A stretch of 64,000 bases of DNA from Brevibacillus laterosporus (GTDB lineage: Bacteria; Bacillota; Bacilli; Brevibacillales; Brevibacillaceae): positions 2,427,501 through 2,491,500 of the forward strand of contig CP033464.1 in the NCBI GenBank assembly GCA_007833815.1, in the 5' to 3' direction. Below the pieces are notes generated by a model that saw nothing but the letters and a program-made list of their open reading frames with translations, had not been told where the DNA came from and searched no databases. A program made the translations under genes and the position numbers. Positions 1 through 64,000 of this stretch are shown piece by piece (position 1 is the first letter of the stretch; each line of letters opens with the position of its first letter).

Positions 1-184
1 TACTCGTCACGATGTGTATATTGCTGATGAAGTTTTCCTGACAGGAACAGCTGCAGAGGTTATCTCTGTATCTGAGGTAGATGCTCGGGTCATTCGGGAC
101 GGAAAGCCGGGTCCTGTCACGAAACAACTATTGGAAGAATTCCGCCGCTATGTACAAGAAGACGGTGTAAAAGTATACGAATAA
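1..184 (+). CDS. ilvE: branched-chain amino acid aminotransferase, C-terminal end (partial)
   Basis: Only the last 60 codons are in the window (reading frame from base 2, stop TAA at 182-184). The peptide has the fold-type-IV PLP aminotransferase C-terminal signature FLTGTAAEV followed by an IxVxEVDxRxI-type stretch, as in IlvE, which transfers the amino group between glutamate and the branched-chain 2-oxo acids. D-amino-acid transaminase and 4-amino-4-deoxychorismate lyase share this fold, so the name is likely rather than certain. A strong terminator follows 30 bases downstream, so it ends its transcription unit. Confidence 0.75.
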   Translation, partial: TRHDVYIADEVFLTGTAAEVISVSEVDARVIRDGKPGPVTKQLLEEFRRYVQEDGVKVYE

Positions 185-214
185 GGGTAAAGGGTTGAAA
201 AACCGAAAGAGAAG

Positions 215-248
215 CAGAGCCAGCATATTATTGTGGCTCTGTTTTTTT
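215..248 (+). terminator. rho-independent terminator after ilvE
   Basis: CAGAGCCA and TGGCTCTG form an 8-bp stem around a short AT-rich loop and are followed by seven T residues. It separates the aminotransferase from the LysM gene. Confidence 0.85.
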
Positions 249-327
249 ATGTAATAAATAGAACAGGAGCAAAACGCCTATAGGTGCATAACATGGTAGG
301 GACTCAAGTATGAGAGGAGAGGCAGTT

Positions 328-2040
328 GTGAAAATCCATATCGTACAAAAAGGGGACACCATGTGGAAAATCGCTAAGAAATATGGTGTCGACTTCCAAG
401 AGCTGTTGGAACTCAACAAACCAACAATAAAAAATCCGGATAAAATCATGCCTGGCATGAAAGTGAAAGTTCCAACTGGTACATCAAGGAGACCGGGAAT
501 GGAGCAGAGGCCCCCAAAAGAAAGACCGATGAAAGAGAGGCCTGTACCACCCGAAGTGCCAAGCAAGGAAAGACCTATACCTCCTGCTTATGAATCACCA
601 GAGATGCCAGAACCGGAAGAAAGAATGTCACCCGAGCAATCTCCGGTGACACCTGCACCACAACAAGAATGTCCTGCACCACAACAGGAATGTCCTGTAC
701 CACCAGAGATGCCAGTGCCGCCTAAGGAAAGACGCAGGCCATTACCGATCGCACCATTGCCGATTCCACCTTTAAAAGAGATGCCAAAACTTCGACCAAA
801 GCCTATTCCAGTACCAATTCCAGTGCCAATCCCAATCCCAGTACCAAAACCAAAACCGGTTCCAGTACCAAAACCAGCTCCCTTACCACACCCTATGCCG
901 TTACCACCAAAAAAAGAAATGCCAAGACCGATGCCAATGCCGCAACCACAGCCACAACGCCCTGTACCAGTGCCACAACCAGTACCAAGACCAATGCCCA
1001 TTCAGCCATCGCCGCCTATGTACCAAGTACCATTTTGTCCGCCACCATACGCTCCAATGTATCCACCAGCTGTAGCTCCTTGCCCACCTTGTGGCCATCC
1101 AGGTTATCCGGACTATTCTTCAACTACTTCCAGCTCGAATAGCTCAAATCAGGCAACAACCACGAGTCCTTCTAGCACCAGTTGCACGGATTATAACGCT
1201 CACTCACATTATCGACCAAAGGAGGCAGATAGCTACACTTGTCATGAAAGTAGCACTTCCCATGGTTATCAATGGGAAGAGTATGATTGTGCTCCAGAAC
1301 ATAAGCCTGCTTATCCTTATCCACCTATTTGTCCAGTGCCACAGCCATATTCTCAAATGCAACCATATCCGCATATGAAGCCATATCCGCATATGGAGCC
1401 ACACCCGCATATGAAGCCACACCCGCATATGAAGCCACACCCGTATATGAAGCCACATCCGCATATGGAGCCACACCCGTATATGAAGCCATATCCGCAT
1501 ATGGAGCCACACCCGCATATGGAGCCACACCCGTATATGAAGCCACACCCGTATATGAAGCCACATCCGCATATGGAGCCACACCCGCATAAGAAGCCAC
1601 ATCCGCATAAGAAGCCACACCCGCATAAGAAGCCACATCCGCATATGAAGCCACACCCGCATAAGAAGCCACACCCGTATATGAAGCCACACCCGCATAT
1701 GGAGCCACACCCGCATAAGAAGCCACACCCGCATATGGAGCCACACCCGCATAAGAAGCCACACCCGTATATGGAGCCACACCCGCATAAGAAGCCACAC
1801 CCGTATATGGAGCCACACCCACATATGAAGCCACACCCGCATAAGAAGCCACACCCGTATATGGAGCCACACCCGCATAAGAAGCCACACCCGCATAAGA
1901 AGCCATGCCCGGATCTCTCTTCCTCACATACGTATGGACAGCATCCCCATCACATGCCTATCAATCTCAATTTACCCCGTCCAGAAATGTGGCCTAAATG
2001 GGATAAAGGTCATGAAGAATCCTCATCGACGATCTGCTGA
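328..2040 (+). CDS. LysM-domain, Pro/His-rich repeat protein (SafA-like spore coat protein)
   Basis: The first ~50 residues are one LysM peptidoglycan-binding domain (HIVQKGDTMWKIAKKYGV) with the close spacing seen in SafA/SpoVID-type coat morphogenetic proteins. I chose the GTG at 328, because a GAGAGGAGAGG ribosome site lies directly before it and the protein then begins MKIHIVQKGD like its relatives; an in-frame ATG at 310 lies upstream of that site. Residues ~55-270 are Pro-rich with PxP and PVP dipeptide runs, followed by a Ser/Thr-rich linker and then about 30 hexapeptide repeats rich in His. The body is low complexity and carries no catalytic motif. No signal peptide is visible, consistent with assembly on the forespore from the mother cell. 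The following gene is a CotS-family coat protein, which supports a coat role. The coat assignment rests on LysM plus context; the repeat has no known function to me. Confidence 0.6.
   Translation: MKIHIVQKGDTMWKIAKKYGVDFQELLELNKPTIKNPDKIMPGMKVKVPTGTSRRPGMEQRPPKERPMKERPVPPEVPSKERPIPPAYESPEMPEPEERMSPEQSPVTPAPQQECPAPQQECPVPPEMPVPPKERRRPLPIAPLPIPPLKEMPKLRPKPIPVPIPVPIPIPVPKPKPVPVPKPAPLPHPMPLPPKKEMPRPMPMPQPQPQRPVPVPQPVPRPMPIQPSPPMYQVPFCPPPYAPMYPPAVAPCPPCGHPGYPDYSSTTSSSNSSNQATTTSPSSTSCTDYNAHSHYRPKEADSYTCHESSTSHGYQWEEYDCAPEHKPAYPYPPICPVPQPYSQMQPYPHMKPYPHMEPHPHMKPHPHMKPHPYMKPHPHMEPHPYMKPYPHMEPHPHMEPHPYMKPHPYMKPHPHMEPHPHKKPHPHKKPHPHKKPHPHMKPHPHKKPHPYMKPHPHMEPHPHKKPHPHMEPHPHKKPHPYMEPHPHKKPHPYMEPHPHMKPHPHKKPHPYMEPHPHKKPHPHKKPCPDLSSSHTYGQHPHHMPINLNLPRPEMWPKWDKGHEESSSTIC
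1360..1899 (+). repeat. about 30 tandem 18-bp units encoding (K/E)PHP(H/Y)(M/K)
   Basis: The 18-bp unit (typical form ATGAAGCCACACCCGCAT) is repeated about 30 times in frame inside the LysM protein. Variation is concentrated in three codons: AAG/GAG, CAT/TAT and ATG/AAG. Degenerate edges (QPYPHM at the start, KPCPDL after the end) flank near-identical central units, as expected from replication slippage or unequal crossover. It encodes roughly 50 histidines in 180 residues. It is a protein-coding minisatellite; there are no unique spacers, so it is not a CRISPR array. Confidence 0.95.
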
Positions 2041-2055
2041 AGGTAAACAGTAGAG

Positions 2056-3060
2056 ATGGTAGAGATGGACGTTAACTTTATGAAAGCGTTAGAAAAAGCG
2101 TTTCGCTGCAAAATATATGGGATTAAACCGCAACGGAGCGTTTTTTCTGTTCGCACCGATCGAGGGGCATGGATTGTCAAAGGGTATGCGGAAGAAGAGA
2201 AAGCCCTATGGGTTACGCATTTAGCAGACGTACTACAAGAACAAGGTTTTTATCATACCGTGAAATACGTAGCGAACTCCTATGGTCAAAAAGTGCAGCC
2301 GATTGGAGAACAGTTTTACACCGTAATGAAAGAAATAGACGGTAGAGATGCCACTTATGCGAACGTAGGAGATCTCAAAAAATCAGCCGCTGCATTAGCG
2401 AGATTCCACCGAGCTGCAGAGGGTTTCCCCACTGCCCCCTTTGTTTCTGAGATAGAAATTGGGAAACCACCCCTTTTGGAGAAGTGGAAGAGGAGACTGG
2501 AGCAATTTCAGCGAATCTCCAAGCGAATTACTTTGCGTGGTCCACAGAATCGTTTTGAACTTATGGTTGAGAGCATGGCAAAAGAGATTAAGCGAGAAGG
2601 TCAAGAAGTATTGCAGGCAGCTTATCAAATGCCAATTAGTCAACACATGGAGCAGGCTCATTATTATGGTACCCTGGCTCATAGAGATGTAGCTAGTCAC
2701 AACTTTTTAATTAAGGAATCGGGTAGCTGTTACTTAATTGATCTGGATACGGTTGCTCCTGATATGCAGATCGTGGACCTTGTTCAGATGGCAAGTCGTA
2801 TGCTATTTTTGCATGAATATGACAGAAAGGTCTATCATCAGGCAATCGAGTCTTACCACAAGGTTAAACATTTATCCGACGATGAAATTCAAATCATTTA
2901 TCACCTACTCCGCTATCCAGATAATCCGTTACGTGAGATTACAGGAATATACAACAAAATACCTGGCTACCGGATAAAAAGTGTCACGCATCTATTGCAA
3001 ATGGAGCGAAAATTAAAACATGAGCGCAGAAGGTTTTTTAAAGGAGGTCAATATGGATGA
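2056..3060 (+). CDS. CotS/YsxE-family spore coat protein with kinase-like fold
   Basis: 334 residues, about the length of the CotS/CotI/YsxE family of spore coat proteins, which have an aminoglycoside-phosphotransferase (APH)-like fold. A brackets-type catalytic loop is present (AHRDVASHN, residues ~213-221) followed by LIDLDT in the metal-binding DFG position, so the kinase core looks intact. The opening VFSVRTDRGAWIVKGY matches the N-lobe beta strands with a candidate ATP-binding lysine. It begins 15 bases after the LysM coat gene and most likely shares its transcript; a terminator follows immediately after its stop. Substrate unknown. I am confident of the family and less so of which paralogue it is. 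Confidence 0.75.
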   Translation: MVEMDVNFMKALEKAFRCKIYGIKPQRSVFSVRTDRGAWIVKGYAEEEKALWVTHLADVLQEQGFYHTVKYVANSYGQKVQPIGEQFYTVMKEIDGRDATYANVGDLKKSAAALARFHRAAEGFPTAPFVSEIEIGKPPLLEKWKRRLEQFQRISKRITLRGPQNRFELMVESMAKEIKREGQEVLQAAYQMPISQHMEQAHYYGTLAHRDVASHNFLIKESGSCYLIDLDTVAPDMQIVDLVQMASRMLFLHEYDRKVYHQAIESYHKVKHLSDDEIQIIYHLLRYPDNPLREITGIYNKIPGYRIKSVTHLLQMERKLKHERRRFFKGGQYG

Positions 3061-3086
3061 AAGGGCGACACAGGTCGCCCTTTTTT
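3061..3086 (+). terminator. rho-independent terminator after the coat gene pair
   Basis: AAGGGCGACA and a complementary GTCGCCCTT form a GC-rich stem with a tiny loop directly after the stop codon, followed by a run of six T. Confidence 0.85.
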
Positions 3087-3174
3087 GTACAATTGAAACA
3101 GTACTGATTGACTCCAGGTGATGGAAATCATTGCGTTTTCATTATTTGAAGCAGTTATCATTTCTATCAAAACT

Positions 3175-3211
3175 TTACTTACAAATAATTCTTATCCTAT
3201 AATTATAGGAT
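3175..3211 (+). promoter_or_regulatory. candidate promoter overlapped by an 18-bp perfect palindrome
   Basis: TTACTT (3175-3180), 17 bases, then TATAAT (3198-3203) is a plausible sigma-A promoter for the phosphodiesterase gene at 3284. The -10 box lies inside ATCCTATAATTATAGGAT (3194-3211), a perfect 18-bp palindrome, the form expected of a homodimeric repressor operator. No regulator can be named from the sequence. Confidence 0.5.
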
Positions 3212-3283
3212 GATTTCATAACTAAACGATCAGACAAATAGGACATAAAAGATAAAGATGGTGAGTTGTAAGGAGAAAACGGG

Positions 3284-5098
3284 ATGAATTTATTTAAATA
3301 CGCTTGGAAAACCTTGAAATATTCTTTTTGGAATATCTTGTTATTCGAAATTATGTACCGTTTTTTAACCATTGTGGTCGTGCTTCCATTCTTATCAGTA
3401 GTTTTGAAAAACTTGATTCATCAGAGTGGATATACCTATGCGGCAAATGAGAATCTTTTGTATTTTTTTCTTACGAAGTACGGGATACTAGCTATTGTGT
3501 TGTTGATGACATTTTCTGTTCTGATTATATTTTACGAATTTGCAGTTTTAATTTTGCTGATCTACTATGCTGGTAAGAGACAAAGAGTGCATTTACGTTT
3601 TGTCTTACGCAAAGCGTTGTCTCCTTTGCAGGCACTTTTTACTTTTTCATTGCCCGTTTTTGCCCTCTATCTACTATTATTGCGTCCTTTAATGAAATTA
3701 GGGGTTAGTAGCACTTTGCTTCCTACAGTAGCTATCCCTAATTTTATTACAGGAGAATTATTTAAAATGGAATATGGTATTTTTCTGTATGTTGGTGTTC
3801 TTTTATTGGTATTCTGCATTAACATTCGCTGTATGTTTGCTTTGCCAATTATTGTGCTGGAGGAAAAAAGCTTTTGGCAAGCGGCTAAAAAGAGTGGAGA
3901 AATTGTAAAAAGAAATGTAGGGCGTATTATTATTGTAGCCCTTTCTACGATTGTAGGGCTTTTCTTATTATTCTTGTCCGTAGATGGGGTTTCTGCACTC
4001 TTGTATCGCCTTTCTACATCAACAAGCAATAGTTATGTGGCTGCCTTAGGGGCCATTGTGTATACGCATCTAATCTATATTTTTGCCATTTTTTTGACAC
4101 CACTGATGTTATCCATTATGACTTGGTTTTATATTAGCAAAGCGGGGGAGCAAGAGATTCGTGTAATGAATGACCCTCATGTATGTGCTGATGAGAATCC
4201 TTCGTTTGTAAAAAGACATAAGTACAAATTACTTATCAGTTACATGGCTATTGTTAGTGTGGTGATTATAGCGGTCGTCAACTTTCTATATGTGTTTCCT
4301 GCTTTTGAGCATAAACCATTAACTATGGGACATCGGGGCTCTACAGAAAAAGGTGTAGAAAATACACTGGAAGCTATACAAGGGGCTATAGACGAGCATG
4401 CAGACTATGCTGAGATTGATATTTTACAGACAAAAGATAAACAGCTTGTTGTTATACATGATACTAATTTGTCACGCCTTGCTGGAATCGATAGAAACGT
4501 GTACGAGATGACGCTAGCTGAACTAAGAGAGGTTACACTGCAACAAGGAAGATTTAGTGGAAAAATTAGTACATTAGATGAAGTCATCAAATTTGCTAAG
4601 AATAAAATAAAATTAAACATTGAAGTAAAACTACATGGACATGAACAAGAAAAGGATGTCATCACTAGCTTGCTACGCATCTTAAAAGAAAATAATTTTG
4701 AACAAGAATGTATTATCCAGTCCTTACACGATACAGTGGTTTATAATGTAAAGAAAACAAATCCGAGTTTACAGGTAGGATTTGTACTCTTTGCTAACCG
4801 AACAGGCTTAAAGGACTTACCAGGTGATTTTTTCGTAATGGAGGAATACATGGTGAACAAGTCTGTGTTGAAGGAAGCTAAAGCATTGAATAAAGCAGTT
4901 TATGTATGGACAGCGAATAGTTATGATTCCATTTACACCTTCTTAAAAATGGGGGTTGATGGGGTTATTACGGATTATCCTGGTTATGTACATGAGGCGA
5001 TATGGCAGATTACGGAAGAACAGAAGCAGTTCGGTCCATTCCGAGTGGCGACAGAGACGATGGAGTCGATATTTGAGAAAATTATTCGTATAGAGTAG
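3284..5098 (+). CDS. membrane-anchored glycerophosphodiester phosphodiesterase
   Basis: 604 residues in two parts. Residues ~15-345 hold about seven hydrophobic segments and match the GDPD-associated membrane domain found in Firmicutes. Residues ~347-590 are a glycerophosphodiester phosphodiesterase (GDPD) domain: GHRGSTEKGVENTLEA carries the catalytic HRG and the EN metal ligand, AEIDI the second acidic cluster, and VVIHD the second catalytic His. The C-terminal DGVITDYPGY is the usual closing TIM-barrel motif. The enzyme hydrolyses glycerophosphodiesters to glycerol-3-phosphate and an alcohol, here probably on membrane lipid or teichoic-acid-derived substrates. Start ATG with AAGGAG ten bases upstream. 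It is a single gene between two terminators; the promoter carries a palindrome. Confidence 0.85.
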   Translation: MNLFKYAWKTLKYSFWNILLFEIMYRFLTIVVVLPFLSVVLKNLIHQSGYTYAANENLLYFFLTKYGILAIVLLMTFSVLIIFYEFAVLILLIYYAGKRQRVHLRFVLRKALSPLQALFTFSLPVFALYLLLLRPLMKLGVSSTLLPTVAIPNFITGELFKMEYGIFLYVGVLLLVFCINIRCMFALPIIVLEEKSFWQAAKKSGEIVKRNVGRIIIVALSTIVGLFLLFLSVDGVSALLYRLSTSTSNSYVAALGAIVYTHLIYIFAIFLTPLMLSIMTWFYISKAGEQEIRVMNDPHVCADENPSFVKRHKYKLLISYMAIVSVVIIAVVNFLYVFPAFEHKPLTMGHRGSTEKGVENTLEAIQGAIDEHADYAEIDILQTKDKQLVVIHDTNLSRLAGIDRNVYEMTLAELREVTLQQGRFSGKISTLDEVIKFAKNKIKLNIEVKLHGHEQEKDVITSLLRILKENNFEQECIIQSLHDTVVYNVKKTNPSLQVGFVLFANRTGLKDLPGDFFVMEEYMVNKSVLKEAKALNKAVYVWTANSYDSIYTFLKMGVDGVITDYPGYVHEAIWQITEEQKQFGPFRVATETMESIFEKIIRIE

Positions 5099-5099
5099 G

Positions 5100-5127
5100 G
5101 AGGAGAGGAGATTCCTCTCCTTTTTCT
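5100..5127 (+). terminator. terminator after the phosphodiesterase gene
   Basis: GGAGAGGAG and CTCCTCTCC-type arms pair around a short loop (AGGAGAGGAGATTCCTCTCCT) and are followed by a T-rich tract. It lies one base after the stop codon. Confidence 0.75.
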
Positions 5128-5162
5128 TTTTTCTACTATTTTTCTACTTGCCTTACCCTACA

Positions 5163-5197
5163 GAAAAAAGAGAAAGGGAAAATTCCCCTTCTCTTCA
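5163..5197 (-). terminator. terminator for the minus-strand nucleotidase gene
   Basis: Read on the minus strand, AAGAGAAGGGG...CCCTTTCTCTT forms a stem around TTTT and is followed by TTTTTTCTG. It begins about 15 bases after the stop of the minus-strand gene at 5211. Confidence 0.7.
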
Positions 5198-5210
5198 TAG
5201 ATCGATCGAT

Positions 5211-7709
5211 TTACTTAATTGTTACACCGAAAGTTTCTTCCAAAAGACCTACTGGTAGGAACAGACGGTTTTTCACTATGTCAGAATCAACTTCTACTGT
5301 TTTACCATTAGCAACTACTTCAGAAGCACCGAGTACATAAACAAGCTTGGAATCGCCTTTAGTCAAGGTAACAGTTCTTGTTTTATTATCGTAGGCTACT
5401 TGAATGCCTAAACCCTCAGCAGTTGTGCGAACAGCAACCAGTGTATTTGGATCCTTCTTAGGCTCTTCTTTTTTCACTTCTTCTTCTTTAGTTGTTTCTT
5501 CTTTCTTAGGCTCTTCTTTTTTCGCTTCTTCTTTAGTTGTTTCTTCTTTCTTAGGCTCTTCCTTTTTCACTTCTTCTTTAGTTGTTTCTTCTTTCTTAGG
5601 CTCTTCTTTTTTCGCTTCTTCTTTAGTTGTTTCTTCTTTTTTAGGCTCTTCTTTTTCTACTTCTTCTTTAGTTGTTTCTTCTTTTTTAGGCTCTTCCTTT
5701 TTCACTTCTTCTTTAGTAGCTTCTGTAGAATCCGCTACTTTTTGAGTTGTAGTGGAAAGGTCAATGCTATATTTAGCAAAACCATTTTCGCCTTCACCCA
5801 AGTATTTGATGTATCCAAGCTTTTCAGCAAATTCTTTTGCTTTTGGAGAAGAAGTTAGCGTTACTTTTACGTCACCTTTGATTGGTGCAAACCCCCAGTT
5901 TCCATCAGCTGTTGGGTTGATGGATTTTTGAGATTTGATGTAGTTAATTAACACTTCGCGGTTTTCGTCTGGAGCATCGATGATTACGTTAGAACCGTCG
6001 ATACCAGGGAAATTACCACCACCGAAAGCACGATAGTTGTTTGTTACCACAATAAATTTTTGTTTAGGATCAATTGGCTTACCTTTGTATTGTAGGTTAA
6101 CTACACGGTTTGCTTTTTCATTTACCAAAGTACCTTTGATGTCGTAACGAGATGGTTGAGTCAGATCGAATTGATATTCTACACCATCCAGCGTGTCAAA
6201 GTTATAAGTTGGGAAAGCATCATTAACCAATGCTTGCTCTTCTTTTTTGCTTGGATCAATTTGGTTAAATTGTCCAGCAGAACGCTCCAACCATTCTTTA
6301 ACTTGATTTCCATCGATCATTACAGCTTTGATTGTATTTGGATAGATGTACAGGTCAGAAACATTTTTTACAGCAATAGTACCAGCTTCGATATCTGTGT
6401 AGTATTCAGCACCGTTACGTCCACCTGCTTTAAATGGAGCAGCAGCAGACAAGATTGGGGTTCCTTCGAATTCAGTTCCTTGTGTTGCTTTTTCTGCCCA
6501 CCATATTTGTGCATTTGAAACGATTTGGACAGATGGATCGTCATTAACTAATGCAAAGAAGCTGTTGATGGAAGCTTTCGTTTGACCAACTGGTCCACGA
6601 ACATAGTCCAATGTGTTTTCATGATCTTCTTTCACAGCACTGAGAATATCTTTGTCAGCTTCTACAAGTGCTTCTTTAGTATCTACATCGTAAATTGGAC
6701 GAGCTTCTGTTGTGGAATCAACTACTTGCCATTTTCCATCTGCTTGTTTAAGAGTTAGGTCGATAACACCTAAGTGATCGCCCCAGAATCCTGGCATAAC
6801 AGAAGGGACGCCATTGATGGTACCTTTTGCTGTGTCAACGCCTTCAATACCATCAAAATCTTTACTTGGGAACAGCTTGTGAGCATGACCAAACAAGATA
6901 GCGTCAATGCCTTCTACGTTACTTAGGTAGTAAACTGCATTTTCGTCATTTCCTTTTGCTGGAGCTTTTTCAAACCCAGAGTGAGGGATAGCAACAATGA
7001 TGTCTGCGCCCTCTTTTTTCATTTGAGGAACGAATTTGTTAGCAGTTTCAATGATGTCTTTAGCAATTACTTTACCTTCTAGATGACCTTTGTCCCAAGC
7101 AGTTACTTGTGGAGGAGCAAATCCGATTGCGCCGATTTTAATAGTAACTTCTTTTCCGTTCTCATCTTTTACTTTCTTTTCTAAGATATGGTAAGGAGTG
7201 AAGTAATTTTTGTCGTTGTCTGGATTGTTATCTTTGTCGTCGATATAGACGTTAGCATTTACATAAGGAAATTTTGCGCCTTTAAGTGAAGCTTGAAGAT
7301 AATCAAGGCCAAAGTTGAATTCGTGGTTACCGATGTTACCTACATCATAGTCAAGTAGATTCATCGCTTTGTATATTGGATGAACCTCTCCATCTTTCAA
7401 CCCTTTTTCATGAATGAAATCGCCAAGTGGATTTCCTTGAATCAAGTCACCATTGTCAAACAAAACACTGTTTGTAACTTCTCCACGTGCTTTTTTGATC
7501 AAGGTAGCTGTTTTAGCTAGACCAAATTGGTCAGTTGGAGCATCTTTATAGTAGTCATAGTTCACTACGTTTGTGTGGATATCTGTTGTTTCCATCAAAC
7601 GTAATTTAATAATACTTTCTTCTGCTGCACCTACATGAGCTGTGGGAAGAGCAAACATGCTAAGTACCATAGAGGTAGCTAGCACACTGTTTAGATGTGT
7701 TTTCTTCAA
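5211..7709 (-). CDS. secreted 2',3'-cyclic-nucleotide 2'-phosphodiesterase / 3'-nucleotidase
   Basis: 832 residues. A signal peptide (MKKTHLNSVLATSMVLSMFA, cut near AHVGA) is followed by a calcineurin-type metallophosphatase domain (DIHTN, DNGD, GNHEFNFG, FGHAHKLF; residues ~35-330) and a 5'-nucleotidase C-terminal domain (~375-640) with the substrate-clamping FGGGNFPG region. This is the CpdB/YfkN architecture, which releases phosphate and nucleosides outside the cell. After that come five and a half KKEEPKKEETTKEE linker repeats and a final ~75-residue copper-amine-oxidase-N-like domain (VAVRTTAEGLGIQVAYDN, LFLPVGLLEE), a common wall-associated module in Paenibacillaceae. The start is TTG at 7709, supported by AAGGGGGCC seven to eight bases upstream. 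No LPXTG motif is present, so attachment, if any, is non-covalent. Confidence 0.88.
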   Translation of the reverse strand: MKKTHLNSVLATSMVLSMFALPTAHVGAAEESIIKLRLMETTDIHTNVVNYDYYKDAPTDQFGLAKTATLIKKARGEVTNSVLFDNGDLIQGNPLGDFIHEKGLKDGEVHPIYKAMNLLDYDVGNIGNHEFNFGLDYLQASLKGAKFPYVNANVYIDDKDNNPDNDKNYFTPYHILEKKVKDENGKEVTIKIGAIGFAPPQVTAWDKGHLEGKVIAKDIIETANKFVPQMKKEGADIIVAIPHSGFEKAPAKGNDENAVYYLSNVEGIDAILFGHAHKLFPSKDFDGIEGVDTAKGTINGVPSVMPGFWGDHLGVIDLTLKQADGKWQVVDSTTEARPIYDVDTKEALVEADKDILSAVKEDHENTLDYVRGPVGQTKASINSFFALVNDDPSVQIVSNAQIWWAEKATQGTEFEGTPILSAAAPFKAGGRNGAEYYTDIEAGTIAVKNVSDLYIYPNTIKAVMIDGNQVKEWLERSAGQFNQIDPSKKEEQALVNDAFPTYNFDTLDGVEYQFDLTQPSRYDIKGTLVNEKANRVVNLQYKGKPIDPKQKFIVVTNNYRAFGGGNFPGIDGSNVIIDAPDENREVLINYIKSQKSINPTADGNWGFAPIKGDVKVTLTSSPKAKEFAEKLGYIKYLGEGENGFAKYSIDLSTTTQKVADSTEATKEEVKKEEPKKEETTKEEVEKEEPKKEETTKEEAKKEEPKKEETTKEEVKKEEPKKEETTKEEAKKEEPKKEETTKEEEVKKEEPKKDPNTLVAVRTTAEGLGIQVAYDNKTRTVTLTKGDSKLVYVLGASEVVANGKTVEVDSDIVKNRLFLPVGLLEETFGVTIK
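5455..5715 (-). repeat. five and a half 45-bp repeats encoding KEE/PKKEETTKEE linkers
   Basis: The nucleotidase contains tandem 15-residue units of the form (V/A)(K/E)KEEPKKEETTKEE, nearly identical at DNA level, joining the enzyme to the C-terminal copper-amine-oxidase-N-like module. One unit carries an extra Glu. The charge pattern suggests a solvent-exposed helical or extended spacer crossing the cell wall. Confidence 0.9.
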
Positions 7710-8003
7710 GTAAAAGGCCCCCTTAAAAAATTATAAAATGTTGAGAATTGGACAAGTTCGATCATATCACAAGTTTTTATTTTTCAACAGATAAATTGGA
7801 CGTAATAACACAAAATTTATGAAGATTTCATAGGTAAAATAAGAAGCGATACACAGAAAAAACGCTTTCATTAACAAAAATAACGAATAATAATATTTTT
7901 TTTAAGATTAATATCCGTATTTGTTTCGTATCCGACTATTGTATAAAACTCTTTAGAGATGGAGAGTATAGGAGAAAACGCCATCTAAAGGGGTTTTTCT
8001 GCT

Positions 8004-8609
8004 ATGTTCAAATTGTTACGCCCAGCAAGACTGAAATGGAAATGGCTAATGTTGTTTCTTATGTTATCAGTAGGTTTGGTACTTGGGTTTTGGGCTTCTC
8101 GCCTTGAAATGAAGCTTACCAATCAAGAAGGTAGAAATAGTATGTCATCCCAGTTTAAAGGGGAAGAAAGCGTTCCTGTATTCTCGATGCCAAGACAGGT
8201 TGTCTTAACACGTACATATGTATGCGGAGTGACAGGTGAGGAGAAAAAAGAAGTAAGAGAAAACACGTTAGATCAAATTTTGAAACCTTATGCCGGTTGG
8301 GAATTGGTTTCGGTTCAACCTGATCATATTGTGCTACATAAAGAAGAGAATGATCTTGCTCCTATTTGTAAAGAGAATGGCTACTTTGGTTTGTCGCCAG
8401 ACGGCTTCTTAACCTTTTTTGACGGCTTGCCAGACTACCAGAAAGTGATTCAAACCTTCTACCAAATTAACACGGATAGTATGAAGGCGAGCCTTTCTAA
8501 AGAAGAGATTGGGCACTTATATAAAGGTATACGTGTGCGTGACCTAGCTGAATATAACAGTATTTTATCTACTTTTAGCGAATTCCAACGACAGATTGAA
8601 TCTCATTAA
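8004..8609 (+). CDS. bofC: BofC, forespore regulator of the sigma-K checkpoint
   Basis: 201 residues with an N-terminal membrane/signal segment (WLMLFLMLSVGLVLGFW) and two regions that match BofC: a beta-rich N domain (VVLTRTYVCGV) and the C domain with LKPYAGWELV, PICKENGYFGLSPDG and LYKGIRVRDLAEY. In B. subtilis BofC is secreted into the intermembrane space from the forespore and inhibits SpoIVB, delaying pro-sigma-K processing. In B. subtilis bofC directly precedes ruvAB; here a purine salvage operon and two other genes are inserted between them, so the neighbourhood still supports the call. Start ATG with AAAGGGG about eleven bases upstream. Confidence 0.8.
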   Translation: MFKLLRPARLKWKWLMLFLMLSVGLVLGFWASRLEMKLTNQEGRNSMSSQFKGEESVPVFSMPRQVVLTRTYVCGVTGEEKKEVRENTLDQILKPYAGWELVSVQPDHIVLHKEENDLAPICKENGYFGLSPDGFLTFFDGLPDYQKVIQTFYQINTDSMKASLSKEEIGHLYKGIRVRDLAEYNSILSTFSEFQRQIESH

Positions 8610-8635
8610 ACAAAAGATCGGCTAATATATCATCT

Positions 8636-8688
8636 AAAAAACAACCAGCTTCTTCCGAATAGATGTATGGAGACAGTTGGCTGTTTTT
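8636..8688 (+). terminator. terminator after bofC
   Basis: AAAACAACCAGCT and AGTTGGCTGTTTT pair with two G-U positions around a ~27-base loop and end in a T run; the A-rich 5' arm means it might also work on the minus strand. Confidence 0.6.
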
Positions 8689-8761
8689 TGATTGAAACGA
8701 ACTTGTTTAAATTTTATGAGAGGATAATGAGCAGTTAAACTGTTCAGTTCTATGAAATCGC

Positions 8762-8780
8762 TTCCTATTAATAATAGGAA
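8762..8780. promoter_or_regulatory. inverted repeat upstream of the xpt promoter
   Basis: TTCCTATT-AAT-AATAGGAA is a perfect 8-bp inverted repeat with a 3-base centre, about 30 bases before the xpt -35 box. Its TCCTAT...ATAGGA core resembles the palindrome at 3194-3211, though the spacing differs by one base. It could be an operator or chance AT-rich symmetry. Confidence 0.35.
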
Positions 8781-8811
8781 AATGTGTTTGATAGCTAGAT
8801 GCGTTTGCTGC

Positions 8812-8840
8812 TTGTCGAAAAATAGTGGGTATGTTACAGT
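8812..8840 (+). promoter_or_regulatory. probable sigma-A promoter of xpt-pbuX
   Basis: TTGTCG (8812-8817), 17 bases, then TACAGT (8835-8840). The expected transcript start near 8847 lies about 15 bases before the riboswitch P1 stem. Confidence 0.5.
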
Positions 8841-8861
8841 GTACCTATTCAATTTCAGATG

Positions 8862-8933
8862 ACTCGTATAATTCGTGGGGATATGGCCCATAAGTTTCTA
8901 CCAGATGACCGATAATCTCATCTGACTACGAGT
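8862..8933 (+). ncRNA. guanine-class purine riboswitch aptamer
   Basis: The P1 arms ACTCGTA (8862-8868) and TACGAGT (8927-8933) enclose the purine riboswitch core: GGGATATGGCCC hairpin (P2), the conserved AAGTTTCTACC J2/3 segment, and the GATGACC...CATC P3 hairpin, then TGACTACG. The pyrimidine that pairs with the ligand is C (8926 in GACTACG), which selects guanine or hypoxanthine rather than adenine. It lies upstream of xpt-pbuX, the classic target: ligand binding should favour the terminator at 9040-9107. Confidence 0.95.
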
Positions 8934-9039
8934 GAAAGTGCATCTAGGGTTCCGTTTTTGTCTCTAAAGATTTTTGACAAAAGGCTGGTCCGAGCGATGC
9001 AAGCTTTGTACGCATAACAAAGCTACACCTGAGGGATAA

Positions 9040-9107
9040 AAACCCAGAAGGACAGGTTTCACTTGAACGTTTTTATTCAAGTGCCTTGTCCTTTTGGGTT
9101 TTTTTGT
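9040..9107 (+). terminator. riboswitch expression-platform terminator
   Basis: A very long stem (AAAACCCAGAAGGACAGG... with CCTTGTCCTTTTGGGTTTT, extended by CACTTGAA/TTCAAGTG) followed by a T run precedes xpt. It is the off-state structure of the guanine riboswitch. Confidence 0.9.
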
Positions 9108-9154
9108 TTTTGAAATTACTTTGTTGAAATGTAGAAAGGGGCTTTTGGCTACTC

Positions 9155-9748
9155 ATGAAGGTATTACAAGAAAGAATTTGTCAGGATGGAAACGTATTGT
9201 CCGATACGGTATTAAAGGTAGATGCTTTTTTAAATCATCAAGTGGATCCCAAATTGGCGATGCAGATTGGTGAAGAATTTGCAAAGCGATTTGCTAATGA
9301 ACAGATTACGAAGGTATTAACAATCGAGGCAAGTGGAATTCAATTTGCAATGGCAACGGGGGTTGCTTTACAAGTTCCTTTTGTTTATGCCAAAAAGAAA
9401 AAAGCAATTACGCAATCGGATGATGTGTATACGGCATCTGTGCATTCTTTCACACGTAAAGAGACATACCTAATTAGCGTGGCAAAAACCTATTTACAGC
9501 CGGGAGAGCGAGTGTTGATCGTAGATGATTTCTTGGCCACAGGCGCTGCATTAGTAGGATTATGCGACATTGTAAAAGAGGCTGGCGCCGAGTTGGTGGG
9601 TGTAGGAGCTGTTATAGAAAAAAGCTTCCAAGAAGGTCGAGGTTTGCTTGAAGACAGAGGAATTGCGATTCATTCGTTAGCTCGTATCAAATCGATGTCT
9701 CCAGAAGGCATTGAATTCATCGAGGAAATCGCAATAAGCAAATCGTAA
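9155..9748 (+). CDS. xpt: xanthine phosphoribosyltransferase
   Basis: 197 residues, the usual size for Xpt, which makes XMP from xanthine and PRPP in the cytoplasm. The PRPP-binding motif VLIVDDFLATGAAL (~residues 124-137) is intact, as is the opening MKVLQERICQDGNVL typical of this family. It is the first gene after the guanine riboswitch and is followed 25 bases later by the permease pbuX, the standard salvage operon. The ATG at 9155 has AAAGGGG about 13 bases upstream, slightly further than usual. Confidence 0.95.
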   Translation: MKVLQERICQDGNVLSDTVLKVDAFLNHQVDPKLAMQIGEEFAKRFANEQITKVLTIEASGIQFAMATGVALQVPFVYAKKKKAITQSDDVYTASVHSFTRKETYLISVAKTYLQPGERVLIVDDFLATGAALVGLCDIVKEAGAELVGVGAVIEKSFQEGRGLLEDRGIAIHSLARIKSMSPEGIEFIEEIAISKS

Positions 9749-9773
9749 GGCAAAAAGGGAGAGGTAGAGCACA

Positions 9774-11087
9774 ATGTTAAGCAAGCAAAAGATTTTTACC
9801 TTGGGCTTTCAACAGGTTCTAGCGATGTACGCTGGAGCAGTTATCGTTCCGCTCATTATCGGTAAAGAATTAGGATTAACACCACAACAAATGGCATATC
9901 TGATCGCGGCGGACCTCTTCACTAGCGGACTTGCAACTTTGCTTCAAGTGTATGGAGGGAGGTATATCGGATCGGGACTTCCTGTTATGCTGGGATGTAC
10001 CTTTACAGCGGTAGGCCCCATTATTGCGGTGTCACTTTCAGCTGGCAACAGTTTAACAACGGCGTATGGAGCTATTATTGTATCTGGTATCTTTGTGTTT
10101 TTGTTTGCGCCTTTGTTTGGTAAATTGCTACGCTTTTTTCCGACGGTGGTCACGGGTTCAGTTGTTACTATCATTGGTTTATCCTTAATTCCTGTTGCGA
10201 TGAAGAATGCGGCTGGTGGGGAAGGTAATGCATCTTTTGGATCACCTACTAATTTACTCCTAGCTCTTTTAACCTTGCTTTTAATTTTGTTATTTAATCG
10301 TTTTTTTACTGGATTTATTCGATCTGTTGCCGTTCTGGTTGGACTTGTTACTGGTACAATGATCGCCTTTTTCTTGGGTATGGTTGACTTCTCTCAGGTG
10401 TGGACAGCTTCCTGGATTAGTATTGTACAACCTTTCTATTTCGGCACACCTCGCTTTGATATCATGGCGATTCTCACCATGATTATTGTAAATATGATCA
10501 GCATGGTGGAATCTACAGGTGTATATTTTGCGGTAGGTAAAGTAACAGACACCAAAATTGAGTCAAAAACAGTGGTAAAAGGTTTGCGGGCAGAAGGTCT
10601 AGCAATTACGATGGGTGGCGTTTTTAACGCTTTCCCGTATACGGCTTTCTCGCAAAACGTGGGTTTGCTTTCACTGACGGGTATTAAAGGTAGGGAAGCC
10701 ATTATGGGTGCCGGTGTTATTCTAGTTGCATTGGGAATGTTACCAAAATTGGCTGCACTTACGACTATTATTCCTGATGCTGTACTAGGCGGAGCCATGA
10801 TTGCTATGTTTGGTATGGTAGTGGCGTCAGGTATTAACATCTTGTCCAGCGTTGATTTATCCAAAAATGAAAATCTCTTGATTGCAGCTTGTAGCATAGC
10901 AGTAGGTTTAGGTTCCGCAGTAGTACCACAAATGTTTGATCAACTTCCAGGTATGGCGAAGATGATTATGCAAAACGGCATCGTTACAGGCTCCTTGACT
11001 GCGATTGTATTAAATATTTGTTTGTCTAGAAATGACAAGAAAGTGCAAAATGCTTCCCAGACTACATCAGACACAGTTTCTGCGTAA
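9774..11087 (+). CDS. pbuX: xanthine permease
   Basis: 437 residues with 13-14 hydrophobic segments and the nucleobase-cation symporter-2 (NCS2) family pattern: an early QQVLAMYAGAVIVPLIIG segment, the FNAFPYTAFSQNVGLLSLTG signature region (~residues 285-305) and the following TGIKGR. NCS2 members import xanthine or uric acid with protons. Co-transcription with xpt under a guanine riboswitch points to xanthine. A GAGAGG ribosome site precedes the ATG. The operon ends at the hairpin at 11117. Confidence 0.93.
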   Translation: MLSKQKIFTLGFQQVLAMYAGAVIVPLIIGKELGLTPQQMAYLIAADLFTSGLATLLQVYGGRYIGSGLPVMLGCTFTAVGPIIAVSLSAGNSLTTAYGAIIVSGIFVFLFAPLFGKLLRFFPTVVTGSVVTIIGLSLIPVAMKNAAGGEGNASFGSPTNLLLALLTLLLILLFNRFFTGFIRSVAVLVGLVTGTMIAFFLGMVDFSQVWTASWISIVQPFYFGTPRFDIMAILTMIIVNMISMVESTGVYFAVGKVTDTKIESKTVVKGLRAEGLAITMGGVFNAFPYTAFSQNVGLLSLTGIKGREAIMGAGVILVALGMLPKLAALTTIIPDAVLGGAMIAMFGMVVASGINILSSVDLSKNENLLIAACSIAVGLGSAVVPQMFDQLPGMAKMIMQNGIVTGSLTAIVLNICLSRNDKKVQNASQTTSDTVSA

Positions 11088-11116
11088 GGAAATCCAGAGT
11101 TGCCTTTTTTGTAGAT

Positions 11117-11168
11117 GAAAAAGGGATATTCCATAAAGCAAGATTGCTTAGGAACATCCCTTTTTTAA
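11117..11168. terminator. bidirectional terminator between pbuX and a minus-strand gene
   Basis: AAAAAGGGATATTCC and GGAACATCCCTTTTTT pair around an AGCAAGATTGCT-containing inner hairpin. It has T runs on both strands and lies between convergent genes. Confidence 0.85.
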
Positions 11169-11178
11169 AAAATAACTG

Positions 11179-12330
11179 TTACTCTCCAGCTATCTCCATT
11201 TCTGTAATTCTCCAACGTTCCCATTGAGAGCCTCTGACTAATGTAAAATAACAGATCCCTTGATGGGTTTTTCCCTTTTTTATATAAGAAAGCTGTACAG
11301 GAATGGTCACTGAAAACATATCGCTGGTTTGCTCATCCGCAGTCATTTTATCTAAAAGCGGGTGCAACGGTTCACGAACATACATCGGACCATTTACAGC
11401 GGCTAGAGAACTTGGTGAACCAGCAACTAAGCAGGTAGCAAGCAGCTCTTCTTCTCGCAAGCATGTCAGATAATAATCAATAACTTGAAGGGGAGAAGCT
11501 TCACGTAGAGCTGAAAAGAGGGTACCAGCTGCTTTTCTAATCATAAATTGATGGCCAGCATCTGGTTCGTGACGTTTATGGGTAGAACTTCCTAGGAAAT
11601 GAATGCAAAAATGTCCATCAAATTGATTTCCAGCAATCCCATCACCACCATGAGGCATCCCATGCATAGAAGCTGCATAATGATGTCCGTTGATAGTTAG
11701 TAAAATGGCACGCCTTTTCCAGCTCCATTTTCCCTGATATATTTTCTTCATGATAGAGGTATCTTGTTTGGTTAATGGTTGGACATCAGCATGATCACTG
11801 CCAGCCCGTCGTTGTACACGGAATTGTTCACCTGTTTCAATATCTGTAACAGTTCCATATGACATGCGCTTAAAGTTTTGTTGCACCTCTTTCCACGGGG
11901 CTGGCGAACCGTAATGCTTCCGTTCTACCAATAATACCCATTTCCCAAGGCATTCACGTAATGAGGTAGTTAATAGCACTTCTTGATTCGTATTTTGTTC
12001 AAAGAGGCGTTGGTCATCACTATAAAAATAACGATTTTTTTCTGTATAGATTGTGGCTCGAATAAATTCTGGTTCAGAACTTGTAATACGTGGCCTAGCT
12101 TCAATTAGTTGTCCCCATTTTTCTGGACCTGTTATTGTTATCTTAGATTGGAAATTAGCATCTAAAGAGGATTTTACAATGATGCTCATGCCCCCATGTG
12201 GCAAGGAACCAGGAGTAAAGGGAGAGATTTTATCCGTTCCCTTTTGAATGTTCGAATGAATTTTTCCTAAAACGGTGGATGGGGAGAAGAGTAAACAACA
12301 GACGAGCAGAGTATAGAATTTTCTTTTCAT
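11179..12330 (-). CDS. secreted protein with an L,D-transpeptidase-like His-Cys motif
   Basis: 383 residues from the ATG at 12330, chosen because AAAGGGAG precedes it and the product then starts with a signal peptide (MKRKFYTLLVCCLLFSPS, cut near VLG). Upstream in-frame codons give a longer ORF without signal peptide or ribosome site. The middle holds a conserved-looking block (~residues 165-275): FRVQRRAGSDHADVQPL, KWSWKRRAILLTINGHHYAASMHGMPHGG and FDGHFCIHFLGSSTH. The GHFCIHF segment recalls the SxGCIR/H catalytic Cys motif of YkuD L,D-transpeptidases, but I do not see the full fold signature. The C-terminal ~100 residues look like a separate alpha/beta domain. It stands alone between a bidirectional terminator and a divergent small gene. 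Function not assigned; a cell-wall role is inference. Confidence 0.6.
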   Translation of the reverse strand: MKRKFYTLLVCCLLFSPSTVLGKIHSNIQKGTDKISPFTPGSLPHGGMSIIVKSSLDANFQSKITITGPEKWGQLIEARPRITSSEPEFIRATIYTEKNRYFYSDDQRLFEQNTNQEVLLTTSLRECLGKWVLLVERKHYGSPAPWKEVQQNFKRMSYGTVTDIETGEQFRVQRRAGSDHADVQPLTKQDTSIMKKIYQGKWSWKRRAILLTINGHHYAASMHGMPHGGDGIAGNQFDGHFCIHFLGSSTHKRHEPDAGHQFMIRKAAGTLFSALREASPLQVIDYYLTCLREEELLATCLVAGSPSSLAAVNGPMYVREPLHPLLDKMTADEQTSDMFSVTIPVQLSYIKKGKTHQGICYFTLVRGSQWERWRITEMEIAGE

Positions 12331-12513
12331 ATATATCTCCCTTTGAAAATAACGGATTAAAACCTTTATAGCCATAGGATGCATCAACTTATCCATTTCA
12401 TACAAATTTGATATCCTTTGCAGATGAAATTGAACAGGTAAAATCGGGATACATACCATAGTCATCAACATCGCATACTGTAGAGGACGGCCATGTGAAG
12501 GGGGAGTTCTTGT

Positions 12514-12705
12514 ATGTCTTCAATGCCTGGAGGAAGCTACAAAGACCAGTTCCACCAACGCTTGTATGTTCAGCTTAACCAAGGTCATAACAAATTGAAC
12601 TACCGAAGAATAAACAATATTGAGAGCCAGATGCGGAACGAAGTGGACGATTATGCCCACATGCAACATGACGTAGCAGATGAACTTGGTATGAACAAAC
12701 ACTAA
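12514..12705 (+). CDS. small conserved-looking hypothetical protein, 63 residues
   Basis: I do not recognise this protein. It starts MSSMPGGSYKDQFHQRLYVQ and is hydrophilic, His/Asn/Gln-rich, predicted mainly helical, with no Cys and no membrane segment. A strong GAAGGGGGAG ribosome site nine bases before the ATG and a good terminator 32 bases after the stop argue that it is a real monocistronic gene. It lies just before ruvC and could be a sporulation-stage small protein, but nothing in the sequence proves that. Confidence 0.65.
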   Translation: MSSMPGGSYKDQFHQRLYVQLNQGHNKLNYRRINNIESQMRNEVDDYAHMQHDVADELGMNKH

Positions 12706-12736
12706 TTGGCCGTCCCACTTTTTGAAGGTGGCAGGA

Positions 12737-12770
12737 AAGTCTGTTGAGAACGATCTCAGCAGGCTTTTTC
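12737..12770 (+). terminator. terminator after the 63-residue gene
   Basis: AGTCTGTTGAGA and TCTCAGCAGGCT pair with two G-U positions around ACGA, followed by TTTTTCTTT. Confidence 0.85.
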
Positions 12771-12916
12771 TTTGTTGGTCTCATGAATCGACAGTGAGCT
12801 AGAGTTTTGGCAGTTTCCTAGTTGGTTTTATCGAACTTTCAACGGAAATGCATGTTCGCAATCTGACTGGTTTGTGTTACAGTTAGAGGAAGACAGGAAG
12901 AAGCGGAGAGAACGTA

Positions 12917-13417
12917 ATGCGGATACTTGGAATAGACCCGGGGATTGCTATTGTCGGGTTTGGGTTTATAGATAAAGAAGGAAGTTCATTAAAGCCTGTG
13001 CAGTATGGTAGCATACAAACAGAAGCTCATACACCTGTGCCTTTACGATTGCGCCAAGTATATGATGCTACCATTGAACTTTTGGATACGTATCAGCCTG
13101 ACGAAATGGGCATAGAAAAATTATTTTTTAATCGAAATGTCACCACTGCTTTTACAGTAGGGCAGGCGCGTGGTGTCATTATTTTAGCTGCTGAACAAAA
13201 AGGAATTCCTGTTTTTGAATACACACCGATGCAAATCAAACAAGCAGTGACAGGCTACGGTGGTGCAGAAAAAAAACAAATTCAAGAAATGGTACGGATG
13301 TTGTTAAAATTAAAGGAAGTACCAAAACCGGATGACGTAGCGGATGCATTAGGCGTAGCGATTACCCATGCCCAAAGCCGCACGTATTATGAGATATCGG
13401 AAGGTGCAAAGAAATGA
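12917..13417 (+). CDS. ruvC: Holliday junction resolvase RuvC
   Basis: 166 residues. The N-terminal MRILGIDPGIAIVGFGF contains the first catalytic Asp of the RNase H-like fold; a Glu in GIEKLFF (~residue 67) and the closing KPDDVADALGVAITH supply the remaining acidic ligands. RuvC cleaves Holliday junctions bound by RuvAB. It overlaps ruvA by four bases (ATGA), so translation is coupled. B. subtilis lacks RuvC and uses RecU, so this gene marks a different Bacillales lineage. Confidence 0.97.
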   Translation: MRILGIDPGIAIVGFGFIDKEGSSLKPVQYGSIQTEAHTPVPLRLRQVYDATIELLDTYQPDEMGIEKLFFNRNVTTAFTVGQARGVIILAAEQKGIPVFEYTPMQIKQAVTGYGGAEKKQIQEMVRMLLKLKEVPKPDDVADALGVAITHAQSRTYYEISEGAKK

Positions 13418-14034
13418 TTGATTTTGTAGAGGGAATTGTCTCTTATATAGATTCGGAGTACGTGGTGGTGCAAGCAGGTGGGCTAGGTTATCGTGTTTTT
13501 TGTCCCAATCCTTATTATTTTGTAAAAGATGAAGGAAAACCTTTTCGTTTGTACACCCATCATCATGTACGCGAGGACGCTATTCATTTGTATGGTTTTG
13601 CGACCAGAGATGAGCGAGATTTGTATCGCCGACTACTTGATGTGAGCGGAATTGGGCCCAAGGGAGCATTAGCTATATTAGCAGGCGCTACACCAGATCA
13701 AATTGTATCCGCTGTTCAACAAGAAAATGTGACTTATTTAACTAAATTCCCTGGTATTGGAAAGAAAACAGCTCAGCGCATGATCTTGGATTTGAAGGAT
13801 AAGTTAAAGGACTTTACGCCATCTATGCTGGTTACGTCTGCTCCAGAATCCTTGTTGGTTAAGGGTAATTCTGATATGGCCGCTTTAGAAGAAGCAATGC
13901 AGGCATTGATGGCTCTGGGGTATTCGGATAACGAAACACAAGGGATCCGTCCTAAATTGCTGGAATCTGCTAAGTCGGGAGCCAGCGTAGAACAGTTGAT
14001 TAAACAGGGGCTAGCGCTCTTTATGAGGGGATAA
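13414..14034 (+). CDS. ruvA: Holliday junction branch migration protein RuvA
   Basis: 206 residues. An OB-fold N domain (MIDFVEGIVSYIDSEYVVVQ), two helix-hairpin-helix motifs (LLDVSGIGPKGALAIL and LTKFPGIGKKTAQRMI, residues ~73-125) and a flexible linker to the C-terminal UBA-like domain III that contacts RuvB (~158-206). The RuvA tetramer grips the four-way junction. The start overlaps the ruvC stop; ruvB begins three bases after its own stop. Confidence 0.97.
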   Translation: MIDFVEGIVSYIDSEYVVVQAGGLGYRVFCPNPYYFVKDEGKPFRLYTHHHVREDAIHLYGFATRDERDLYRRLLDVSGIGPKGALAILAGATPDQIVSAVQQENVTYLTKFPGIGKKTAQRMILDLKDKLKDFTPSMLVTSAPESLLVKGNSDMAALEEAMQALMALGYSDNETQGIRPKLLESAKSGASVEQLIKQGLALFMRG

Positions 14035-14037
14035 AAG

Positions 14038-15045
14038 ATGGACGACAATCGGATTATTACAACCCACATGCAGTGGGAAGAAGATGCCAACGAATTTAGT
14101 TTGCGTCCGCGCTTCTTATCCGAATACATCGGGCAAAAGCAGGTAAAGGAGAATTTAAAGGTCTTTATCGAAGCTGCAAAAATGCGGAAAGAGGCGTTGG
14201 ACCATGTTCTTTTATACGGACCTCCAGGTTTAGGCAAGACGACTTTATCCCAGATTATAGCTAATGAACTAGGTGTAAACGTAAAAACAACCTCCGGACC
14301 TGCTATCGAACGTCCGGGTGATTTAGCTGCCATCCTTACCAATTTACAGGAAGGGGATGTGCTGTTCATTGACGAGATTCATAGGCTAAATCGTAGCGTA
14401 GAAGAAGTCTTATATCCAGCGATGGAGGATTTCGCACTCGATATTATCATTGGAAAAGGGCCAAGTGCTCGCAATGTCCGCCTAGACTTACCGCCATTCA
14501 CTTTAATAGGAGCAACAACGCGCGCCGGACTACTATCATCTCCACTACGTGATCGATTCGGGGTCGTTAATCGTTTAGAATTTTATACAATTGAAGAGTT
14601 GGCTTTCATTGTCTCTCGCGCGGCAGATATTTTGCAGATCGGCATGCAAGAAGGCGGGGCACTAGAGATTGCCAAGCGTTCCAGAGGTACACCGCGTATT
14701 GCCAATCGCTTATTAAAGCGTGTCCGGGATTTTGCTCAAGTACAGGGGGAAGGCATTATTACACAGGAGATTGCACATGAAGCTTTAGTAAGACTTCAAG
14801 TGGATGCTTGTGGACTAGATCATATTGATCATAAATTACTTCTTGCCATTATTGAAAAATTCGCCGGAGGTCCAGTAGGATTGGATACCATTGCGGCTAC
14901 CATTGGGGAAGAATCGCAAACGATTGAAGATGTGTGTGAGCCTTTCTTGTTACAAATTGGTTTCATTCAGCGCACACCGCGTGGACGTATTGCCACTGCA
15001 GCTTGTTACACGCATTTTCAACGCCCGATGCCTTCCCAGTCTTAA
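14038..15045 (+). CDS. ruvB: Holliday junction DNA helicase RuvB
   Basis: 335 residues, the normal length. AAA+ motor with Walker [10 protein letters not shown] (~residues 61-69), Walker [10 protein letters not shown], the sensor/arginine-finger region [19 protein letters not shown], and a C-terminal winged helix that binds DNA ([13 protein letters not shown]). It drives ATP-dependent branch migration with RuvA. Third gene of the ruvCAB operon, with queA following after 48 bases without a terminator. Confidence 0.98.
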
Positions 15046-15093
15046 TAGGATTGTCTAACAACAATGAATTGCCAAAAAGGGGATTAGAGAAAC

Positions 15094-16122
15094 GTGGATG
15101 TAACTTTATTTGATTTTGATCTGCCAGAAGAGTTGATTGCCCAGCATCCACTTGAGGATCGTACAGGCTCTCGCTTGCTTGTTCTTGATAAACAAACAGG
15201 CGAAGTGACTCATCAGCAGTTTACAGACTTGATTACGTATTTGGAAGCGGGGGACGTGCTGGTTGTCAATGACAGTCGCGTGTTGCCCGCCCGTTTGATT
15301 GGAGTAAAAAGCGAGACAGGAGCTAAAATTGAGATTTTGCTACTAAAATCGCTTGGTGATGATCGCTGGGAAACATTGGCTCGCCCGGGGAAACGATTTA
15401 AAGTGGGAGCTGAGATAGAGTTTGGTGATGGCTTGCTTCGCTGTGTCTGTGAAGAGATTACACCAACAGGAGGACGCATCGTGCGTTTCTCCTATGAGGG
15501 AATTTTCTATGAGATTTTAGATCGGCTAGGTTCAATGCCCCTACCACCATATATTCATGAACAGTTGGATGATCGGGAGCGGTACCAAACGGTCTACTCC
15601 AAAGAGCTAGGATCGGCTGCTGCTCCGACAGCGGGCTTACATTTTACGCAGGATTACTTGAAACAGCTTCAGGAAAAAGGAATCAAGCTAGCTTATGTTA
15701 CTTTGCACGTGGGGTTAGGCACATTCCGCCCGGTAGAGGCAGATGTGATTGAAGAGCATGTGATGCATGCCGAACATTATCAATTAACGCAGGAAACGGC
15801 TGATTTGATCAATAATGCAAAGGAAAAGGGGAAACGAGTCTTTGCTGTAGGAACAACATCTTGCCGAACCTTAGAGACCATAGCGCAAGAACATGATAGT
15901 AAACTGGTGGCCCAGTCTGGTTGGACGGATATCTTTATGTACCCAGGTTATGATTTTGCGGTTATTGACGGACTCTTGACCAACTTCCATCTACCTAAAT
16001 CAACCTTGGTCATGCTTATTAGTGCATTGGCTGGACGGGAAAATGTTCTTCATGCTTATCAGGAAGCGATTGCCCGTAAGTATCGTTTCTTTAGCTTTGG
16101 AGATGCGATGTTGATTAAATAA
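15094..16122 (+). CDS. queA: S-adenosylmethionine:tRNA ribosyltransferase-isomerase
   Basis: 342 residues matching QueA throughout, from [18 protein letters not shown] to [19 protein letters not shown]. QueA transfers the ribose of SAM to 7-aminomethyl-7-deazaguanine in tRNA, giving epoxyqueuosine. Start GTG at 15094, preceded by a GGGGATTAGAG ribosome site. It sits between ruvB and tgt, the enzyme that supplies its substrate tRNA, as in B. subtilis. Confidence 0.97.
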
Positions 16123-16142
16123 AAGAATTTTTATGCGTTTTC

Positions 16143-16171
16143 TTGTGATTCATGGGAAGACCTCTTATAAT
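16143..16171 (+). promoter_or_regulatory. internal sigma-A promoter before tgt
   Basis: TTGTGA (16143-16148), 17 bases, TATAAT (16166-16171). It would let tgt-yajC be expressed separately from ruvCAB-queA. Confidence 0.6.
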
Positions 16172-16198
16172 AGATAAGACGTAGGAAACACATGCTAA

Positions 16199-17374
<1,176 letters not shown>

Positions 17375-17393
17375 GAACTAAGGAGGATGAACC

Positions 17394-17729
17394 ATGCAAG
17401 GATTAGGTGGATTGTTGCCGATTATCATCATGTTTGTGATCTTTTACTTTTTGTTGATTCGACCTCAACAAAAACGTAACAAAGAGCGCAACGCAATGTT
17501 GGCAGCTATAAAAAAAGGGGATCGCGTTGTAACAATTGGAGGAATGCATGGCACTATCCAAGACATTACTGACGATACACTTATTTTGAAAGTTTCCCAC
17601 AATGTACACATGACGTTCGACCGCGGTGCAGTGAATTCTGTTTCTGTTGTTAGCCCTACAAAAGAAGTAGAGGAAACGAAGAATTCCAAAGAGGAATTGG
17701 CAGCACCTGCTGAAGAAACGAAATCATAA
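17394..17729 (+). CDS. yajC: preprotein translocase accessory subunit YajC
   Basis: 111 residues: one N-terminal membrane helix (LLPIIIMFVIFYFLLI) followed by RPQQKRNKER and a small beta domain (GDRVVTIGGMHGTIQDI), the YajC pattern, with an acidic tail. YajC associates with SecDF, encoded 4.5 kb downstream. AAGGAGGATG ribosome site. The operon ends at the following hairpin. Confidence 0.95.
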   Translation: MQGLGGLLPIIIMFVIFYFLLIRPQQKRNKERNAMLAAIKKGDRVVTIGGMHGTIQDITDDTLILKVSHNVHMTFDRGAVNSVSVVSPTKEVEETKNSKEELAAPAEETKS

Positions 17730-17735
17730 ACACAA

Positions 17736-17770
17736 AAAAGCTGTTAGCTAATTGCTAACAGCTTTTTCTT
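17736..17770 (+). terminator. terminator after yajC
   Basis: AAAAGCTGTTAGC-TAATT-GCTAACAGCTTTTTC: a perfect 13-bp stem with 5-base loop. A-rich 5' arm and T-rich 3' arm allow function in both directions, also serving the convergent gene at 17810. Confidence 0.9.
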
Positions 17771-17809
17771 TTCGAAAGAACAAATATCTGTACAATCCCT
17801 AGATCGTGG

Positions 17810-18226
17810 TTACCGCCTATTTGAAGTATTTACACCAAAAACACCGCCAATTCCTGCGATAAGAAAGGCAAAGAGCGTATACAATAAAGTCGAGAAGTTA
17901 AGCGGTGCATCAAAGCCTAAAAAGCCAATTAGTAAGACGAGGAAGAAATAGCCCAAACCGGTTAATCCTCCGTAATACCAGCCGCGTGCGCCGCATTTGC
18001 GCCCCGTTACAAAGCCGCCAATCAACAAACTACAAACGTTAATGACATAGCTAAAGTAGGGTAGTGAGCTTTCCTTCACATTGGTAAACGAAAGAAGTAA
18101 AGCAGCTAAAATAGAACCGAGCAAGACAAGGCCAAGCGTTAGAAATAATCCCGTCATCACCGAGGCGGAATGACTGCGCATAACACGATCCCATCCTCTC
18201 TTTTTCATTCTCATTCTTACTACCAT
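17810..18226 (-). CDS. yrzE: TIGR04086-type four-helix membrane protein (YrzE-like)
   Basis: 138 residues with four hydrophobic helices (e.g. GLFLTLGLVLLGSILAALLL and the closing TLLYTLFAFLIAGIGGVFGV) and a GRKCGARGWYYGGLTGLGYF loop typical of this uncharacterised family found near yajC and spoVB in Bacillales. The start is uncertain: ATG at 18226 has no clear ribosome site, and in-frame ATGs follow at 18214, 18208 and 18181. Function unknown. Confidence 0.75.
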   Translation of the reverse strand: MVVRMRMKKRGWDRVMRSHSASVMTGLFLTLGLVLLGSILAALLLSFTNVKESSLPYFSYVINVCSLLIGGFVTGRKCGARGWYYGGLTGLGYFFLVLLIGFLGFDAPLNFSTLLYTLFAFLIAGIGGVFGVNTSNRR

Positions 18227-18325
18227 TTATATGAGAGGCTTGGCAGGCTTATTCATCTCTTGATTGAACATCGTCGCGAATTTTCGTATGATGGATAAGG
18301 GAAAAAGACGGGAGTGAGGATACCG

Positions 18326-19303
18326 ATGATTAAAACCTATTTTTATAATCATTCCGAACAAAAGATGATCCATGATGTAGATTTAACAACCAAGGATAAA
18401 TGGTTGAAATCTCCCGAGGATCTATTATGGATTGATCTGTATGATGTGGGGAATCAGGAACTACATTATATTGCGAAAATTTTTGAGTTCCATCCATTGG
18501 CCATTGAGGATTGTTTGCACGTCAGCCCGCGTGCAAAAGTGGATAAATATGATGACTACTATTTTTTCGTATTTCATGCGCTACGTTATAATGAGGAGAG
18601 CGACAATGAGATTACGACAGTAGAGTTAAATGTTTTTCTTGGACCTAATTACATTGTTACTATTCATAAATCGCCGATGAATACAATTGGGCGTATTGCG
18701 GCTCTAAGCCACCGAAGCAATGCATTTTTAAACCGCGGACCAGATTACTTGCTATATGCAATCGTTGACGGGATTACCGATGAATATTTCCCAATCATGG
18801 ACCGCCTAAGTGTGCGTATTGATGAATTGGAAGACGAAATCTATGAGCATCAGACAGAAGAAATCACGGAAGAGTTCTTGGCGTTAAAACGTACTCTGAT
18901 TTTAATTCGCCGAGTGATCTTGCCACAAAAGCGGATTTTTGCCAATGTAAACGGGCGATACTCCTTTGATATCTCAGAGGAAAATGTTCCTTTCTATGTG
19001 GACTTAACCGACCACTTGGAACGAATCGTTGACTCTACTGAAACGTTTCGAGATTTAGTAAACGGTGTACTTGATACTTATTACACGATCATTACGGGCA
19101 AAAGTAACGAGACGGTACGTATCCTGACGATTATCTCTACCGTTATTCTGCCACTAACCTTTATCACAGGAATTTTTGGAATGAATACCTTTGAATGGAT
19201 GGGGGATAAGGCGGAGCCTGTCATGTTTGTCATTGCGTTCGGTTCGATGATTTTATTGACAGCTTGGATGCTCTACGTTTTTAAAAAGAAAAAATGGCTA
19301 TAA
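18326..19303 (+). CDS. corA: CorA-family magnesium transporter
   Basis: 325 residues from the ATG at 18326; GGAGTGAGGA lies just upstream, whereas a GTG at 18314 sits inside that site. A large cytoplasmic acidic/helical N domain (to ~residue 265) is followed by two membrane helices, the first ending in the family hallmark GMN (FITGIFGMNTFEW). The KKKKWL tail is also typical. CorA forms pentameric Mg2+ (sometimes Co2+ or Ni2+) channels. Monocistronic as far as can be seen. Confidence 0.93.
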   Translation: MIKTYFYNHSEQKMIHDVDLTTKDKWLKSPEDLLWIDLYDVGNQELHYIAKIFEFHPLAIEDCLHVSPRAKVDKYDDYYFFVFHALRYNEESDNEITTVELNVFLGPNYIVTIHKSPMNTIGRIAALSHRSNAFLNRGPDYLLYAIVDGITDEYFPIMDRLSVRIDELEDEIYEHQTEEITEEFLALKRTLILIRRVILPQKRIFANVNGRYSFDISEENVPFYVDLTDHLERIVDSTETFRDLVNGVLDTYYTIITGKSNETVRILTIISTVILPLTFITGIFGMNTFEWMGDKAEPVMFVIAFGSMILLTAWMLYVFKKKKWL

Positions 19304-19394
19304 CCGAAAGGAAAAGAGAGGGACGCATAAGGGAAGGTGGACCCGTGGACACTACTAGAAAGCAGGTAGATGAACATGTGGGAGGTCTTACACC

Positions 19395-20111
19395 ATGGAG
19401 CTAGTAACCATACTTATGCGTACCCTCTTTAGTTATTTTTTTCTCCTACTCATCATGAGGCTGATGGGCAAAAGAGAACTAGGTCAAATGTCTTTATTTG
19501 ATGTCGTCATTTCTATCATGTTGGCAGAAATGGCGGTACTTGCCATTGATCAGGTTAAAAGGCCACTTATGCACATGTTTTCGCCCATGATCCTTATTAT
19601 GTTGTTGGAAATTGGTATGGCTTATTTGTTTATGAAGAGTAAAAAAATAAGACAATTCGTCAACGGAGAAGCAGATGTTTTGATCGCAAATGGAGAGATA
19701 AGAGAAGAAGCATTGAGAAAAAATCGTCTTAATCTGGATGATCTTCTGATTCACTTACGCCAGGAAAATATAAAAAATCTAGCAGATGTGGAATTTGCTA
19801 TCTTGGAAACGACAGGAAAGGTAAGTGTATTTACTAAGCCGGAAAAATCAAATGTTACCTTGGAAGATTTAGGATTAAAGGTAAAACAGCCCCAAAAATC
19901 CTCATCAGGTGTCAAGGTAGGGTTTCCAATTCCGCTGATTATGGATGGGGAAGTGCAGACTGACGCGTTAAATAAAATCGGAAAAAATATACTTTGGCTC
20001 AAACAAGAATTAAAAAAGCTACGCATCCGGCATGCAAATGAAGTTATGTTTTGTAGCATTGATGAGCAAGGTAAGTTTTTTATAAATAAAAAGCAGAACC
20101 CCCGCAAATGA
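19395..20111 (+). CDS. DUF421 membrane protein (YrbG/YetF family)
   Basis: 238 residues. Three N-terminal membrane helices (residues ~1-75, with LLIMRLMGKRELGQMSLFDVVISIML, the family signature) and a soluble alpha/beta domain (~80-230) with LNLDDLLIHLRQENIKNLADVEFAILET. The gene sits next to spoVB as yrbG does in B. subtilis. Members include sporulation-linked YetF-like proteins, but the biochemical role is unknown. GGGAGG ribosome site. Its TGA touches the stop codon of convergent spoVB. Confidence 0.85.
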   Translation: MELVTILMRTLFSYFFLLLIMRLMGKRELGQMSLFDVVISIMLAEMAVLAIDQVKRPLMHMFSPMILIMLLEIGMAYLFMKSKKIRQFVNGEADVLIANGEIREEALRKNRLNLDDLLIHLRQENIKNLADVEFAILETTGKVSVFTKPEKSNVTLEDLGLKVKQPQKSSSGVKVGFPIPLIMDGEVQTDALNKIGKNILWLKQELKKLRIRHANEVMFCSIDEQGKFFINKKQNPRK

Positions 20112-20124
20112 TTACCGGCGGGGG
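20099..20124. terminator. GC hairpin spanning two abutting convergent stop codons
   Basis: CCCCCGC (20099-20105) pairs with GCGGGGG (20118-20124) and the loop contains the TGA of the DUF421 gene and the TAA of spoVB back to back. No clear T run follows on either strand, so it is a weak or bidirectional stop signal. Confidence 0.5.
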
Positions 20125-21695
20125 AAAAACGTACTTAATGGTTGACCAATCCATGGGATGCGTGCTACATCTTGTTTGCCAAGTACCCTCATGGTGACGA
20201 GTAATATTGTATAGAGGAGCATAGAGGCAGAAGAACATATCGCTAGCATTTGTAGTAAACTAGTATCTTTGAACCAATGCTCAGACATATAGGTACTACA
20301 ATATCCGATGGCTAACATAGCTAATCCTATTTTGAAAAACTCGGCAACTTGGATGGTAAAACCAATACCTTTGACGAGGCTAGCAAAATGGAGCATTGTT
20401 ACTAATGTAATGTTTAGATTAAGGGCAATAATGGCTCCATTAATTCCAAACTCAGGACGAGATGTAAGCAGGAACATTGAGGCGATTTTGACGATTGTTC
20501 CAATCAGGGTGTTGCGGAACACGACATGTGCCTGATCTAATCCCTGTAATGCGGCGGCTAACGGGGCTTGAAAAAATAAAAACACAGAAAAAGGTGCTAA
20601 TTGCTTTAATAATAATCCCACTTCAGATTGCTTGTATAAGAGCTGACAGAGAGGTTCTGCAAATACATATAACAAAACAGCGCAGGGGGCACCAATGACT
20701 AGGGTTATACGCATCGCTTGATAGATACGACGATGAACCATCTTACTGTTCTTGTCAAATGCAGCTTCTGCTACAGCAGGAACCAAGGAAATAGATAACG
20801 AATAGGTAAGAAAAGTAGGGAAAAGTAACAGCGGAACAGCCATTCCAGAGAATTGACCGTATAGAGAGGTCGCCTGGATGGTCTTATACCCTGCTAGTAC
20901 GAGAGCATAGGGAACAAGCATTGGCTCCATCACATAAGCGATAGAACCTACTACGCGGCTCAGGGTGACTGGTAGGGATACATGCAATAGTTGTTTGATA
21001 ACCGGAGAGCTTTTTTGAAACAATGCTCTACGGGATCCAGGCTTCTTTATCATTGCTCCCAGTTCACGACTGTTCTTTTTATAATTCCATAACATGTACC
21101 AAAGTCCAGCTAGCTCACCCAATAAGATACTACCAACTGCGCCAACCGTAGCGTAAAGAATTCCGTAAGGGGCAAGTGTCATGGTCATGCCAATCACAAT
21201 TAGGATGCGGACCAGTTGCTCAATCAGCTGAGACAACGCAGTGGGCACCATGTTTTGTTTTCCCTGGAAATAACCACGTAAGACAGCCGAGATACTAGCA
21301 ACTGGTAAGATGGGTAAAGCTGTCAGTAATAAAATGTGTGTTCGTGGATCCGTAAAAAACAGTTCTGTAAAGAAACGAGCACCAGCTACTAACAAAAGAG
21401 AGACAAGCGTACTAAGCCCAGCTGTGATGGTCAGAGCCAAATATAAAAAACGTTTGGACTGCTGGCTATCTTTGGCCGCTTCCGCTTCTGCGACCTGTTT
21501 AGCGATGGCAACAGGAAGACCGAATGTAGTAATGGTAATCAAAAAGTAGAGAAGTGGGACGATCATTTGATACAAACCCATACCTTCTGCACCTATAAAG
21601 CGGGAGAGAATGATGCGATGGGCGAAACCAAGAACCTTGGTCACTGCTCCTGCTGCGATGAGAACCATGGTTCCGTAAAAAAAGGATTTTTTCAT
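20112..21695 (-). CDS. spoVB: stage V sporulation protein B, MOP-superfamily lipid flippase
   Basis: 527 residues with about 14 membrane helices; MVLIAAGAVTKVLGFAHRII, GLYQMIVPLLY and VLRGYFQGKQNMVPTA are hallmarks of the polysaccharide transporter / MurJ-like group. SpoVB is required for spore cortex peptidoglycan synthesis, probably moving lipid-linked precursors. ATG with AAGGGG upstream. It is transcribed against the flanking genes, as expected for a sporulation unit within a housekeeping block. Confidence 0.93.
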   Translation of the reverse strand: MKKSFFYGTMVLIAAGAVTKVLGFAHRIILSRFIGAEGMGLYQMIVPLLYFLITITTFGLPVAIAKQVAEAEAAKDSQQSKRFLYLALTITAGLSTLVSLLLVAGARFFTELFFTDPRTHILLLTALPILPVASISAVLRGYFQGKQNMVPTALSQLIEQLVRILIVIGMTMTLAPYGILYATVGAVGSILLGELAGLWYMLWNYKKNSRELGAMIKKPGSRRALFQKSSPVIKQLLHVSLPVTLSRVVGSIAYVMEPMLVPYALVLAGYKTIQATSLYGQFSGMAVPLLLFPTFLTYSLSISLVPAVAEAAFDKNSKMVHRRIYQAMRITLVIGAPCAVLLYVFAEPLCQLLYKQSEVGLLLKQLAPFSVFLFFQAPLAAALQGLDQAHVVFRNTLIGTIVKIASMFLLTSRPEFGINGAIIALNLNITLVTMLHFASLVKGIGFTIQVAEFFKIGLAMLAIGYCSTYMSEHWFKDTSLLQMLAICSSASMLLYTILLVTMRVLGKQDVARIPWIGQPLSTFFPRR

Positions 21696-21843
21696 AGGGA
21701 TAGCCCCTTCTCTTTAGCATTTACCTTTAAGCTTTTATGACTACACTATTACCATATGGACGTGCCACCTAGGGCATGACTAGATTTTATGTGTGGGCAG
21801 AAACATTCATAAACAACAAGTTCACGTAAAGAGGTGTGGAAAT

Positions 21844-22113
21844 ATGGAAAATAAAGAGAATATGATGAGCTTTATCGAGGTTGAGAAATATCAGGAAATG
21901 TTACTTTTATGTAAAAGTAAGGCAGAGGAATTTCTAATCCTTGGCTACGATAACATAACTCCGGAAGAAGTGTGGGATTGTGTCATATCAGGCTACAAAG
22001 GAGAGGAACGACCAACTCTACACCGTCTAGTTAACGATATTCTTTCTTTAAAAATTAGCAAATATATGAACTATGTGATGATTAATATGTATAAAAATAA
22101 CGGGGTAATTTGA
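21844..22113 (+). CDS. comN: ComN-family post-transcriptional regulator
   Basis: 89 residues from the ATG at 21844, which has AGAGGTG seven bases upstream; codons further upstream in frame lack a site. The helical YQEMLLLCKSKAEEFLILGYDNITPEEVWDCV followed by RLVNDILSLKISKYMNYV matches the family of ComN (YrzD), which in B. subtilis promotes accumulation of late competence comE mRNA. Position between spoVB and secDF is the same as in B. subtilis. Its stop codon is embedded in the -35 box of the secDF promoter. Confidence 0.85.
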   Translation: MENKENMMSFIEVEKYQEMLLLCKSKAEEFLILGYDNITPEEVWDCVISGYKGEERPTLHRLVNDILSLKISKYMNYVMINMYKNNGVI

Positions 22114-22139
22114 CATGCATTTTTCTACAAGTCTATAAT
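22110..22139 (+). promoter_or_regulatory. consensus sigma-A promoter of secDF
   Basis: TTGACA (22110-22115), 18 bases, TATAAT (22134-22139). Both hexamers are perfect. The TGA stop of comN is bases 2-4 of the -35 hexamer. Confidence 0.8.
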
Positions 22140-22215
22140 GGGCATATTGATTCTTTGAATTGGGATATTTGCGTATGAACGCTTGGTATCCATTGGGAAA
22201 GGGGCATTATGTTAG

Positions 22216-23451
22216 ATGATAAAGTGGAGTAGATTTGTTCTCTTCCTACTGGTGATCGGACTCTTAGGTACGCTCATGGCCACTACTACCACAAAAGTAG
22301 CGGGCAATATCGTGCTTGGTCTTGACTTAAGAGGCGGATTTGAAATTTTGTATGAAGTAGAACCGCTTGATTCAAAACAGAAAACAAACACTGAATTATT
22401 AACCGCAACAGCTCAGATGATTGAGAAACGTGTAAATATCGGTGGGGTTTCTGAACCAGAAGTAACGATTGAAAAACCTAACCGCGTACGCGTAAAATTG
22501 GCGGGGGTTACCGATCCTGAGAAGCTACGTGCCTTGATCGGGAAACCAGCTGTATTGACGTTCCGTGATATGACAGGTGAAACGGTACTGCGCGGTACAG
22601 ACCTAGCACCCGGTGGAGCAGCTATTGGTTACGGTGAGTTAAATGAACCAGAGGTTACTCTAAAATTTGCGAGTGCGGAAAAATTTGCAGAAGTAACACG
22701 TAATAATTTAGGGAAACAAGTTGCTATCTTCTTGGATGAAAACATGTTAACAAATCCTACGATAAACTCTGTTATTACAAATGGTAGTGCGCGAATAACT
22801 GGTAAATACACAAAAGAAGAAGCTCGTGAATTAGCAGAAACGTTAAATGCCGGTTCACTGCCTGCTAAATTAATTGAAAAGCAAGTAACCGCTGTTGGAG
22901 CAAGCCTAGGTGATATGGCTCTGAAAAAAACCATTAACGCAGGCTACATCGGTGGAGCACTAATTTTTCTCTTTATGCTACTGGTATACCGTGTTCCAGG
23001 TATGGTTGCAAATATCACATTAACTGCATTTATTTACGTTTGTTTAGTGGTGTTACAATGGATGCATGCTACGCTGACTCTGCCAGGTATTGCAGGCTTT
23101 ATTTTGGCCGTAGGGATGGCGGTAGATGCTAACATTATTACCTATGAACGTATTCAAGAGGAAATTAAAACAGGTAAAACGATTCTGTCTTCTTTCCGTG
23201 CGGGTGAACGTCGCTCCTTGATTACGATCATTGATTCACACGTTACTACTTTGATTGCGTGTGTCGTTCTGTTCTACTTTGGGACAAGCTCCATTCAAGG
23301 TTTCGCGATTATCCTAGCAATGACTCTTATTGTAAGCTTGATTACCAACGTGTTTGGCTCTCGCTTTTTGCTATGGTTGCTTCTTCGTTCCAATGCGTTT
23401 AAGAAGCCTCGCTGGTTTGGTGTAAAGGAGAGTGAAATCGGTGAACTCTAA
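22216..23451 (+). CDS. secD: protein translocase subunit SecD
   Basis: 411 residues. N-terminal helix, the conserved GLDLRGGFEILYEVE motif, a P1 periplasmic-type domain, then five membrane helices in the last third with the RND-type FILAVGMAVDANIITYERIQEE motif. SecDF uses the proton gradient to help pull secreted proteins out of SecYEG. AAAGGGG precedes the ATG by nine bases. Overlaps secF by 11 bases. In B. subtilis secD and secF are fused; here they are separate. Confidence 0.97.
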   Translation: MIKWSRFVLFLLVIGLLGTLMATTTTKVAGNIVLGLDLRGGFEILYEVEPLDSKQKTNTELLTATAQMIEKRVNIGGVSEPEVTIEKPNRVRVKLAGVTDPEKLRALIGKPAVLTFRDMTGETVLRGTDLAPGGAAIGYGELNEPEVTLKFASAEKFAEVTRNNLGKQVAIFLDENMLTNPTINSVITNGSARITGKYTKEEARELAETLNAGSLPAKLIEKQVTAVGASLGDMALKKTINAGYIGGALIFLFMLLVYRVPGMVANITLTAFIYVCLVVLQWMHATLTLPGIAGFILAVGMAVDANIITYERIQEEIKTGKTILSSFRAGERRSLITIIDSHVTTLIACVVLFYFGTSSIQGFAIILAMTLIVSLITNVFGSRFLLWLLLRSNAFKKPRWFGVKESEIGEL

Positions 23452-24376
23452 AGAAAAAGATATTGTTAAATTTGATATTGTTAAAAACCGACACAAGTTT
23501 TATTGGTTTTCAGGTATCTTACTAGTTCTAGGTTTGGCCTCAATGATGTTTTTTGGCTTAAATAAAGGCGTTGATTTTACAGCCGGTACTCGTTTAGACC
23601 TATTCATTAACACACAGTTTAATGAAGCAGATGTCCAACAAATTATTACAAAAGCAGTTCCTGATGTTCACTTTAAAGATGTAACCAAGTATGGAAATAA
23701 CAAAGAATTTGCAACTACAACGTTTACGGAAACCATCACTCCAGAAAAGCTGAAAGAGATTGAGGCTGCTATAAAAGCAAAATATGGTGATCAAGTAACC
23801 AAGCAGGAATCTACTGTTGACCCCGTGATTGCTAATGAATTGGTGAACAAAGCGATTATTGCTCTTTTGGTTGCTTCTGCAGGGATCGTTGTATATATTG
23901 CCATTCGATTCCAATTCTTATTCGGGATTGCTTGCGTTATCTCCATTTTACATGATGCTTTTATCCCGATTGCCCTGTTCTCCTTGTTCCGTCTAGAAGT
24001 TGACTTAACATTTATTGCAGCGATTTTAACGATCGTAGGTTATTCTATTAATGATACGATTGTTATCTTTGACCGTATCCGTGAGAATATGCGTACAATG
24101 AAAACGAAAACCATTGAGGACCTAGAGCACATGGTAAACGTGAGCTTGTGGCAAAGTATGCGTCGCTCTATCTTTACCGTTTTGACCGTGTTCATTACGG
24201 CTGCTGCTATTGCTATCTTTGGTAGCGAAGGCATTCGTAACTTCTCCTTGGCTCTCATTTTCGGTCTGATCAGTGGTACGTACTCGTCAATCTTTATTGC
24301 CGCACAGATATGGGTATCCATGAAAGAACGTGAAATGAAGAAAAAAGGTTTAAAAGCTACTCCTAATGAAAGCTAA
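23441..24376 (+). CDS. secF: protein translocase subunit SecF
   Basis: 311 residues from the GTG at 23441, which has AAAGGAG ten bases upstream; a GTG at 23432 is only one base after that site. NKGVDFTAGTRLDLF is the SecF counterpart of the SecD signature, and TIVGYSINDTIVIFDRIREN is the conserved membrane motif with the charged residue needed for proton movement. Six membrane helices. The start lies inside secD, so the two are translationally coupled. Confidence 0.96.
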   Translation: MNSKEKDIVKFDIVKNRHKFYWFSGILLVLGLASMMFFGLNKGVDFTAGTRLDLFINTQFNEADVQQIITKAVPDVHFKDVTKYGNNKEFATTTFTETITPEKLKEIEAAIKAKYGDQVTKQESTVDPVIANELVNKAIIALLVASAGIVVYIAIRFQFLFGIACVISILHDAFIPIALFSLFRLEVDLTFIAAILTIVGYSINDTIVIFDRIRENMRTMKTKTIEDLEHMVNVSLWQSMRRSIFTVLTVFITAAAIAIFGSEGIRNFSLALIFGLISGTYSSIFIAAQIWVSMKEREMKKKGLKATPNES

Positions 24377-24387
24377 ATTGGATAGAA

Positions 24388-24421
24388 TAAACCGTGGGGG
24401 ACGTCCCCTGCGGTTTTTTTC
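24388..24421 (+). terminator. terminator after secDF
   Basis: AACCG-TGGGGGACGTCCCCT-CGGTTTTTTT: an inner GGGGACGTCCCC palindrome with outer AACCG/CGGTT arms and a seven-T tail. Confidence 0.9.
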
Positions 24422-24456
24422 ATTCTCAAGTTCCATATACTAGGGGAGGAAACCAA

Positions 24457-25386
24457 ATGGAAAATCGTTTAGCGAAAGCTCAGTTTGCCGCCTGGATAGG
24501 TATTGTTGGCAATCTGTTGCTCGCGCTTGCCAAATTAATGGTGGGGGTCGTTGCTGATTCGAGAGCGATGGTAGCTGATGCTGTTCATTCTGCATCGGAT
24601 GTAATAGGGTCAGTTGCTGTCTTAATCGGGCTGCGTGCAGCAGAAGCGCCCCCAGATAGCGATCATCCTTACGGGCACGGAAAAGCAGAGTCGATTTCAG
24701 CTATCATAGTATCTATTTTGCTTGCTATTGTGGGTTTTGAAATTGCTTATTCCTCGTATAAATCGCTTTTTGAGCCACTTGAGCCTCCAGGCATGTTGGC
24801 AGTATGGGCGGCATTGGGCTCGATGATTATAAAAGAATGGATGTTTCGATATAAATACAATTTAGGCAAAAAGTTGAACAGTCAGTCATTAATTGCAAAT
24901 GCTTGGGAGCATCGCTCTGATGTATATTCTTCTTTTGCTGCGTTAATTGGTGTTGGCGGAGCTATCTTGGGTGAAAAAATGGGGATTAATTGGACCGTGT
25001 ATCTTGATCCGATTGCTGGGATTTTTGTCTCCTTCCTTGTACTACAAACAGCCTACCATATTTTAAAAGAATCGATTCATTCAACGTTGGATCATGTATT
25101 GCATGAAGAGGATACTTTGCCGCTACGTGAAACGGTTTTGAATGTAGAGGGAGTATTGCGAATTGATGCATTGTGGGCAAGAGAAACTGGTCACTACCAA
25201 ATCGTTGATATTAAGGTTTCAGTTGACCCATATATAACCGTTGAGGAAGGTCATCGGATCGGAAAAAACGTAAAACGGAGCTTAATGGAGAAACATCAGG
25301 ATATTCGAAATGTGTTTGTCCATATAAACCCATACGATGAAATGGGAAAGTCAAGTGACGAAAAACCTCCTAAGACGCGGGTTTAA
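24457..25386 (+). CDS. cation diffusion facilitator (CDF) family metal efflux protein
   Basis: 309 residues from the ATG at 24457 with GGGGAGGA eight bases upstream; an in-frame ATG-less extension to 24394 lies inside the secDF terminator. Six membrane helices with two paired metal motifs (DAVHSASD in helix II and the HSDVYSS region of helix V) and HPYGHGKAE in loop II-III, then a cytoplasmic ferredoxin-like domain. CDF proteins export Zn2+, Mn2+ or Fe2+ in exchange for protons; the HxxxD/HxxxD quartet (here DxxxHSASD and HRSD) fits the Mn/Fe/Zn groups and I cannot choose among them. Confidence 0.9.
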   Translation: MENRLAKAQFAAWIGIVGNLLLALAKLMVGVVADSRAMVADAVHSASDVIGSVAVLIGLRAAEAPPDSDHPYGHGKAESISAIIVSILLAIVGFEIAYSSYKSLFEPLEPPGMLAVWAALGSMIIKEWMFRYKYNLGKKLNSQSLIANAWEHRSDVYSSFAALIGVGGAILGEKMGINWTVYLDPIAGIFVSFLVLQTAYHILKESIHSTLDHVLHEEDTLPLRETVLNVEGVLRIDALWARETGHYQIVDIKVSVDPYITVEEGHRIGKNVKRSLMEKHQDIRNVFVHINPYDEMGKSSDEKPPKTRV

Positions 25387-25526
25387 TGTGGATTAATCCA
25401 TGTTTTTTACAACCAAATATCATATTTAGAATGATTTTCAAAAAACATACGCTTTTTTGGTTTATAAGAAAGCTTGGCATGCCCTCTATTTCTTTATATA
25501 ATGGATGAGGATTGGAGGGCTGCCTC

Positions 25527-27884
25527 ATGCTACAAGCGAAATCGCGATGGCAACTCACCCCATGTGACGAAGCAAGAAGTGCGGAGATTGCCCAAGCGTG
25601 TGGGATATCGCCTTTGCTGGCACGATTGCTCGTTCTAAGAGGGATGGATACGTCACAAAAGGCGCGTGACTTTTTGCATGTGAGTCCAGAACAATTGCAC
25701 GATCCATTTTTATTGGATGGCATGGACAAAAGCGTGCATCGAATCCAACAGGCGATTGAGCGCCAGGAACCGATTTGCATTTATGGAGACTATGATGCGG
25801 ATGGAGTTAGCTCCACTGCTTTGATGGTGCATTTGTTACGAAAATTGGGAGCCACTTTTGATTACTATATACCGAATCGTTTTAAAGAAGGATATGGGTT
25901 AAACCAAACAGCGTTGTCATACATTTATGACAGCGGTTTTCGACTTGTCGTTACTGTGGATACCGGCATAAGTGCGGTAGAGCAAGTAGCGCATGGAAAT
26001 CAGTTGGGGCTTGATATCATCGTGACGGATCACCATGAACCGCCTGAGATTTTACCTGATGCGTTTACGGTCATGAACCCTAAAAAACCGGGTTGTTCCT
26101 ATCCGTTTGATATGCTGGCAGGTGTCGGAGTTGCCTTTAAGCTTGCACATGCTCTGTTAAAAGAACCTCCGATGGATTTAATTGATTTGGCAGCAATTGG
26201 AACGATTGCTGACCTTGTCCCACTAGTGGATGAAAATAGGGTGTTAGCTAGCTTAGGGTTACAACGATTAAATCGGACACACAATGTAGGCATCCAAGCT
26301 TTACTTGATGTGTGCGGCCTTCAGGAGAAAGAGATTACAGCAGGACATGTCGGCTTTGCCATTGGTCCACGGATTAATGCAGGCGGCCGTTTAGAAACAG
26401 CGGAAGCAGCGGTTAAATTGCTCGTATCAGAGGATGTACAAGAAGCGAAGGAACAAGCAGAAGTGCTTGATGAGTTGAATCGCGAGCGCCAAGAGCTTGT
26501 TCAAGCTATGGCGGAAGAAGCGATTGAAATGGTAGAACAGTTATATCCTGCAGATCAGAATGGGGTGCTGGTCGTTGCCAAAGAAGGCTGGAACGTTGGG
26601 GTTGTTGGTATTGTTGCTTCACGTTTAGTGGAGAGATTTTATCGACCTGCCATCGTGCTTGGTATCGATTCTGAGAAAGGTACAGCTAAAGGCTCGGCGC
26701 GAAGCATTGCCGGTTTTGACATGTATGGGGCATTGACAGCGTGCAAGGACCTTCTGCCACACTTTGGTGGTCACACAATGGCCGCAGGTATGACATTGCC
26801 TGTAGAAAATTTGGATTCGCTTCGCAAAGCGTTGCACCGAATATCACAAGAATGGTTACAACCAGAAGACTTCATTCCAAAAACAAGAGTAGATCTTGAA
26901 GTGGCCTTTGATGAGATCAATCTGGATCTTGCCATCGAACTGGAAGCACTAGCTCCATTCGGTATGGGTAACCCTACTCCAATGCTTGTCTGTGAGGAAG
27001 TTGGACATCAGGGTATGCGTAAAATCGGGAAGGATGAAACACATCTTAAATGTGTCTTGTCTCATGAGAAAAAGCAGCTAGATGCCATCGGTTTTGGCTT
27101 TGCTCCAATTATGGAACGTGTGGCTCCAACAGCAAAGCTATCGGTACTTGGTGAATTGCAGATTAATGAATGGAATGGACTACGAAAGCCTCAATTCTTG
27201 CTACGCGATGTAGCGGTGAAGCATAAGCAGATTTTTGACTGGCGGGGCACACGTGAGAAAGAGAAGAAGTGGATGAATAAGATAGCTACGGAAGAGCTTA
27301 TTACGATTACATTCCAAGAAGCTAATTATCAACGATTGCATTCCTTGCTTACGAGTCAGCAGCTGTCACAAAGCTCACTCGTTTATGTAACGAATGCAGG
27401 AGTTATACAAGGTGACTGGAAAGAAGGATGTCGTTCTTTCGTTCTATATGACCTTCCTTCCTCCAAAACAGCATTGGGGCAAGCCATATCTACGTTGGAT
27501 GAGATGGATTCTTTATACTGCTTGTTTGGAGATGCAGACGAGGCTTTTGAATTGTTACATGTGCCGAGTCGAGAAGATTTTAAAGGGCTGTATCAAATCT
27601 TTCGACAATATGGTAAAATCAACAAGGCTCATCTTGATGCATTAGCTAAAAAAATCAAGTTAAAGCGTTCGATTGTAGAGCGGATGCTTACTATTTTTAT
27701 AGAGCTCTGTTTTATTGAAGATAGCGATCAAGCATATCTATTGCATCCAGAACCGGCCAAAGCTGCCTTGGATACTTCTTCGCGATACCTAGAATGGCGA
27801 GGGGAAGCTGAGCTACACGCTGAACTGCTCCTTTCTAATCATGAGGGACTTGGAAAATATTTGGAGTTGCTTCATCAGCCTTAG
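25527..27884 (+). CDS. recJ: single-stranded-DNA-specific exonuclease RecJ
   Basis: 785 residues from the ATG at 25527 (GGAGGG seven bases upstream). DHH-family core with IYGDYDADGVSSTALM, VTVDTGIS, IVTDHHEPPE and DLAAIGTIADLVPL, then the DHHA1 region with GGHTMAAGMTL and the OB domain. The last ~200 residues form the extra C-terminal domain known from Bacillus RecJ. It degrades ssDNA 5' to 3' in RecF-pathway recombination and mismatch repair. apt follows after 54 bases, as in B. subtilis. Confidence 0.97.
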   Translation: MLQAKSRWQLTPCDEARSAEIAQACGISPLLARLLVLRGMDTSQKARDFLHVSPEQLHDPFLLDGMDKSVHRIQQAIERQEPICIYGDYDADGVSSTALMVHLLRKLGATFDYYIPNRFKEGYGLNQTALSYIYDSGFRLVVTVDTGISAVEQVAHGNQLGLDIIVTDHHEPPEILPDAFTVMNPKKPGCSYPFDMLAGVGVAFKLAHALLKEPPMDLIDLAAIGTIADLVPLVDENRVLASLGLQRLNRTHNVGIQALLDVCGLQEKEITAGHVGFAIGPRINAGGRLETAEAAVKLLVSEDVQEAKEQAEVLDELNRERQELVQAMAEEAIEMVEQLYPADQNGVLVVAKEGWNVGVVGIVASRLVERFYRPAIVLGIDSEKGTAKGSARSIAGFDMYGALTACKDLLPHFGGHTMAAGMTLPVENLDSLRKALHRISQEWLQPEDFIPKTRVDLEVAFDEINLDLAIELEALAPFGMGNPTPMLVCEEVGHQGMRKIGKDETHLKCVLSHEKKQLDAIGFGFAPIMERVAPTAKLSVLGELQINEWNGLRKPQFLLRDVAVKHKQIFDWRGTREKEKKWMNKIATEELITITFQEANYQRLHSLLTSQQLSQSSLVYVTNAGVIQGDWKEGCRSFVLYDLPSSKTALGQAISTLDEMDSLYCLFGDADEAFELLHVPSREDFKGLYQIFRQYGKINKAHLDALAKKIKLKRSIVERMLTIFIELCFIEDSDQAYLLHPEPAKAALDTSSRYLEWRGEAELHAELLLSNHEGLGKYLELLHQP

Positions 27885-27938
27885 AAGAAGAGCACCCAAC
27901 TTAAATTGTTTTTATTCTTTTGTAGGAGGCATTCCTTA

Positions 27939-28451
27939 ATGAACTTTAAAGATTATATTCGCGTGATTCCAGATTACCCACAACCAGGGATTCGTTTTAA
28001 AGATATTACTACCCTGTTAAAAGATGGTCCTGTATACAAAGCGGCAATCAATGAACTAAAAGTATTTGCTGATACCCTAAATGTGGATGTAATTGCAGGA
28101 CCGGAAGCACGTGGTTTTGTTGTAGGAGCACCGTTGTCTTATGCGATGAACGTTGGATTTATTCCGATTCGCAAGGCTAACAAATTACCTTACAAAGCAA
28201 TTCAAGCTGACTATAGCCTAGAGTACGGCAGTGATGCTTTGGCGATGCATGAAGATGCAATCAAGCCAGGTGACCGTGTACTGATTGCTGATGACCTACT
28301 AGCGACAGGTGGTACAATCGAAACGTCTATCAACCTTGTTGAACAATTGGGCGGAATCGTAGTAGGTGCCGTATTCTTAATTGAATTGAGCTATCTAGAT
28401 GGTCGTCAAAAACTAGGTGACATCCCTGTTTCTTCTCTTATCACATACTAG
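27939..28451 (+). CDS. apt: adenine phosphoribosyltransferase
   Basis: 170 residues from the ATG at 27939 (TAGGAGGC eight bases upstream). MNFKDYIRVIPDYPQPGIRFKDITTLL and the PRPP-binding VLIADDLLATGGTIE are diagnostic. It makes AMP from adenine in the cytoplasm. Followed by its own terminator. Confidence 0.97.
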   Translation: MNFKDYIRVIPDYPQPGIRFKDITTLLKDGPVYKAAINELKVFADTLNVDVIAGPEARGFVVGAPLSYAMNVGFIPIRKANKLPYKAIQADYSLEYGSDALAMHEDAIKPGDRVLIADDLLATGGTIETSINLVEQLGGIVVGAVFLIELSYLDGRQKLGDIPVSSLITY

Positions 28452-28461
28452 TATATTGGAT

Positions 28462-28499
28462 AAAAACCTCTGTGAGCTTTTCGCTTGCAGAGGTTTTTT
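28462..28499 (+). terminator. terminator after apt
   Basis: AAAAACCTCTG and CAGAGGTTTTTT close over a loop containing a small GAGC/GCTT mini-hairpin; T run at the end. Confidence 0.85.
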
Positions 28500-28567
28500 G
28501 TGGTTTTGCCTAAGGGACTCGAGGAAAAAGTGTCTATTTTGTGTGTTTTAAGTAGAGAATGGAAGAT

Positions 28568-28614
28568 TATTACCTTTACATTCTCCCCTTCATACCAGAT
28601 AATAAAAGGTAATA
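28568..28614. promoter_or_regulatory. 10-bp inverted repeat in the relA leader
   Basis: TATTACCTTT (28568-28577) and AAAGGTAATA (28605-28614) are perfectly complementary and separated by 27 bases, 59 bases before relA. It could be a split operator or an mRNA stem. Confidence 0.4.
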
Positions 28615-28672
28615 CGTTTAAGGGAAAGATAGACGGTTTTCATCTTCAGAGTGAAGATTAAGGAAGGGAAAT

Positions 28673-30847
28673 ATGACAACGGGCATCGAGGAAATTTTAA
28701 GCAAAGCGAATAGCTATATGTCAGACGAGGACGTTACTATGCTGGAGCGTGCCTATGATTTAGCGCGCAAAGCTCACGAAGGCCAAGTGCGTAAATCCGG
28801 GGTGCCTTATATTATGCATCCGATCGCAGTGGCAGGCATTTTGACGGATATGCACATGGATGCTGTTACCGTCGCTGCCGGTTTCCTCCATGATGTTGTG
28901 GAAGATACCGAATTTACACTGGACGACTTGCGTAAAGATTTTGGTTCAGAGGTAGCTCATCTGGTAGACGGAGTCACAAAGCTGGAAAAAATTAAATACA
29001 AATCCAAAGAAGAGCAGTTAGCGGAGAATCATCGCAAAATGCTTGTGGCCATGGCACAAGATATTCGGGTCATTTTAATTAAATTGGCGGACCGTTTGCA
29101 TAATATGCGTACGTTACGTCATATGTCCGAAGAAAAGCAACGTGAAATTTCGGATGAAACGTTGGAAATCTTTGCACCGCTGGCTCATCGCCTAGGGATT
29201 GCCTTTGTAAAGTGGGAGCTAGAGGATACTGCTTTGCGCTATTTGAATCCACAGCAATATTATCGGATTGTAAACCTCATGCAGAAGAAACGGACAGAGC
29301 GCGAGGAGTACATTACGGAAGCGAAGGCAATGATTACTGATAAATTAGATGAGTTGCATATTGAAGCGGAGATTGCTGGCAGACCTAAGCATATCTATAG
29401 CATCTATAAAAAGATGGTGTCGCAGAATAAGCAGTTTAACGAAATCTATGACTTGCTAGCGCTACGCATCATTGTAAATGATATTCGTGATTGCTACGCT
29501 GTGCTCGGAATTGTACACACTTTGTGGAAACCGATGCCAGGGCGATTCAAAGATTATATTGCTATGCCAAAAGCTAACATGTATCAATCCTTGCATACAA
29601 CAGTAATCGGTCCTAAAGGTGAACCGTTGGAAGTGCAAATTCGGACATGGGAGATGCATCGAACAGCGGAGATTGGTATCGCTGCTCACTGGGCTTATAA
29701 AGAGGGCAAAGGGGAAGTCCAAGGTTCTTTTGAAGAGAAGATTGGTAATCTCCGAGAGATCATTCAAGGTGGACAAGAAGAGACACCGAATGCTCAGGAA
29801 TTTATGGAATCACTCAAGCAGGATTTGTTTTCCGATACGGTATTTATCTTTACACCAAAAGGTGACGTGGTGGAGCTTCCAAAAGGTTCGGTTCCTTTGG
29901 ATTTTGCTTATCGCATCCATTCAGCTGTCGGCAATCGGACAATCGGAGCGAAAGTGAACGGAAAAATCGTTCCGCTTGATTTTGCGTTGCGTACAGGTGA
30001 CATTATGGAAATTTTGACTTCCAAACATTCGTATGGTCCAAGTCAAGATTGGCTCAAAATAGCTAAGTCTGCTCATGCTCGCAATAAGATCAAGCAGTGG
30101 TTTAAGAAAGAAAAGCGGGAAGAAAACGTGGCTAAAGGGCTATCTATGATCGAAGCTGAGGTTAAAGCGCGTGGCTTTGATTTAAAAGAGACCATGACCA
30201 CGGAGAATGTAAAAGAAGCAGCAACTAAATTTAACTTCCAATCTGACGAGGATATGTACTCAGCAGTCGGATATGGCGGGCTCACCTCTGCACAAGTAGC
30301 GAATCGACTGACAGAAAAAATACGTAGAGATCGGGAAGAGCAGCAACAGCAAGCCATTCAGGAATTTAAATCACATGCACCCGCTCAGAAACAAACGAGA
30401 AGTGATACAGGCATCCGCGTAGAAGGCGTGGACAATTTGTTGACTCGTATTTCCCGATGTTGTTCGCCGGTTCCAGGGGATGACATTATTGGTTTCATCA
30501 CAAGAGGACGGGGAGTCTCCATTCATCGTAAGGATTGTCCGAATGTGACTCTAGAAGAGAATGATCGACTCATTCCTGTACAATGGGAAGGCGACCAGAA
30601 ACAAAACTACAATGTAGACATCGAAATTACCGGCCATGATCGCACAGGCTTGTTAAATGATGTGTTACATGTAGTGGGGGAGACGAAAACCAATATTGCA
30701 GCCGTTAGTGGCAAAGCAGATCGCAATCGCGTTGCTACTATTAACATGACGATCTGTATTAACAACATTGATCATCTACATCGCGTGGTAGAACGAATCA
30801 AACGCATTAAAGACATTTATTCTGTTCGCCGGATTTTGAACACCTAA
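28673..30847 (+). CDS. relA: bifunctional (p)ppGpp synthetase/hydrolase
   Basis: 724 residues with the full long-RSH layout: HD hydrolase domain (YIMHPIAVAG, HDVVEDTEFT; ~residues 20-200), synthetase domain (RPKHIYSIYKKM, YDLLALRIIV, YQSLHTTVIGP; ~240-350), TGS domain (VFIFTPKGDVVELPKGSVPLDFAY; ~390-455), helical and CC domain (~560-640, with RISRCCSPVPGD) and a C-terminal ACT domain (~650-724). It makes the alarmone from GTP or GDP plus ATP on starved ribosomes, and degrades it. GGAAGGG precedes the ATG. Confidence 0.97.
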   Translation: MTTGIEEILSKANSYMSDEDVTMLERAYDLARKAHEGQVRKSGVPYIMHPIAVAGILTDMHMDAVTVAAGFLHDVVEDTEFTLDDLRKDFGSEVAHLVDGVTKLEKIKYKSKEEQLAENHRKMLVAMAQDIRVILIKLADRLHNMRTLRHMSEEKQREISDETLEIFAPLAHRLGIAFVKWELEDTALRYLNPQQYYRIVNLMQKKRTEREEYITEAKAMITDKLDELHIEAEIAGRPKHIYSIYKKMVSQNKQFNEIYDLLALRIIVNDIRDCYAVLGIVHTLWKPMPGRFKDYIAMPKANMYQSLHTTVIGPKGEPLEVQIRTWEMHRTAEIGIAAHWAYKEGKGEVQGSFEEKIGNLREIIQGGQEETPNAQEFMESLKQDLFSDTVFIFTPKGDVVELPKGSVPLDFAYRIHSAVGNRTIGAKVNGKIVPLDFALRTGDIMEILTSKHSYGPSQDWLKIAKSAHARNKIKQWFKKEKREENVAKGLSMIEAEVKARGFDLKETMTTENVKEAATKFNFQSDEDMYSAVGYGGLTSAQVANRLTEKIRRDREEQQQQAIQEFKSHAPAQKQTRSDTGIRVEGVDNLLTRISRCCSPVPGDDIIGFITRGRGVSIHRKDCPNVTLEENDRLIPVQWEGDQKQNYNVDIEITGHDRTGLLNDVLHVVGETKTNIAAVSGKADRNRVATINMTICINNIDHLHRVVERIKRIKDIYSVRRILNT

Positions 30848-30861
30848 CATTTTTATGTGTC

Positions 30862-30897
30862 AGACAGTGATTCCTTGGGAACACTGTCTTTTCTTTG
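30862..30897 (+). terminator. terminator after relA
   Basis: AGACAGTG and CACTGTCT form an 8-bp stem around a short loop, followed by TTTCTTTG. It lies directly before the right boundary of the putative IS200/IS605 relic. Confidence 0.8.
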
Positions 30898-30915
30898 ATA
30901 ACCATGAAACTTGAC

Positions 30916-31080
30916 TTGAACCTCTCATGGCTAAAGCCACGAGATTCCTGCGCTATCACATCCAACGAAGTGAGAATTAGCAGGCTATCCCCGTAGTCCC
31001 TACGGTTATTGAAAAAAAGTGTACGTTGGACTCTTCTCTCTGACCTACTGCTTGGTTTTCGCTTTTCGGTCAGAGAGGAC
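30916..31080 (-). ncRNA. candidate TnpB-type guide RNA (reRNA/omega RNA) scaffold
   Basis: On the minus strand this stretch folds into: a 10-bp stem (CTCTCTGACC, 31036-31045, with GGTCAGAGAG, 31068-31077); a CCGTAG/CTACGG hairpin (30991-31005); a CCTGC/GCAGG stem (30947-30951 with 30980-30984) holding TCAC/GTGA; and the terminal CTCGTGGCT hairpin ending GGTTCAA. CGTTGGA (31024-31030) can pair with TCCAACG (30961-30967) in the loop of the second stem, a pseudoknot, as TnpB RNAs have. The bases after GGTTCAA (30915 downwards) would be the guide. Whether it is transcribed is unknown. Confidence 0.5.
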
Positions 31081-31287
31081 GAAGGTGCTTGAATGTTTTA
31101 CGCCACAAAGCATTCCTTATGGCAACCCCATACATTCAGTTTTCAATGAGCAATCTATACAAGATTAGTATACCTGTTCTTGTTAGTTATTCAAAGAAGT
31201 AGTCGGACAAGTAACGTGTCAGAAGACACGCTTTGTCCGAAGCCGATTCACCTCATGATTAAAATCACGAGTGTTCTCGGCTAATTC
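30916..31287 (-). mobile_element. putative IS200/IS605-derived relic without transposase (PATE/MITE-like)
   Basis: A 372-base non-coding island between relA and dtd on the minus strand. Near each end sits a related imperfect palindrome: CTCATGGCTAAAGCCACGAG (30924-30943) and CTCATGATTAAAATCACGAG (31252-31271), plus-strand reading. They differ by compensatory changes yet keep the same A-C mismatch, as expected of TnpA-recognised hairpins. On the minus strand the right end reads GAATCTCGTGGCTTTAGCC and finishes GAGAGGTTCAA, which agrees with my recollection of TnpB right-end/guide-RNA 3' ends such as ISDra2. The opposite boundary is preceded by TTTAT (minus strand, 31292-31288), a plausible insertion/TAM-type pentamer. 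No tnpA or intact tnpB remains. Boundaries are inferred. Confidence 0.6.
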
Positions 31288-31324
31288 ATAAAATCTAATA
31301 GAGATGGAACAGGAGTGGTAAGAA

Positions 31325-31762
31325 GTGCGAGTCGTTGTACAAAAGGCAAAAGCATCAAGCGTTTCTGTGAACGGAGATGTGGTAGGACAGATTGAGCGTG
31401 GGTTGGTTTTATTAGTCGGTATTACGCATGAGGATACGATGAAAGATGTAGAATTTGTAGCAGACAAAGTAGCAAATTTGCGGATTTTTGAAGACGAGGA
31501 AGGAAAAATGAATTACTCTGTGAAAGATACAGGTGGTCAAATTTTATCTATTTCCCAATTTACCCTATACGGAGATTGCCGTAAAGGTCGACGTCCTAAC
31601 TTTATGTCGGCTGCTCGTCCAGAGGTTGCTGAGCCTTTGTATGATCAATTTAATGAGGTATTGCGGAGTAAAGGGTTACATGTAGAGACGGGGCGTTTTG
31701 GGGCAATGATGGATGTGCAGATATATAACCATGGACCTGTAACGTTGATTGTTGAAAGCTAA
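31325..31762 (+). CDS. dtd: D-aminoacyl-tRNA deacylase
   Basis: 145 residues, full length. [23 protein letters not shown], the [17 protein letters not shown] active-site segment and the GPVT motif near the C terminus ([11 protein letters not shown]) are all present. It removes D-amino acids and glycine mischarged on tRNA. GTG start at 31325 with AGGAGTGG upstream. In B. subtilis it follows relA directly; here the relic above separates them. Confidence 0.96.
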
Positions 31763-31811
31763 TGGTAGGTGAAACAAAGGTCTTCGAGAACTCAAACTAA
31801 CTAAACGTAAT

Positions 31812-31850
31812 AAAAAAGCAGCTAGTCCATTGTGGACCAGCTGCTTTTTT
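31812..31850. terminator. bidirectional terminator between dtd and the amidase gene
   Basis: AAAAAAGCAGCTAGTCCA-TTG-TGGACCAGCTGCTTTTTT: long near-perfect stem with A run before and T run after, serving convergent genes. Confidence 0.92.
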
Positions 31851-31860
31851 GTAGTAACCT

Positions 31861-33762
31861 CTAGTTCGGATAAACCTGGAAGTAACGCAATATGCCTCGG
31901 AATAAACCTTCTGCCGCATTGTGTTGATGTTGCTCGTCTCGCAGGTTAGCTTCTTCTTGTGGGTTGGTCATAAAGCCGATTTCAGCAAGAATCGCTGGCT
32001 TTGGATTTTCACGAATGACATGGAAATCACCAAATCTGGACGTTAAATCCTTATATTGAGTGGTAGCAACAATCTCTCTTTGCGTCAGTTCGGCTAATTC
32101 CATTGATTTGCCTTTATGGTAGTAGAACATGATGGTACCATTTGTTGCTGCGTTTGGATGCGTATTGTGATGGACACTGACAAACATGTCTGCATTGTTT
32201 TGCACAGCCACTTGAACACGTTGTTCCAATGTAAGAGTAGTATCATCAGCACGAGTCATGATGACGCGGGCTCCAGACGCCTCCAGACGTTGTTTCAGCT
32301 TCAGAGCTACCTGAAGGTTAATCTCTTTTTCAAATGTCTTGTAACTGGTACCCACGGCACCACTATCTGTCCCACCGTGTCCAGGATCAATTACAATTAA
32401 TTTACCTCTCGCTTCATTTCCACTTAAGGCAGGTAGGTTGTTTAGATCTGTTGATTCTTTTTGTACAACCCAGCTTGCAATATAGGCCGTTGTGTTATCT
32501 TTCAGGCGAATTTGATACCATTCACCTTCTGTTTTTATAACGGAATAGCTTTCACCTGGTTGTACAGTACCTACTGGCTCGTATTCGGTGCCTGGACCAG
32601 AACGAACGTTTGTACTTTCATTTAATACTTTGATTTTCATTTCTGTGTTATTACTAGGTACTGAGGGCTGAAGGTTATTTTGATTCTTATGTTCATTTGG
32701 GTCAACTACTCCAAGCGTAGGAGGGGTAACTGTTGATTTGGTAACCAACCAGCTAGCTATCCAGCCTGTTTTACCATCCGGTGTTTTTACTTGAAACCAG
32801 TCGTTGCTTTGGGATAATACAGGTAGTACATTTCCATTATTCACTTGGGTGATGACCTGGCTTGTGGTGTTCGCTTGACTCCGTATGTTTACATTATTTC
32901 CAGTTACCTTCACCGTAGTGCTTGATGAAGCAGGATTTGGTTGTGTCGGAGGCAGTGTTGTCTGATCAGACGGAGGAGCTCCTGGTTTTGAGATCCAAGC
33001 TGTTGTGCCATTATACAAAATTTGATCCCATCCATTTGACTCCGAATATTTACTCACTTGATCGCCTGCGCTTAACTGCCCGATAATCACAGCTGCGACA
33101 TTGGGCTCTGCATACACATTGGTAACGGCGGAAATTTTAATGCTACTGTTAGACGGAGGTTGCACAGTAGGTTCCACAGGTGGCAACACATCAGCGGGTG
33201 TGGGCTGATTGTTCTGATCCGCTGTAGGATTTGTTGGTGATGGTGCCCCTGGTAGCGGTGCTGACGTAGTGGGTGGTGTAGCATGTTGTACAAAATTAGC
33301 GTTAACCCAGCCTGTAGTTTTGTCAGACAATTGAATTTGTGCCCATACGCCTTCTTTTTTAATCATTTTGTAGCTTTTGGTCTTGTCCATTATCTGAACG
33401 ATTTGAGCGTCTGGTTTGGGTTCTGTCCGTACGTTTAGCATATCAACTGTGCTTTTTAAATAAATAACCTTTGGTGGCTGAGGAGGTGCTTTAATCTCCT
33501 GAAGGTATGTATTTAATCCCCAGCCTTGTTTGCCATTAGGAAGTTTTACCTGTATCCATTTATCTTTTTTTGATAGAACGGTTAGTTTTGTTGACTTAGG
33601 TACGGAACTTACAAGTTGATAGTTGGTTCCTGGACCAGAGCGAATGTTTAAAATATCGGCTGTTACCTGCACCTGGTTCGCTGCCCAGGCCATCTGAAGG
33701 GGCGCAACCAAGCTTGTGAGGCATGTTGCAAGCCCGATGATCATTTTCTTGCGAGAAAACAC
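31861..33762 (-). CDS. N-acetylmuramoyl-L-alanine amidase with five SH3b domains (YrvJ-like)
   Basis: 633 residues. Signal peptide (MIIGLATCLTSLVAPLQMAWA), then five bacterial SH3 domains, each opening with a (L)NIRSGPGTxY-type repeat at ~35, 110, 210, 290 and 380, separated by Pro/Thr/Gln-rich linkers, and an Amidase_3 zinc domain (~455-630) with VIDPGHGGTDSGAVG, the zinc ligand Glu in EKEINL, SVHHNTH and the catalytic Glu in ILAEIGFMTN. It cleaves the amide bond between MurNAc and L-Ala in peptidoglycan. The same position, next to dtd and hisS, is held by yrvJ in B. subtilis. Start GTG at 33762 with GAAAGGATGG upstream. Confidence 0.92.
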   Translation of the reverse strand: MFSRKKMIIGLATCLTSLVAPLQMAWAANQVQVTADILNIRSGPGTNYQLVSSVPKSTKLTVLSKKDKWIQVKLPNGKQGWGLNTYLQEIKAPPQPPKVIYLKSTVDMLNVRTEPKPDAQIVQIMDKTKSYKMIKKEGVWAQIQLSDKTTGWVNANFVQHATPPTTSAPLPGAPSPTNPTADQNNQPTPADVLPPVEPTVQPPSNSSIKISAVTNVYAEPNVAAVIIGQLSAGDQVSKYSESNGWDQILYNGTTAWISKPGAPPSDQTTLPPTQPNPASSSTTVKVTGNNVNIRSQANTTSQVITQVNNGNVLPVLSQSNDWFQVKTPDGKTGWIASWLVTKSTVTPPTLGVVDPNEHKNQNNLQPSVPSNNTEMKIKVLNESTNVRSGPGTEYEPVGTVQPGESYSVIKTEGEWYQIRLKDNTTAYIASWVVQKESTDLNNLPALSGNEARGKLIVIDPGHGGTDSGAVGTSYKTFEKEINLQVALKLKQRLEASGARVIMTRADDTTLTLEQRVQVAVQNNADMFVSVHHNTHPNAATNGTIMFYYHKGKSMELAELTQREIVATTQYKDLTSRFGDFHVIRENPKPAILAEIGFMTNPQEEANLRDEQHQHNAAEGLFRGILRYFQVYPN

Positions 33763-33933
33763 GTTTGTCCCATCCTTTCTGTTTGTTATTTATTCCGCCT
33801 AGCGGAAGGTTGATTTTCCGTAAAACCATACTCTTCTTCATAGACCCTACATTTTCCTGCAACTTCCGACATTTTTTTCGAGATGCATGCAAATCTTCCC
33901 ATCCGGAAACAATAGTGTAAGGAGGGATCGAGC

Positions 33934-34107
33934 ATGCGCCAATCCAATAAAGAACGTTTTGCCCAAGAATTAAATCGTCGCATGTTTTCCGTTGATTTTC
34001 ATGATTTCTTGCAAAAAGAAGCCATTTTAAACGATGTGGAAATGTCGCATGAGTTTCATATCAGTATCCGCGAGGTACAAGAGTTACGCCGGCGTTCTAA
34101 ACAGTAG
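33934..34107 (+). CDS. small 57-residue protein with a predicted helix-turn-helix
   Basis: Starts MRQSNKERFAQELNRRMFSV and ends with HEFHISIREVQELRRRSKQ, which reads like a sigma-factor-region-4-type helix-turn-helix. Similar short proteins in Bacillales are labelled sigma-like or RNA-polymerase-associated, but I cannot confirm that here. The ribosome site AAGGAGGGATC, six bases upstream, is very strong, so the gene is probably real although short. It diverges from the amidase gene and is followed by ~230 bases with no further gene. Confidence 0.7.
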   Translation: MRQSNKERFAQELNRRMFSVDFHDFLQKEAILNDVEMSHEFHISIREVQELRRRSKQ

Positions 34108-34305
34108 AGCGTGACGGAAGTTGCCGAACGAGAGTACGTCAAGCTAGTTCAAGTAGAGCAAGCTAGATGTAGTCGAACAACCTATTCAGTAGTGAATCTC
34201 ATGTCTTCTCTTTTCTTACGTATCGTACCAGCTTGTTCTTATGCGATGTAATACCCATTTAAAAATGTATGCTTTGGATAAGAACAGTTGGTTCCCTCTC
34301 TGAAA

Positions 34306-34334
34306 TTGACCACCTTATGTTGGTAAGGTAAGAT
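34306..34334 (+). promoter_or_regulatory. promoter of hemZ with an inverted repeat in the spacer
   Basis: TTGACC (34306-34311), 17 bases, TAAGAT (34329-34334). ACCTTA-TGTTGG-TAAGGT lies between and partly over the boxes, a position where a repressor would block RNA polymerase. Confidence 0.55.
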
Positions 34335-34366
34335 GAGAAGGATTGCGAAAGAAGCAGGTGAAGAAC

Positions 34367-35902
34367 ATGTTGCAAATTATATGCGTGGGTCATCAGTTCG
34401 AACGTGAAATCGGCTTTATTGCCGCACTGTTCTATGAAGTTCCCGCGATTCATTATGTACTAGACTGGGAGAATTCCTCCCATCGTGATATCAAGATAGA
34501 ACTTTGTTGTGAGTCACAAACCGATGGAGTCCATGCTACAGGACGTCTTTTGTTTGCTGATCAGCACCATACGTTTGAGTATGATCGTCCCTATCAGGAC
34601 CGTTCCGAAAAGGGTATGCGCAAAACGGCGAAGCAAGCAATTAGCTACACGCTATTAACCTTGCTGGAGCGCCATACTGGAATGGAACAGGGATGGGGCA
34701 TTTTGACGGGTATTCGACCTACCAAATTGTTGCACAAGATGCTTCAATCTGGTTTGAGTCGTGAGGAAGCTCACCGTCAATTAAGAGAAGACTACATGGT
34801 TCGCCCTCACAAGCTACAGCTCCTACAAGAGATAGTTGATCGTCAATTACATGTTGTTCCTGATTTATATCAAATTGATCGGGAAGTCTCTATCTACATT
34901 GGAATTCCATTCTGCCCAACAAAATGTGCGTACTGTACGTTTCCAGCATATGCAATTGGTGTACATCGCCAAAATGTAAATCCATTTTTGGCAGGATTGC
35001 ATGAAGAGATTCGGTCAATAGGTGACTGGTTGACCCGCCAAGATCTAGTAATCACCTCCATTTACTTTGGCGGAGGTACACCTACCAGTATTACTGCTGA
35101 CGAATTAGATGCGCTTTTTGTTACACTTTATAAACATTTTCCTCATATGGACCAAGTGCGTGAACTAACGGTAGAAGCTGGACGACCAGATACCATCACC
35201 CCTGATAAAATCGAGGTAATGAAAAAGTGGAAGGTTGACCGCATCAGCATCAATCCACAGTCGTTTACGCAAGAAACGTTGCAAGCGATTGGTAGACATC
35301 ATACTGTTGAGGAAACAGTGGATAAATATAACTTGGCCATGGAGATGGGTTTAACGAACATTAATATGGACTTGATTATCGGATTGCCAAATGAGGGGAT
35401 GCAAGAAATGAAGCATTCTCTTCAGGAAGTAGAAAAGCTCATGCCTACTTCTCTAACGGTTCATACGCTCTCGTTTAAGCGTGCATCGGAAATGACGCAA
35501 AATAAAGATAAATATCAGGTAGCCAGTCGTGAAGAGATTTTAAACATGATGCAAGAGACGGAAGAATGGGCGAAAGAGCAAGGATATTTGCCTTATTATC
35601 TCTACCGACAAAAAAACATCTTGGGTAATCTCGAAAATGTGGGCTATGCGCTACGGGATCAGGACTCTATCTATAACATCGTAATGATGGAAGAGGTGCA
35701 GACTGTACTTGGCTTAGGCTGTGGAGCTGTCTCTAAGTTGATGAGACCTGGTAGCGGTGTTTTGTCACGTTGGCCAAATCCGAAAGATCCTAAAACGTAT
35801 AATGATACGTATCAGCAGTTGATCGAGAAAAAACTGCGAGATTTAGATACGCTTTACTCAGATAAAATTTTAGGTGATCGCGTAGTTGACGCTCACTCTT
35901 GA
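34367..35902 (+). CDS. hemZ: HemZ, radical-SAM coproporphyrinogen III oxidase-like protein
   Basis: 511 residues from the ATG at 34367 (AGGTGA five bases upstream). A ~160-residue N-terminal extension with GILTGIRPTKLLHKM, characteristic of HemZ, is followed by the radical SAM core: CPTKCAYC cluster ligands (~residues 187-194), the SIYFGGGTPTSI SAM motif and the HemN-like C domain with HTLSFKRASEM. B. subtilis HemZ has been linked to anaerobic haem synthesis and shares this domain layout; true oxidase activity is less certain than the fold. Unlike B. subtilis, the gene lies directly before hisS here. Confidence 0.9.
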   Translation: MLQIICVGHQFEREIGFIAALFYEVPAIHYVLDWENSSHRDIKIELCCESQTDGVHATGRLLFADQHHTFEYDRPYQDRSEKGMRKTAKQAISYTLLTLLERHTGMEQGWGILTGIRPTKLLHKMLQSGLSREEAHRQLREDYMVRPHKLQLLQEIVDRQLHVVPDLYQIDREVSIYIGIPFCPTKCAYCTFPAYAIGVHRQNVNPFLAGLHEEIRSIGDWLTRQDLVITSIYFGGGTPTSITADELDALFVTLYKHFPHMDQVRELTVEAGRPDTITPDKIEVMKKWKVDRISINPQSFTQETLQAIGRHHTVEETVDKYNLAMEMGLTNINMDLIIGLPNEGMQEMKHSLQEVEKLMPTSLTVHTLSFKRASEMTQNKDKYQVASREEILNMMQETEEWAKEQGYLPYYLYRQKNILGNLENVGYALRDQDSIYNIVMMEEVQTVLGLGCGAVSKLMRPGSGVLSRWPNPKDPKTYNDTYQQLIEKKLRDLDTLYSDKILGDRVVDAHS

Positions 35903-35926
35903 TTTTGCTATGATCTGTAATATAAT
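35886..35926 (+). promoter_or_regulatory. overlapping sigma-A promoters of the hisS-aspS operon
   Basis: Two overlapping candidates: TTGACG (35886-35891)-17-TATGAT (35909-35914) and TTGATT (35899-35904)-16-TATAAT (35921-35926). Both start within the last codons of hemZ; the second -35 box contains the hemZ TGA. Confidence 0.6.
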
Positions 35927-35934
35927 TTTGATCT

Positions 35935-36212
35935 GATGACGGGACCAAGTAACCTTTAGACGGATAGCTAGAGAGGAAGCATCGTGGCTGAAAGTGCTTC
36001 TCTATTACGTTAGGTGAATGACCTCCCTGAAGACCCCAGTGAAAGGTAGCGTTGCTAGCTAGTAACTGTAAGGCGCGGCATCGGCGTTACGATGATAATG
36101 AAGTGGGATATGATTACATATATATCCAAGCAGGGTGGCACCACGGGAGAATATAATCTCTCGTCCCTGACATGTACGTAAGTTGGGCATGTCAAGGACG
36201 GGAGATTTTTTG
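35935..36212 (+). ncRNA. T-box riboswitch of hisS-aspS, predicted to read tRNA-Asp
   Basis: The T-box core AGGGTGGCACCACGG (36132-36146) and the terminator CTCTCGTCCCTGACATG... with CATGTCAAGGACGGGAG plus T run (36158-36212) are clear. The Stem I 3' side shows TGAATGACCTCC, giving specifier GAC (36020-36022, Asp). The UGGC of the antiterminator loop would pair with an acceptor end having G73, which fits tRNA-Asp and not tRNA-His. Uncharged tRNA-Asp should therefore allow read-through into hisS and aspS. Confidence 0.9.
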
Positions 36213-36299
36213 TGTTTTCTAACAATTATTTTTCCTGACTTGCCCTGTACGGATTCTTTTTATATAGCAGGTCAAAAAACAAAAAAAGGAGAGACTCAC

Positions 36300-37565
36300 A
36301 TGGCGAAAATCCAAATTCCACGTGGTACACAAGACATTATGCCGGGTACGGTGGAGCTTTGGCAGCACATCGAAGGGAAGATGCGCGACCTTTGCACACG
36401 CTACAACTACCAAGAAATCCGCACGCCAATTTTTGAGCAGACAGAATTGTTCAGACGAGGCGTAGGTGAGACTACGGATGTAGTTGAAAAAGAGATGTAC
36501 AGCGTTGAATCCCGTGGAGAAGGAGATTTCACCTTACGCCCGGAAGGAACGGCAGGAGTGGTACGTTCTTACGTGGAGAAAAAGCTGTATGGTGTACCTA
36601 ATCAACCTACTAAGCTGTACTATTTAGGACCAATGTTCCGTCATGAACGTCCACAGGCTGGTCGTTTCCGCCAGTTTGTTCAGTTCGGTGTTGAAGCAAT
36701 CGGTTCAGCTGATCCAGCAATTGATGCTGAAGTAATTGCTGTAGCGATGCGCATCTATCAAGAATTAGGACTTACGGGTTTGTCCGTAGAGATAAACAGC
36801 GTAGGGACTCTGGAAGATCGTGCTCGTCACCGCGGGGCATTACTTGACGTGTTAAATAGTGTACGCGATGAGCTTTGCGAGGATTGTCAATCTCGGATTG
36901 ATCGCAATCCCTTGCGCGTTCTGGATTGCAAAAATAAAAAATGTCAAACCCTTACGAAAGATGCCCCTTCCTTGTTAGATTATCTTAGCGATGAATCCAA
37001 ACAGCATTTTGAGGAGGTGCAAGCTTACCTTACAGCGATTAACATTCCGTTCCACATTAATCCGCGTATGGTGCGTGGTCTGGATTACTACACGCAGACT
37101 GCTTTTGAAATTAAAATGGCAGAGATCGGTGCGGTTGAAACATTGTGCGGCGGTGGTCGTTATAATGGTCTGGTTGCAGAAATTGGTGGCGAGGATATGC
37201 CGGGCATTGGTTTTGCGATGAGTATTGAACGCTTGTTAATGGCATTAGAAACGCAAAATATACAATTGCCAATCGAAACAGGACTAGATGCCTATATTGT
37301 TATGCAATCCGAAACAGCGAAAACAAAAGCATTCCAATTGCTAGATGACCTGCGCAACAAAGGTGTCAAAGCGGAGATGGATTACTTGGGCCGTAAAATG
37401 AAAGGTCAATTAAAAGCTGCTGATCGTGTAGAAGCGAAGTTTGCCGCGATCATTGGTGAATCAGAATTGGAAAAAGGCGTGGTCATGGTCAAAGAGCTAG
37501 CGACTGGTGATCAGCAAGAAGTAAGTTTTGCAGAATTAGGCGAATGGCTGTTGGCTAAACGCTAA
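36300..37565 (+). CDS. hisS: histidyl-tRNA synthetase
   Basis: 421 residues from the ATG at 36300 (AAGGAGAG upstream); an upstream in-frame extension to 36183 would start inside the T-box terminator. IQIPRGTQDIMPG, the class II motif 2 region (FRHERPQAGRFRQFVQFGVEAIG) and the histidine-specific VRGLDYYTQTAFEI and LCGGGRYNGL blocks are intact, as is the C-terminal anticodon domain. First gene of the T-box operon, 58 bases before aspS. Confidence 0.97.
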   Translation: MAKIQIPRGTQDIMPGTVELWQHIEGKMRDLCTRYNYQEIRTPIFEQTELFRRGVGETTDVVEKEMYSVESRGEGDFTLRPEGTAGVVRSYVEKKLYGVPNQPTKLYYLGPMFRHERPQAGRFRQFVQFGVEAIGSADPAIDAEVIAVAMRIYQELGLTGLSVEINSVGTLEDRARHRGALLDVLNSVRDELCEDCQSRIDRNPLRVLDCKNKKCQTLTKDAPSLLDYLSDESKQHFEEVQAYLTAINIPFHINPRMVRGLDYYTQTAFEIKMAEIGAVETLCGGGRYNGLVAEIGGEDMPGIGFAMSIERLLMALETQNIQLPIETGLDAYIVMQSETAKTKAFQLLDDLRNKGVKAEMDYLGRKMKGQLKAADRVEAKFAAIIGESELEKGVVMVKELATGDQQEVSFAELGEWLLAKR

Positions 37566-37623
37566 GGATAGAGAGCAAGTACAAACAGATCGAACAGCAT
37601 AAATAAAATTGGAGGGACCATCT

Positions 37624-39420
37624 ATGAAATTTGATGTGCGCAGTGTCTATTGTGGCGAAGTTACCAAAGAACATGTAGAACAAGAGATTATTTTAAATGG
37701 TTGGGTTCAAAAACGTCGTGACCTTGGTGGAGTTATCTTTATCGATTTGCGTGACCGTACAGGAATTTGCCAGGTTGTATTTAACCCAGAAGTAAATAAA
37801 GAGGCATGGGAAAAAGCTGATCGCGTGCGTAGTGAGTACGTACTATCTGTAAAAGGTAAATTGGTACATCGTGGACCAGAAGCAGTTAACCCGAAAATCA
37901 AAACAGGTGAATATGAAATGCTAGCAACGGAGATCACCATCTTAAACGATGCAAAAACCCCTCCGTTCTTGATTGAAGACGAAATTGATGTAGACGAACA
38001 GATTCGTCTAAAATATCGCTATCTTGATCTTCGTCGTCCAGAGATGCAAAAAGCATTCTACTTGCGTTCAAAAGCGACAAAAGCGTTCCGTGATTTCTTG
38101 GATCAAAAAGGGTTCCTAGATATTGAAACGCCAATGCTTACGAAAAGTACTCCAGAGGGAGCGCGTGATTATCTTGTACCATCCCGTGTACACCCAGGTG
38201 AATTCTATGCATTGCCACAATCCCCGCAGATTTTTAAACAGCTGCTAATGGTTTCTGGATTCGAGCGTTACTATCAAATTGTGCGTTGTTTCCGTGACGA
38301 AGACTTACGTGCTGACCGTCAGCCAGAATTCACGCAAATCGACATTGAGACTTCCTTCTTGCCAATGGAAGAGTTGTTGCCAATGATGGAAGAAATGGTT
38401 CAGCATGTATTTAAACAAACGGTTGGTACAGATGTAGGGACATCATTCCCACGTGTAACGTATGCAGAGGCGATGGATCGCTATGGTTCCGACAAGCCGG
38501 ACGTTCGTTTTGGTATGGAATTGACCAACGTATCTGATCTTGTAAAAGAAAGTGGCTTTAAAGTATTTGCAAGTACAGTAGAGACTGGCGGACAAGTAAA
38601 AGCTATTAATGCAAAAGGTTGCGGTCACTATTCACGTAAAGATGTTGACGATCTAGGTAAATTCGCTTCACGTTATGGAGCTAAAGGTCTTGCATGGATT
38701 GCATTTAAAGATGGCGAAGTAAAAGGGCCAATCGCTAAGTTCTTCTCTGAAGAAGAAGTAGCAGCAATTAAAGAACGCTTGCAGGTAGAGGAAGGCGATC
38801 TATTGTTGTTCGTAGCTGACAAACCAAAAGTAGTAGCAGATTCTCTAGGTGCGCTACGTAGCAAGCTAGGTGCTGAATTAGGCCTAATCGATCAAAGTAA
38901 ATATGCCTTCTTATGGGTAGTCGATTTCCCATTAGTAGAGTGGGATGAGGAAGCAAAACGTTATGTAGCTCTACATCACCCGTTCACTCGTCCAAAAGAC
39001 GAAGACCTTCATTTGTTTGAAACAGATCCAGGTGCTATTCGCGCTCAAGCATATGACTTGGTTCTAAACGGTTATGAATTAGGTGGCGGGTCTATGCGTA
39101 TCTACAAACGCGATGTACAAGAGAAAATGTTCACGGCGCTTGGTTTTAGTCAAGAAGAAGCGAAAGAGCAATTTGGCTTCTTGATGGATGCTTTTGAATA
39201 TGGCACACCTCCACACGGCGGTATCGCTCTAGGTTTAGACCGTTTGGTGATGTTGCTTGCTGGACGGACGAATTTGCGCGAAGTAATTGCTTTCCCGAAA
39301 ACAGCGAGCGCAAGTGACCTAATGGTTAATGCTCCAAGTGAAGTAGACGAGAACCAGTTAAAGCAGTTGTTTATTGCTACCATTGAAGAAGAGAAAAAAG
39401 AAGAAGTAGAGAGCAAGTAA
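37624..39420 (+). CDS. aspS: aspartyl-tRNA synthetase
   Basis: 598 residues from the ATG at 37624 (GGAGGGACC upstream). OB-fold anticodon-binding domain (~1-110, [22 protein letters not shown]), class II catalytic core with [13 protein letters not shown] and [11 protein letters not shown], the bacterial GAD insertion (~290-420), and motif 3 [13 protein letters not shown]. The specificity (discriminating or dual Asp/Asn) cannot be settled from sequence alone. Second gene of the operon; terminator follows. Confidence 0.97.
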
Positions 39421-39436
39421 GTTTACGTGTACAATG

Positions 39437-39477
39437 GGTCCAACCAAGGCAAAGCGCCTCTTGGTTGGACCTGTTTT
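39437..39477 (+). terminator. terminator after hisS-aspS
   Basis: GGTCCAACCAAG and CTTGGTTGGACC, a perfect 12-bp stem, with an 11-base loop and TGTTTTGTTTG tail. The remaining ~250 bases to tcdA hold only a possible TATAAT near 39646 and no gene. Confidence 0.9.
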
Positions 39478-39730
39478 GTTTGCCTTGTCGGGTTCAATAT
39501 GATAGCATATGCCTCATTACAAACTACTTAGAGTCCTAGTGAAATAATAGGAATTGAATATAAGCCTATTCGTGGGTATAATCGGAATGTCACCATTTTT
39601 ATGATCGTATAAAAAGTATAAATCTGAGAAGATTACTAGGTCATATAATAAGGACATAAACAAAACTGTAACTATGGATGGAATGTTACTTATCAAAAAA
39701 TAGATGAATGTAAGAAAGGTTGTTAGTGAA

Positions 39731-40486
39731 ATGTTGCATCAATTCTCGCGTTGTGAACTGGCATTTGGTCCAGAAGGCTTGGAGAAAATGAGAAACAGTA
39801 CCGTTGCTGTACTTGGTGTAGGCGGCGTAGGTTCTTTTACAGTAGAAGCTCTAGCACGTACTGGTGTAGGAAAGTTGATCTTGATTGATAAAGATGATGT
39901 TGATATCACAAACATTAATAGACAGATTCATGCTACTTTACACACGGTCGGACAGCAAAAAACCGAACTAATGAAAGAGCGTATCCACTCCATTAATCCA
40001 GAGTGCGAAGTTGTGACACTCCAGATGTTCTATGACGAGGAAACAGCTCCTCGTTTGTTCGAGCACAAGATAGATTACATTGTGGATGCTATGGATACAG
40101 TGTCTGCTAAAATTCACGTCATTCTAGAAGCAAAGAAACGCAACATCCCGATCATCGCGAGCATGGGGGCAGCTAACAAGATGGACCCGACTCGTTTTCA
40201 AGTGGAGGATATCTCTAAAACCAGCTATGACCCTATTGCAAAAGTAATTCGTCGTGAGCTAAAGAAGCATCGCATTTATAAAGGTGTCAAAGTAGTATAT
40301 TCCAAAGAGATTCCTGTAACAATTCGTGCGGATGTACGAGAACAAATTGTTCAAAATCCAGATTCTCCTATTAGAAAAGTGAAGCAACCACCAGCAAGCA
40401 ACGCATTTGTGCCATCTGTGGCAGGATTGATTTTAGCTAGTGTGGTTGTGCAAGATTTGGTTGGTTGGGTACCAAAAAAAGGCTAA
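39731..40486 (+). CDS. tcdA: tRNA threonylcarbamoyladenosine dehydratase TcdA (YrvM-like)
   Basis: 251 residues from the ATG at 39731; relatives begin MLHQFSR, and the in-frame ATG at 39704 would add nine unsupported residues. E1/ThiF-type nucleotide-binding core: VAVLGVGGVGSFTVEALARTG (~residues 26-46), LIDKDDVDITNINRQ, then the SMGAANKMDPTRF and SNAFVPSVAGL blocks diagnostic of TcdA/CsdL. It converts t6A37 to the cyclic ct6A in ANN-decoding tRNAs. Position between aspS and rarA is as in B. subtilis. Confidence 0.93.
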   Translation: MLHQFSRCELAFGPEGLEKMRNSTVAVLGVGGVGSFTVEALARTGVGKLILIDKDDVDITNINRQIHATLHTVGQQKTELMKERIHSINPECEVVTLQMFYDEETAPRLFEHKIDYIVDAMDTVSAKIHVILEAKKRNIPIIASMGAANKMDPTRFQVEDISKTSYDPIAKVIRRELKKHRIYKGVKVVYSKEIPVTIRADVREQIVQNPDSPIRKVKQPPASNAFVPSVAGLILASVVVQDLVGWVPKKG

Positions 40487-40534
40487 AATAGGTTTTAATT
40501 TATAGTAGTAATTATTTTGAATTGATGGAATGGA

Positions 40535-40565
40535 TAGCGCAGAGGCCTAAAGGCTTTTCTGCGCT
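40535..40565 (+). terminator. hairpin after tcdA
   Basis: TAGCGCAGA and TCTGCGCTA, a 9-bp stem, with an inner GGCC/GGCTTT pairing; the tail CTTTCTTTACGG is only moderately T-rich. Confidence 0.6.
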
Positions 40566-40596
40566 ACTTTCTTTACGGAAAGGAAGTCTAAGTAGA

Positions 40597-40695
40597 ATGG
40601 CTACGATCAATTGTGATCTATACACAATGTGTATGATTTGGGATCATGACAAAGTTCTATTGGTAAATCGTCCAAGCAGTATCTTGCTTTTCTAA
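40597..40695 (+). pseudogene. truncated N-terminus of a NUDIX hydrolase
   Basis: An ATG with AAAGGAAG upstream opens a 32-codon frame containing CMIWDHDKVLLVNRPSS, which reads like the first strand of YtkD/8-oxo-dGTPase-type NUDIX proteins, where a GFPGYIAPGGKVE-like segment should follow. Here a TAA at 40693 cuts it off and no Nudix box is found in the remaining bases before rarA. I take it as a gene remnant. Confidence 0.5.
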
Positions 40696-40793
40696 GTATG
40701 ATGAACAGGGTATGATTACATCTATGGCTATGGTAACAAAAGACAGATTATAGATGCAAATAGGTAAAGAAGCCTAGTTGGGGGATGACAAGG

Positions 40794-42110
40794 ATGGATT
40801 TATTTTCTTTCGCCCATGAGCAGGAAGATTCAAAAGGGCGTACTAAGCCGCTTGCGGCACGAATGAGACCAAAGAACCTAGATGAGGTTGTTGGGCAACA
40901 ACATATATTAGCCAAAGGCTCTTTGCTTCGTAGAGCTATAGAAGCGGATCAAATCTCCTCTCTAATTTTCTACGGACCTCCGGGCACGGGAAAAACCACA
41001 TTAGCAAAAGTAATAGCACGTACAACCAAATCGCATTTCAGTGAGCTAAATGCGGTCACCGCAGGGGTAGCTGACATTCGCCGGATCGTAGAAGAAGCGA
41101 AAGATCGGTTGGTCATGAATAGCCAACGCACGACGTTGTTTATAGACGAGATTCATCGTTTTAATAAATCTCAACAGGATGCACTCCTGCCTTATGTAGA
41201 AGAGGGTACGGTCATTTTGATTGGTGCCACAACGGAGAATCCCTTTTTTGAAGTAAATGCAGCCTTGCTGTCACGTTCACAAATTTTTTCCTTACAATCC
41301 CTGACAAATGAGGATTTAGGGCAAGTTATTGACAGAGCCTTAGCCGATGAGCTGGATGGACTAGGAGAATTACGAGTTCAAATCAAACCAGAAGCGAGAG
41401 AGCATTTGATTCACTATGCAGAAGGGGACGCTCGTCGGTTATTAAATGCACTAGAATTAGCTGCAACGACGACACCATTAAATGAAACAGGAGAGATCGT
41501 CATTACGCTGGACGTGGCAGTTGAATCAATCCAGCGTAGAGCTGTTCGCTACGATAAAAGTGGAGATAATCATTACGACACCATCTCTGCATTTATCAAG
41601 TCCATTCGAGGCTCTGATCCAGATGGCGCTTTGTACTGGCTCGCTCGGATGATTGATGCAGGTGAAGACCCACGATTTATAGCGCGTCGCTTAATTATCT
41701 CTGCCTCAGAGGATATCGGTAATGCTGATCCGCAAGCACTCTCGGTTGCTGTATCTTGCTTTCAAGCCTTAGAATTAATAGGCATGCCAGAGGGACGCAT
41801 TTCCTTAGGGCAAGCCACCACGTATCTTGCGACCGCTCCGAAAAGTAACGCTGCTTATATGGGTATTAATCAGGCATTAACTTATGTGCAAAAAGAAGGA
41901 CATAAGCCCGTGCCTGTCCACCTGCGTGATCGACATTATAAAGGGGCTGCTACATTAGGTCACGGAGAGGGCTACTTATATCCGCATGATTACCCCGAAG
42001 GCTATGTGAAACAGCGATATTTACCAGAAGGTGTGGAGGAGCGGTTTTATCATCCTAAGCAGATCGGGTATGAATCAGAAATTCAAAAACGCCAAGCATC
42101 TCGTAGCTAA
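40794..42110 (+). CDS. rarA: replication-associated recombination protein A (AAA+ ATPase)
   Basis: 438 residues from the ATG at 40794, which has GGGGG ten bases upstream; an ATG at 40785 abuts that site. LAARMRPKNLDEVVGQQHIL, Walker A FYGPPGTGKTTLAK (~residues 61-74), Walker [12 protein letters not shown] and sensor GATTENPFFEVN identify the RarA/MgsA/WRNIP1 family; the C-terminal part matches the SSB-interacting tetramerisation domain (YKGAATLGHGEGYLYPHDYP). It acts at stalled forks. Monocistronic. Confidence 0.95.
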   Translation: MDLFSFAHEQEDSKGRTKPLAARMRPKNLDEVVGQQHILAKGSLLRRAIEADQISSLIFYGPPGTGKTTLAKVIARTTKSHFSELNAVTAGVADIRRIVEEAKDRLVMNSQRTTLFIDEIHRFNKSQQDALLPYVEEGTVILIGATTENPFFEVNAALLSRSQIFSLQSLTNEDLGQVIDRALADELDGLGELRVQIKPEAREHLIHYAEGDARRLLNALELAATTTPLNETGEIVITLDVAVESIQRRAVRYDKSGDNHYDTISAFIKSIRGSDPDGALYWLARMIDAGEDPRFIARRLIISASEDIGNADPQALSVAVSCFQALELIGMPEGRISLGQATTYLATAPKSNAAYMGINQALTYVQKEGHKPVPVHLRDRHYKGAATLGHGEGYLYPHDYPEGYVKQRYLPEGVEERFYHPKQIGYESEIQKRQASRS

Positions 42111-42215
42111 CCCCTATTATTCCGATCCCTTTACATTCTTTTAGGAAAAGTTTATATTTATTTTTAACAGAGACAACTAGAGCGTACTGGTTATTTTTCT
42201 TGTTTGTTATTGGAT

Positions 42216-42254
42216 AAAAAAGAACTTCGACCCTCTGATAAGAGGGGTCGAAGT
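42216..42254 (-). terminator. terminator serving the minus-strand 57-residue gene
   Basis: ACTTCGACCCCTCT and AGAGGGTCGAAGT pair on the minus strand and are followed by TCTTTTTT. On the plus strand there is no T run, so it belongs to the minus-strand gene at 42379-42552. Confidence 0.75.
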
Positions 42255-42378
42255 AATGGCATGCGAGAAGGTAAGTAACGAATAATTTTTCCATAAGAAA
42301 ATACAAGAAGAGAACTGACGGGAAAGTACAAAGCTTGGTAAAGCAAAGAGAAAGACGACCGATTCATTAGTGTGGCTT

Positions 42379-42552
42379 TTACGTCCGTACATTTCCGCCC
42401 GGTTTATTCGGTAAATCTCCGTTCTCATTCGGTTGCTTGCTGTTTTCGTTTGCACCATATCTTGCTTTGTGAGCAAAGGTTCCTGCTGGTACTTCGTAAA
42501 GAACGTCAGATGGATGATTTCGGCCACGTTCGGAACGCTTGTTGGTTGCCAT
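42379..42552 (-). CDS. small hydrophilic 57-residue protein
   Basis: An ATG at 42552 with the excellent ribosome site GGGAGGTGAGC six bases upstream opens a 57-codon frame beginning MATNKRSERGRNHPSDVLYE and ending NKPGGNVRT. It is Asn/Gly/Arg-rich with no Cys, Trp or membrane segment, the composition seen in small acid-soluble or coat-associated spore proteins, but I do not recognise a family. It lies divergently to cymR and has its own downstream terminator. A longer overlapping frame at 42207-42527 runs through that terminator and is not real. Confidence 0.7.
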   Translation of the reverse strand: MATNKRSERGRNHPSDVLYEVPAGTFAHKARYGANENSKQPNENGDLPNKPGGNVRT

Positions 42553-42601
42553 GTAAGCTCACCTCCCTGACGATATTTTGACCAAAAGCAAGAGACTCAT
42601 G

Positions 42602-42610
42602 TGCTACAAT
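42602..42610 (+). promoter_or_regulatory. extended -10 promoter of cymR
   Basis: TGCTACAAT is an extended -10 element (TGn-TACAAT) about 55 bases before the cymR start. A TTGACC lies upstream at 42578 but with a 21-base spacer, too long to be an ideal -35. Confidence 0.4.
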
Positions 42611-42665
42611 ATCAGGGAAGTTTGTCAAAAGACGTACAGTGAAACATAGAGGAGAGTTGTTAACG

Positions 42666-43085
42666 TTGAAAATTTCGACTAAAGGACGCTACGGCTTAAC
42701 CATTATGATGGAGCTTGCCACCCGTCATGGGGACGGTCCTATTTCATTGAAAAGTATTGCTCAACGACATGAGTTGTCTGAGCATTATTTAGAGCAGTTA
42801 ATTGCTCCACTTCGTAATGCAGGGTTGGTAAAAAGCATACGTGGGGCTTATGGTGGCTATGTGCTATCCAAATCGCCTGACGATATTACCTCGGGAGATA
42901 TTCTGCGTGTGCTAGAAGGACCAATTAGTCCTGTGGAATTTGCGGAAGAAGAGGATCCTGCCAAACGTTATTTATGGTTGCGTATTCGCGATAGTATTAC
43001 TTCTGTAATTGACTCCACTACGTTGCGAGACCTCATCAACTATCAAGATGACGGGCGCACTGATAATTATATGTTCTACATTTAA
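42666..43085 (+). CDS. cymR: CymR, Rrf2-family repressor of cysteine metabolism
   Basis: 139 residues from the TTG at 42666, preceded by AGGAGAG; the product starts MKISTKGRYGLTIMMELA as in B. subtilis CymR, to which it is closely similar through LSEHYLEQLIAPLRNAGLVKSIRGAYGGYVLSK (winged helix) and the C-terminal YMFYI. It lacks the three clustered cysteines of the Fe-S-binding IscR. CymR represses cysteine uptake and synthesis genes in partnership with CysK. The cysteine desulfurase follows after 32 bases, a natural partner. Confidence 0.95.
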   Translation: MKISTKGRYGLTIMMELATRHGDGPISLKSIAQRHELSEHYLEQLIAPLRNAGLVKSIRGAYGGYVLSKSPDDITSGDILRVLEGPISPVEFAEEEDPAKRYLWLRIRDSITSVIDSTTLRDLINYQDDGRTDNYMFYI

Positions 43086-43117
43086 GTTTGTTAGATTACA
43101 AAGTAGGGGATTAGAAC

Positions 43118-44260
43118 ATGAACTCATATGTATATTTGGATAATGCAGCAACGACCCCTGTTCATCCACAAGTGGTATTGGCCATGCAGCCTTATTTCGC
43201 GGAGATTTATGGAAACCCATCCAGCATTCATGGGTTTGGTCGTGAAGCACGAAAAGCAATGGAAAAAGCACGGGAAACGATTGCAGATTTTCTAGGAGCT
43301 GACCCCGGACAAATTATTTTTACTAGTGGCGGTACAGAAGCAGATAATATGGCGTTGATCGGTGGAGCGCTTGCCAATGAACAAAAGGGCAAGCATATCA
43401 TTACAACCCAAATCGAGCATCATGCGGTATTACATGCTTGTGAGCATCTGGAACGAATGGGGTTTGAAGTGACCTATTTACCGGTGGATGAAACGGGTAT
43501 GGTCAGCCTAGATGATGTAAAAGAAGCTATTCGTCCTGATACCATTTTAGTCTCCATTATGTATGGGAACAATGAGGTAGGAACAATACAGCCTATCCAA
43601 GAGATCGGTAGCTTTTTGCAGGAACAAGGTATTTTGTTCCACTCAGATTGTGTACAAGCTTTTGGATTATTGCGCATCAAGGCAAACGAGCTGCCAGTAG
43701 ATTTGATTTCTCTATCTGCCCATAAAATCAATGGACCAAAAGGGATTGGGGTCTTGTGTATGGGACGTAAAATTACAATTACTCCATACTTACACGGGGG
43801 GGCACAAGAGCGTAAGCGACGTGCCGGTACAGAAAATCTAGCTGGAATTGTTGGATTTGCTCAGGCAATCGAACTCATGCGCTCTGACCGTGAAGAACGT
43901 CGTAAAAAATATCTGGATATGCGCGAAGCAATGTTACATGTATTTAGCGAATCGGGTATTGCATTTGAAGTAAATGGTCATGACGAGCAATTTTTGCCTC
44001 ATATCCTAAATGTCAGTTTTCTGGATATAAATACAGAGACGATGTTGTTTAATTTAGATTTGGCAGGTATTGCAGCTGCTAGTGGTTCTGCATGTACATC
44101 AGGGTCATTGGAAGTTTCTCATGTGCTGACAGCTATGCATTTGTCCAAAGAGCGCTCAGATACAGCGATCCGTTTTAGTTTTGGCATGACCAACACAAAA
44201 GAAGAAGTTACAACAGCAGCTCAAAAGATCGTGCAGATTGTAAAACGTTTGGTGAAATAA
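43118..44260 (+). CDS. cysteine desulfurase (IscS/NifS family, YrvO-like)
   Basis: 380 residues. MNSYVYLDNAATTPVHPQV start, PLP lysine in SLSAHKINGPKGIGVL (~residue 205) and the active-site Cys in SGSACTSGSLEVSH (~residue 327). It releases sulfur from cysteine as a persulfide. In B. subtilis this gene (yrvO) is followed by trmU/mnmA and supplies sulfur for s2U34 of tRNA; trmU is not present here. Expression together with cymR fits sulfur homeostasis. Confidence 0.94.
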   Translation: MNSYVYLDNAATTPVHPQVVLAMQPYFAEIYGNPSSIHGFGREARKAMEKARETIADFLGADPGQIIFTSGGTEADNMALIGGALANEQKGKHIITTQIEHHAVLHACEHLERMGFEVTYLPVDETGMVSLDDVKEAIRPDTILVSIMYGNNEVGTIQPIQEIGSFLQEQGILFHSDCVQAFGLLRIKANELPVDLISLSAHKINGPKGIGVLCMGRKITITPYLHGGAQERKRRAGTENLAGIVGFAQAIELMRSDREERRKKYLDMREAMLHVFSESGIAFEVNGHDEQFLPHILNVSFLDINTETMLFNLDLAGIAAASGSACTSGSLEVSHVLTAMHLSKERSDTAIRFSFGMTNTKEEVTTAAQKIVQIVKRLVK

Positions 44261-44279
44261 GGAATAAATGAATAAGCTG

Positions 44280-44342
44280 TTTGACATTAGCGTAGCTAGT
44301 TGTGAAAGGTTTGGAACGCTTGTTCGAATCAAGTTGTCAAAA
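44280..44342 (+). other. tRNA-like fold (acceptor stem plus T arm), possibly a tRNA relic
   Basis: TTTGACA (44280-44286) pairs over 7 bp with TGTCAAA (44335-44341). Immediately before the latter is a T-arm-like hairpin GCTTG-TTCGAAT-CAAGT (44318-44334) with the standard 5-bp stem, 7-base loop and GTTCGAATC core, and zero spacing as in real tRNAs. The 31 bases between contain TAGCTAGTTG, reminiscent of a D arm, but there is no credible anticodon arm, and the end is ACCC rather than NCCA. Total length 62 is too short for a functional tRNA. Could be a decayed tRNA or coincidence. Confidence 0.3.
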
Positions 44343-44376
44343 CCCTTTTAATCAAAGTACAATAAAGCAACACACA

Positions 44377-44409
44377 TCCACTATCACATCGGATAGTGGA
44401 ATTTTTTTT
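44377..44409 (+). terminator. terminator after the cysteine desulfurase
   Basis: TCCACTATC-ACATC-GGATAGTGGA stem followed by eight T. It closes the cymR operon and the tRNA-like segment. Confidence 0.9.
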
Positions 44410-44526
44410 ACGATGATGTTAACTAGCAGGAAATAATTCTTATCTGTAAAAATGTACAACTTCTTTGCTGGCTCCAGAAGCTTTGGCAAAGTTTAAGTTT
44501 TCTACTAGAAAAGGAGGCGTACTACC

Positions 44527-46791
44527 GTGCAACAACAGGCCCTCCCGTTGTTTCGTGAGACCTACATTCGAGGACAAGTAAAACACGAAATTTTTTATAA
44601 CGAAGAGAACTGGTATGCCATCATTCGTTTTAAAGTAGAAGAAACAACGGAACCGATAAAAGATAAGGATGTCATTGTGGTGGGGCATTTTCCGCGCCCC
44701 CACGAAGATGAGACGTATACGTTTTATGGAGAGTGGAAAGATCATCCTAAATACGGGAAGCAGTATGTGGCAGAACGGTACGAGCGTGAAACACCAAAGA
44801 CGAAATCAGGTGTGGAAAAATATTTAGCAAGTGGGCTTTTTAGTAGAATCGGTAAGAAGTTGGCTAAGCGAATAGTAGAACATCTAGGCGTCGACGCACT
44901 AACCATTATTGCTGAAAACCCTGATGATCTAGCAGCTATTCCAGGTATCTCTCCCAAACGAGCCAAGCAGATCTATGATTCGGTAATGGAGCATCAATCA
45001 CTGGAACGTACCATGGTCTTCTTATACGAGTTTGGGATTGGTGTGCATGTAGCTTTGCGAATTTATCAAGCGTACAAACATAATACGATGACAGTCTTAA
45101 CAGAAACCCCGTATAAGCTAATTGAAGATGTACAGGGCATTGGCTTTAAACGTGCAGATGATATTGCCCTCTCGACAGGCATTGCTGCTTCTTCACCGGA
45201 ACGAGTGATGGCGGCGTGTCTGTATGTTTTGCAAGAGGCAGGTTATAGCGAGGGGCATGTTTATTTCCCGCATGAGGAATTGATTGGACGGGCCATTCAG
45301 CTATTAACAGAATGCGGTGGGCATGTTTTTGAAGCGGAAGATGTCCAAAGATCTATTGAACAATTGGTAATGGAAAACAAAGTCCATTGGGAAGAAGAGC
45401 GTGTTTATCTTCCGTCCTTATTCTTTGCAGAGATTGGTTTAGCGAAACGGCTTCATTATTTTGCTTCAAGAGAGGATTCGGATAGCTATCCTGCTTCTGA
45501 ATTTTACCAAGCAATTGGAAAAGTAGAGGAAGAATTGGGTATTAGCTATGCTTCTAAACAACGAGAAGCAGTAGAGAAGGCAATGGATTCCGGTCTAATG
45601 CTGTTGACTGGGGGACCAGGAACGGGGAAAACAACAGTAATTCGAGGAATTTGCCATGTTTTTGCCAATTTGCAGGGAATTAGTTTGGACATGAAGAAAT
45701 ATGACACACACGATAATCCATTTCCTATTTTATTGGTAGCTCCTACCGGTAGAGCGGCCAAGCGTATGTCTGAGACGACAGGATTACCGGCTATGACGAT
45801 CCATCGTCTTCTTGGTTGGAAAGGAGAGAGCTTCGAGCACGACAACGATAATCCGGTTCGCGGCAAAATGATTATTATTGATGAAATGTCCATGGTGGAT
45901 GTATGGCTAGCCAATCAGTTATTCCGTTGCCTCCCAAAGGATATTCATGTGGTGATGGTAGGAGACCCTGATCAATTGCCTTCTGTTGGTCCGGGTAATG
46001 TTCTGTTTGATATGTTGGAGTCAAATATGATCCCGGTTGTCCAACTGACAGACATTTATCGACAGGCAGAAGAATCTTCCATTATTCGGCTAGCCCATGA
46101 TATTCGGGTGGGAAAAGTACCACAAGATTTGCTTGCTCCAACCCAAGATCGACGATTTTTCACAACTTCGCCACAAAATGTTGTTGATGTTGTGAAACAA
46201 ATCTGCTCCAGTTCCGTAAATAAAGGATATACAGCAAAAGATATACAGGTGCTTGCTCCAGTTTATAAAGGAGTAGCTGGCGTTAACCACATCAATGAAG
46301 AGTTACAGCTACTGTTTAACCCGCCTTCGGAACAAAAACGGGAGGTAACGTTTGGCGAAACTGTTTTTCGGGTAAAAGACAAAGTACTCCAATTGGTAAA
46401 TAATGCAGACGAACAAGTCTTTAACGGAGATATGGGAGAAGTTGTTGCTATCTTTCGTCCTACAGAAAATGAGGAGAATGAAGAGCAACTGGTGGTTTCC
46501 TTTGAAGGACGTGAGGTTGTATACCGTCGTTCACAATACCATCAACTAACTTTGGCGTACTGTTGCTCTGTGCATAAATCACAGGGTAGTGAATTTCCGA
46601 TTGTGATTTTACCTTTAGTACGTAACTATTACCGAATGTTACGCAGAAAATTAATCTACACGGGTGTAACACGTAGTAAGTCATTTTTGCTAATGTGTGG
46701 TGATCCAGATGCTTTTCGCATTGCGGTGCAAAACGATGAAGAAGGAATTCGTTATAGCTACTTACAAGATCGACTTCGGTTGTATGGATAA
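44527..46791 (+). CDS. recD2: RecD2-family ATP-dependent DNA helicase
   Basis: 754 residues, the long RecD-like helicase without RecBC. N-terminal OB-like region, helix-hairpin-helix repeats (GISPKRAKQIYDS, VQGIGFKRADDIA; ~130-220), Walker A LLTGGPGTGKTTVIRG (~residue 360), IIDEMSMVDVWL, VGDPDQLPSVGPGNVL and the C-terminal UvrD-like CSVHKSQGSEFPIVILPL and LIYTGVTRSK motifs. A 5'-3' helicase implicated in mismatch repair and fork maintenance. GTG start with AAAAGGAGG upstream. Confidence 0.95.
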   Translation: MQQQALPLFRETYIRGQVKHEIFYNEENWYAIIRFKVEETTEPIKDKDVIVVGHFPRPHEDETYTFYGEWKDHPKYGKQYVAERYERETPKTKSGVEKYLASGLFSRIGKKLAKRIVEHLGVDALTIIAENPDDLAAIPGISPKRAKQIYDSVMEHQSLERTMVFLYEFGIGVHVALRIYQAYKHNTMTVLTETPYKLIEDVQGIGFKRADDIALSTGIAASSPERVMAACLYVLQEAGYSEGHVYFPHEELIGRAIQLLTECGGHVFEAEDVQRSIEQLVMENKVHWEEERVYLPSLFFAEIGLAKRLHYFASREDSDSYPASEFYQAIGKVEEELGISYASKQREAVEKAMDSGLMLLTGGPGTGKTTVIRGICHVFANLQGISLDMKKYDTHDNPFPILLVAPTGRAAKRMSETTGLPAMTIHRLLGWKGESFEHDNDNPVRGKMIIIDEMSMVDVWLANQLFRCLPKDIHVVMVGDPDQLPSVGPGNVLFDMLESNMIPVVQLTDIYRQAEESSIIRLAHDIRVGKVPQDLLAPTQDRRFFTTSPQNVVDVVKQICSSSVNKGYTAKDIQVLAPVYKGVAGVNHINEELQLLFNPPSEQKREVTFGETVFRVKDKVLQLVNNADEQVFNGDMGEVVAIFRPTENEENEEQLVVSFEGREVVYRRSQYHQLTLAYCCSVHKSQGSEFPIVILPLVRNYYRMLRRKLIYTGVTRSKSFLLMCGDPDAFRIAVQNDEEGIRYSYLQDRLRLYG

Positions 46792-46876
46792 AGGAAGGTT
46801 TGGTATAGGTGGAACAGTTTAGGCAGGATACAAGGTCATCTCAACCGCAATACTAACATAACGGGAGGAGATGCCC

Positions 46877-47377
46877 ATGAAGAGAGCATTGGACGCAGTA
46901 GGCTTGCCAGTTTTGGCCATGAACAGCGGCGAAGAAATTGGGATTGTCCGAGATATCCTCTGTGATCTTCACTTGCAAGTCATTGGTCTGGTTTTGCAAG
47001 AAGCAGGCTGGTTCCAGCAGGGAAGCTACATTCATTCCAACCATATCGGTACAATCGGGGACGATTTCATCACAGTAGAGGACAAGCATGTTGTGACCTC
47101 AATGCGCCATCTAGATACAAATCAATTGTTCTGCCTATTTACAGGTGAACATGCATTAAAAGGAAAACAAGCAATAACAGAGACCGGTGCTTGGCTAGGA
47201 AAAGTGGAAGATGTTTATTTTTCAGTCGACTGGGAAAGAATGGTAGGGTACGAATTATCGGACGGATGGATTGCCGATATTACCGAGGGACGCAAGCGGA
47301 TTACTGCGACAGCGCCTGTATCAATCGGAAACGACCACCTTATCATCCCCTTGCACACCGGATTTAAGGCGCATTAG
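46877..47377 (+). CDS. yrrD: PRC-barrel domain protein (YrrD-like)
   Basis: 166 residues from the ATG at 46877 (GGGAGGAG six bases upstream). Two PRC-barrel halves: residues ~8-75 (LPVLAMNSGEEIGIVRDILCD) and ~95-160 (ALKGKQAITETGAWLGKVEDVYF). The order recD2-yrrD-zinc ribbon matches B. subtilis yrrC-yrrD. PRC barrels occur in photosynthetic reaction centres and RimM; the role of this one is unknown, perhaps RNA or protein binding. Confidence 0.85.
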   Translation: MKRALDAVGLPVLAMNSGEEIGIVRDILCDLHLQVIGLVLQEAGWFQQGSYIHSNHIGTIGDDFITVEDKHVVTSMRHLDTNQLFCLFTGEHALKGKQAITETGAWLGKVEDVYFSVDWERMVGYELSDGWIADITEGRKRITATAPVSIGNDHLIIPLHTGFKAH

Positions 47378-47397
47378 CGTTTAGGAGGTTATGATAC

Positions 47398-47595
47398 ATG
47401 ATGACTTGCCCCAATTGTTCATCAAAAGATATTGGTAAAATTGGAACGAATCAGTACTACTGCTGGAATTGCTATGTTGAGATGAGTATGTCTGGAGATC
47501 AGATTTCTTCTATTTATCAAGTGGAAGAAGACGGTTCTTTGGAATCATTGAATGACTTGTTTTTAGACGACCAAGAACTTAGAGCACAAGCATGA
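47398..47595 (+). CDS. small zinc-ribbon protein (YrzR-like)
   Basis: 65 residues with MMTCPNCSSKDIGKIG and YYCWNCYVEM, a CxxC-x14-CxxC zinc ribbon, followed by an acidic tail (EEDGSLESLNDLFLDDQE). AGGAGG nine bases before the ATG. It sits between yrrD and another small gene, where B. subtilis has similar short genes. Likely a structural zinc protein; function unknown. Confidence 0.8.
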   Translation: MMTCPNCSSKDIGKIGTNQYYCWNCYVEMSMSGDQISSIYQVEEDGSLESLNDLFLDDQELRAQA

Positions 47596-47637
47596 CACTT
47601 CAATTTGACCCCATGAGAATCTGAAGGAGGCTGCTAT

Positions 47638-47811
47638 ATGAGACGCGGAATTTTTCGAACTTTGATCATGAGTGGAATCGTAGCTGCTATTGGGTACCTG
47701 ATGAAGTCTAAACGGAGTCAAAAATACTTTAGTGGTTGGGGAAAAATGCAATTTTCACAGCGAGATATTCAGAGGTTTGGTCGGTTTTTGAAGCGTTCGT
47801 TTGCACGCTAG
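47638..47811 (+). CDS. small basic protein with one N-terminal hydrophobic segment
   Basis: 57 residues: MRRGIFRTLIMSGIVAAIGY followed by LMKSKRS and a basic amphipathic tail ending FGRFLKRSFAR. A short membrane or membrane-surface helix with many Arg/Lys afterwards. Strong ribosome site GAAGGAGG eight bases upstream; terminator ~70 bases after the stop. Reminiscent in place and size of yrzQ of B. subtilis, but I cannot prove homology. Confidence 0.65.
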   Translation: MRRGIFRTLIMSGIVAAIGYLMKSKRSQKYFSGWGKMQFSQRDIQRFGRFLKRSFAR

Positions 47812-47882
47812 TCTTCATTCAAATTGGAATGTAACAACAATAAGTGACGGGTAACCTTTTTACTGGTGGGAAAAATGGATTA

Positions 47883-47925
47883 CAAGCAGCCTGTTTCCCT
47901 TGGTGGAGCAGGTTGCTTTTTTTTG
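47883..47925 (+). terminator. terminator after the recD2-yrrD-small gene cluster
   Basis: AAGCAGCCTG and GCAGGTTGCTT pair with one G-U, followed by TTTTTTTT. Confidence 0.8.
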
Positions 47926-48011
47926 CTTCCAAATCACCAGCTTTTCCGCATCTTTCCTCCCTTTTTAGAGCATCCTACCAAAAGGAGTTTTTTACATATG
48001 GGGGAAATGCA

Positions 48012-49100
48012 ATGGAACAACTGACAAAACAACCAACACCGCAACAAAAACGCTATCGTTTTTATCATATCGCTGTGTCTATTATCTTACTGCTCATCAT
48101 AGCAAATCTTTTCGTGCTGCTTCGACCTGCGTTGAAGCCTCTTTATTTTTGGATTGAAGAAGTGACCCTTCCATTTCTTGCTGGTCTTATCATTGCCTAT
48201 CTGCTTCATCCGATCGTGGCTAGCCTAGAAAAAAGGAAGGTTCCGCGTTTGGCTGCTTTACTTCTGATTTATATGGGGTTTGTGCTACTAGTCGTCGTTG
48301 CCGTGATGAATGCCATTCCCATTTTTACCAAGCAGATGGTAGAACTATCCGACGATCTGCCTCGATTAACGACCTGGTATGAAACATGGATACAAGAGTG
48401 GGAGGCTCATAAATACTTTTTGCCAGATAGCATTCAGCATGGCGTAGATCGAGCTATTATTCAATCGCAGGAAAAAATGACGCATGATATCTCCTCCTTT
48501 GTTGATGGTGCTAAGAAAACACTTGGAAAGGTGTTAGGCTATGCGGTCATCCCTTTTATTGCTTTTTATTTATTAAAAGATATGAAACAAATCCATCGAG
48601 GGCTTATTTTGTGGGTGCCACGCAAGTTTCGCCGCCAAACGCAAGTAGCGATGCGAGATATAAATGATTCATTGGGCAAATATATTCACGGACAAATGGT
48701 TGTCTCCCTAATAGTAGGTATGCTTATCTATATTGGATATTGGGCAATTAAAATGCCTTATCCATTTGTACTAGCTTGCTTTGTGGCCTTAACCAACATC
48801 ATTCCTTTTATTGGACCGTTGATTGGGGCTGTGCCGGCGTTGTTGATTGCTCTTACCATTTCCACAAAACAAGCTCTATTGGTTCTAGGAATTAACTTAG
48901 CGATTCAAATTATTGAAGGAAATATTATTTCGCCAAATATTATGGGGAAAACACTTCATCTTCACCCACTCACAATTATTTTTGCCTTATTGGCTGGTGA
49001 GGCGATTGCTGGGGTGATCGGGATGATCTTGGCTGTGCCTGTGCTAGCGGTGTTAAAAGTGATCATCCAACGTATTATTTTGATTCGAACTCAAAGTTGA
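48012..49100 (+). CDS. yrrI: AI-2E family transporter / PurR-like permease (YrrI-like)
   Basis: 362 residues from the ATG at 48012 (GGGGGAAAT upstream); a longer frame to 47844 would begin inside a terminator. Eight predicted membrane helices: ~20-90, a hydrophilic middle with PDSIQHGVDRAI, and the conserved FVALTNIIPFIGPLIGAVPALLIAL block. Family members transport autoinducer-2, sodium or folate-type substrates; the substrate here is unknown. It precedes alaS as in B. subtilis, and its TGA lies in the alaS -35 box. Confidence 0.88.
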   Translation: MEQLTKQPTPQQKRYRFYHIAVSIILLLIIANLFVLLRPALKPLYFWIEEVTLPFLAGLIIAYLLHPIVASLEKRKVPRLAALLLIYMGFVLLVVVAVMNAIPIFTKQMVELSDDLPRLTTWYETWIQEWEAHKYFLPDSIQHGVDRAIIQSQEKMTHDISSFVDGAKKTLGKVLGYAVIPFIAFYLLKDMKQIHRGLILWVPRKFRRQTQVAMRDINDSLGKYIHGQMVVSLIVGMLIYIGYWAIKMPYPFVLACFVALTNIIPFIGPLIGAVPALLIALTISTKQALLVLGINLAIQIIEGNIISPNIMGKTLHLHPLTIIFALLAGEAIAGVIGMILAVPVLAVLKVIIQRIILIRTQS

Positions 49101-49126
49101 CATGGATTAGAAAAAAACACTATAAT
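49097..49126 (+). promoter_or_regulatory. perfect sigma-A promoter of alaS
   Basis: TTGACA (49097-49102), 18 bases, TATAAT (49121-49126): both hexamers match consensus. The -35 box contains the TGA of the upstream transporter gene. Confidence 0.85.
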
Positions 49127-49159
49127 TACGTTGAAACATTACTCATGTAACCAATTACA

Positions 49160-49427
49160 TAACGACTAGATCGTTGATGGAACGAGTAGGTTGCACCCTT
49201 TTCAAAGAGAGGACGCCCCCCGGCTGCAAGGGCATCCAAAAGAAGGACAACTGAAGGCTACTCCGAAGACCGGAAAAACCGGCGGCAGACCCCGTTATGG
49301 TCAGGAAAGCGACAGATGCTCTCATTTTTAAGCGCTATTTTTGGTGTATAAAAAGGGGAGTTCTGTAAGCAGGGTGGTACCGCGAGACAATAGCTCTCGT
49401 CCCTGAGGGGATGAGGGCTTTTTTTAT
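49160..49427 (+). ncRNA. T-box riboswitch of alaS, reading tRNA-Ala
   Basis: T-box core AGCAGGGTGGTACCGCG (49368-49384) followed by the terminator GCTCTCGTCCC-TGAG-GGGATGAGGGC plus T run. The Stem I 3' side reads CTGAAGGCTACTCCGAAGACC, giving specifier GCT (49257-49259, Ala). The UGGU of the antiterminator pairs with an A73 acceptor end, as tRNA-Ala has. Both tRNA-contact sites therefore agree with the downstream gene. Confidence 0.95.
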
Positions 49428-49530
49428 TTGTCTGAAAGTCAGCATACGTATACAAAACGATGGTTTGGCCGAACAGAAAAAGGACAAGTTGGTCAATACC
49501 TCGTGTTGAAAAATAAAGGAGGTAAACAAC

Positions 49531-52182
49531 ATGAAGAAGTTGACAGGAAATCAAGTTCGTCAAATGTATTTGGATTTCTTTGTGAGTAAAGGACATCGCA
49601 TTGAACCAAGTGCATCTTTGGTGCCAGTTGATGACCCATCTTTGTTGTGGATTAACAGTGGAGTAGCTACCCTGAAAAAATATTTTGATGGACGAATTAT
49701 TCCTGATAATCCCCGTATTACCAATGCGCAAAAATCAATCCGTACAAACGACATTGAAAACGTAGGACGTACAGCGCGTCACCATACTTTCTTTGAAATG
49801 CTGGGGAATTTCTCTATTGGGGAATATTTTAAAAACGAAGCTATTCATTGGGCATGGGAGTTCCTGACAAGCCCGGATTGGATTGGTTTTGACCCAGAGA
49901 AATTATCTGTAACCATCCATCCCGAAGATGATGAAGCATTTGAAATTTGGAATAAAGAAATTGGCGTACCAGAAGAGCGTATCATTCGTTTGGAAGGAAA
50001 TTTCTGGGATATCGGAGAAGGTCCAAGTGGTCCGAACACAGAGATTTTCTATGATCGCGGGGAATCATTTGGTAATGACCCAAGTGATCCAGAATTGTAC
50101 CCAGGTGGCGAGAACGAACGTTATTTAGAAGTGTGGAATCTAGTATTCTCGCAATTTAATCATAATCCTGATGGTACTTATACTCCATTACCTAAGAAAA
50201 ATATTGATACAGGTATGGGTTTGGAGCGTATGGTTTCGGTTATTCAAAATGTGGATAACAACTATGAGACAGACCTGTTGTTTCCACTAATTGAAGAGAC
50301 GAGTAAGATTTCCGGTGTGTCTTATAAGACCAATGATGAGCTTGATGTAGCTCTAAAGGTAATTGCTGACCACGTACGTACCGTATCTTTTGCTATTGGA
50401 GACGGAGCTTTGCCATCTAATGAAGGTCGTGGCTACGTATTACGTCGTTTACTTCGCCGTGCTGTACGCATGGGGAAAATGCTAGGTATCCAGAAGCCGT
50501 TCTTGTACACGTTGACTAAAACAGTTGGCGATATGATGGGGGATTTTTACCCAGAAGTAGTACAAAAGCGCGATTTTATCGAGCGTGTAATCCGCGCGGA
50601 GGAAGAGCGTTTCCATGAAACATTGGAAGAAGGCTTGTCCATTTTAGAAGGCATGGTAAAAGCAACGAAGGAAACAGGTGGCACGCAATTGAGCGGTCCT
50701 GATACCTTCAAACTGTATGACACATATGGCTTCCCTGTTGACTTGACCGAGGACTTCGCGATGGAGCAAGGCCTTACTGTTGACCGCGATGGTTTCGAAC
50801 AAGCAATGGAAGAGCAGCGTGAACGTGCTCGTGCTGCTCGTCAAGATGTAGACAGCATGCAGACTCAAGGTGGGGCATTGTCCGAATTAACAGTAGCAAG
50901 CGAATTTATCGGTTATACAACACTGTTTGCTGATGCCAAAGTCGAGGCCATTATCGTTGACAACCAATTGGCACAAGAAGCACAGGAAGGCGTTACGTGC
51001 CAAGTGGTGTTAGACCGTACTCCTTTCTACGCTGAGAGCGGCGGACAGATTAATGACGAAGGTACATTGACAGCAGATACTGTTAAAGCACGCGTATTGG
51101 ATGTACAGAAAGGGCCGCATGGTCAAAACGTACATCAAGTACTGATTGAAGCAGGTACATTACATGTAGGTGCTCAGGTTGCGGCTGAAGTAGGCCAACA
51201 AGGTCGTAACGCTACGATTAAAAACCATACAGCGACTCACTTATTGCATCAGGCTCTAAAAGATGTGCTTGGAACACATGTGAATCAAGCAGGTTCCTTG
51301 GTATCTCCTGAGCGACTTCGCTTTGACTTTACACATATTAGCTCTATTACAGCAGAAGAGCTGGAGAGTATCGAGCAGATCGTGAATGAACAGATCTGGA
51401 AGAACCTGCCGGTCAATATTTCGAACATGAAGATTGCTGAGGCAAGAGAAATGGGCGCGATGGCACTATTCGGAGAGAAGTATGGGGACGTCGTGCGTGT
51501 GGTTAATGTGGAAGGCTATAGCATTGAACTGTGCGGTGGTTGCCATGTAGGGAATACAGCTGAAATTGGTCTATTAAAAATTTTGAGCGAGAGCGGCATT
51601 GGAGCAGGGACTCGTCGTATTGAAGCGGTGACAGGTCGTGGCGCTTATCAATATTTGAACCAACAGTTAGCTACACTAAAAGAAGTGGCACAAGCAGTCA
51701 AATCTCCGCAATTGCATGAGACACCTGCTCGTGTAGAGAGCGTATTGGCTCAATTGAAAGAGACACAACGTGAAGCTGAATCATTACGCACAAAGTTGGG
51801 TAATATTGAGGCAGGAACCCTCACGGAGCAAGTACAAGAAGTGAAGGGTGTAAAACTTTTAGCTACTCAAGTATCTGCTACGGATATGGATAACTTACGT
51901 GGCATGGTGGATGAGCTGAAAAATAAATTAGGCTCCGCAATTATCGTGCTTGCATCTGTAGAAGACGATAAGGTAAACATCGTAGCCGGAGTGACCAAAG
52001 ACCTGATGGGCCAGGGCTTCCATGCTGGTAAAATCGTCAAAGAAGTAGCAACCCGTTGCGGCGGTGGTGGTGGTGGTCGTCCTGATATGGCACAGGCTGG
52101 CGGTAAGGAACCAGCTAAATTAGGCGAGGCACTTTCGATCGTTGCGAGCGTAGTCGAAGGACAAGCGGTTGCAAATCAATAG
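49531..52182 (+). CDS. alaS: alanyl-tRNA synthetase
   Basis: 883 residues, full length. Class II core with LASRFFxxxx-type start [20 protein letters not shown], motif 2 [18 protein letters not shown] and FNHNPDGT; the editing domain with zinc ligands [12 protein letters not shown] and [13 protein letters not shown] (~residues 565-670); coiled coil (~720-765) and the C-Ala domain with [15 protein letters not shown]. It charges tRNA-Ala and clears Ser/Gly errors. AAAGGAGG ribosome site; controlled by the T-box above. Confidence 0.98.
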
Positions 52183-52265
52183 GCAAAACGTCTACAATAT
52201 AGAGTAACAAGGTGAACTGGATTCATTCGCTGTGCGGGTGAATCCTTTGCCTTTCCGATCAACTC

Positions 52266-52312
52266 TAAAAATGAGCCCATTCATTATGCTTGTAACAGGC
52301 CCATTTTTAAAT
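52266..52312 (+). terminator. probable terminator after alaS
   Basis: AAAAATGAGCC and GGCCCATTTTT form a stem with one mismatch around a ~20-base loop; the T run is part of the arm. Weaker than its neighbours. Confidence 0.5.
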
Positions 52313-52330
52313 AAAGCGAGGTGTTAGGCT

Positions 52331-52591
52331 ATGTCTATGGACAATACCATGAAGTTTAGCGCTCCAAAGGAAGCAAGCGAAGCTGAAGTACGTGCCACTT
52401 TGGAAGAAGTATATAGCGCTCTACAAGAAAAAGGCTATAATCCGATTACGCAGATTGTAGGATATCTACTATCAGGAGATCCTGCATTTATTCCTCGCCA
52501 TAACAATGCTCGCAGTTTGATAGGCAAAATTGAACGCGACAAGCTGATTGAAGAAATGGTGAAAGCTTATTTGTCACCAAAAGGTTCATAA
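52331..52591 (+). CDS. ireB: IreB-family regulatory phosphoprotein (YrzL, UPF0297)
   Basis: 86 residues, full length: [56 protein letters not shown] is close to family consensus. In Enterococcus IreB is phosphorylated by the PASTA kinase IreK and lowers cephalosporin tolerance. Always found before yqgF, as here (17-base gap). GCGAGGTG ribosome site. Confidence 0.95.
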
Positions 52592-52608
52592 CTTCATAGG
52601 AGATAATT

Positions 52609-53022
52609 ATGCGAATACTTGGATTGGATGTGGGTGAGAAGACTATAGGCGTCGCAGTAAGCGATGAGCTAGGTTGGACCGCTCAAGGAATCGAAACGAT
52701 TAGACGCTCGTCCAAAGAAAAAGATTTTGGACGTATCGAAGAATGGATTGCGACGTACCAAGTACAAGCACTGGTGGTTGGTCTGCCGAAGAATATGAAC
52801 GGCACGATTGGCCCCAAGGGTGAATACTGTCAAGCTTTTGCCGAGCAACTGAAGGAGCGGACAGGATTACCCGTTCATCTCTGGGATGAGCGATTGACGA
52901 CGATGGCAGCTGAAAAAATGTTAATCTCTGCTGATGTGAGTCGCCAAAAGCGCAAGAAAGTGATTGATAAAATGGCAGCCGTACTCATCCTTCAGGGGTA
53001 TATGGATGCTAATTCGAGGTGA
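52609..53022 (+). CDS. yqgF: YqgF/RuvX, RNase H-like Holliday junction resolvase-like protein
   Basis: 137 residues. [20 protein letters not shown] with the first Asp, [15 protein letters not shown], the [14 protein letters not shown] segment with acidic ligands, and the basic [20 protein letters not shown] end. In E. coli the homologue processes pre-16S rRNA 5' ends. Middle gene of the conserved ireB-yqgF-DUF1292 trio; the last codons overlap the ribosome site of the next gene. Confidence 0.95.
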
Positions 53023-53027
53023 AAGCA

Positions 53028-53324
53028 ATGAGTGAAGACATGCAAAATGACTATGAAGTAGGCGACGTGATCGCATTGGTGGAGGAAGGGGAAGACGATT
53101 CAGCTACCCGTGATTTCCGCATCATGTACATCCTAGAAGTAGAAGATCGCAATTATTTAGTTTTGGTTCCGGTTGATCAGGAAGATGACGAAGAGTATGA
53201 AGTTCATTTCTTGCGTTATGATGGAAGTGACATTCTTGAGCCGATTGAAGACGATGCTGAATGGGATGCTGTAGAAGCTACCTTTGAAACACTGGTCGCT
53301 GAATTGGAAGGCGAAGAGATCTAG
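53028..53324 (+). CDS. yrzB: DUF1292 protein (YrzB-like)
   Basis: 98 residues from the ATG at 53028 (GAGGTGA five bases upstream); a GTG at 53019 overlaps that site. Highly acidic, with IMYILEVEDRNYLVLVP and EVHFLRYDGSDILEPI, the DUF1292 pattern. Function unknown; always linked to yqgF in Firmicutes. Confidence 0.9.
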   Translation: MSEDMQNDYEVGDVIALVEEGEDDSATRDFRIMYILEVEDRNYLVLVPVDQEDDEEYEVHFLRYDGSDILEPIEDDAEWDAVEATFETLVAELEGEEI

Positions 53325-53372
53325 TATTTGATAACGTAGTAGGTAACAAAGGCATGGGTCAACTGGAGAAGA

Positions 53373-53398
53373 GTGCATCAAAGAGATGATGCCTTTTC
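53373..53398 (+). terminator. weak terminator after the yqgF operon
   Basis: GCATC and GATGC pair across a short loop and are followed by CTTTTCTTC; an outer AAAGGCAT/ATGCCTTT pairing from 53349 may compete. Confidence 0.4.
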
Positions 53399-53445
53399 TT
53401 CGGTAGCTCATGCTTTTTTTACATCATGAATGAAAGAGGGAGCAT

Positions 53446-53862
53446 ATGGCGACAAAAATGGTTAGTACTGTAATTATACAAGAAGATCGAGTTTTACTGA
53501 TTAGAGAAGACAGTGAAGAGCAGGGAGGTCTATGGAATATCCCATCAGGGGTCGTACAAGCAGGAGAAAAAATTATGGATGCCGCTGTTCGAGAAACACG
53601 TACAAAAACGGGTCTAGATGTAGATTTAATCAGTTTATCGGGTATTTATCAATTTGTAAGTGCGACGAGAAAACAATTAGTGCGCAATGTCTTTACTGCG
53701 AAGGTGATTGGCGGTAGCGTTCAGATAGATGGAAAAGAAATTATCGAAGCAAGATGGTTCAGTTTTCCAGAGATTGACCAGCTAGAAGATGAAGTTGTTT
53801 GTCATGTTCATTCACTAAGACGAGTTTTTGAAGATGTAAAAAAGATGAGTCAAGAATTATAA
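53446..53862 (+). CDS. NUDIX-fold protein with a degenerate Nudix box
   Basis: 138 residues, complete NUDIX fold from VSTVIIQEDRVLLIRED to the C-terminal helix. The Nudix box should read Gx5Ex7REUxEExGU. Here G-x5-E-x7-RE are kept (GVVQAGE...VRE) but the two metal-binding glutamates of EExGU are Thr and Lys (RETRTKTGL). Such proteins usually lack pyrophosphohydrolase activity and may bind nucleotides as sensors. GAGGGAG ribosome site. It is an insertion relative to B. subtilis, between the yqgF trio and mltG. Confidence 0.8.
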   Translation: MATKMVSTVIIQEDRVLLIREDSEEQGGLWNIPSGVVQAGEKIMDAAVRETRTKTGLDVDLISLSGIYQFVSATRKQLVRNVFTAKVIGGSVQIDGKEIIEARWFSFPEIDQLEDEVVCHVHSLRRVFEDVKKMSQEL

Positions 53863-53983
53863 GAACTAGCGGAATTTTTGATTATGAAACTATCAGGTGT
53901 CGAACCTTCTCCTCAACGGAAAAAAACATAGATAGACAGCAAGAAGAATCGTTATCAAGCGTGCAAGATTTGCTATCTTTTTG

Positions 53984-53989
53984 TATAAT
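53984..53989 (+). promoter_or_regulatory. -10 box of the mltG promoter
   Basis: TATAAT at 53984-53989; the best -35 with a 17-base spacer is GTGCAA (53961-53966), which is weak. Transcription would start near 53996, after the ATG at 53992, which rules that codon out as the mltG start. Confidence 0.5.
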
Positions 53990-54024
53990 GAATGGCGATG
54001 TTATGTGAGGAGGAGTGTGTGCGC

Positions 54025-55125
54025 TTGGCAAAAGATAGTGAAGAAAGACAAAATTTGCTAGGGAATCAATCCCGATCGCGGAGGGGACGAAGCGGCGGGT
54101 TTATCGTAAAAGGATTGTTATGGGTCATATTTCTCGGCCTGATTGTGGGTGGAGTGGGGACTTATTATGTATATCAACAGCTACAAACAAATCCAATTAC
54201 AGCTACGACAGAAGTGGACATTCCGGCAGGTTCTAGCGTCAAGCAGATAGCTACGTTACTAGAGAAGAATGGTGTCATTAAAAATGCCACTTTATTCTCG
54301 TATTATGTGCGCTATCAAGGCGTTGCTGGTGATTTAAAAGCGGGTATCTATCAATTTGATCAACAAGTAACTACTGAGCAACTAATCAATATGTTGAGCA
54401 AAGGAACCCAGGCAGAAGTGGTTCGCTTTACCGTACCAGAGGGCTGGAACGTAAGCCAAATTGCTGAGGCTCTTGCTAAAAAAGGGCTAATTGAGAAAGA
54501 TATATTTATACATGAAATAAATGAAGGGAATTTCCCAGAATTTCCGTTTGTCTCGTCTATTCCAAAGAAAGAAGGGCGAAAATATCGGTTAGAGGGATAT
54601 TTGTTCCCGGAAACCTATGAAGTACGCAAGGGAGCAACTGAGCATGAAATTATCGCCAAAATGCTGGGACAGTTCCAAAAAGAGTGGAAGCCAGAATGGA
54701 CCGAACAAATTAAGAAACACAAGATAACCATGGATGAAGCGGTTAATTTAGCTGCGATCGTGGAACGTGAAGTGGTTGTGGATCAAGAACGGCCAATCGT
54801 AGCAGGAATTTTTTATAACCGCATGCGTGATAGATGGAAGTTACAATCATGTGCCACTGTACAATTCGTATTAGGTAAGCAACGTGATCGTATCACTTTT
54901 GAAGATTTAAAGATTGCTAGCCCTTATAACACGTATCTGCACGAAGGACTGCCGCCTGGACCGATTGCGAGTCCCGGTAGAGCATCACTGGAGTCGGTCG
55001 TGAAACCACAAGAAAATGAATACTTCTTCTTTGTGACGAAAAAGGACGGGACACAGGAGCATTACTTCTCCAAAACTTTTGCAGAACATGCTTCAAAAAA
55101 TGCTAAAAGTCAAGGCAGTTGGTAG
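54025..55125 (+). CDS. mltG: endolytic transglycosylase MltG
   Basis: 366 residues from the TTG at 54025, nine bases after GAGGAGGAG; GTG at 54019 is an alternative. One N-terminal membrane helix (GLLWVIFLGLIVGGVGTYYV), a LysM-like subdomain (VDIPAGSSVKQIATLLEKNGVI) and the YceG catalytic domain with the active-site Glu in LAAIVEREVVVDQERPIVAGIFYNRM and the SPYNTYLHEGLPPGPIASPG loop. It cuts nascent peptidoglycan strands at the membrane and sets their length. YrrL in B. subtilis at this position. Confidence 0.93.
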   Translation: MAKDSEERQNLLGNQSRSRRGRSGGFIVKGLLWVIFLGLIVGGVGTYYVYQQLQTNPITATTEVDIPAGSSVKQIATLLEKNGVIKNATLFSYYVRYQGVAGDLKAGIYQFDQQVTTEQLINMLSKGTQAEVVRFTVPEGWNVSQIAEALAKKGLIEKDIFIHEINEGNFPEFPFVSSIPKKEGRKYRLEGYLFPETYEVRKGATEHEIIAKMLGQFQKEWKPEWTEQIKKHKITMDEAVNLAAIVEREVVVDQERPIVAGIFYNRMRDRWKLQSCATVQFVLGKQRDRITFEDLKIASPYNTYLHEGLPPGPIASPGRASLESVVKPQENEYFFFVTKKDGTQEHYFSKTFAEHASKNAKSQGSW

Positions 55126-55155
55126 CAAAACGATACTGGCTGTTTTGTCGAAATG

Positions 55156-55164
55156 TGTTATAAT
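55156..55164 (+). promoter_or_regulatory. extended -10 promoter before trmR
   Basis: TGTTATAAT (TGn plus perfect TATAAT), 82 bases before the trmR start; no good -35 at the right distance, as is common for extended -10 promoters. Confidence 0.5.
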
Positions 55165-55245
55165 AGAGCGGTTGTGAATTAGCTTATGACAGATTCTATA
55201 CCAAAATGTATATTATCTGGTTGAAGAGAACGGGGGACCTTTCAC

Positions 55246-55899
55246 ATGATTACGAACCCTGCTATAGATAATTATTTAAAAGATCTTATTCCAGAGCGCT
55301 CCCCGCTATTAACGAGACTGGAGCAGGAGGCACATGAAGAGAATATCCCTATTATTCAGTTGACTGGGGCTCAATTCTTGCGTACCTTACTGTTAATTAA
55401 AAGACCCAAAAGCATCTTGGAAGTGGGTACAGCTATTGGGTATTCGACAACCTGGTTGGCCGAGGCTGCTCCTACGGCAAAAATTGTAACGATGGAGCTG
55501 GACGAAGAGCGCATCTCCCGCGCACGAGCTACTTTTAAAGAAGCTGGACTTGAAGATCGAATTGAACTGATAGAGGGAGACGCGACGAGAGGTTTAGCTG
55601 ATTCATATGAGTTTGATTGTTTGTTTATTGATGCTGCTAAGGGACAGTACCTCACCTTTTTACAATTATACCTTCCTCTGTTAAAAGAAGGAGGTCTAGT
55701 GATTACGGATAATGTTCTGTACCGTGGTCTCGTGACTGATCCGCAATCAGCAGGAAAACGGCAAAAGAAAATGGTAGAAAAGATTGATGGATTTAACAAG
55801 CATCTCATGGGACACCCTGAACTGGAAACATCAATTGTACCAATCGGGGATGGGATTGCGATTAGTGTAAAGCAGACGAGAGGAGAGGGCAGTGCGTGA
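55246..55899 (+). CDS. trmR: tRNA 5-hydroxyuridine methyltransferase TrmR (YrrM-like)
   Basis: 217 residues, a class I O-methyltransferase: SAM motif ILEVGTAIGYSTTWLAEAAP, then VTMELDEERI, LIEGDAT, FDCLFIDAAKGQY and VITDNVLYRGLV, including the metal ligands of the catechol-OMT-like group. In B. subtilis TrmR methylates ho5U34 to mo5U34 in tRNA. The next two genes encode the U32-family proteins needed to make ho5U, so the context strongly supports this reading. Confidence 0.9.
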   Translation: MITNPAIDNYLKDLIPERSPLLTRLEQEAHEENIPIIQLTGAQFLRTLLLIKRPKSILEVGTAIGYSTTWLAEAAPTAKIVTMELDEERISRARATFKEAGLEDRIELIEGDATRGLADSYEFDCLFIDAAKGQYLTFLQLYLPLLKEGGLVITDNVLYRGLVTDPQSAGKRQKKMVEKIDGFNKHLMGHPELETSIVPIGDGIAISVKQTRGEGSA

Positions 55900-56837
55900 A
55901 AAAGCCTGAACTATTAGTTGCGGTAAAAAAAATAGCTGATGTCCTACCATTGATTGAGGCAGGTGCGGATGCTCTTAGCATTGGGGAAGCACGCTATGGA
56001 CTTCGCAATGCAGGAGATTTTACCGTAGAAGAAATAGACGAAGCGATTCGCCTGGCACATAGTAAAGGTGCTAAGGTGTACATCAATATAAATACGTTAT
56101 TGCACAATGAAGAGTTAGATGGATTAGACGATTTTCTGATTCATTTGCAAGCAGTGGGAGCAGATGCTGTCGTATTTGGCGATCCAGCGGTGTTAGTTGC
56201 AGTTAAACAAATGGCTCCCAAGCTAAAGCTACACTGGAGTATGGAAATGCTATCGACAAGTTACGATACAATTAATTATTGGGCGGAAAAAGGGGCAAAC
56301 CGTGCTGTATTGGCGCGTGAGTTGACCATTGATGAAACGATTGAAAATCAGCAGGAAGCAACATGTGAGATTCAAACGCAGGTGCATGGTCCGACTTGCA
56401 TTTTCCAATCCAAGCGTGATTTGGTCTCGGCTTATTTTGGTCATCAGGGACGTGATATGGAACAGGAAGATACCAGCATGGATCGCGGCATGTACGTGAA
56501 GGAAGAAAAACGTCGCAATATCAGCTATCCTGTATATGAAGATGTCCATGGCACTCATATTATCAGTGCGGAAGATATCTGTATGATTGATGGTCTCGAA
56601 GATTTTGTAAATGGGGAACTGGACAGCTTGAAAATTGAAGGGCTGTTGCATACGTCTGAGTATGTAATCTCAGTGACCAAGCTATATCGTGAAGCATTAG
56701 ATTTGTGCGTATCTGATGTAGAACTTTATCGTGATAAGGCAGCCGAATTTCTTGAGAAAATCGAAGCATTACAACCAGAAAATCGACCTTTAAATACCGG
56801 ATTTTATTATAAACCACCAATTCCTTACCATGCATAA
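55896..56837 (+). CDS. yrrN: U32-family protein YrrN, tRNA uridine-34 hydroxylation (TrhP1-type)
   Basis: 313 residues starting at the GTG 55896, four bases inside trmR. ADALSIGEARYGLRNAGDFT and YININ match the U32 peptidase family N-terminal barrel. The U32 signature is present but altered: VHGPTCIFQSKRDLV lacks the second Cys of the usual HGxMCxxxSGxC. In B. subtilis YrrN and YrrO (TrhP1/TrhP2) act in prephenate-dependent formation of 5-hydroxyuridine at tRNA position 34. Coupled with trmR and yrrO. Confidence 0.88.
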   Translation: MKKPELLVAVKKIADVLPLIEAGADALSIGEARYGLRNAGDFTVEEIDEAIRLAHSKGAKVYININTLLHNEELDGLDDFLIHLQAVGADAVVFGDPAVLVAVKQMAPKLKLHWSMEMLSTSYDTINYWAEKGANRAVLARELTIDETIENQQEATCEIQTQVHGPTCIFQSKRDLVSAYFGHQGRDMEQEDTSMDRGMYVKEEKRRNISYPVYEDVHGTHIISAEDICMIDGLEDFVNGELDSLKIEGLLHTSEYVISVTKLYREALDLCVSDVELYRDKAAEFLEKIEALQPENRPLNTGFYYKPPIPYHA

Positions 56838-56883
56838 ACGGGTAAAGAAGACTTGCGTAAATTGAAATGAGAGGTGAATCATC

Positions 56884-58164
56884 TTGGGCACGATTATAAC
56901 CCCAAACCAAACAGGATTAAAACCGGTGATTGCCAAGCCTGAGTTGCTAGCTCCAGCAGGCAACCTAGAAAAATTGCAGTTTGCGATTCGTTATGGAGCA
57001 GACGCCGTTTATATCGGTGGTCAAGTATACAGCTTGCGTGCCAATGCTGATAACTTCTCCTATGATGAAATGCGTGAAGGGGTTAAATTTGCCCACGATC
57101 GCGGAGCTAAAGTGTTTGTAGCGACCAATATTATTGCTCACAATGAAGATTTAGGTGGAATGGCGGAGTACTATCAAGAACTACAAAATATTGGTATTGA
57201 TGCTGTTATCGTAGCTGACCCTGCACTTATTCAGGCTTGTAAGAAAGCTGCGCCTAAGATTGAAGTACATTTGAGTACACAGGCGTCAACAACGAACTGG
57301 CGATCCGTGCAGTTTTGGAAAGATGAAGGAATTTCCCGTGTCGTTCTAGCACGTGAAGTTTCCATGAAAGAGATTTATGATATTAAATCTCATGTTGATG
57401 TAGAAATCGAAGCGTTTATTCACGGCGCGATGTGTATTGCTTATTCTGGTCGTTGTGTATTGTCCAATCATATGGCGATGCGTGACTCTAACCGTGGAGG
57501 CTGTGCACAATCCTGTCGTTGGAAATATGATCTATTTGAAGATGGATTTAACTTTGAAGAGGCAGAGAAAAACGGAGTTAAGACATTGTTTGCTGAAGGA
57601 GACGAGCAATATACGATGTCTCCAAAAGATTTAAGCATGTTGCCGTATATTGCGGATATGATTGAAGCTGGCGTCGATTCCTTTAAAGTGGAAGGCCGGA
57701 TGAAATCCATCCATTATGCAGCGACCGTTTCCCGTGCTTATCGCATGGCGATTGACTCTTACTTTGAAGATCCGAAAAACTTCAAGATCAAGCAAGAATG
57801 GATCGACGAAGTGTACAAGGCTGCGCCACGTACGCTGTCTACTGGATTCTTTTACGGAAGCCCAAGCACACAAGAACAAATCTTTGGTGAACCAGATCAT
57901 CCAATTCCTTATGATTTTGCGGGGCTGGTTATGGATTACGATCCTGCTACAAGTATTGCAACTGTTCAAGTGCGTAACCATTTTAAAGTGGGCTCGAAAG
58001 TGGAATTCTTTGGACCAGATACATTCTTTGCACAACAAGTAGAACAAATTTGGCACCATGTCACTGATGAATCATTAGATGCAGCACGTCATCCAATGTC
58101 ATTAGTCAAATTGAAGGTAAGCCAACCGGTGAAACCTTATGACATGATGAGGAAGGAGCTTTAG
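56884..58164 (+). CDS. yrrO: U32-family protein YrrO, tRNA uridine-34 hydroxylation (TrhP2-type)
   Basis: 426 residues. [28 protein letters not shown] opens the family, and the full U32 signature [19 protein letters not shown] plus [11 protein letters not shown] (four conserved Cys, candidates for an Fe-S cluster) and FKVEGRMKS follow. The C-terminal ~70 residues are the extra beta domain of long U32 proteins. TTG start at 56884 with GAGAGGTG upstream. udk begins one base after its stop. Confidence 0.9.
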
Positions 58165-58165
58165 A

Positions 58166-58807
58166 ATGGGTCGCCCCGTACTAATTGGGGTAGCCGGAGG
58201 AAGCGGGTCCGGTAAAACCACCGTTGCAAGAGAATTATACCGCCAGTTTAAAGACGAGAGTGTCTTGATGATTGAGCAGGATTCTTATTACAAGGATCAA
58301 AGCTACATGACAATGGATGAGCGAGTAAAAACCAATTACGACCATCCTTTTGCTTTTGATAATGATCTATTGCTAACACACCTCCATGAGCTACTCAACT
58401 ATCGAGCAATCGAAAAACCGAAATATGATTTTAAGGAGCATACTAGAGCAGCAACGACGGTTAACGTCCAGCCAGCTGATGTTATTATCCTTGAAGGTAT
58501 GTTGATCCTAGAAGACCAACGTATTCGCGACATGATGGATATTAAGGTGTTTGTTGATACAGACGCCGATGTACGTATCGTGAGACGCATTCAGCGCGAT
58601 ATTGAGGAGCGCGGACGCAGTTTAGATAGTGTTGTCCAACAATACTTAAATGTTGTTCGTCCGATGCATTTGCAATTCATCGAACCAACGAAACGCTATG
58701 CGAACATTATTATTCCGGAGGGTGGCTATAACAAGGTAGCACTTGATCTGCTCTCTACGAAGATTCACAATATCTTACATGATAAGAACCAATGCTATTT
58801 TGATTAA
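58166..58807 (+). CDS. udk: uridine/cytidine kinase
   Basis: 213 residues. P-loop [16 protein letters not shown] at the N terminus, [16 protein letters not shown] and [17 protein letters not shown] as in Udk. It phosphorylates uridine and cytidine for salvage. GGAAGGAG ribosome site overlaps the yrrO end. In B. subtilis greA follows; here a terminator and pbpI follow instead. Confidence 0.96.
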
Positions 58808-58831
58808 AAATAGGTCGTCATGAATGAATTG

Positions 58832-58870
58832 CAAAAGACCCATACCATTTTACATGGTGTGGGTCTTTTT
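58832..58870 (+). terminator. terminator after udk
   Basis: AAAAGACCCATACCAT-TTTAC-ATGGTGTGGGTCTTTTT: long stem with one G-U or mismatch and a T run. Confidence 0.9.
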
Positions 58871-58933
58871 GGTTTGAAAAGATATATAGAGGGAAATACT
58901 GGGGAGAAAAAAGCAAAGGAGATGAGGAAGAAA

Positions 58934-60733
58934 ATGGACCTGAGAGCGCTGAATAAACGGCGAAGCTTTCTCATCCTAATTATTATCAGTTTGCTATTCG
59001 GTGGGTTGCTATTGAGGCTTTGGTGGATTCAGGTAGCAGCGACCAATTCCTTTTCCCCCCACAATATTGATCTTGTCAAAGCAGCTGTTAAACAAAGGCA
59101 GCAATCGATTACGTTAAACAGTGGACGCGGCGAGATGACAGACCGTCATGGAGAATCACTTACGGGAGTAAAAAAAAATGCTCTCATTATTTTTCCGTTG
59201 GCTCGTGGGAACGCAGAGGTAAATGAGAAGATTAGAGAAGTAGCAGAAATCGTGCAAAGTAGAGAGTCTGAAATCATGAAAATGATTCAGAATGGAAAAA
59301 GTCCTGCCCCATTGCGTGATTTCGCGGGAAACATTATTGAGTTAAATGAAAAACAGATGAAGCAAATTAACGATCTGAAAATACCAGGTATTTTATCCGT
59401 TGCCATGACGGAGCGCTATGCACCAACAGGTATTGCCAAACAGGTGATCGGTTATATTAGTCAAAATCCTGAACGTGTTGCGCAATTATATGCAGATGAT
59501 TTACGTAATGGAAAGATTATGTTAGATACCCCACTTGGCTCTTCTGGACTGGAACGGACCTTTGATCGATTTTTACAAGGCATGCAGCCTTCTATTCTAT
59601 CTTATTATGTAGATGGTCAAGGAAATCCCTTGAGTGGATTGGATACACGATTTTCTGTAGAAGATAATGCTTTTTATCCGTTGACAATGAAGACGACATT
59701 GGATCGCCAAATACAGTCTTTTATGGAACAAGCAATGGATATGGCGGGAATAGAAGATGGAGCTGTCGTGGTGCTTGATGTGAAAAGTAGCGATATCCTG
59801 TCTATGGCTTCTCGTCCAAAGTTCGATCCAACAAAGGTAAATGTGGCGGAAGGAAAATGGAAAAATCAAGCTTTGACTCAGATTTCTCCAGGCTCAGTTT
59901 ACAAAACGGTCGTAGCTGCGGCTGCATTAGAGGATGGGGTTGTATCTCCTAGTGAAACCTTTACCTGTGAAGGTAGCTACGGAAAATATGGATTCTCCTG
60001 CTGGAAAAAAGAAGGTCACGGGCATCTAACTATGTTGGAAGCCTTTGCCGAGTCATGTAATATTACCTTTGCAGAGATTGCCAAGCGTTTAGGTGGAGAA
60101 CGGATTACTAAACAAGCGGAGAAGATGGGGCTAACCAAACAAATTGGTTGGCAGGTAGATCAATTGTATAAAATAGAAAATTTTAAGCAATTGGACGGGG
60201 AAGAGAAAGGGCAAGTATTTGCAAAAGGAGTATCTCCAAATGATGAGGGGGTCCTCATTCAAACCGCGATTGGCCAGCGTGATGTACAAATTTCTCCCCT
60301 ACAGACAGCCAATATGATGGCCATGATTGCTCGGGGTGGCAAAGCAAAAGAAGCGCGTCTCGTATCAGAAATTGATTATCGGAATGGGAGTCGTTTTTAT
60401 CAGTTTCCGGAAAATGATCTGTCTGGGGTAGGTTTGGACAAGGTTACTTCCCAAAAGCTTTCGCGTTTTCTACAAGAGGTTGTCCAAGAAGGCACAGGCA
60501 GCTCCTTGAAAGACCTGCCATTATCTGTCGCTGGAAAAAGTGGAACCGCACAGGTCTTATATAAAGGAGAGCCTAAGGTACATCAATGGTTTGCTGGATT
60601 TACCCCAGTTGATAGACCTCGATACGCTATTGTGGTAGTAGCTAAGAACCAACCAACATCTGGTGCAAGCAAAGCAACTCAAGCATTTAAACTAGCTATT
60701 GAGCGGCTTGCGACGTTTGAACTTCGATCTTAG
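58934..60733 (+). CDS. pbpI: class B penicillin-binding protein (PbpI-like)
   Basis: 599 residues from the ATG at 58934 (AGGA six bases upstream); longer frames reach back into the udk terminator. One N-terminal membrane helix (SFLILIIISLLFGGLLLRLWW), a dimerisation domain (~50-270) and the transpeptidase domain with SPGSVYKT (SxxK, catalytic Ser), ESCNIT (SxN) and AGKSGTAQ (KTG-type). No PASTA domains. YrrR (PbpI) occupies this place in B. subtilis and is linked to sporulation. It overlaps the convergent JAMM gene by 38 bases. Confidence 0.9.
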   Translation: MDLRALNKRRSFLILIIISLLFGGLLLRLWWIQVAATNSFSPHNIDLVKAAVKQRQQSITLNSGRGEMTDRHGESLTGVKKNALIIFPLARGNAEVNEKIREVAEIVQSRESEIMKMIQNGKSPAPLRDFAGNIIELNEKQMKQINDLKIPGILSVAMTERYAPTGIAKQVIGYISQNPERVAQLYADDLRNGKIMLDTPLGSSGLERTFDRFLQGMQPSILSYYVDGQGNPLSGLDTRFSVEDNAFYPLTMKTTLDRQIQSFMEQAMDMAGIEDGAVVVLDVKSSDILSMASRPKFDPTKVNVAEGKWKNQALTQISPGSVYKTVVAAAALEDGVVSPSETFTCEGSYGKYGFSCWKKEGHGHLTMLEAFAESCNITFAEIAKRLGGERITKQAEKMGLTKQIGWQVDQLYKIENFKQLDGEEKGQVFAKGVSPNDEGVLIQTAIGQRDVQISPLQTANMMAMIARGGKAKEARLVSEIDYRNGSRFYQFPENDLSGVGLDKVTSQKLSRFLQEVVQEGTGSSLKDLPLSVAGKSGTAQVLYKGEPKVHQWFAGFTPVDRPRYAIVVVAKNQPTSGASKATQAFKLAIERLATFELRS

Positions 60734-61169
60734 AAAAGGAACGAATTCCTTTCTCTAAGAAAAAGCCGCGGGCCATGAGCTGTTCCTGGCGGTTATACCC
60801 GACGATCAACATGATAGGAGAGTTGGAACGATATTCTTTTTGATTGCTTTTTTGAACAAACGTATTTTTGTCGGTTCGACTAGGCGTAAGAGGCGGCATT
60901 GTATGACTGTGCCAGTCTCCAATGTACTGGATTTGGCTATTTGGTCGTGTTTTACGCTTAACGATGCGGCGAAGATAAGAATCATCAAACATAATGGAAT
61001 GTTGCATACGTAGTGCATTAGGACCAGGCTCACTAGCAAACGTAATAAGCCAACTGTTATCATCTCGCTTATAACCTAAGAGAATCCCACCTGTCTCCAA
61101 ATCGGGATATTGTCGGACCGACTTTTGAATCTGGGACCATGCGGCTTCTGTAAGATATAAGGTTGCCAT
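60696..61169 (-). CDS. JAMM/MPN+ (Mov34/PAD-1-like) metalloprotease
   Basis: 157 residues, a single JAB domain. The Glu of LETGGILLGY (~residue 25) and the zinc motif H-S-H-x7-S-x-x-D (GDWHSHTMPPLTPSRTD, ~residues 86-102) are complete, so it should be catalytic. Prokaryotic JAB proteases cleave isopeptide or C-terminal peptide bonds, for example of ubiquitin-like or sulfur-carrier proteins. No E1, E2 or ubiquitin-like gene is beside it. Ribosome site AAAGGAGGTC. It runs against pbpI and diverges from the chemoreceptor gene. Confidence 0.85.
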   Translation of the reverse strand: MATLYLTEAAWSQIQKSVRQYPDLETGGILLGYKRDDNSWLITFASEPGPNALRMQHSIMFDDSYLRRIVKRKTRPNSQIQYIGDWHSHTMPPLTPSRTDKNTFVQKSNQKEYRSNSPIMLIVGYNRQEQLMARGFFLEKGIRSFSKIEVQTSQAAQ

Positions 61170-61366
61170 CCCAAGACCTCCTTTCCAAATGACGGAAGTG
61201 ATAATTGTCTTGCCAGTATATGTGAGAAGGTAAAAGGACGTGTATCGGGCAAGAGGCTAGAGATAAAGAAACAGAAAATAGGAACGTTAAAAGGAGAAAT
61301 TACACTGTTATTTTGTTGGGAAAGTTGAATTCTCGATCTTTTCTACAGTTTTTAAGTAATTAGGCC

Positions 61367-61394
61367 TAAATTTTTCCGTGTATATTGACGATAT
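61367..61394 (+). promoter_or_regulatory. sigma-D-type promoter of the chemoreceptor gene
   Basis: TAAA (61367-61370), 16 bases, GACGATAT (61387-61394), against the sigma-D consensus TAAA-N15-GCCGATAT. One mismatch, and it lies directly upstream of a chemotaxis gene, the usual sigma-D target. Confidence 0.75.
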
Positions 61395-61448
61395 AGATAA
61401 TGCACAAGTCTGTTCAAATCACTGGAAAAATGTGGGAGGCGATACCAT

Positions 61449-63230
61449 TTGAATCACAGAAGCCTTTCGTTTCGTGCGATAGCTTTTATCTCCATTATCA
61501 TTCTTTTATTTACCTCGGTTTCCATTGTATTATCGTACGATCGTCAGAAACAGATGTTTATTCAAGTAATAGCAGCGATTTCAAAATCGGTGGATACCCA
61601 ACTTGAAACGTTATCTTCGGAAATTGACGCTGTTAAACGGCTAATTGTCGATGAGTCAAACAGCAATTCGGGCTACACCAACGTCTTTATAAGTTTATCC
61701 AACAAATTGGATAATTCTTTACAAGCGGAATATGTAACAGATGGATACCTTTTTGCTCCAGATCTTATTCAAAACGACCAAAAGAGCCAGCTTAAAGTCA
61801 TTTTAGCTAGTGAAAAGCTTGTAGAGGCTGGGGTAAAGCCTAACTCTATTATAGAGCTTAACCCATCGCAGCTTGTTGCCTATCAAAGTGCGTTGGATAA
61901 GGGGGAAAGCATTTCAAAATCTTTTATTAATGAGGATAAAGAGGTTTTGACGGTATTTACAACAATTAAGAATCGTTCTGATCAAGTGTCAGCTGTTTTA
62001 GCTATAAACTTTGATTATGATCTTATGCAAAAAGATCTCCTGCAAAGCTTGCAATTTCCCGTGTTAATAAGTTTATTCTTTGGAGTTATTTTACTTGGCG
62101 GTAGTATCTTTGCGATTCGTCATACCATGAAACGGATCAAAGCGCTATCTGACCTATCTTTACAGACAGCACAAGGAGACCTTACTGTGCGTGTGCCAAT
62201 AACATCTAAGGATGAGATAGGCGTATTAGCAGAGAACTTTAATACAATGCTATGCAGTATTGAAGAGGTAGTAAAGGGTATTCATCGTACGACGGCAAGC
62301 ATGGTCGATTCTTCGGAAAATCTCTTTGTTCATGCTGAACAGACAACACAAGCCACGACGCAAATTTCCGCAGACATTCAACAGGTAGCAGCAGGTTCGG
62401 AAACGCAGATGCAAGGTGCTCTGGAAAGTGTACGTTCAATGGAAGAAATGGCAACGGGAATCCAGCGTATTGCGGAATCTGCTTCCCAGGTAGCCGAAGC
62501 GGCTGGCGAAGCGGCAAAAGAAGCTGAGCAGGGTAACACAGTCATTCAAAATACGGTAGGCCAAATGAGAGAGTTAAGTCAAACGGTAAATGAAGCCGTT
62601 ATGGTTATTAATATTTTAAATGAAGTGTCAGCTGAAATTGGACATATCACTGGGGCTATCACTACAATTTCTAATCAAACCAATCTGCTTGCGTTAAATG
62701 CTGCGATTGAAGCGGCACGTGCAGGTGAAAATGGAAAAGGTTTTGCTGTCGTAGCCAATGAAGTGCGTAAACTAGCTGAACAATCCAAGGAATCATCGGA
62801 TCAAATCAGATTGTTGGTACAAGGCATACAGGAAGGTACGCAACAAGCCATGGATTCCATGAGTAAAGGAGAAAGAGAAGTAGTAGAAACGGTGGAAGCA
62901 GTCGAACAAGCTGGACAAGCTTTTGGAAGAATCGTTTCCTCTATTCAAAACATTACGGGACAAATTGAGGAAGTATCCGCCTCCTCCGAACAGATGTCAG
63001 CTAGTACGGAAGAAGTCACTGCGAATATTGAGCAATTATCTCAAATTGCCCAGGGGGCTACGCAATATACGCAAAATGTGGCAACTTCTTCTCAGCAACA
63101 ATTAGTTGCCATCGAAGAAGTTGCGGCTTCTGCAAATGAAGTGAATCGAACTGCAAAAGATTTACAAACAGCGGTCGAACATTTTAAAGTGAGAAAAGGG
63201 GAAGAAAAATATAGAAGCCCCACTTGGTAA
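61449..63230 (+). CDS. methyl-accepting chemotaxis protein
   Basis: 593 residues. Membrane helix 1 ([21 protein letters not shown]), an extracellular sensor region ~35-205 of Cache-like length, helix 2 ([19 protein letters not shown]), HAMP (~225-285) and a long signalling coiled coil whose hairpin tip [38 protein letters not shown] is the universal CheA/CheW contact. Ligand unknown. TTG start at 61449 with GGAGGC eight bases upstream. A sigma-D promoter precedes it. Confidence 0.93.
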
Positions 63231-63355
63231 AAATGCAATAGTAATAGAAGAAGTATACGTAGTCGATGATTACAAAATTGTAGGTAACAAAACCTAGTAA
63301 TACGATAGGGAAAGAATTTTGATCTCAATATTATGGAATTGAATAAGTTTTTATA

Positions 63356-63387
63356 GGCGGCAGGGGAGTATCCTGTCGTCTTTTTCT
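63356..63387 (+). terminator. terminator after the chemoreceptor gene
   Basis: GGCGGCAGG and CCTGTCGTC pair with two G-U positions around GGAGTAT, followed by TTTTTCTTT. The 314-base gap between the two genes otherwise holds only the next promoter. Confidence 0.75.
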
Positions 63388-63445
63388 TTAATAAATGGGA
63401 AGGTATAAAAAATCTTCTTGCATCTGAGTATACACGTAAAGTACT

Positions 63446-63473
63446 TTGGAATTGGATGAAAATCAGGTATAAT
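63446..63473 (+). promoter_or_regulatory. probable promoter of the sodium-dependent transporter
   Basis: TTGGAA (63446-63451), 16 bases, TATAAT (63468-63473), about 70 bases before the ATG. Confidence 0.55.
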
Positions 63474-63544
63474 ATAAAATTTAGGGGACTTTTTAAAATG
63501 TTCCAAAGGAACGTAGCAGAGAAAAGTCAGGAGCGGAGAATAGA

Positions 63545-64000
63545 ATGAGTCAACAGTCAGAACAATGGACATCACGAATTGGATTTATTTTAGCAGCGGC
63601 GGGTTCAGCTATTGGATTAGGAGCAATCTGGAAATTTCCGTATGTAGCAGGGACAAGTGGAGGAGGAGTCTTCTTTTTACTGTTTCTGTTCTTTACCCTG
63701 TTGATTGGCTTGCCACTGTTACTTTGTGAGTTCGTCATTGGCCGTAGTACAGGAAAGGAAGCGGTGTCTGCCTACCGTGAATTAGCACCAGAAACGAAAT
63801 GGTACTTCCTAGGTATTATGGGTGTTATCACATGTTTTTTATTATTTTCATTTTATAGTGTAGTTGGGGGCTGGATTTTACTTTATTTAGGTATGGCGAT
63901 CACAGGCAAGCTAAGCCAACCAAACATGAATTACGAGCAATTATTTGGGCAAGTCATTTCAGAGCCTTATTTAGCTTTGACTGCTCAATTTATTTTTATC
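63545..64000 (+). CDS. sodium-dependent transporter, NSS/SNF family (partial, N-terminal)
   Basis: 152 residues before the window ends. [37 protein letters not shown] is the TM1 sodium/substrate-binding signature of the neurotransmitter:sodium symporter family (LeuT-like), then TM2 [15 protein letters not shown] and TM3. The bacterial members import amino acids with Na+. GGAGCGGAG ribosome site. Substrate cannot be told from this part. Confidence 0.93.

Follow-up and report, generated by a model that had tools for sequence, protein, structure and literature searches.

A gene-less IS200/IS605-type element of Brevibacillus laterosporus that probably supplies a stand-alone TnpB guide RNA

Introduction

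The window analysed here is a stretch of 64,000 nucleotides of Brevibacillus laterosporus DNA (contig CP033464.1, positions 2,427,501 to 2,491,500). On the 3' side of relA its minus strand reads GAATCTCGTGGCTTTAGCC...GAGAGGTTCAA, followed by GTCAAGTTTCATGGTT at 30915-30900, an arrangement that recalls the right end of a TnpB-encoding transposon and its adjoining guide. An initial annotation of the locus proposed a stand-alone TnpB-type guide RNA, available in trans to a TnpB or to a TnpB-derived repressor elsewhere in the genome. What, then, is this sequence, how did it come to lie beside relA, and which protein would it serve?

Two known systems bear on the question. The ωRNAs (reRNAs) of TnpB, as described for ISDra2 and AmaTnpB, originate from the right end of the transposon, take their 3' guide from the flanking DNA and have a TAM that equals the insertion target (PMC8612924). 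The PATEs of the IS200/IS605 family possess near-terminal palindromes, have no transposase gene and are moved in trans (PMC3119063, PMC7290912).

Results

A mobile element without genes between relA and dtd

The guide-like sequence borders a larger unit, whose outline is given below. The neighbouring 724-aa and 145-aa frames, which we take to be relA and a dtd-like gene, were named by eye.

28673..30847, plus strand: relA, left neighbour, open frame of 724 aa
30900..30915, minus strand: flanking 16 nt, the would-be guide, different in each of 16 copies
30916..31292, minus strand: whole element, TTTAT...GGTTCAA, 377 bp, with sharp-ended copies and an empty site in three congeners
31202..31292, minus strand: left end common to a resident tnpA-tnpB IS, with a near-terminal hairpin at 31241-31282
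31288..31292, minus strand: TTTAT, the left-end target/TAM, seen in 16 of 19 loci examined and likewise in the resident IS
31325..31762, plus strand: dtd-like gene, right neighbour, open frame of 145 aa

The right end of the element lies 68 bases past the relA stop at 30847. A search of the genome with 30900-31080 gave 34 matches, among them 19 loci that are near-complete to GGTTCAA at 88-100% identity; one further place matches the same stretch at 78%, and L020, which has the right part only, was left out of the copy counts. Sixteen of the 19 loci are two-ended (L006, L011 and L019 have no recognisable left end and were excluded), run from TTTAT to GGTTCAA over 373-378 bp and continue into 16 different right flanks. 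Homology between copies stops exactly after GGTTCAA, in agreement with the guide start at 30915 given in the initial annotation, and TTTAT stands at the opposite end. Five congeneric genomes were considered, and in the three aligned there (G002, G004 and G005) relA and dtd are adjacent without the element; the junction is diverged in all three, with at most about 25 bases where the element would be. Sharp ends, unrelated flanks and empty sites together show that 30916-31292 is a mobile element and that the "guide" is an insertion flank. We conclude that it is a gene-less IS200/IS605-type element that was formerly mobile. The interval originally delimited, 30900..31080, therefore marks a real feature but covers its 3' half only, and what was taken for a single guide locus is stand-alone, as proposed, but is one among about 20 mobile copies, the guide of each being the DNA at its insertion site.

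The element resembles PATEs in its IS605-type near-terminal palindromes and in the absence of a transposase gene: the ends are kin to those of an IS605-type element, 377 bp is too short for a transposase, and TTTAT in 16 copies indicates a short target, left unduplicated, with insertion on its 3' side. Around the 19 element loci of the genome the only TnpA/TnpB match comes from a neighbouring IS at L017. Columns that differ among the genome's copies amount to 3/87 in the right-end core described below, 9/158 in the 5' part and 22/92 in the left end, part of the last figure being a single block; the copies are nearly identical, so that constraint is hard to separate from recent spread. One locus, L050 (G000:C4:5383500-5386500), has both ends but lacks most of the RNA middle, the break lying at the short repeat CTTCGT.

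A resident IS with the same ends and the same right-end fold

Twelve matches to PF07282, the TnpB family, and eight to the Y1 transposase family were counted in the genome. In one resident IS (L022, about C4:507050-508847) both tnpA and tnpB are open, and the proteins match Y1_Tnp and three TnpB domains. Its left end likewise starts TTTATGAATTAGC and agrees with that of the element at 94.5% over 91 bp (92 bp at 94.6% in another comparison); the last 34 bp agree at 94.1%. The IS has a core of its own, located after the tnpB stop and ahead of the right end, which folds like the last 94 nt of the element, with 65/94 positions identical. Because the resident IS has this fold, a TnpB with a matching right-end scaffold exists in the genome. 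The proposal of a stand-alone TnpB-type guide RNA is thus supported: the element has the anatomy of a right-end guide RNA, there is no tnpB inside it, and a TnpB right end of the same fold is found elsewhere in the genome.

The second partner proposed initially, a TnpB-derived repressor, fares less well. A TldR-like protein encoded elsewhere in the genome would need a stand-alone guide RNA of this kind; however, 16 copies with 16 unrelated flanks are unlike a chosen target, and the genome's full-length TnpBs presumably retain their RuvC-like motifs (read by eye). Since these proteins look like nucleases, a repressor is unnecessary as a partner, and we regard a regulatory role as very improbable.

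A further trace of TnpB was noted at L031 (G000:C4:4959525-4962728), where a 434-aa frame joins an N-terminal half that is radical-SAM-like by eye to the last part of a TnpB; copy L017 adjoins it, and the frame probably arose by fusion of an IS remnant with a host gene.

The right end forms an ωRNA-like core

30916..31009, minus strand: ωRNA-like core with P1 at 30991-31005, P2 at 30947-30951/30980-30984, P3 at about 30956-30973, terminal hairpin at 30923-30944 and the GGTTCAA end, folding as TnpB right ends do
30961..31030, minus strand: possible pseudoknot, 31024-31030 with 30961-30967, complementary and without clear covariation

The terminal hairpin and the GGTTCAA end are present on the minus strand just as first read. 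None of 200 dinucleotide shuffles folds as well as the minus strand of 30900-31080 (z -3.64), and the same is true of the last 100-nt part of the element (z -3.84). An alignment of 13 sequences, five from elements and eight from TnpB right ends, yields three helices with 96.1% of cells paired, so that the right-end scaffold is common to the element and to TnpB elements. Both sides have changed in 13 of the 18 pairs and covariation is 0.611 versus 0.203 in shuffles; of five measures compared with 500 shuffles, four were reached by none, and the other, a further pair-type count, was reached by 174. The flank as guide and the identity of TAM and target also correspond to TnpB ωRNAs, the correspondence being one of position only. 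The 7-bp pseudoknot suggested at the outset shows exact complementarity in the window (TCCAACG/CGTTGGA), and five to seven of its seven pairs are possible in six of the six to seven aligned rows that have both sides; without a clear double change it is weakly supported, and we retain it as possible.

A search of Rfam with 29000-33000 returned three sub-threshold matches only, one of them over the element. Ref70, an Enterococcus sRNA (RF02841), matches weakly over its full length at 30893-31011 on the minus strand; at 24 bits and E 0.5 the score is far under the gathering score of 115 and gives no ground for placing the element in this family.

A conserved RNA module stands in the place of tnpA and tnpB

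31036..31077, minus strand: hairpin C, with the conserved loop GCGAAAACCAAGC at 31050-31062, covarying (its helix is helix 3 in the five-relative set)
31090..31138, minus strand: 5' RNA module, helix A at 31132-31138/31090-31096 and helix B at 31115-31123/31102-31110, covarying and described by models R1 and R2
31138..31151, minus strand: boxA-like leader GCTCATTGAAAACT, family consensus GYTCTTTGAWAACT, which is the genome's pre-23S spacer sequence
31167..31194, minus strand: promoter-like site identified by eye, TTGAAT at 31189-31194, 16 bp, TATACT at 31167-31172

The space that tnpA and tnpB would fill is taken by a promoter-like site and, ahead of the core, by some 130 nt of RNA. Across five diverged relatives, 10 of the 26 pairs of this 5' RNA have changed on both sides, covariation is 0.515 versus 0.251 when shuffled, and a further pair-type count was reached by 21 of 500 shuffles. 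Model R1, built from these five relatives and applied to 40 genomes of the family, matches five of them, at 21 places in the present genome, 16 in G031 (15 element copies and one fragment) and one each in G003, G018 and G019; neither G031 nor G003 had been used in building it. Model R2, which comprises 59 positions of helices A and B and seven sequences including G031 and G003, matches 51/399 Bacilli genomes in 31/145 genera. A sequence pattern of the module, for which we estimate a chance expectation of about 0.1 from equal base frequencies, occurs in at least 119 stretches in named genomes, and the 80 matches listed are all Bacillota by title, from Bacilli and Clostridia.

The pattern fixes some positions, and covariation was counted on the remaining ones. 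Among the matches listed, taken together with three viral ones, 58 distinct modules have helix A paired in 57-58 cases at each of seven positions, with all 58 paired at the four pattern-free positions of the 5' side, and helix B paired in 55-58 cases at eight positions, the ninth pair forming in 4/58; shuffled means at the most variable positions are 27 to 40 of 58. A hexamer with five to six matches to TATAAT lies within 45 bases ahead of the module in 49 of 57 of the listed cases versus 23 of 57 when shuffled, and GAAAACCAAGC is found within 200 nt of 31 of the 57 distinct modules among the matches listed. With Rfam 15, no family was found over the 5' module in 20 relative loci at E values up to 1.

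These results bear on the simplest alternative, that the element is a plain PATE or MITE in which the hairpin ends alone matter for TnpA and the middle is passive, its ωRNA likeness left over from the parent IS. The ends are indeed common to the resident IS, PATEs are described as common passive elements (PMC3119063), and L050 keeps both ends without most of the middle. Yet what fills the middle is no remnant of tnpB but a distinct, covarying RNA, found again in many Bacillota where the ends differ, and the pairing of the core has been maintained through double changes. We consider a purely passive middle unlikely.

The loop of hairpin C is found in other settings too. At L061/L076 (G031:C1:4010262-4010355) hairpin C with its GCGAAAACCAAGC loop stands alone beside a gene, the rest of the element being absent. 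In L079 and other G031 elements the motif sits at the apex of hairpin B and not of hairpin C, so that it seems to move within the RNA; the loop may be a contact site for protein or RNA.

The leader resembles the boxA of the rRNA spacer

The core of boxA is GCUCUUU. The leader in the window departs from GTTCTTTGAAAACT at 2 of 14 positions. In the 57 modules among the matches listed for which the upstream sequence was long enough, the five bases before the module pattern are G in 56, T/C in 50, T/A in 57, C in 57 and T in 44, which gives the family consensus. An exact TTCWTTGAAAACT occurs once in the genome, downstream of a 5S gene and 142 nt ahead of a 23S rRNA gene, within GTTCTTTGAAAACTGGATAATG, and a 23S search put the single TTCTTTGAAAACT ahead of a 23S gene. 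When the 13-base pattern is reversed it occurs four times by chance in the genome, in which rRNA stretches are partly masked, so it is the location and not the count that is telling. A stricter boxA pattern has 19 sites in the whole genome, all at element copies and none in rRNA; a 16S 3'-end pattern has no match in the genome, whose rRNA stretches are partly N. By sequence likeness and location the leader is a candidate boxA. Binding of boxA by NusB-uS10 serves rRNA antitermination, and the complex also secures the folding and maturation of rRNA, according to a review (PMC10931766).

Bacillaceae-1 RNA (RF01690) was detected at 53 bits each in L113, an element of G078 (1395-1461, minus strand), and in L285 (1364-1429, minus strand). 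In L113 it lies just 3' of the module, and in the rRNA spacer of the B. laterosporus genome it is preceded by the boxA-like sequence and followed by the 23S gene; its occurrence in both places is a second tie of the elements to rRNA leaders.

The module heads several TnpB-type scaffolds

A role for the module within tnpB-bearing IS was considered and set aside: with tblastn queries comprising 18 TnpB and three TnpA proteins only, no match encloses the module in the 49 and 83 loci checked. The first set has a TnpB/TnpA-like match in 1/49 loci, from the IS beside copy L017, and the set of named and viral sequences (80 matches listed plus three viral) has one in 2/83, L224 and L236. BLAST sorts the 3' ends of 85 modules, taken as the parts that follow them, into seven groups of 62, 8, 6, 3, 2, 2 and 2 members. 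A hairpin with a right-end-like motif follows the module in 48 of 63 cases versus 3 of 62 control stretches, and several modules without that motif carry another type of end, TTGAC.

The right-end scaffolds that follow the module in G031 and G003 are different ones. Thirteen elements were compared with 33 TnpB loci, namely 29 of 103 matches plus four of the present genome (one locus of the 30 taken, L160, was left out). The G003 element resembles a TnpB locus of its own genome both near the tnpB 3' end (95.3% over 127 nt) and in the left end (92.2% over 64 bp), and for the G299 element the figures are 88.7% over 106 nt and 94.7% over 38 bp; the G018 element reaches just 73.4% over 109 nt and 84.2% over 38 bp with its own TnpB locus, and in the other genomes no clear own TnpB partner was present among the loci compared (29 of the 103 matches). 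The ends and right-end RNAs that are held in common indicate that the module replaces genes in at least three IS subgroups, those of G000 (the present genome), G003 and G299. Judged by sequence, the 5' module is portable, heading other TnpB-type scaffolds elsewhere.

Could the module then have a job of its own, unrelated to TnpB, perhaps as a small RNA or as a binding site for Nus factors, with the IS605-type elements serving only as its vehicle? The likeness of its leader to the pre-23S spacer, the Bacillaceae-1 RNA that L113 holds as the genome's rRNA spacer does, and its junction with several 3' scaffolds would fit. The right-end-like hairpin that follows it, in contrast, is a steady association, and we think an independent function highly unlikely.

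Discussion

The explanation that we favour, and hold to be probable, is that 30916-31292 is a PATE-like, non-autonomous miniature of the IS200/IS605 family, with a cassette that makes a stand-alone TnpB guide RNA (ωRNA/reRNA) in the place of tnpA-tnpB. Its ends and its right-end fold are common to the resident tnpA-tnpB IS, and its RNA is conserved and covarying. Counting against this explanation, the core is merely 65/94 identical to that of the likeliest partner TnpB.

A possible course of events is as follows. The resident TnpA would excise the element and insert it beside TTTAT, acting in trans through the common ends. Transcription from the element's own promoter would begin at about 31160 and continue past the right end, giving an RNA whose last bases are flank sequence, and the boxA-like leader might recruit NusB-S10 and so help the polymerase to pass the hairpins and reach the flanking guide. 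The resident TnpB could then bind the core and cut the rejoined TTTAT+guide site after excision, whereupon repair would restore the element, whose retention would be secured by a nuclease encoded elsewhere. Cutting of the rejoined target-flank site by TnpB after excision is the proposal made for ISDra2 (PMC8612924). Some TnpBs are known to process their RNA by trimming its 5' part (PMC10278001), so the 5' module may be either removed or kept.

The element shares with the ωRNAs of ISDra2 and AmaTnpB the right-end position, the flank as 3' guide and the TAM that equals the target. It differs from ISDra2, whose ωRNA has a 5' part matching the tnpB 3' end, in having a non-coding module at that place and no tnpB upstream. 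It differs from PATEs in its promoter-like site and in a conserved structured RNA that ends in an ωRNA-like core; the passages of PMC3119063 and PMC7290912 consulted describe no such RNA. The candidate RNA module is what we call new, and it is the most unusual part of the element; PATEs and TnpB ωRNAs are already known. Guide RNAs apart from their nuclease gene are reportedly known for IscB, the stand-alone ωRNAs of Altae-Tran et al. 2021, and gene-less IS605 elements, PATEs beside TnpB elements in Geobacillus, are said to have been described by Meers et al. 2023. Literature searches, which covered mostly TnpB and IscB through titles and the starts of abstracts, found nothing on the module or on stand-alone ωRNA miniatures, which is weak evidence of absence; term searches of PMC12558985 gave no match.

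We give about even chances to a broader proposition, that there is in Bacilli and Clostridia a class of gene-less transposons in which stand-alone ωRNAs are expressed by means of a boxA-led 5' module, a single resident TnpB thereby protecting many parasitic elements in trans, and in which the module has been joined to several TnpB scaffolds, in parallel with the split between guide and nuclease in CRISPR. If this is true, TnpB guards more than its own IS, and gene-less elements bring their guides and borrow the nuclease as parasites of a parasite. There would also be a testable path from cis-acting ωRNA to separate guide loci, and naturally occurring guide RNAs that have a conserved 5' module and are driven by their own promoter. 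The module itself is a candidate for a new class of RNA, tied by its rRNA-like leader to the Nus machinery.

Related sequences occur on plasmids and in viral records. Among 380 plasmid records matched, 377 are from Enterococcus, in which the matches listed cover 56 bp of the left end only (for example NZ_CP040905.1, 101834-101890); the same 56 bp of the left end occur in two Listeria phage records. The Enterococcus left-end matches point, at the level of sequence, to a related IS605-type family in that genus. A full element copy is present at 97.4% on a plasmid of Brevibacillus halotolerans (CP139434.1), where no feature is annotated, and a partial copy on a plasmid of Bacillus arachidis. Near-identical element copies with other flanks are also found in L282 and L284, IMG/VR contigs (UViG 2911860687) that are viral or proviral.
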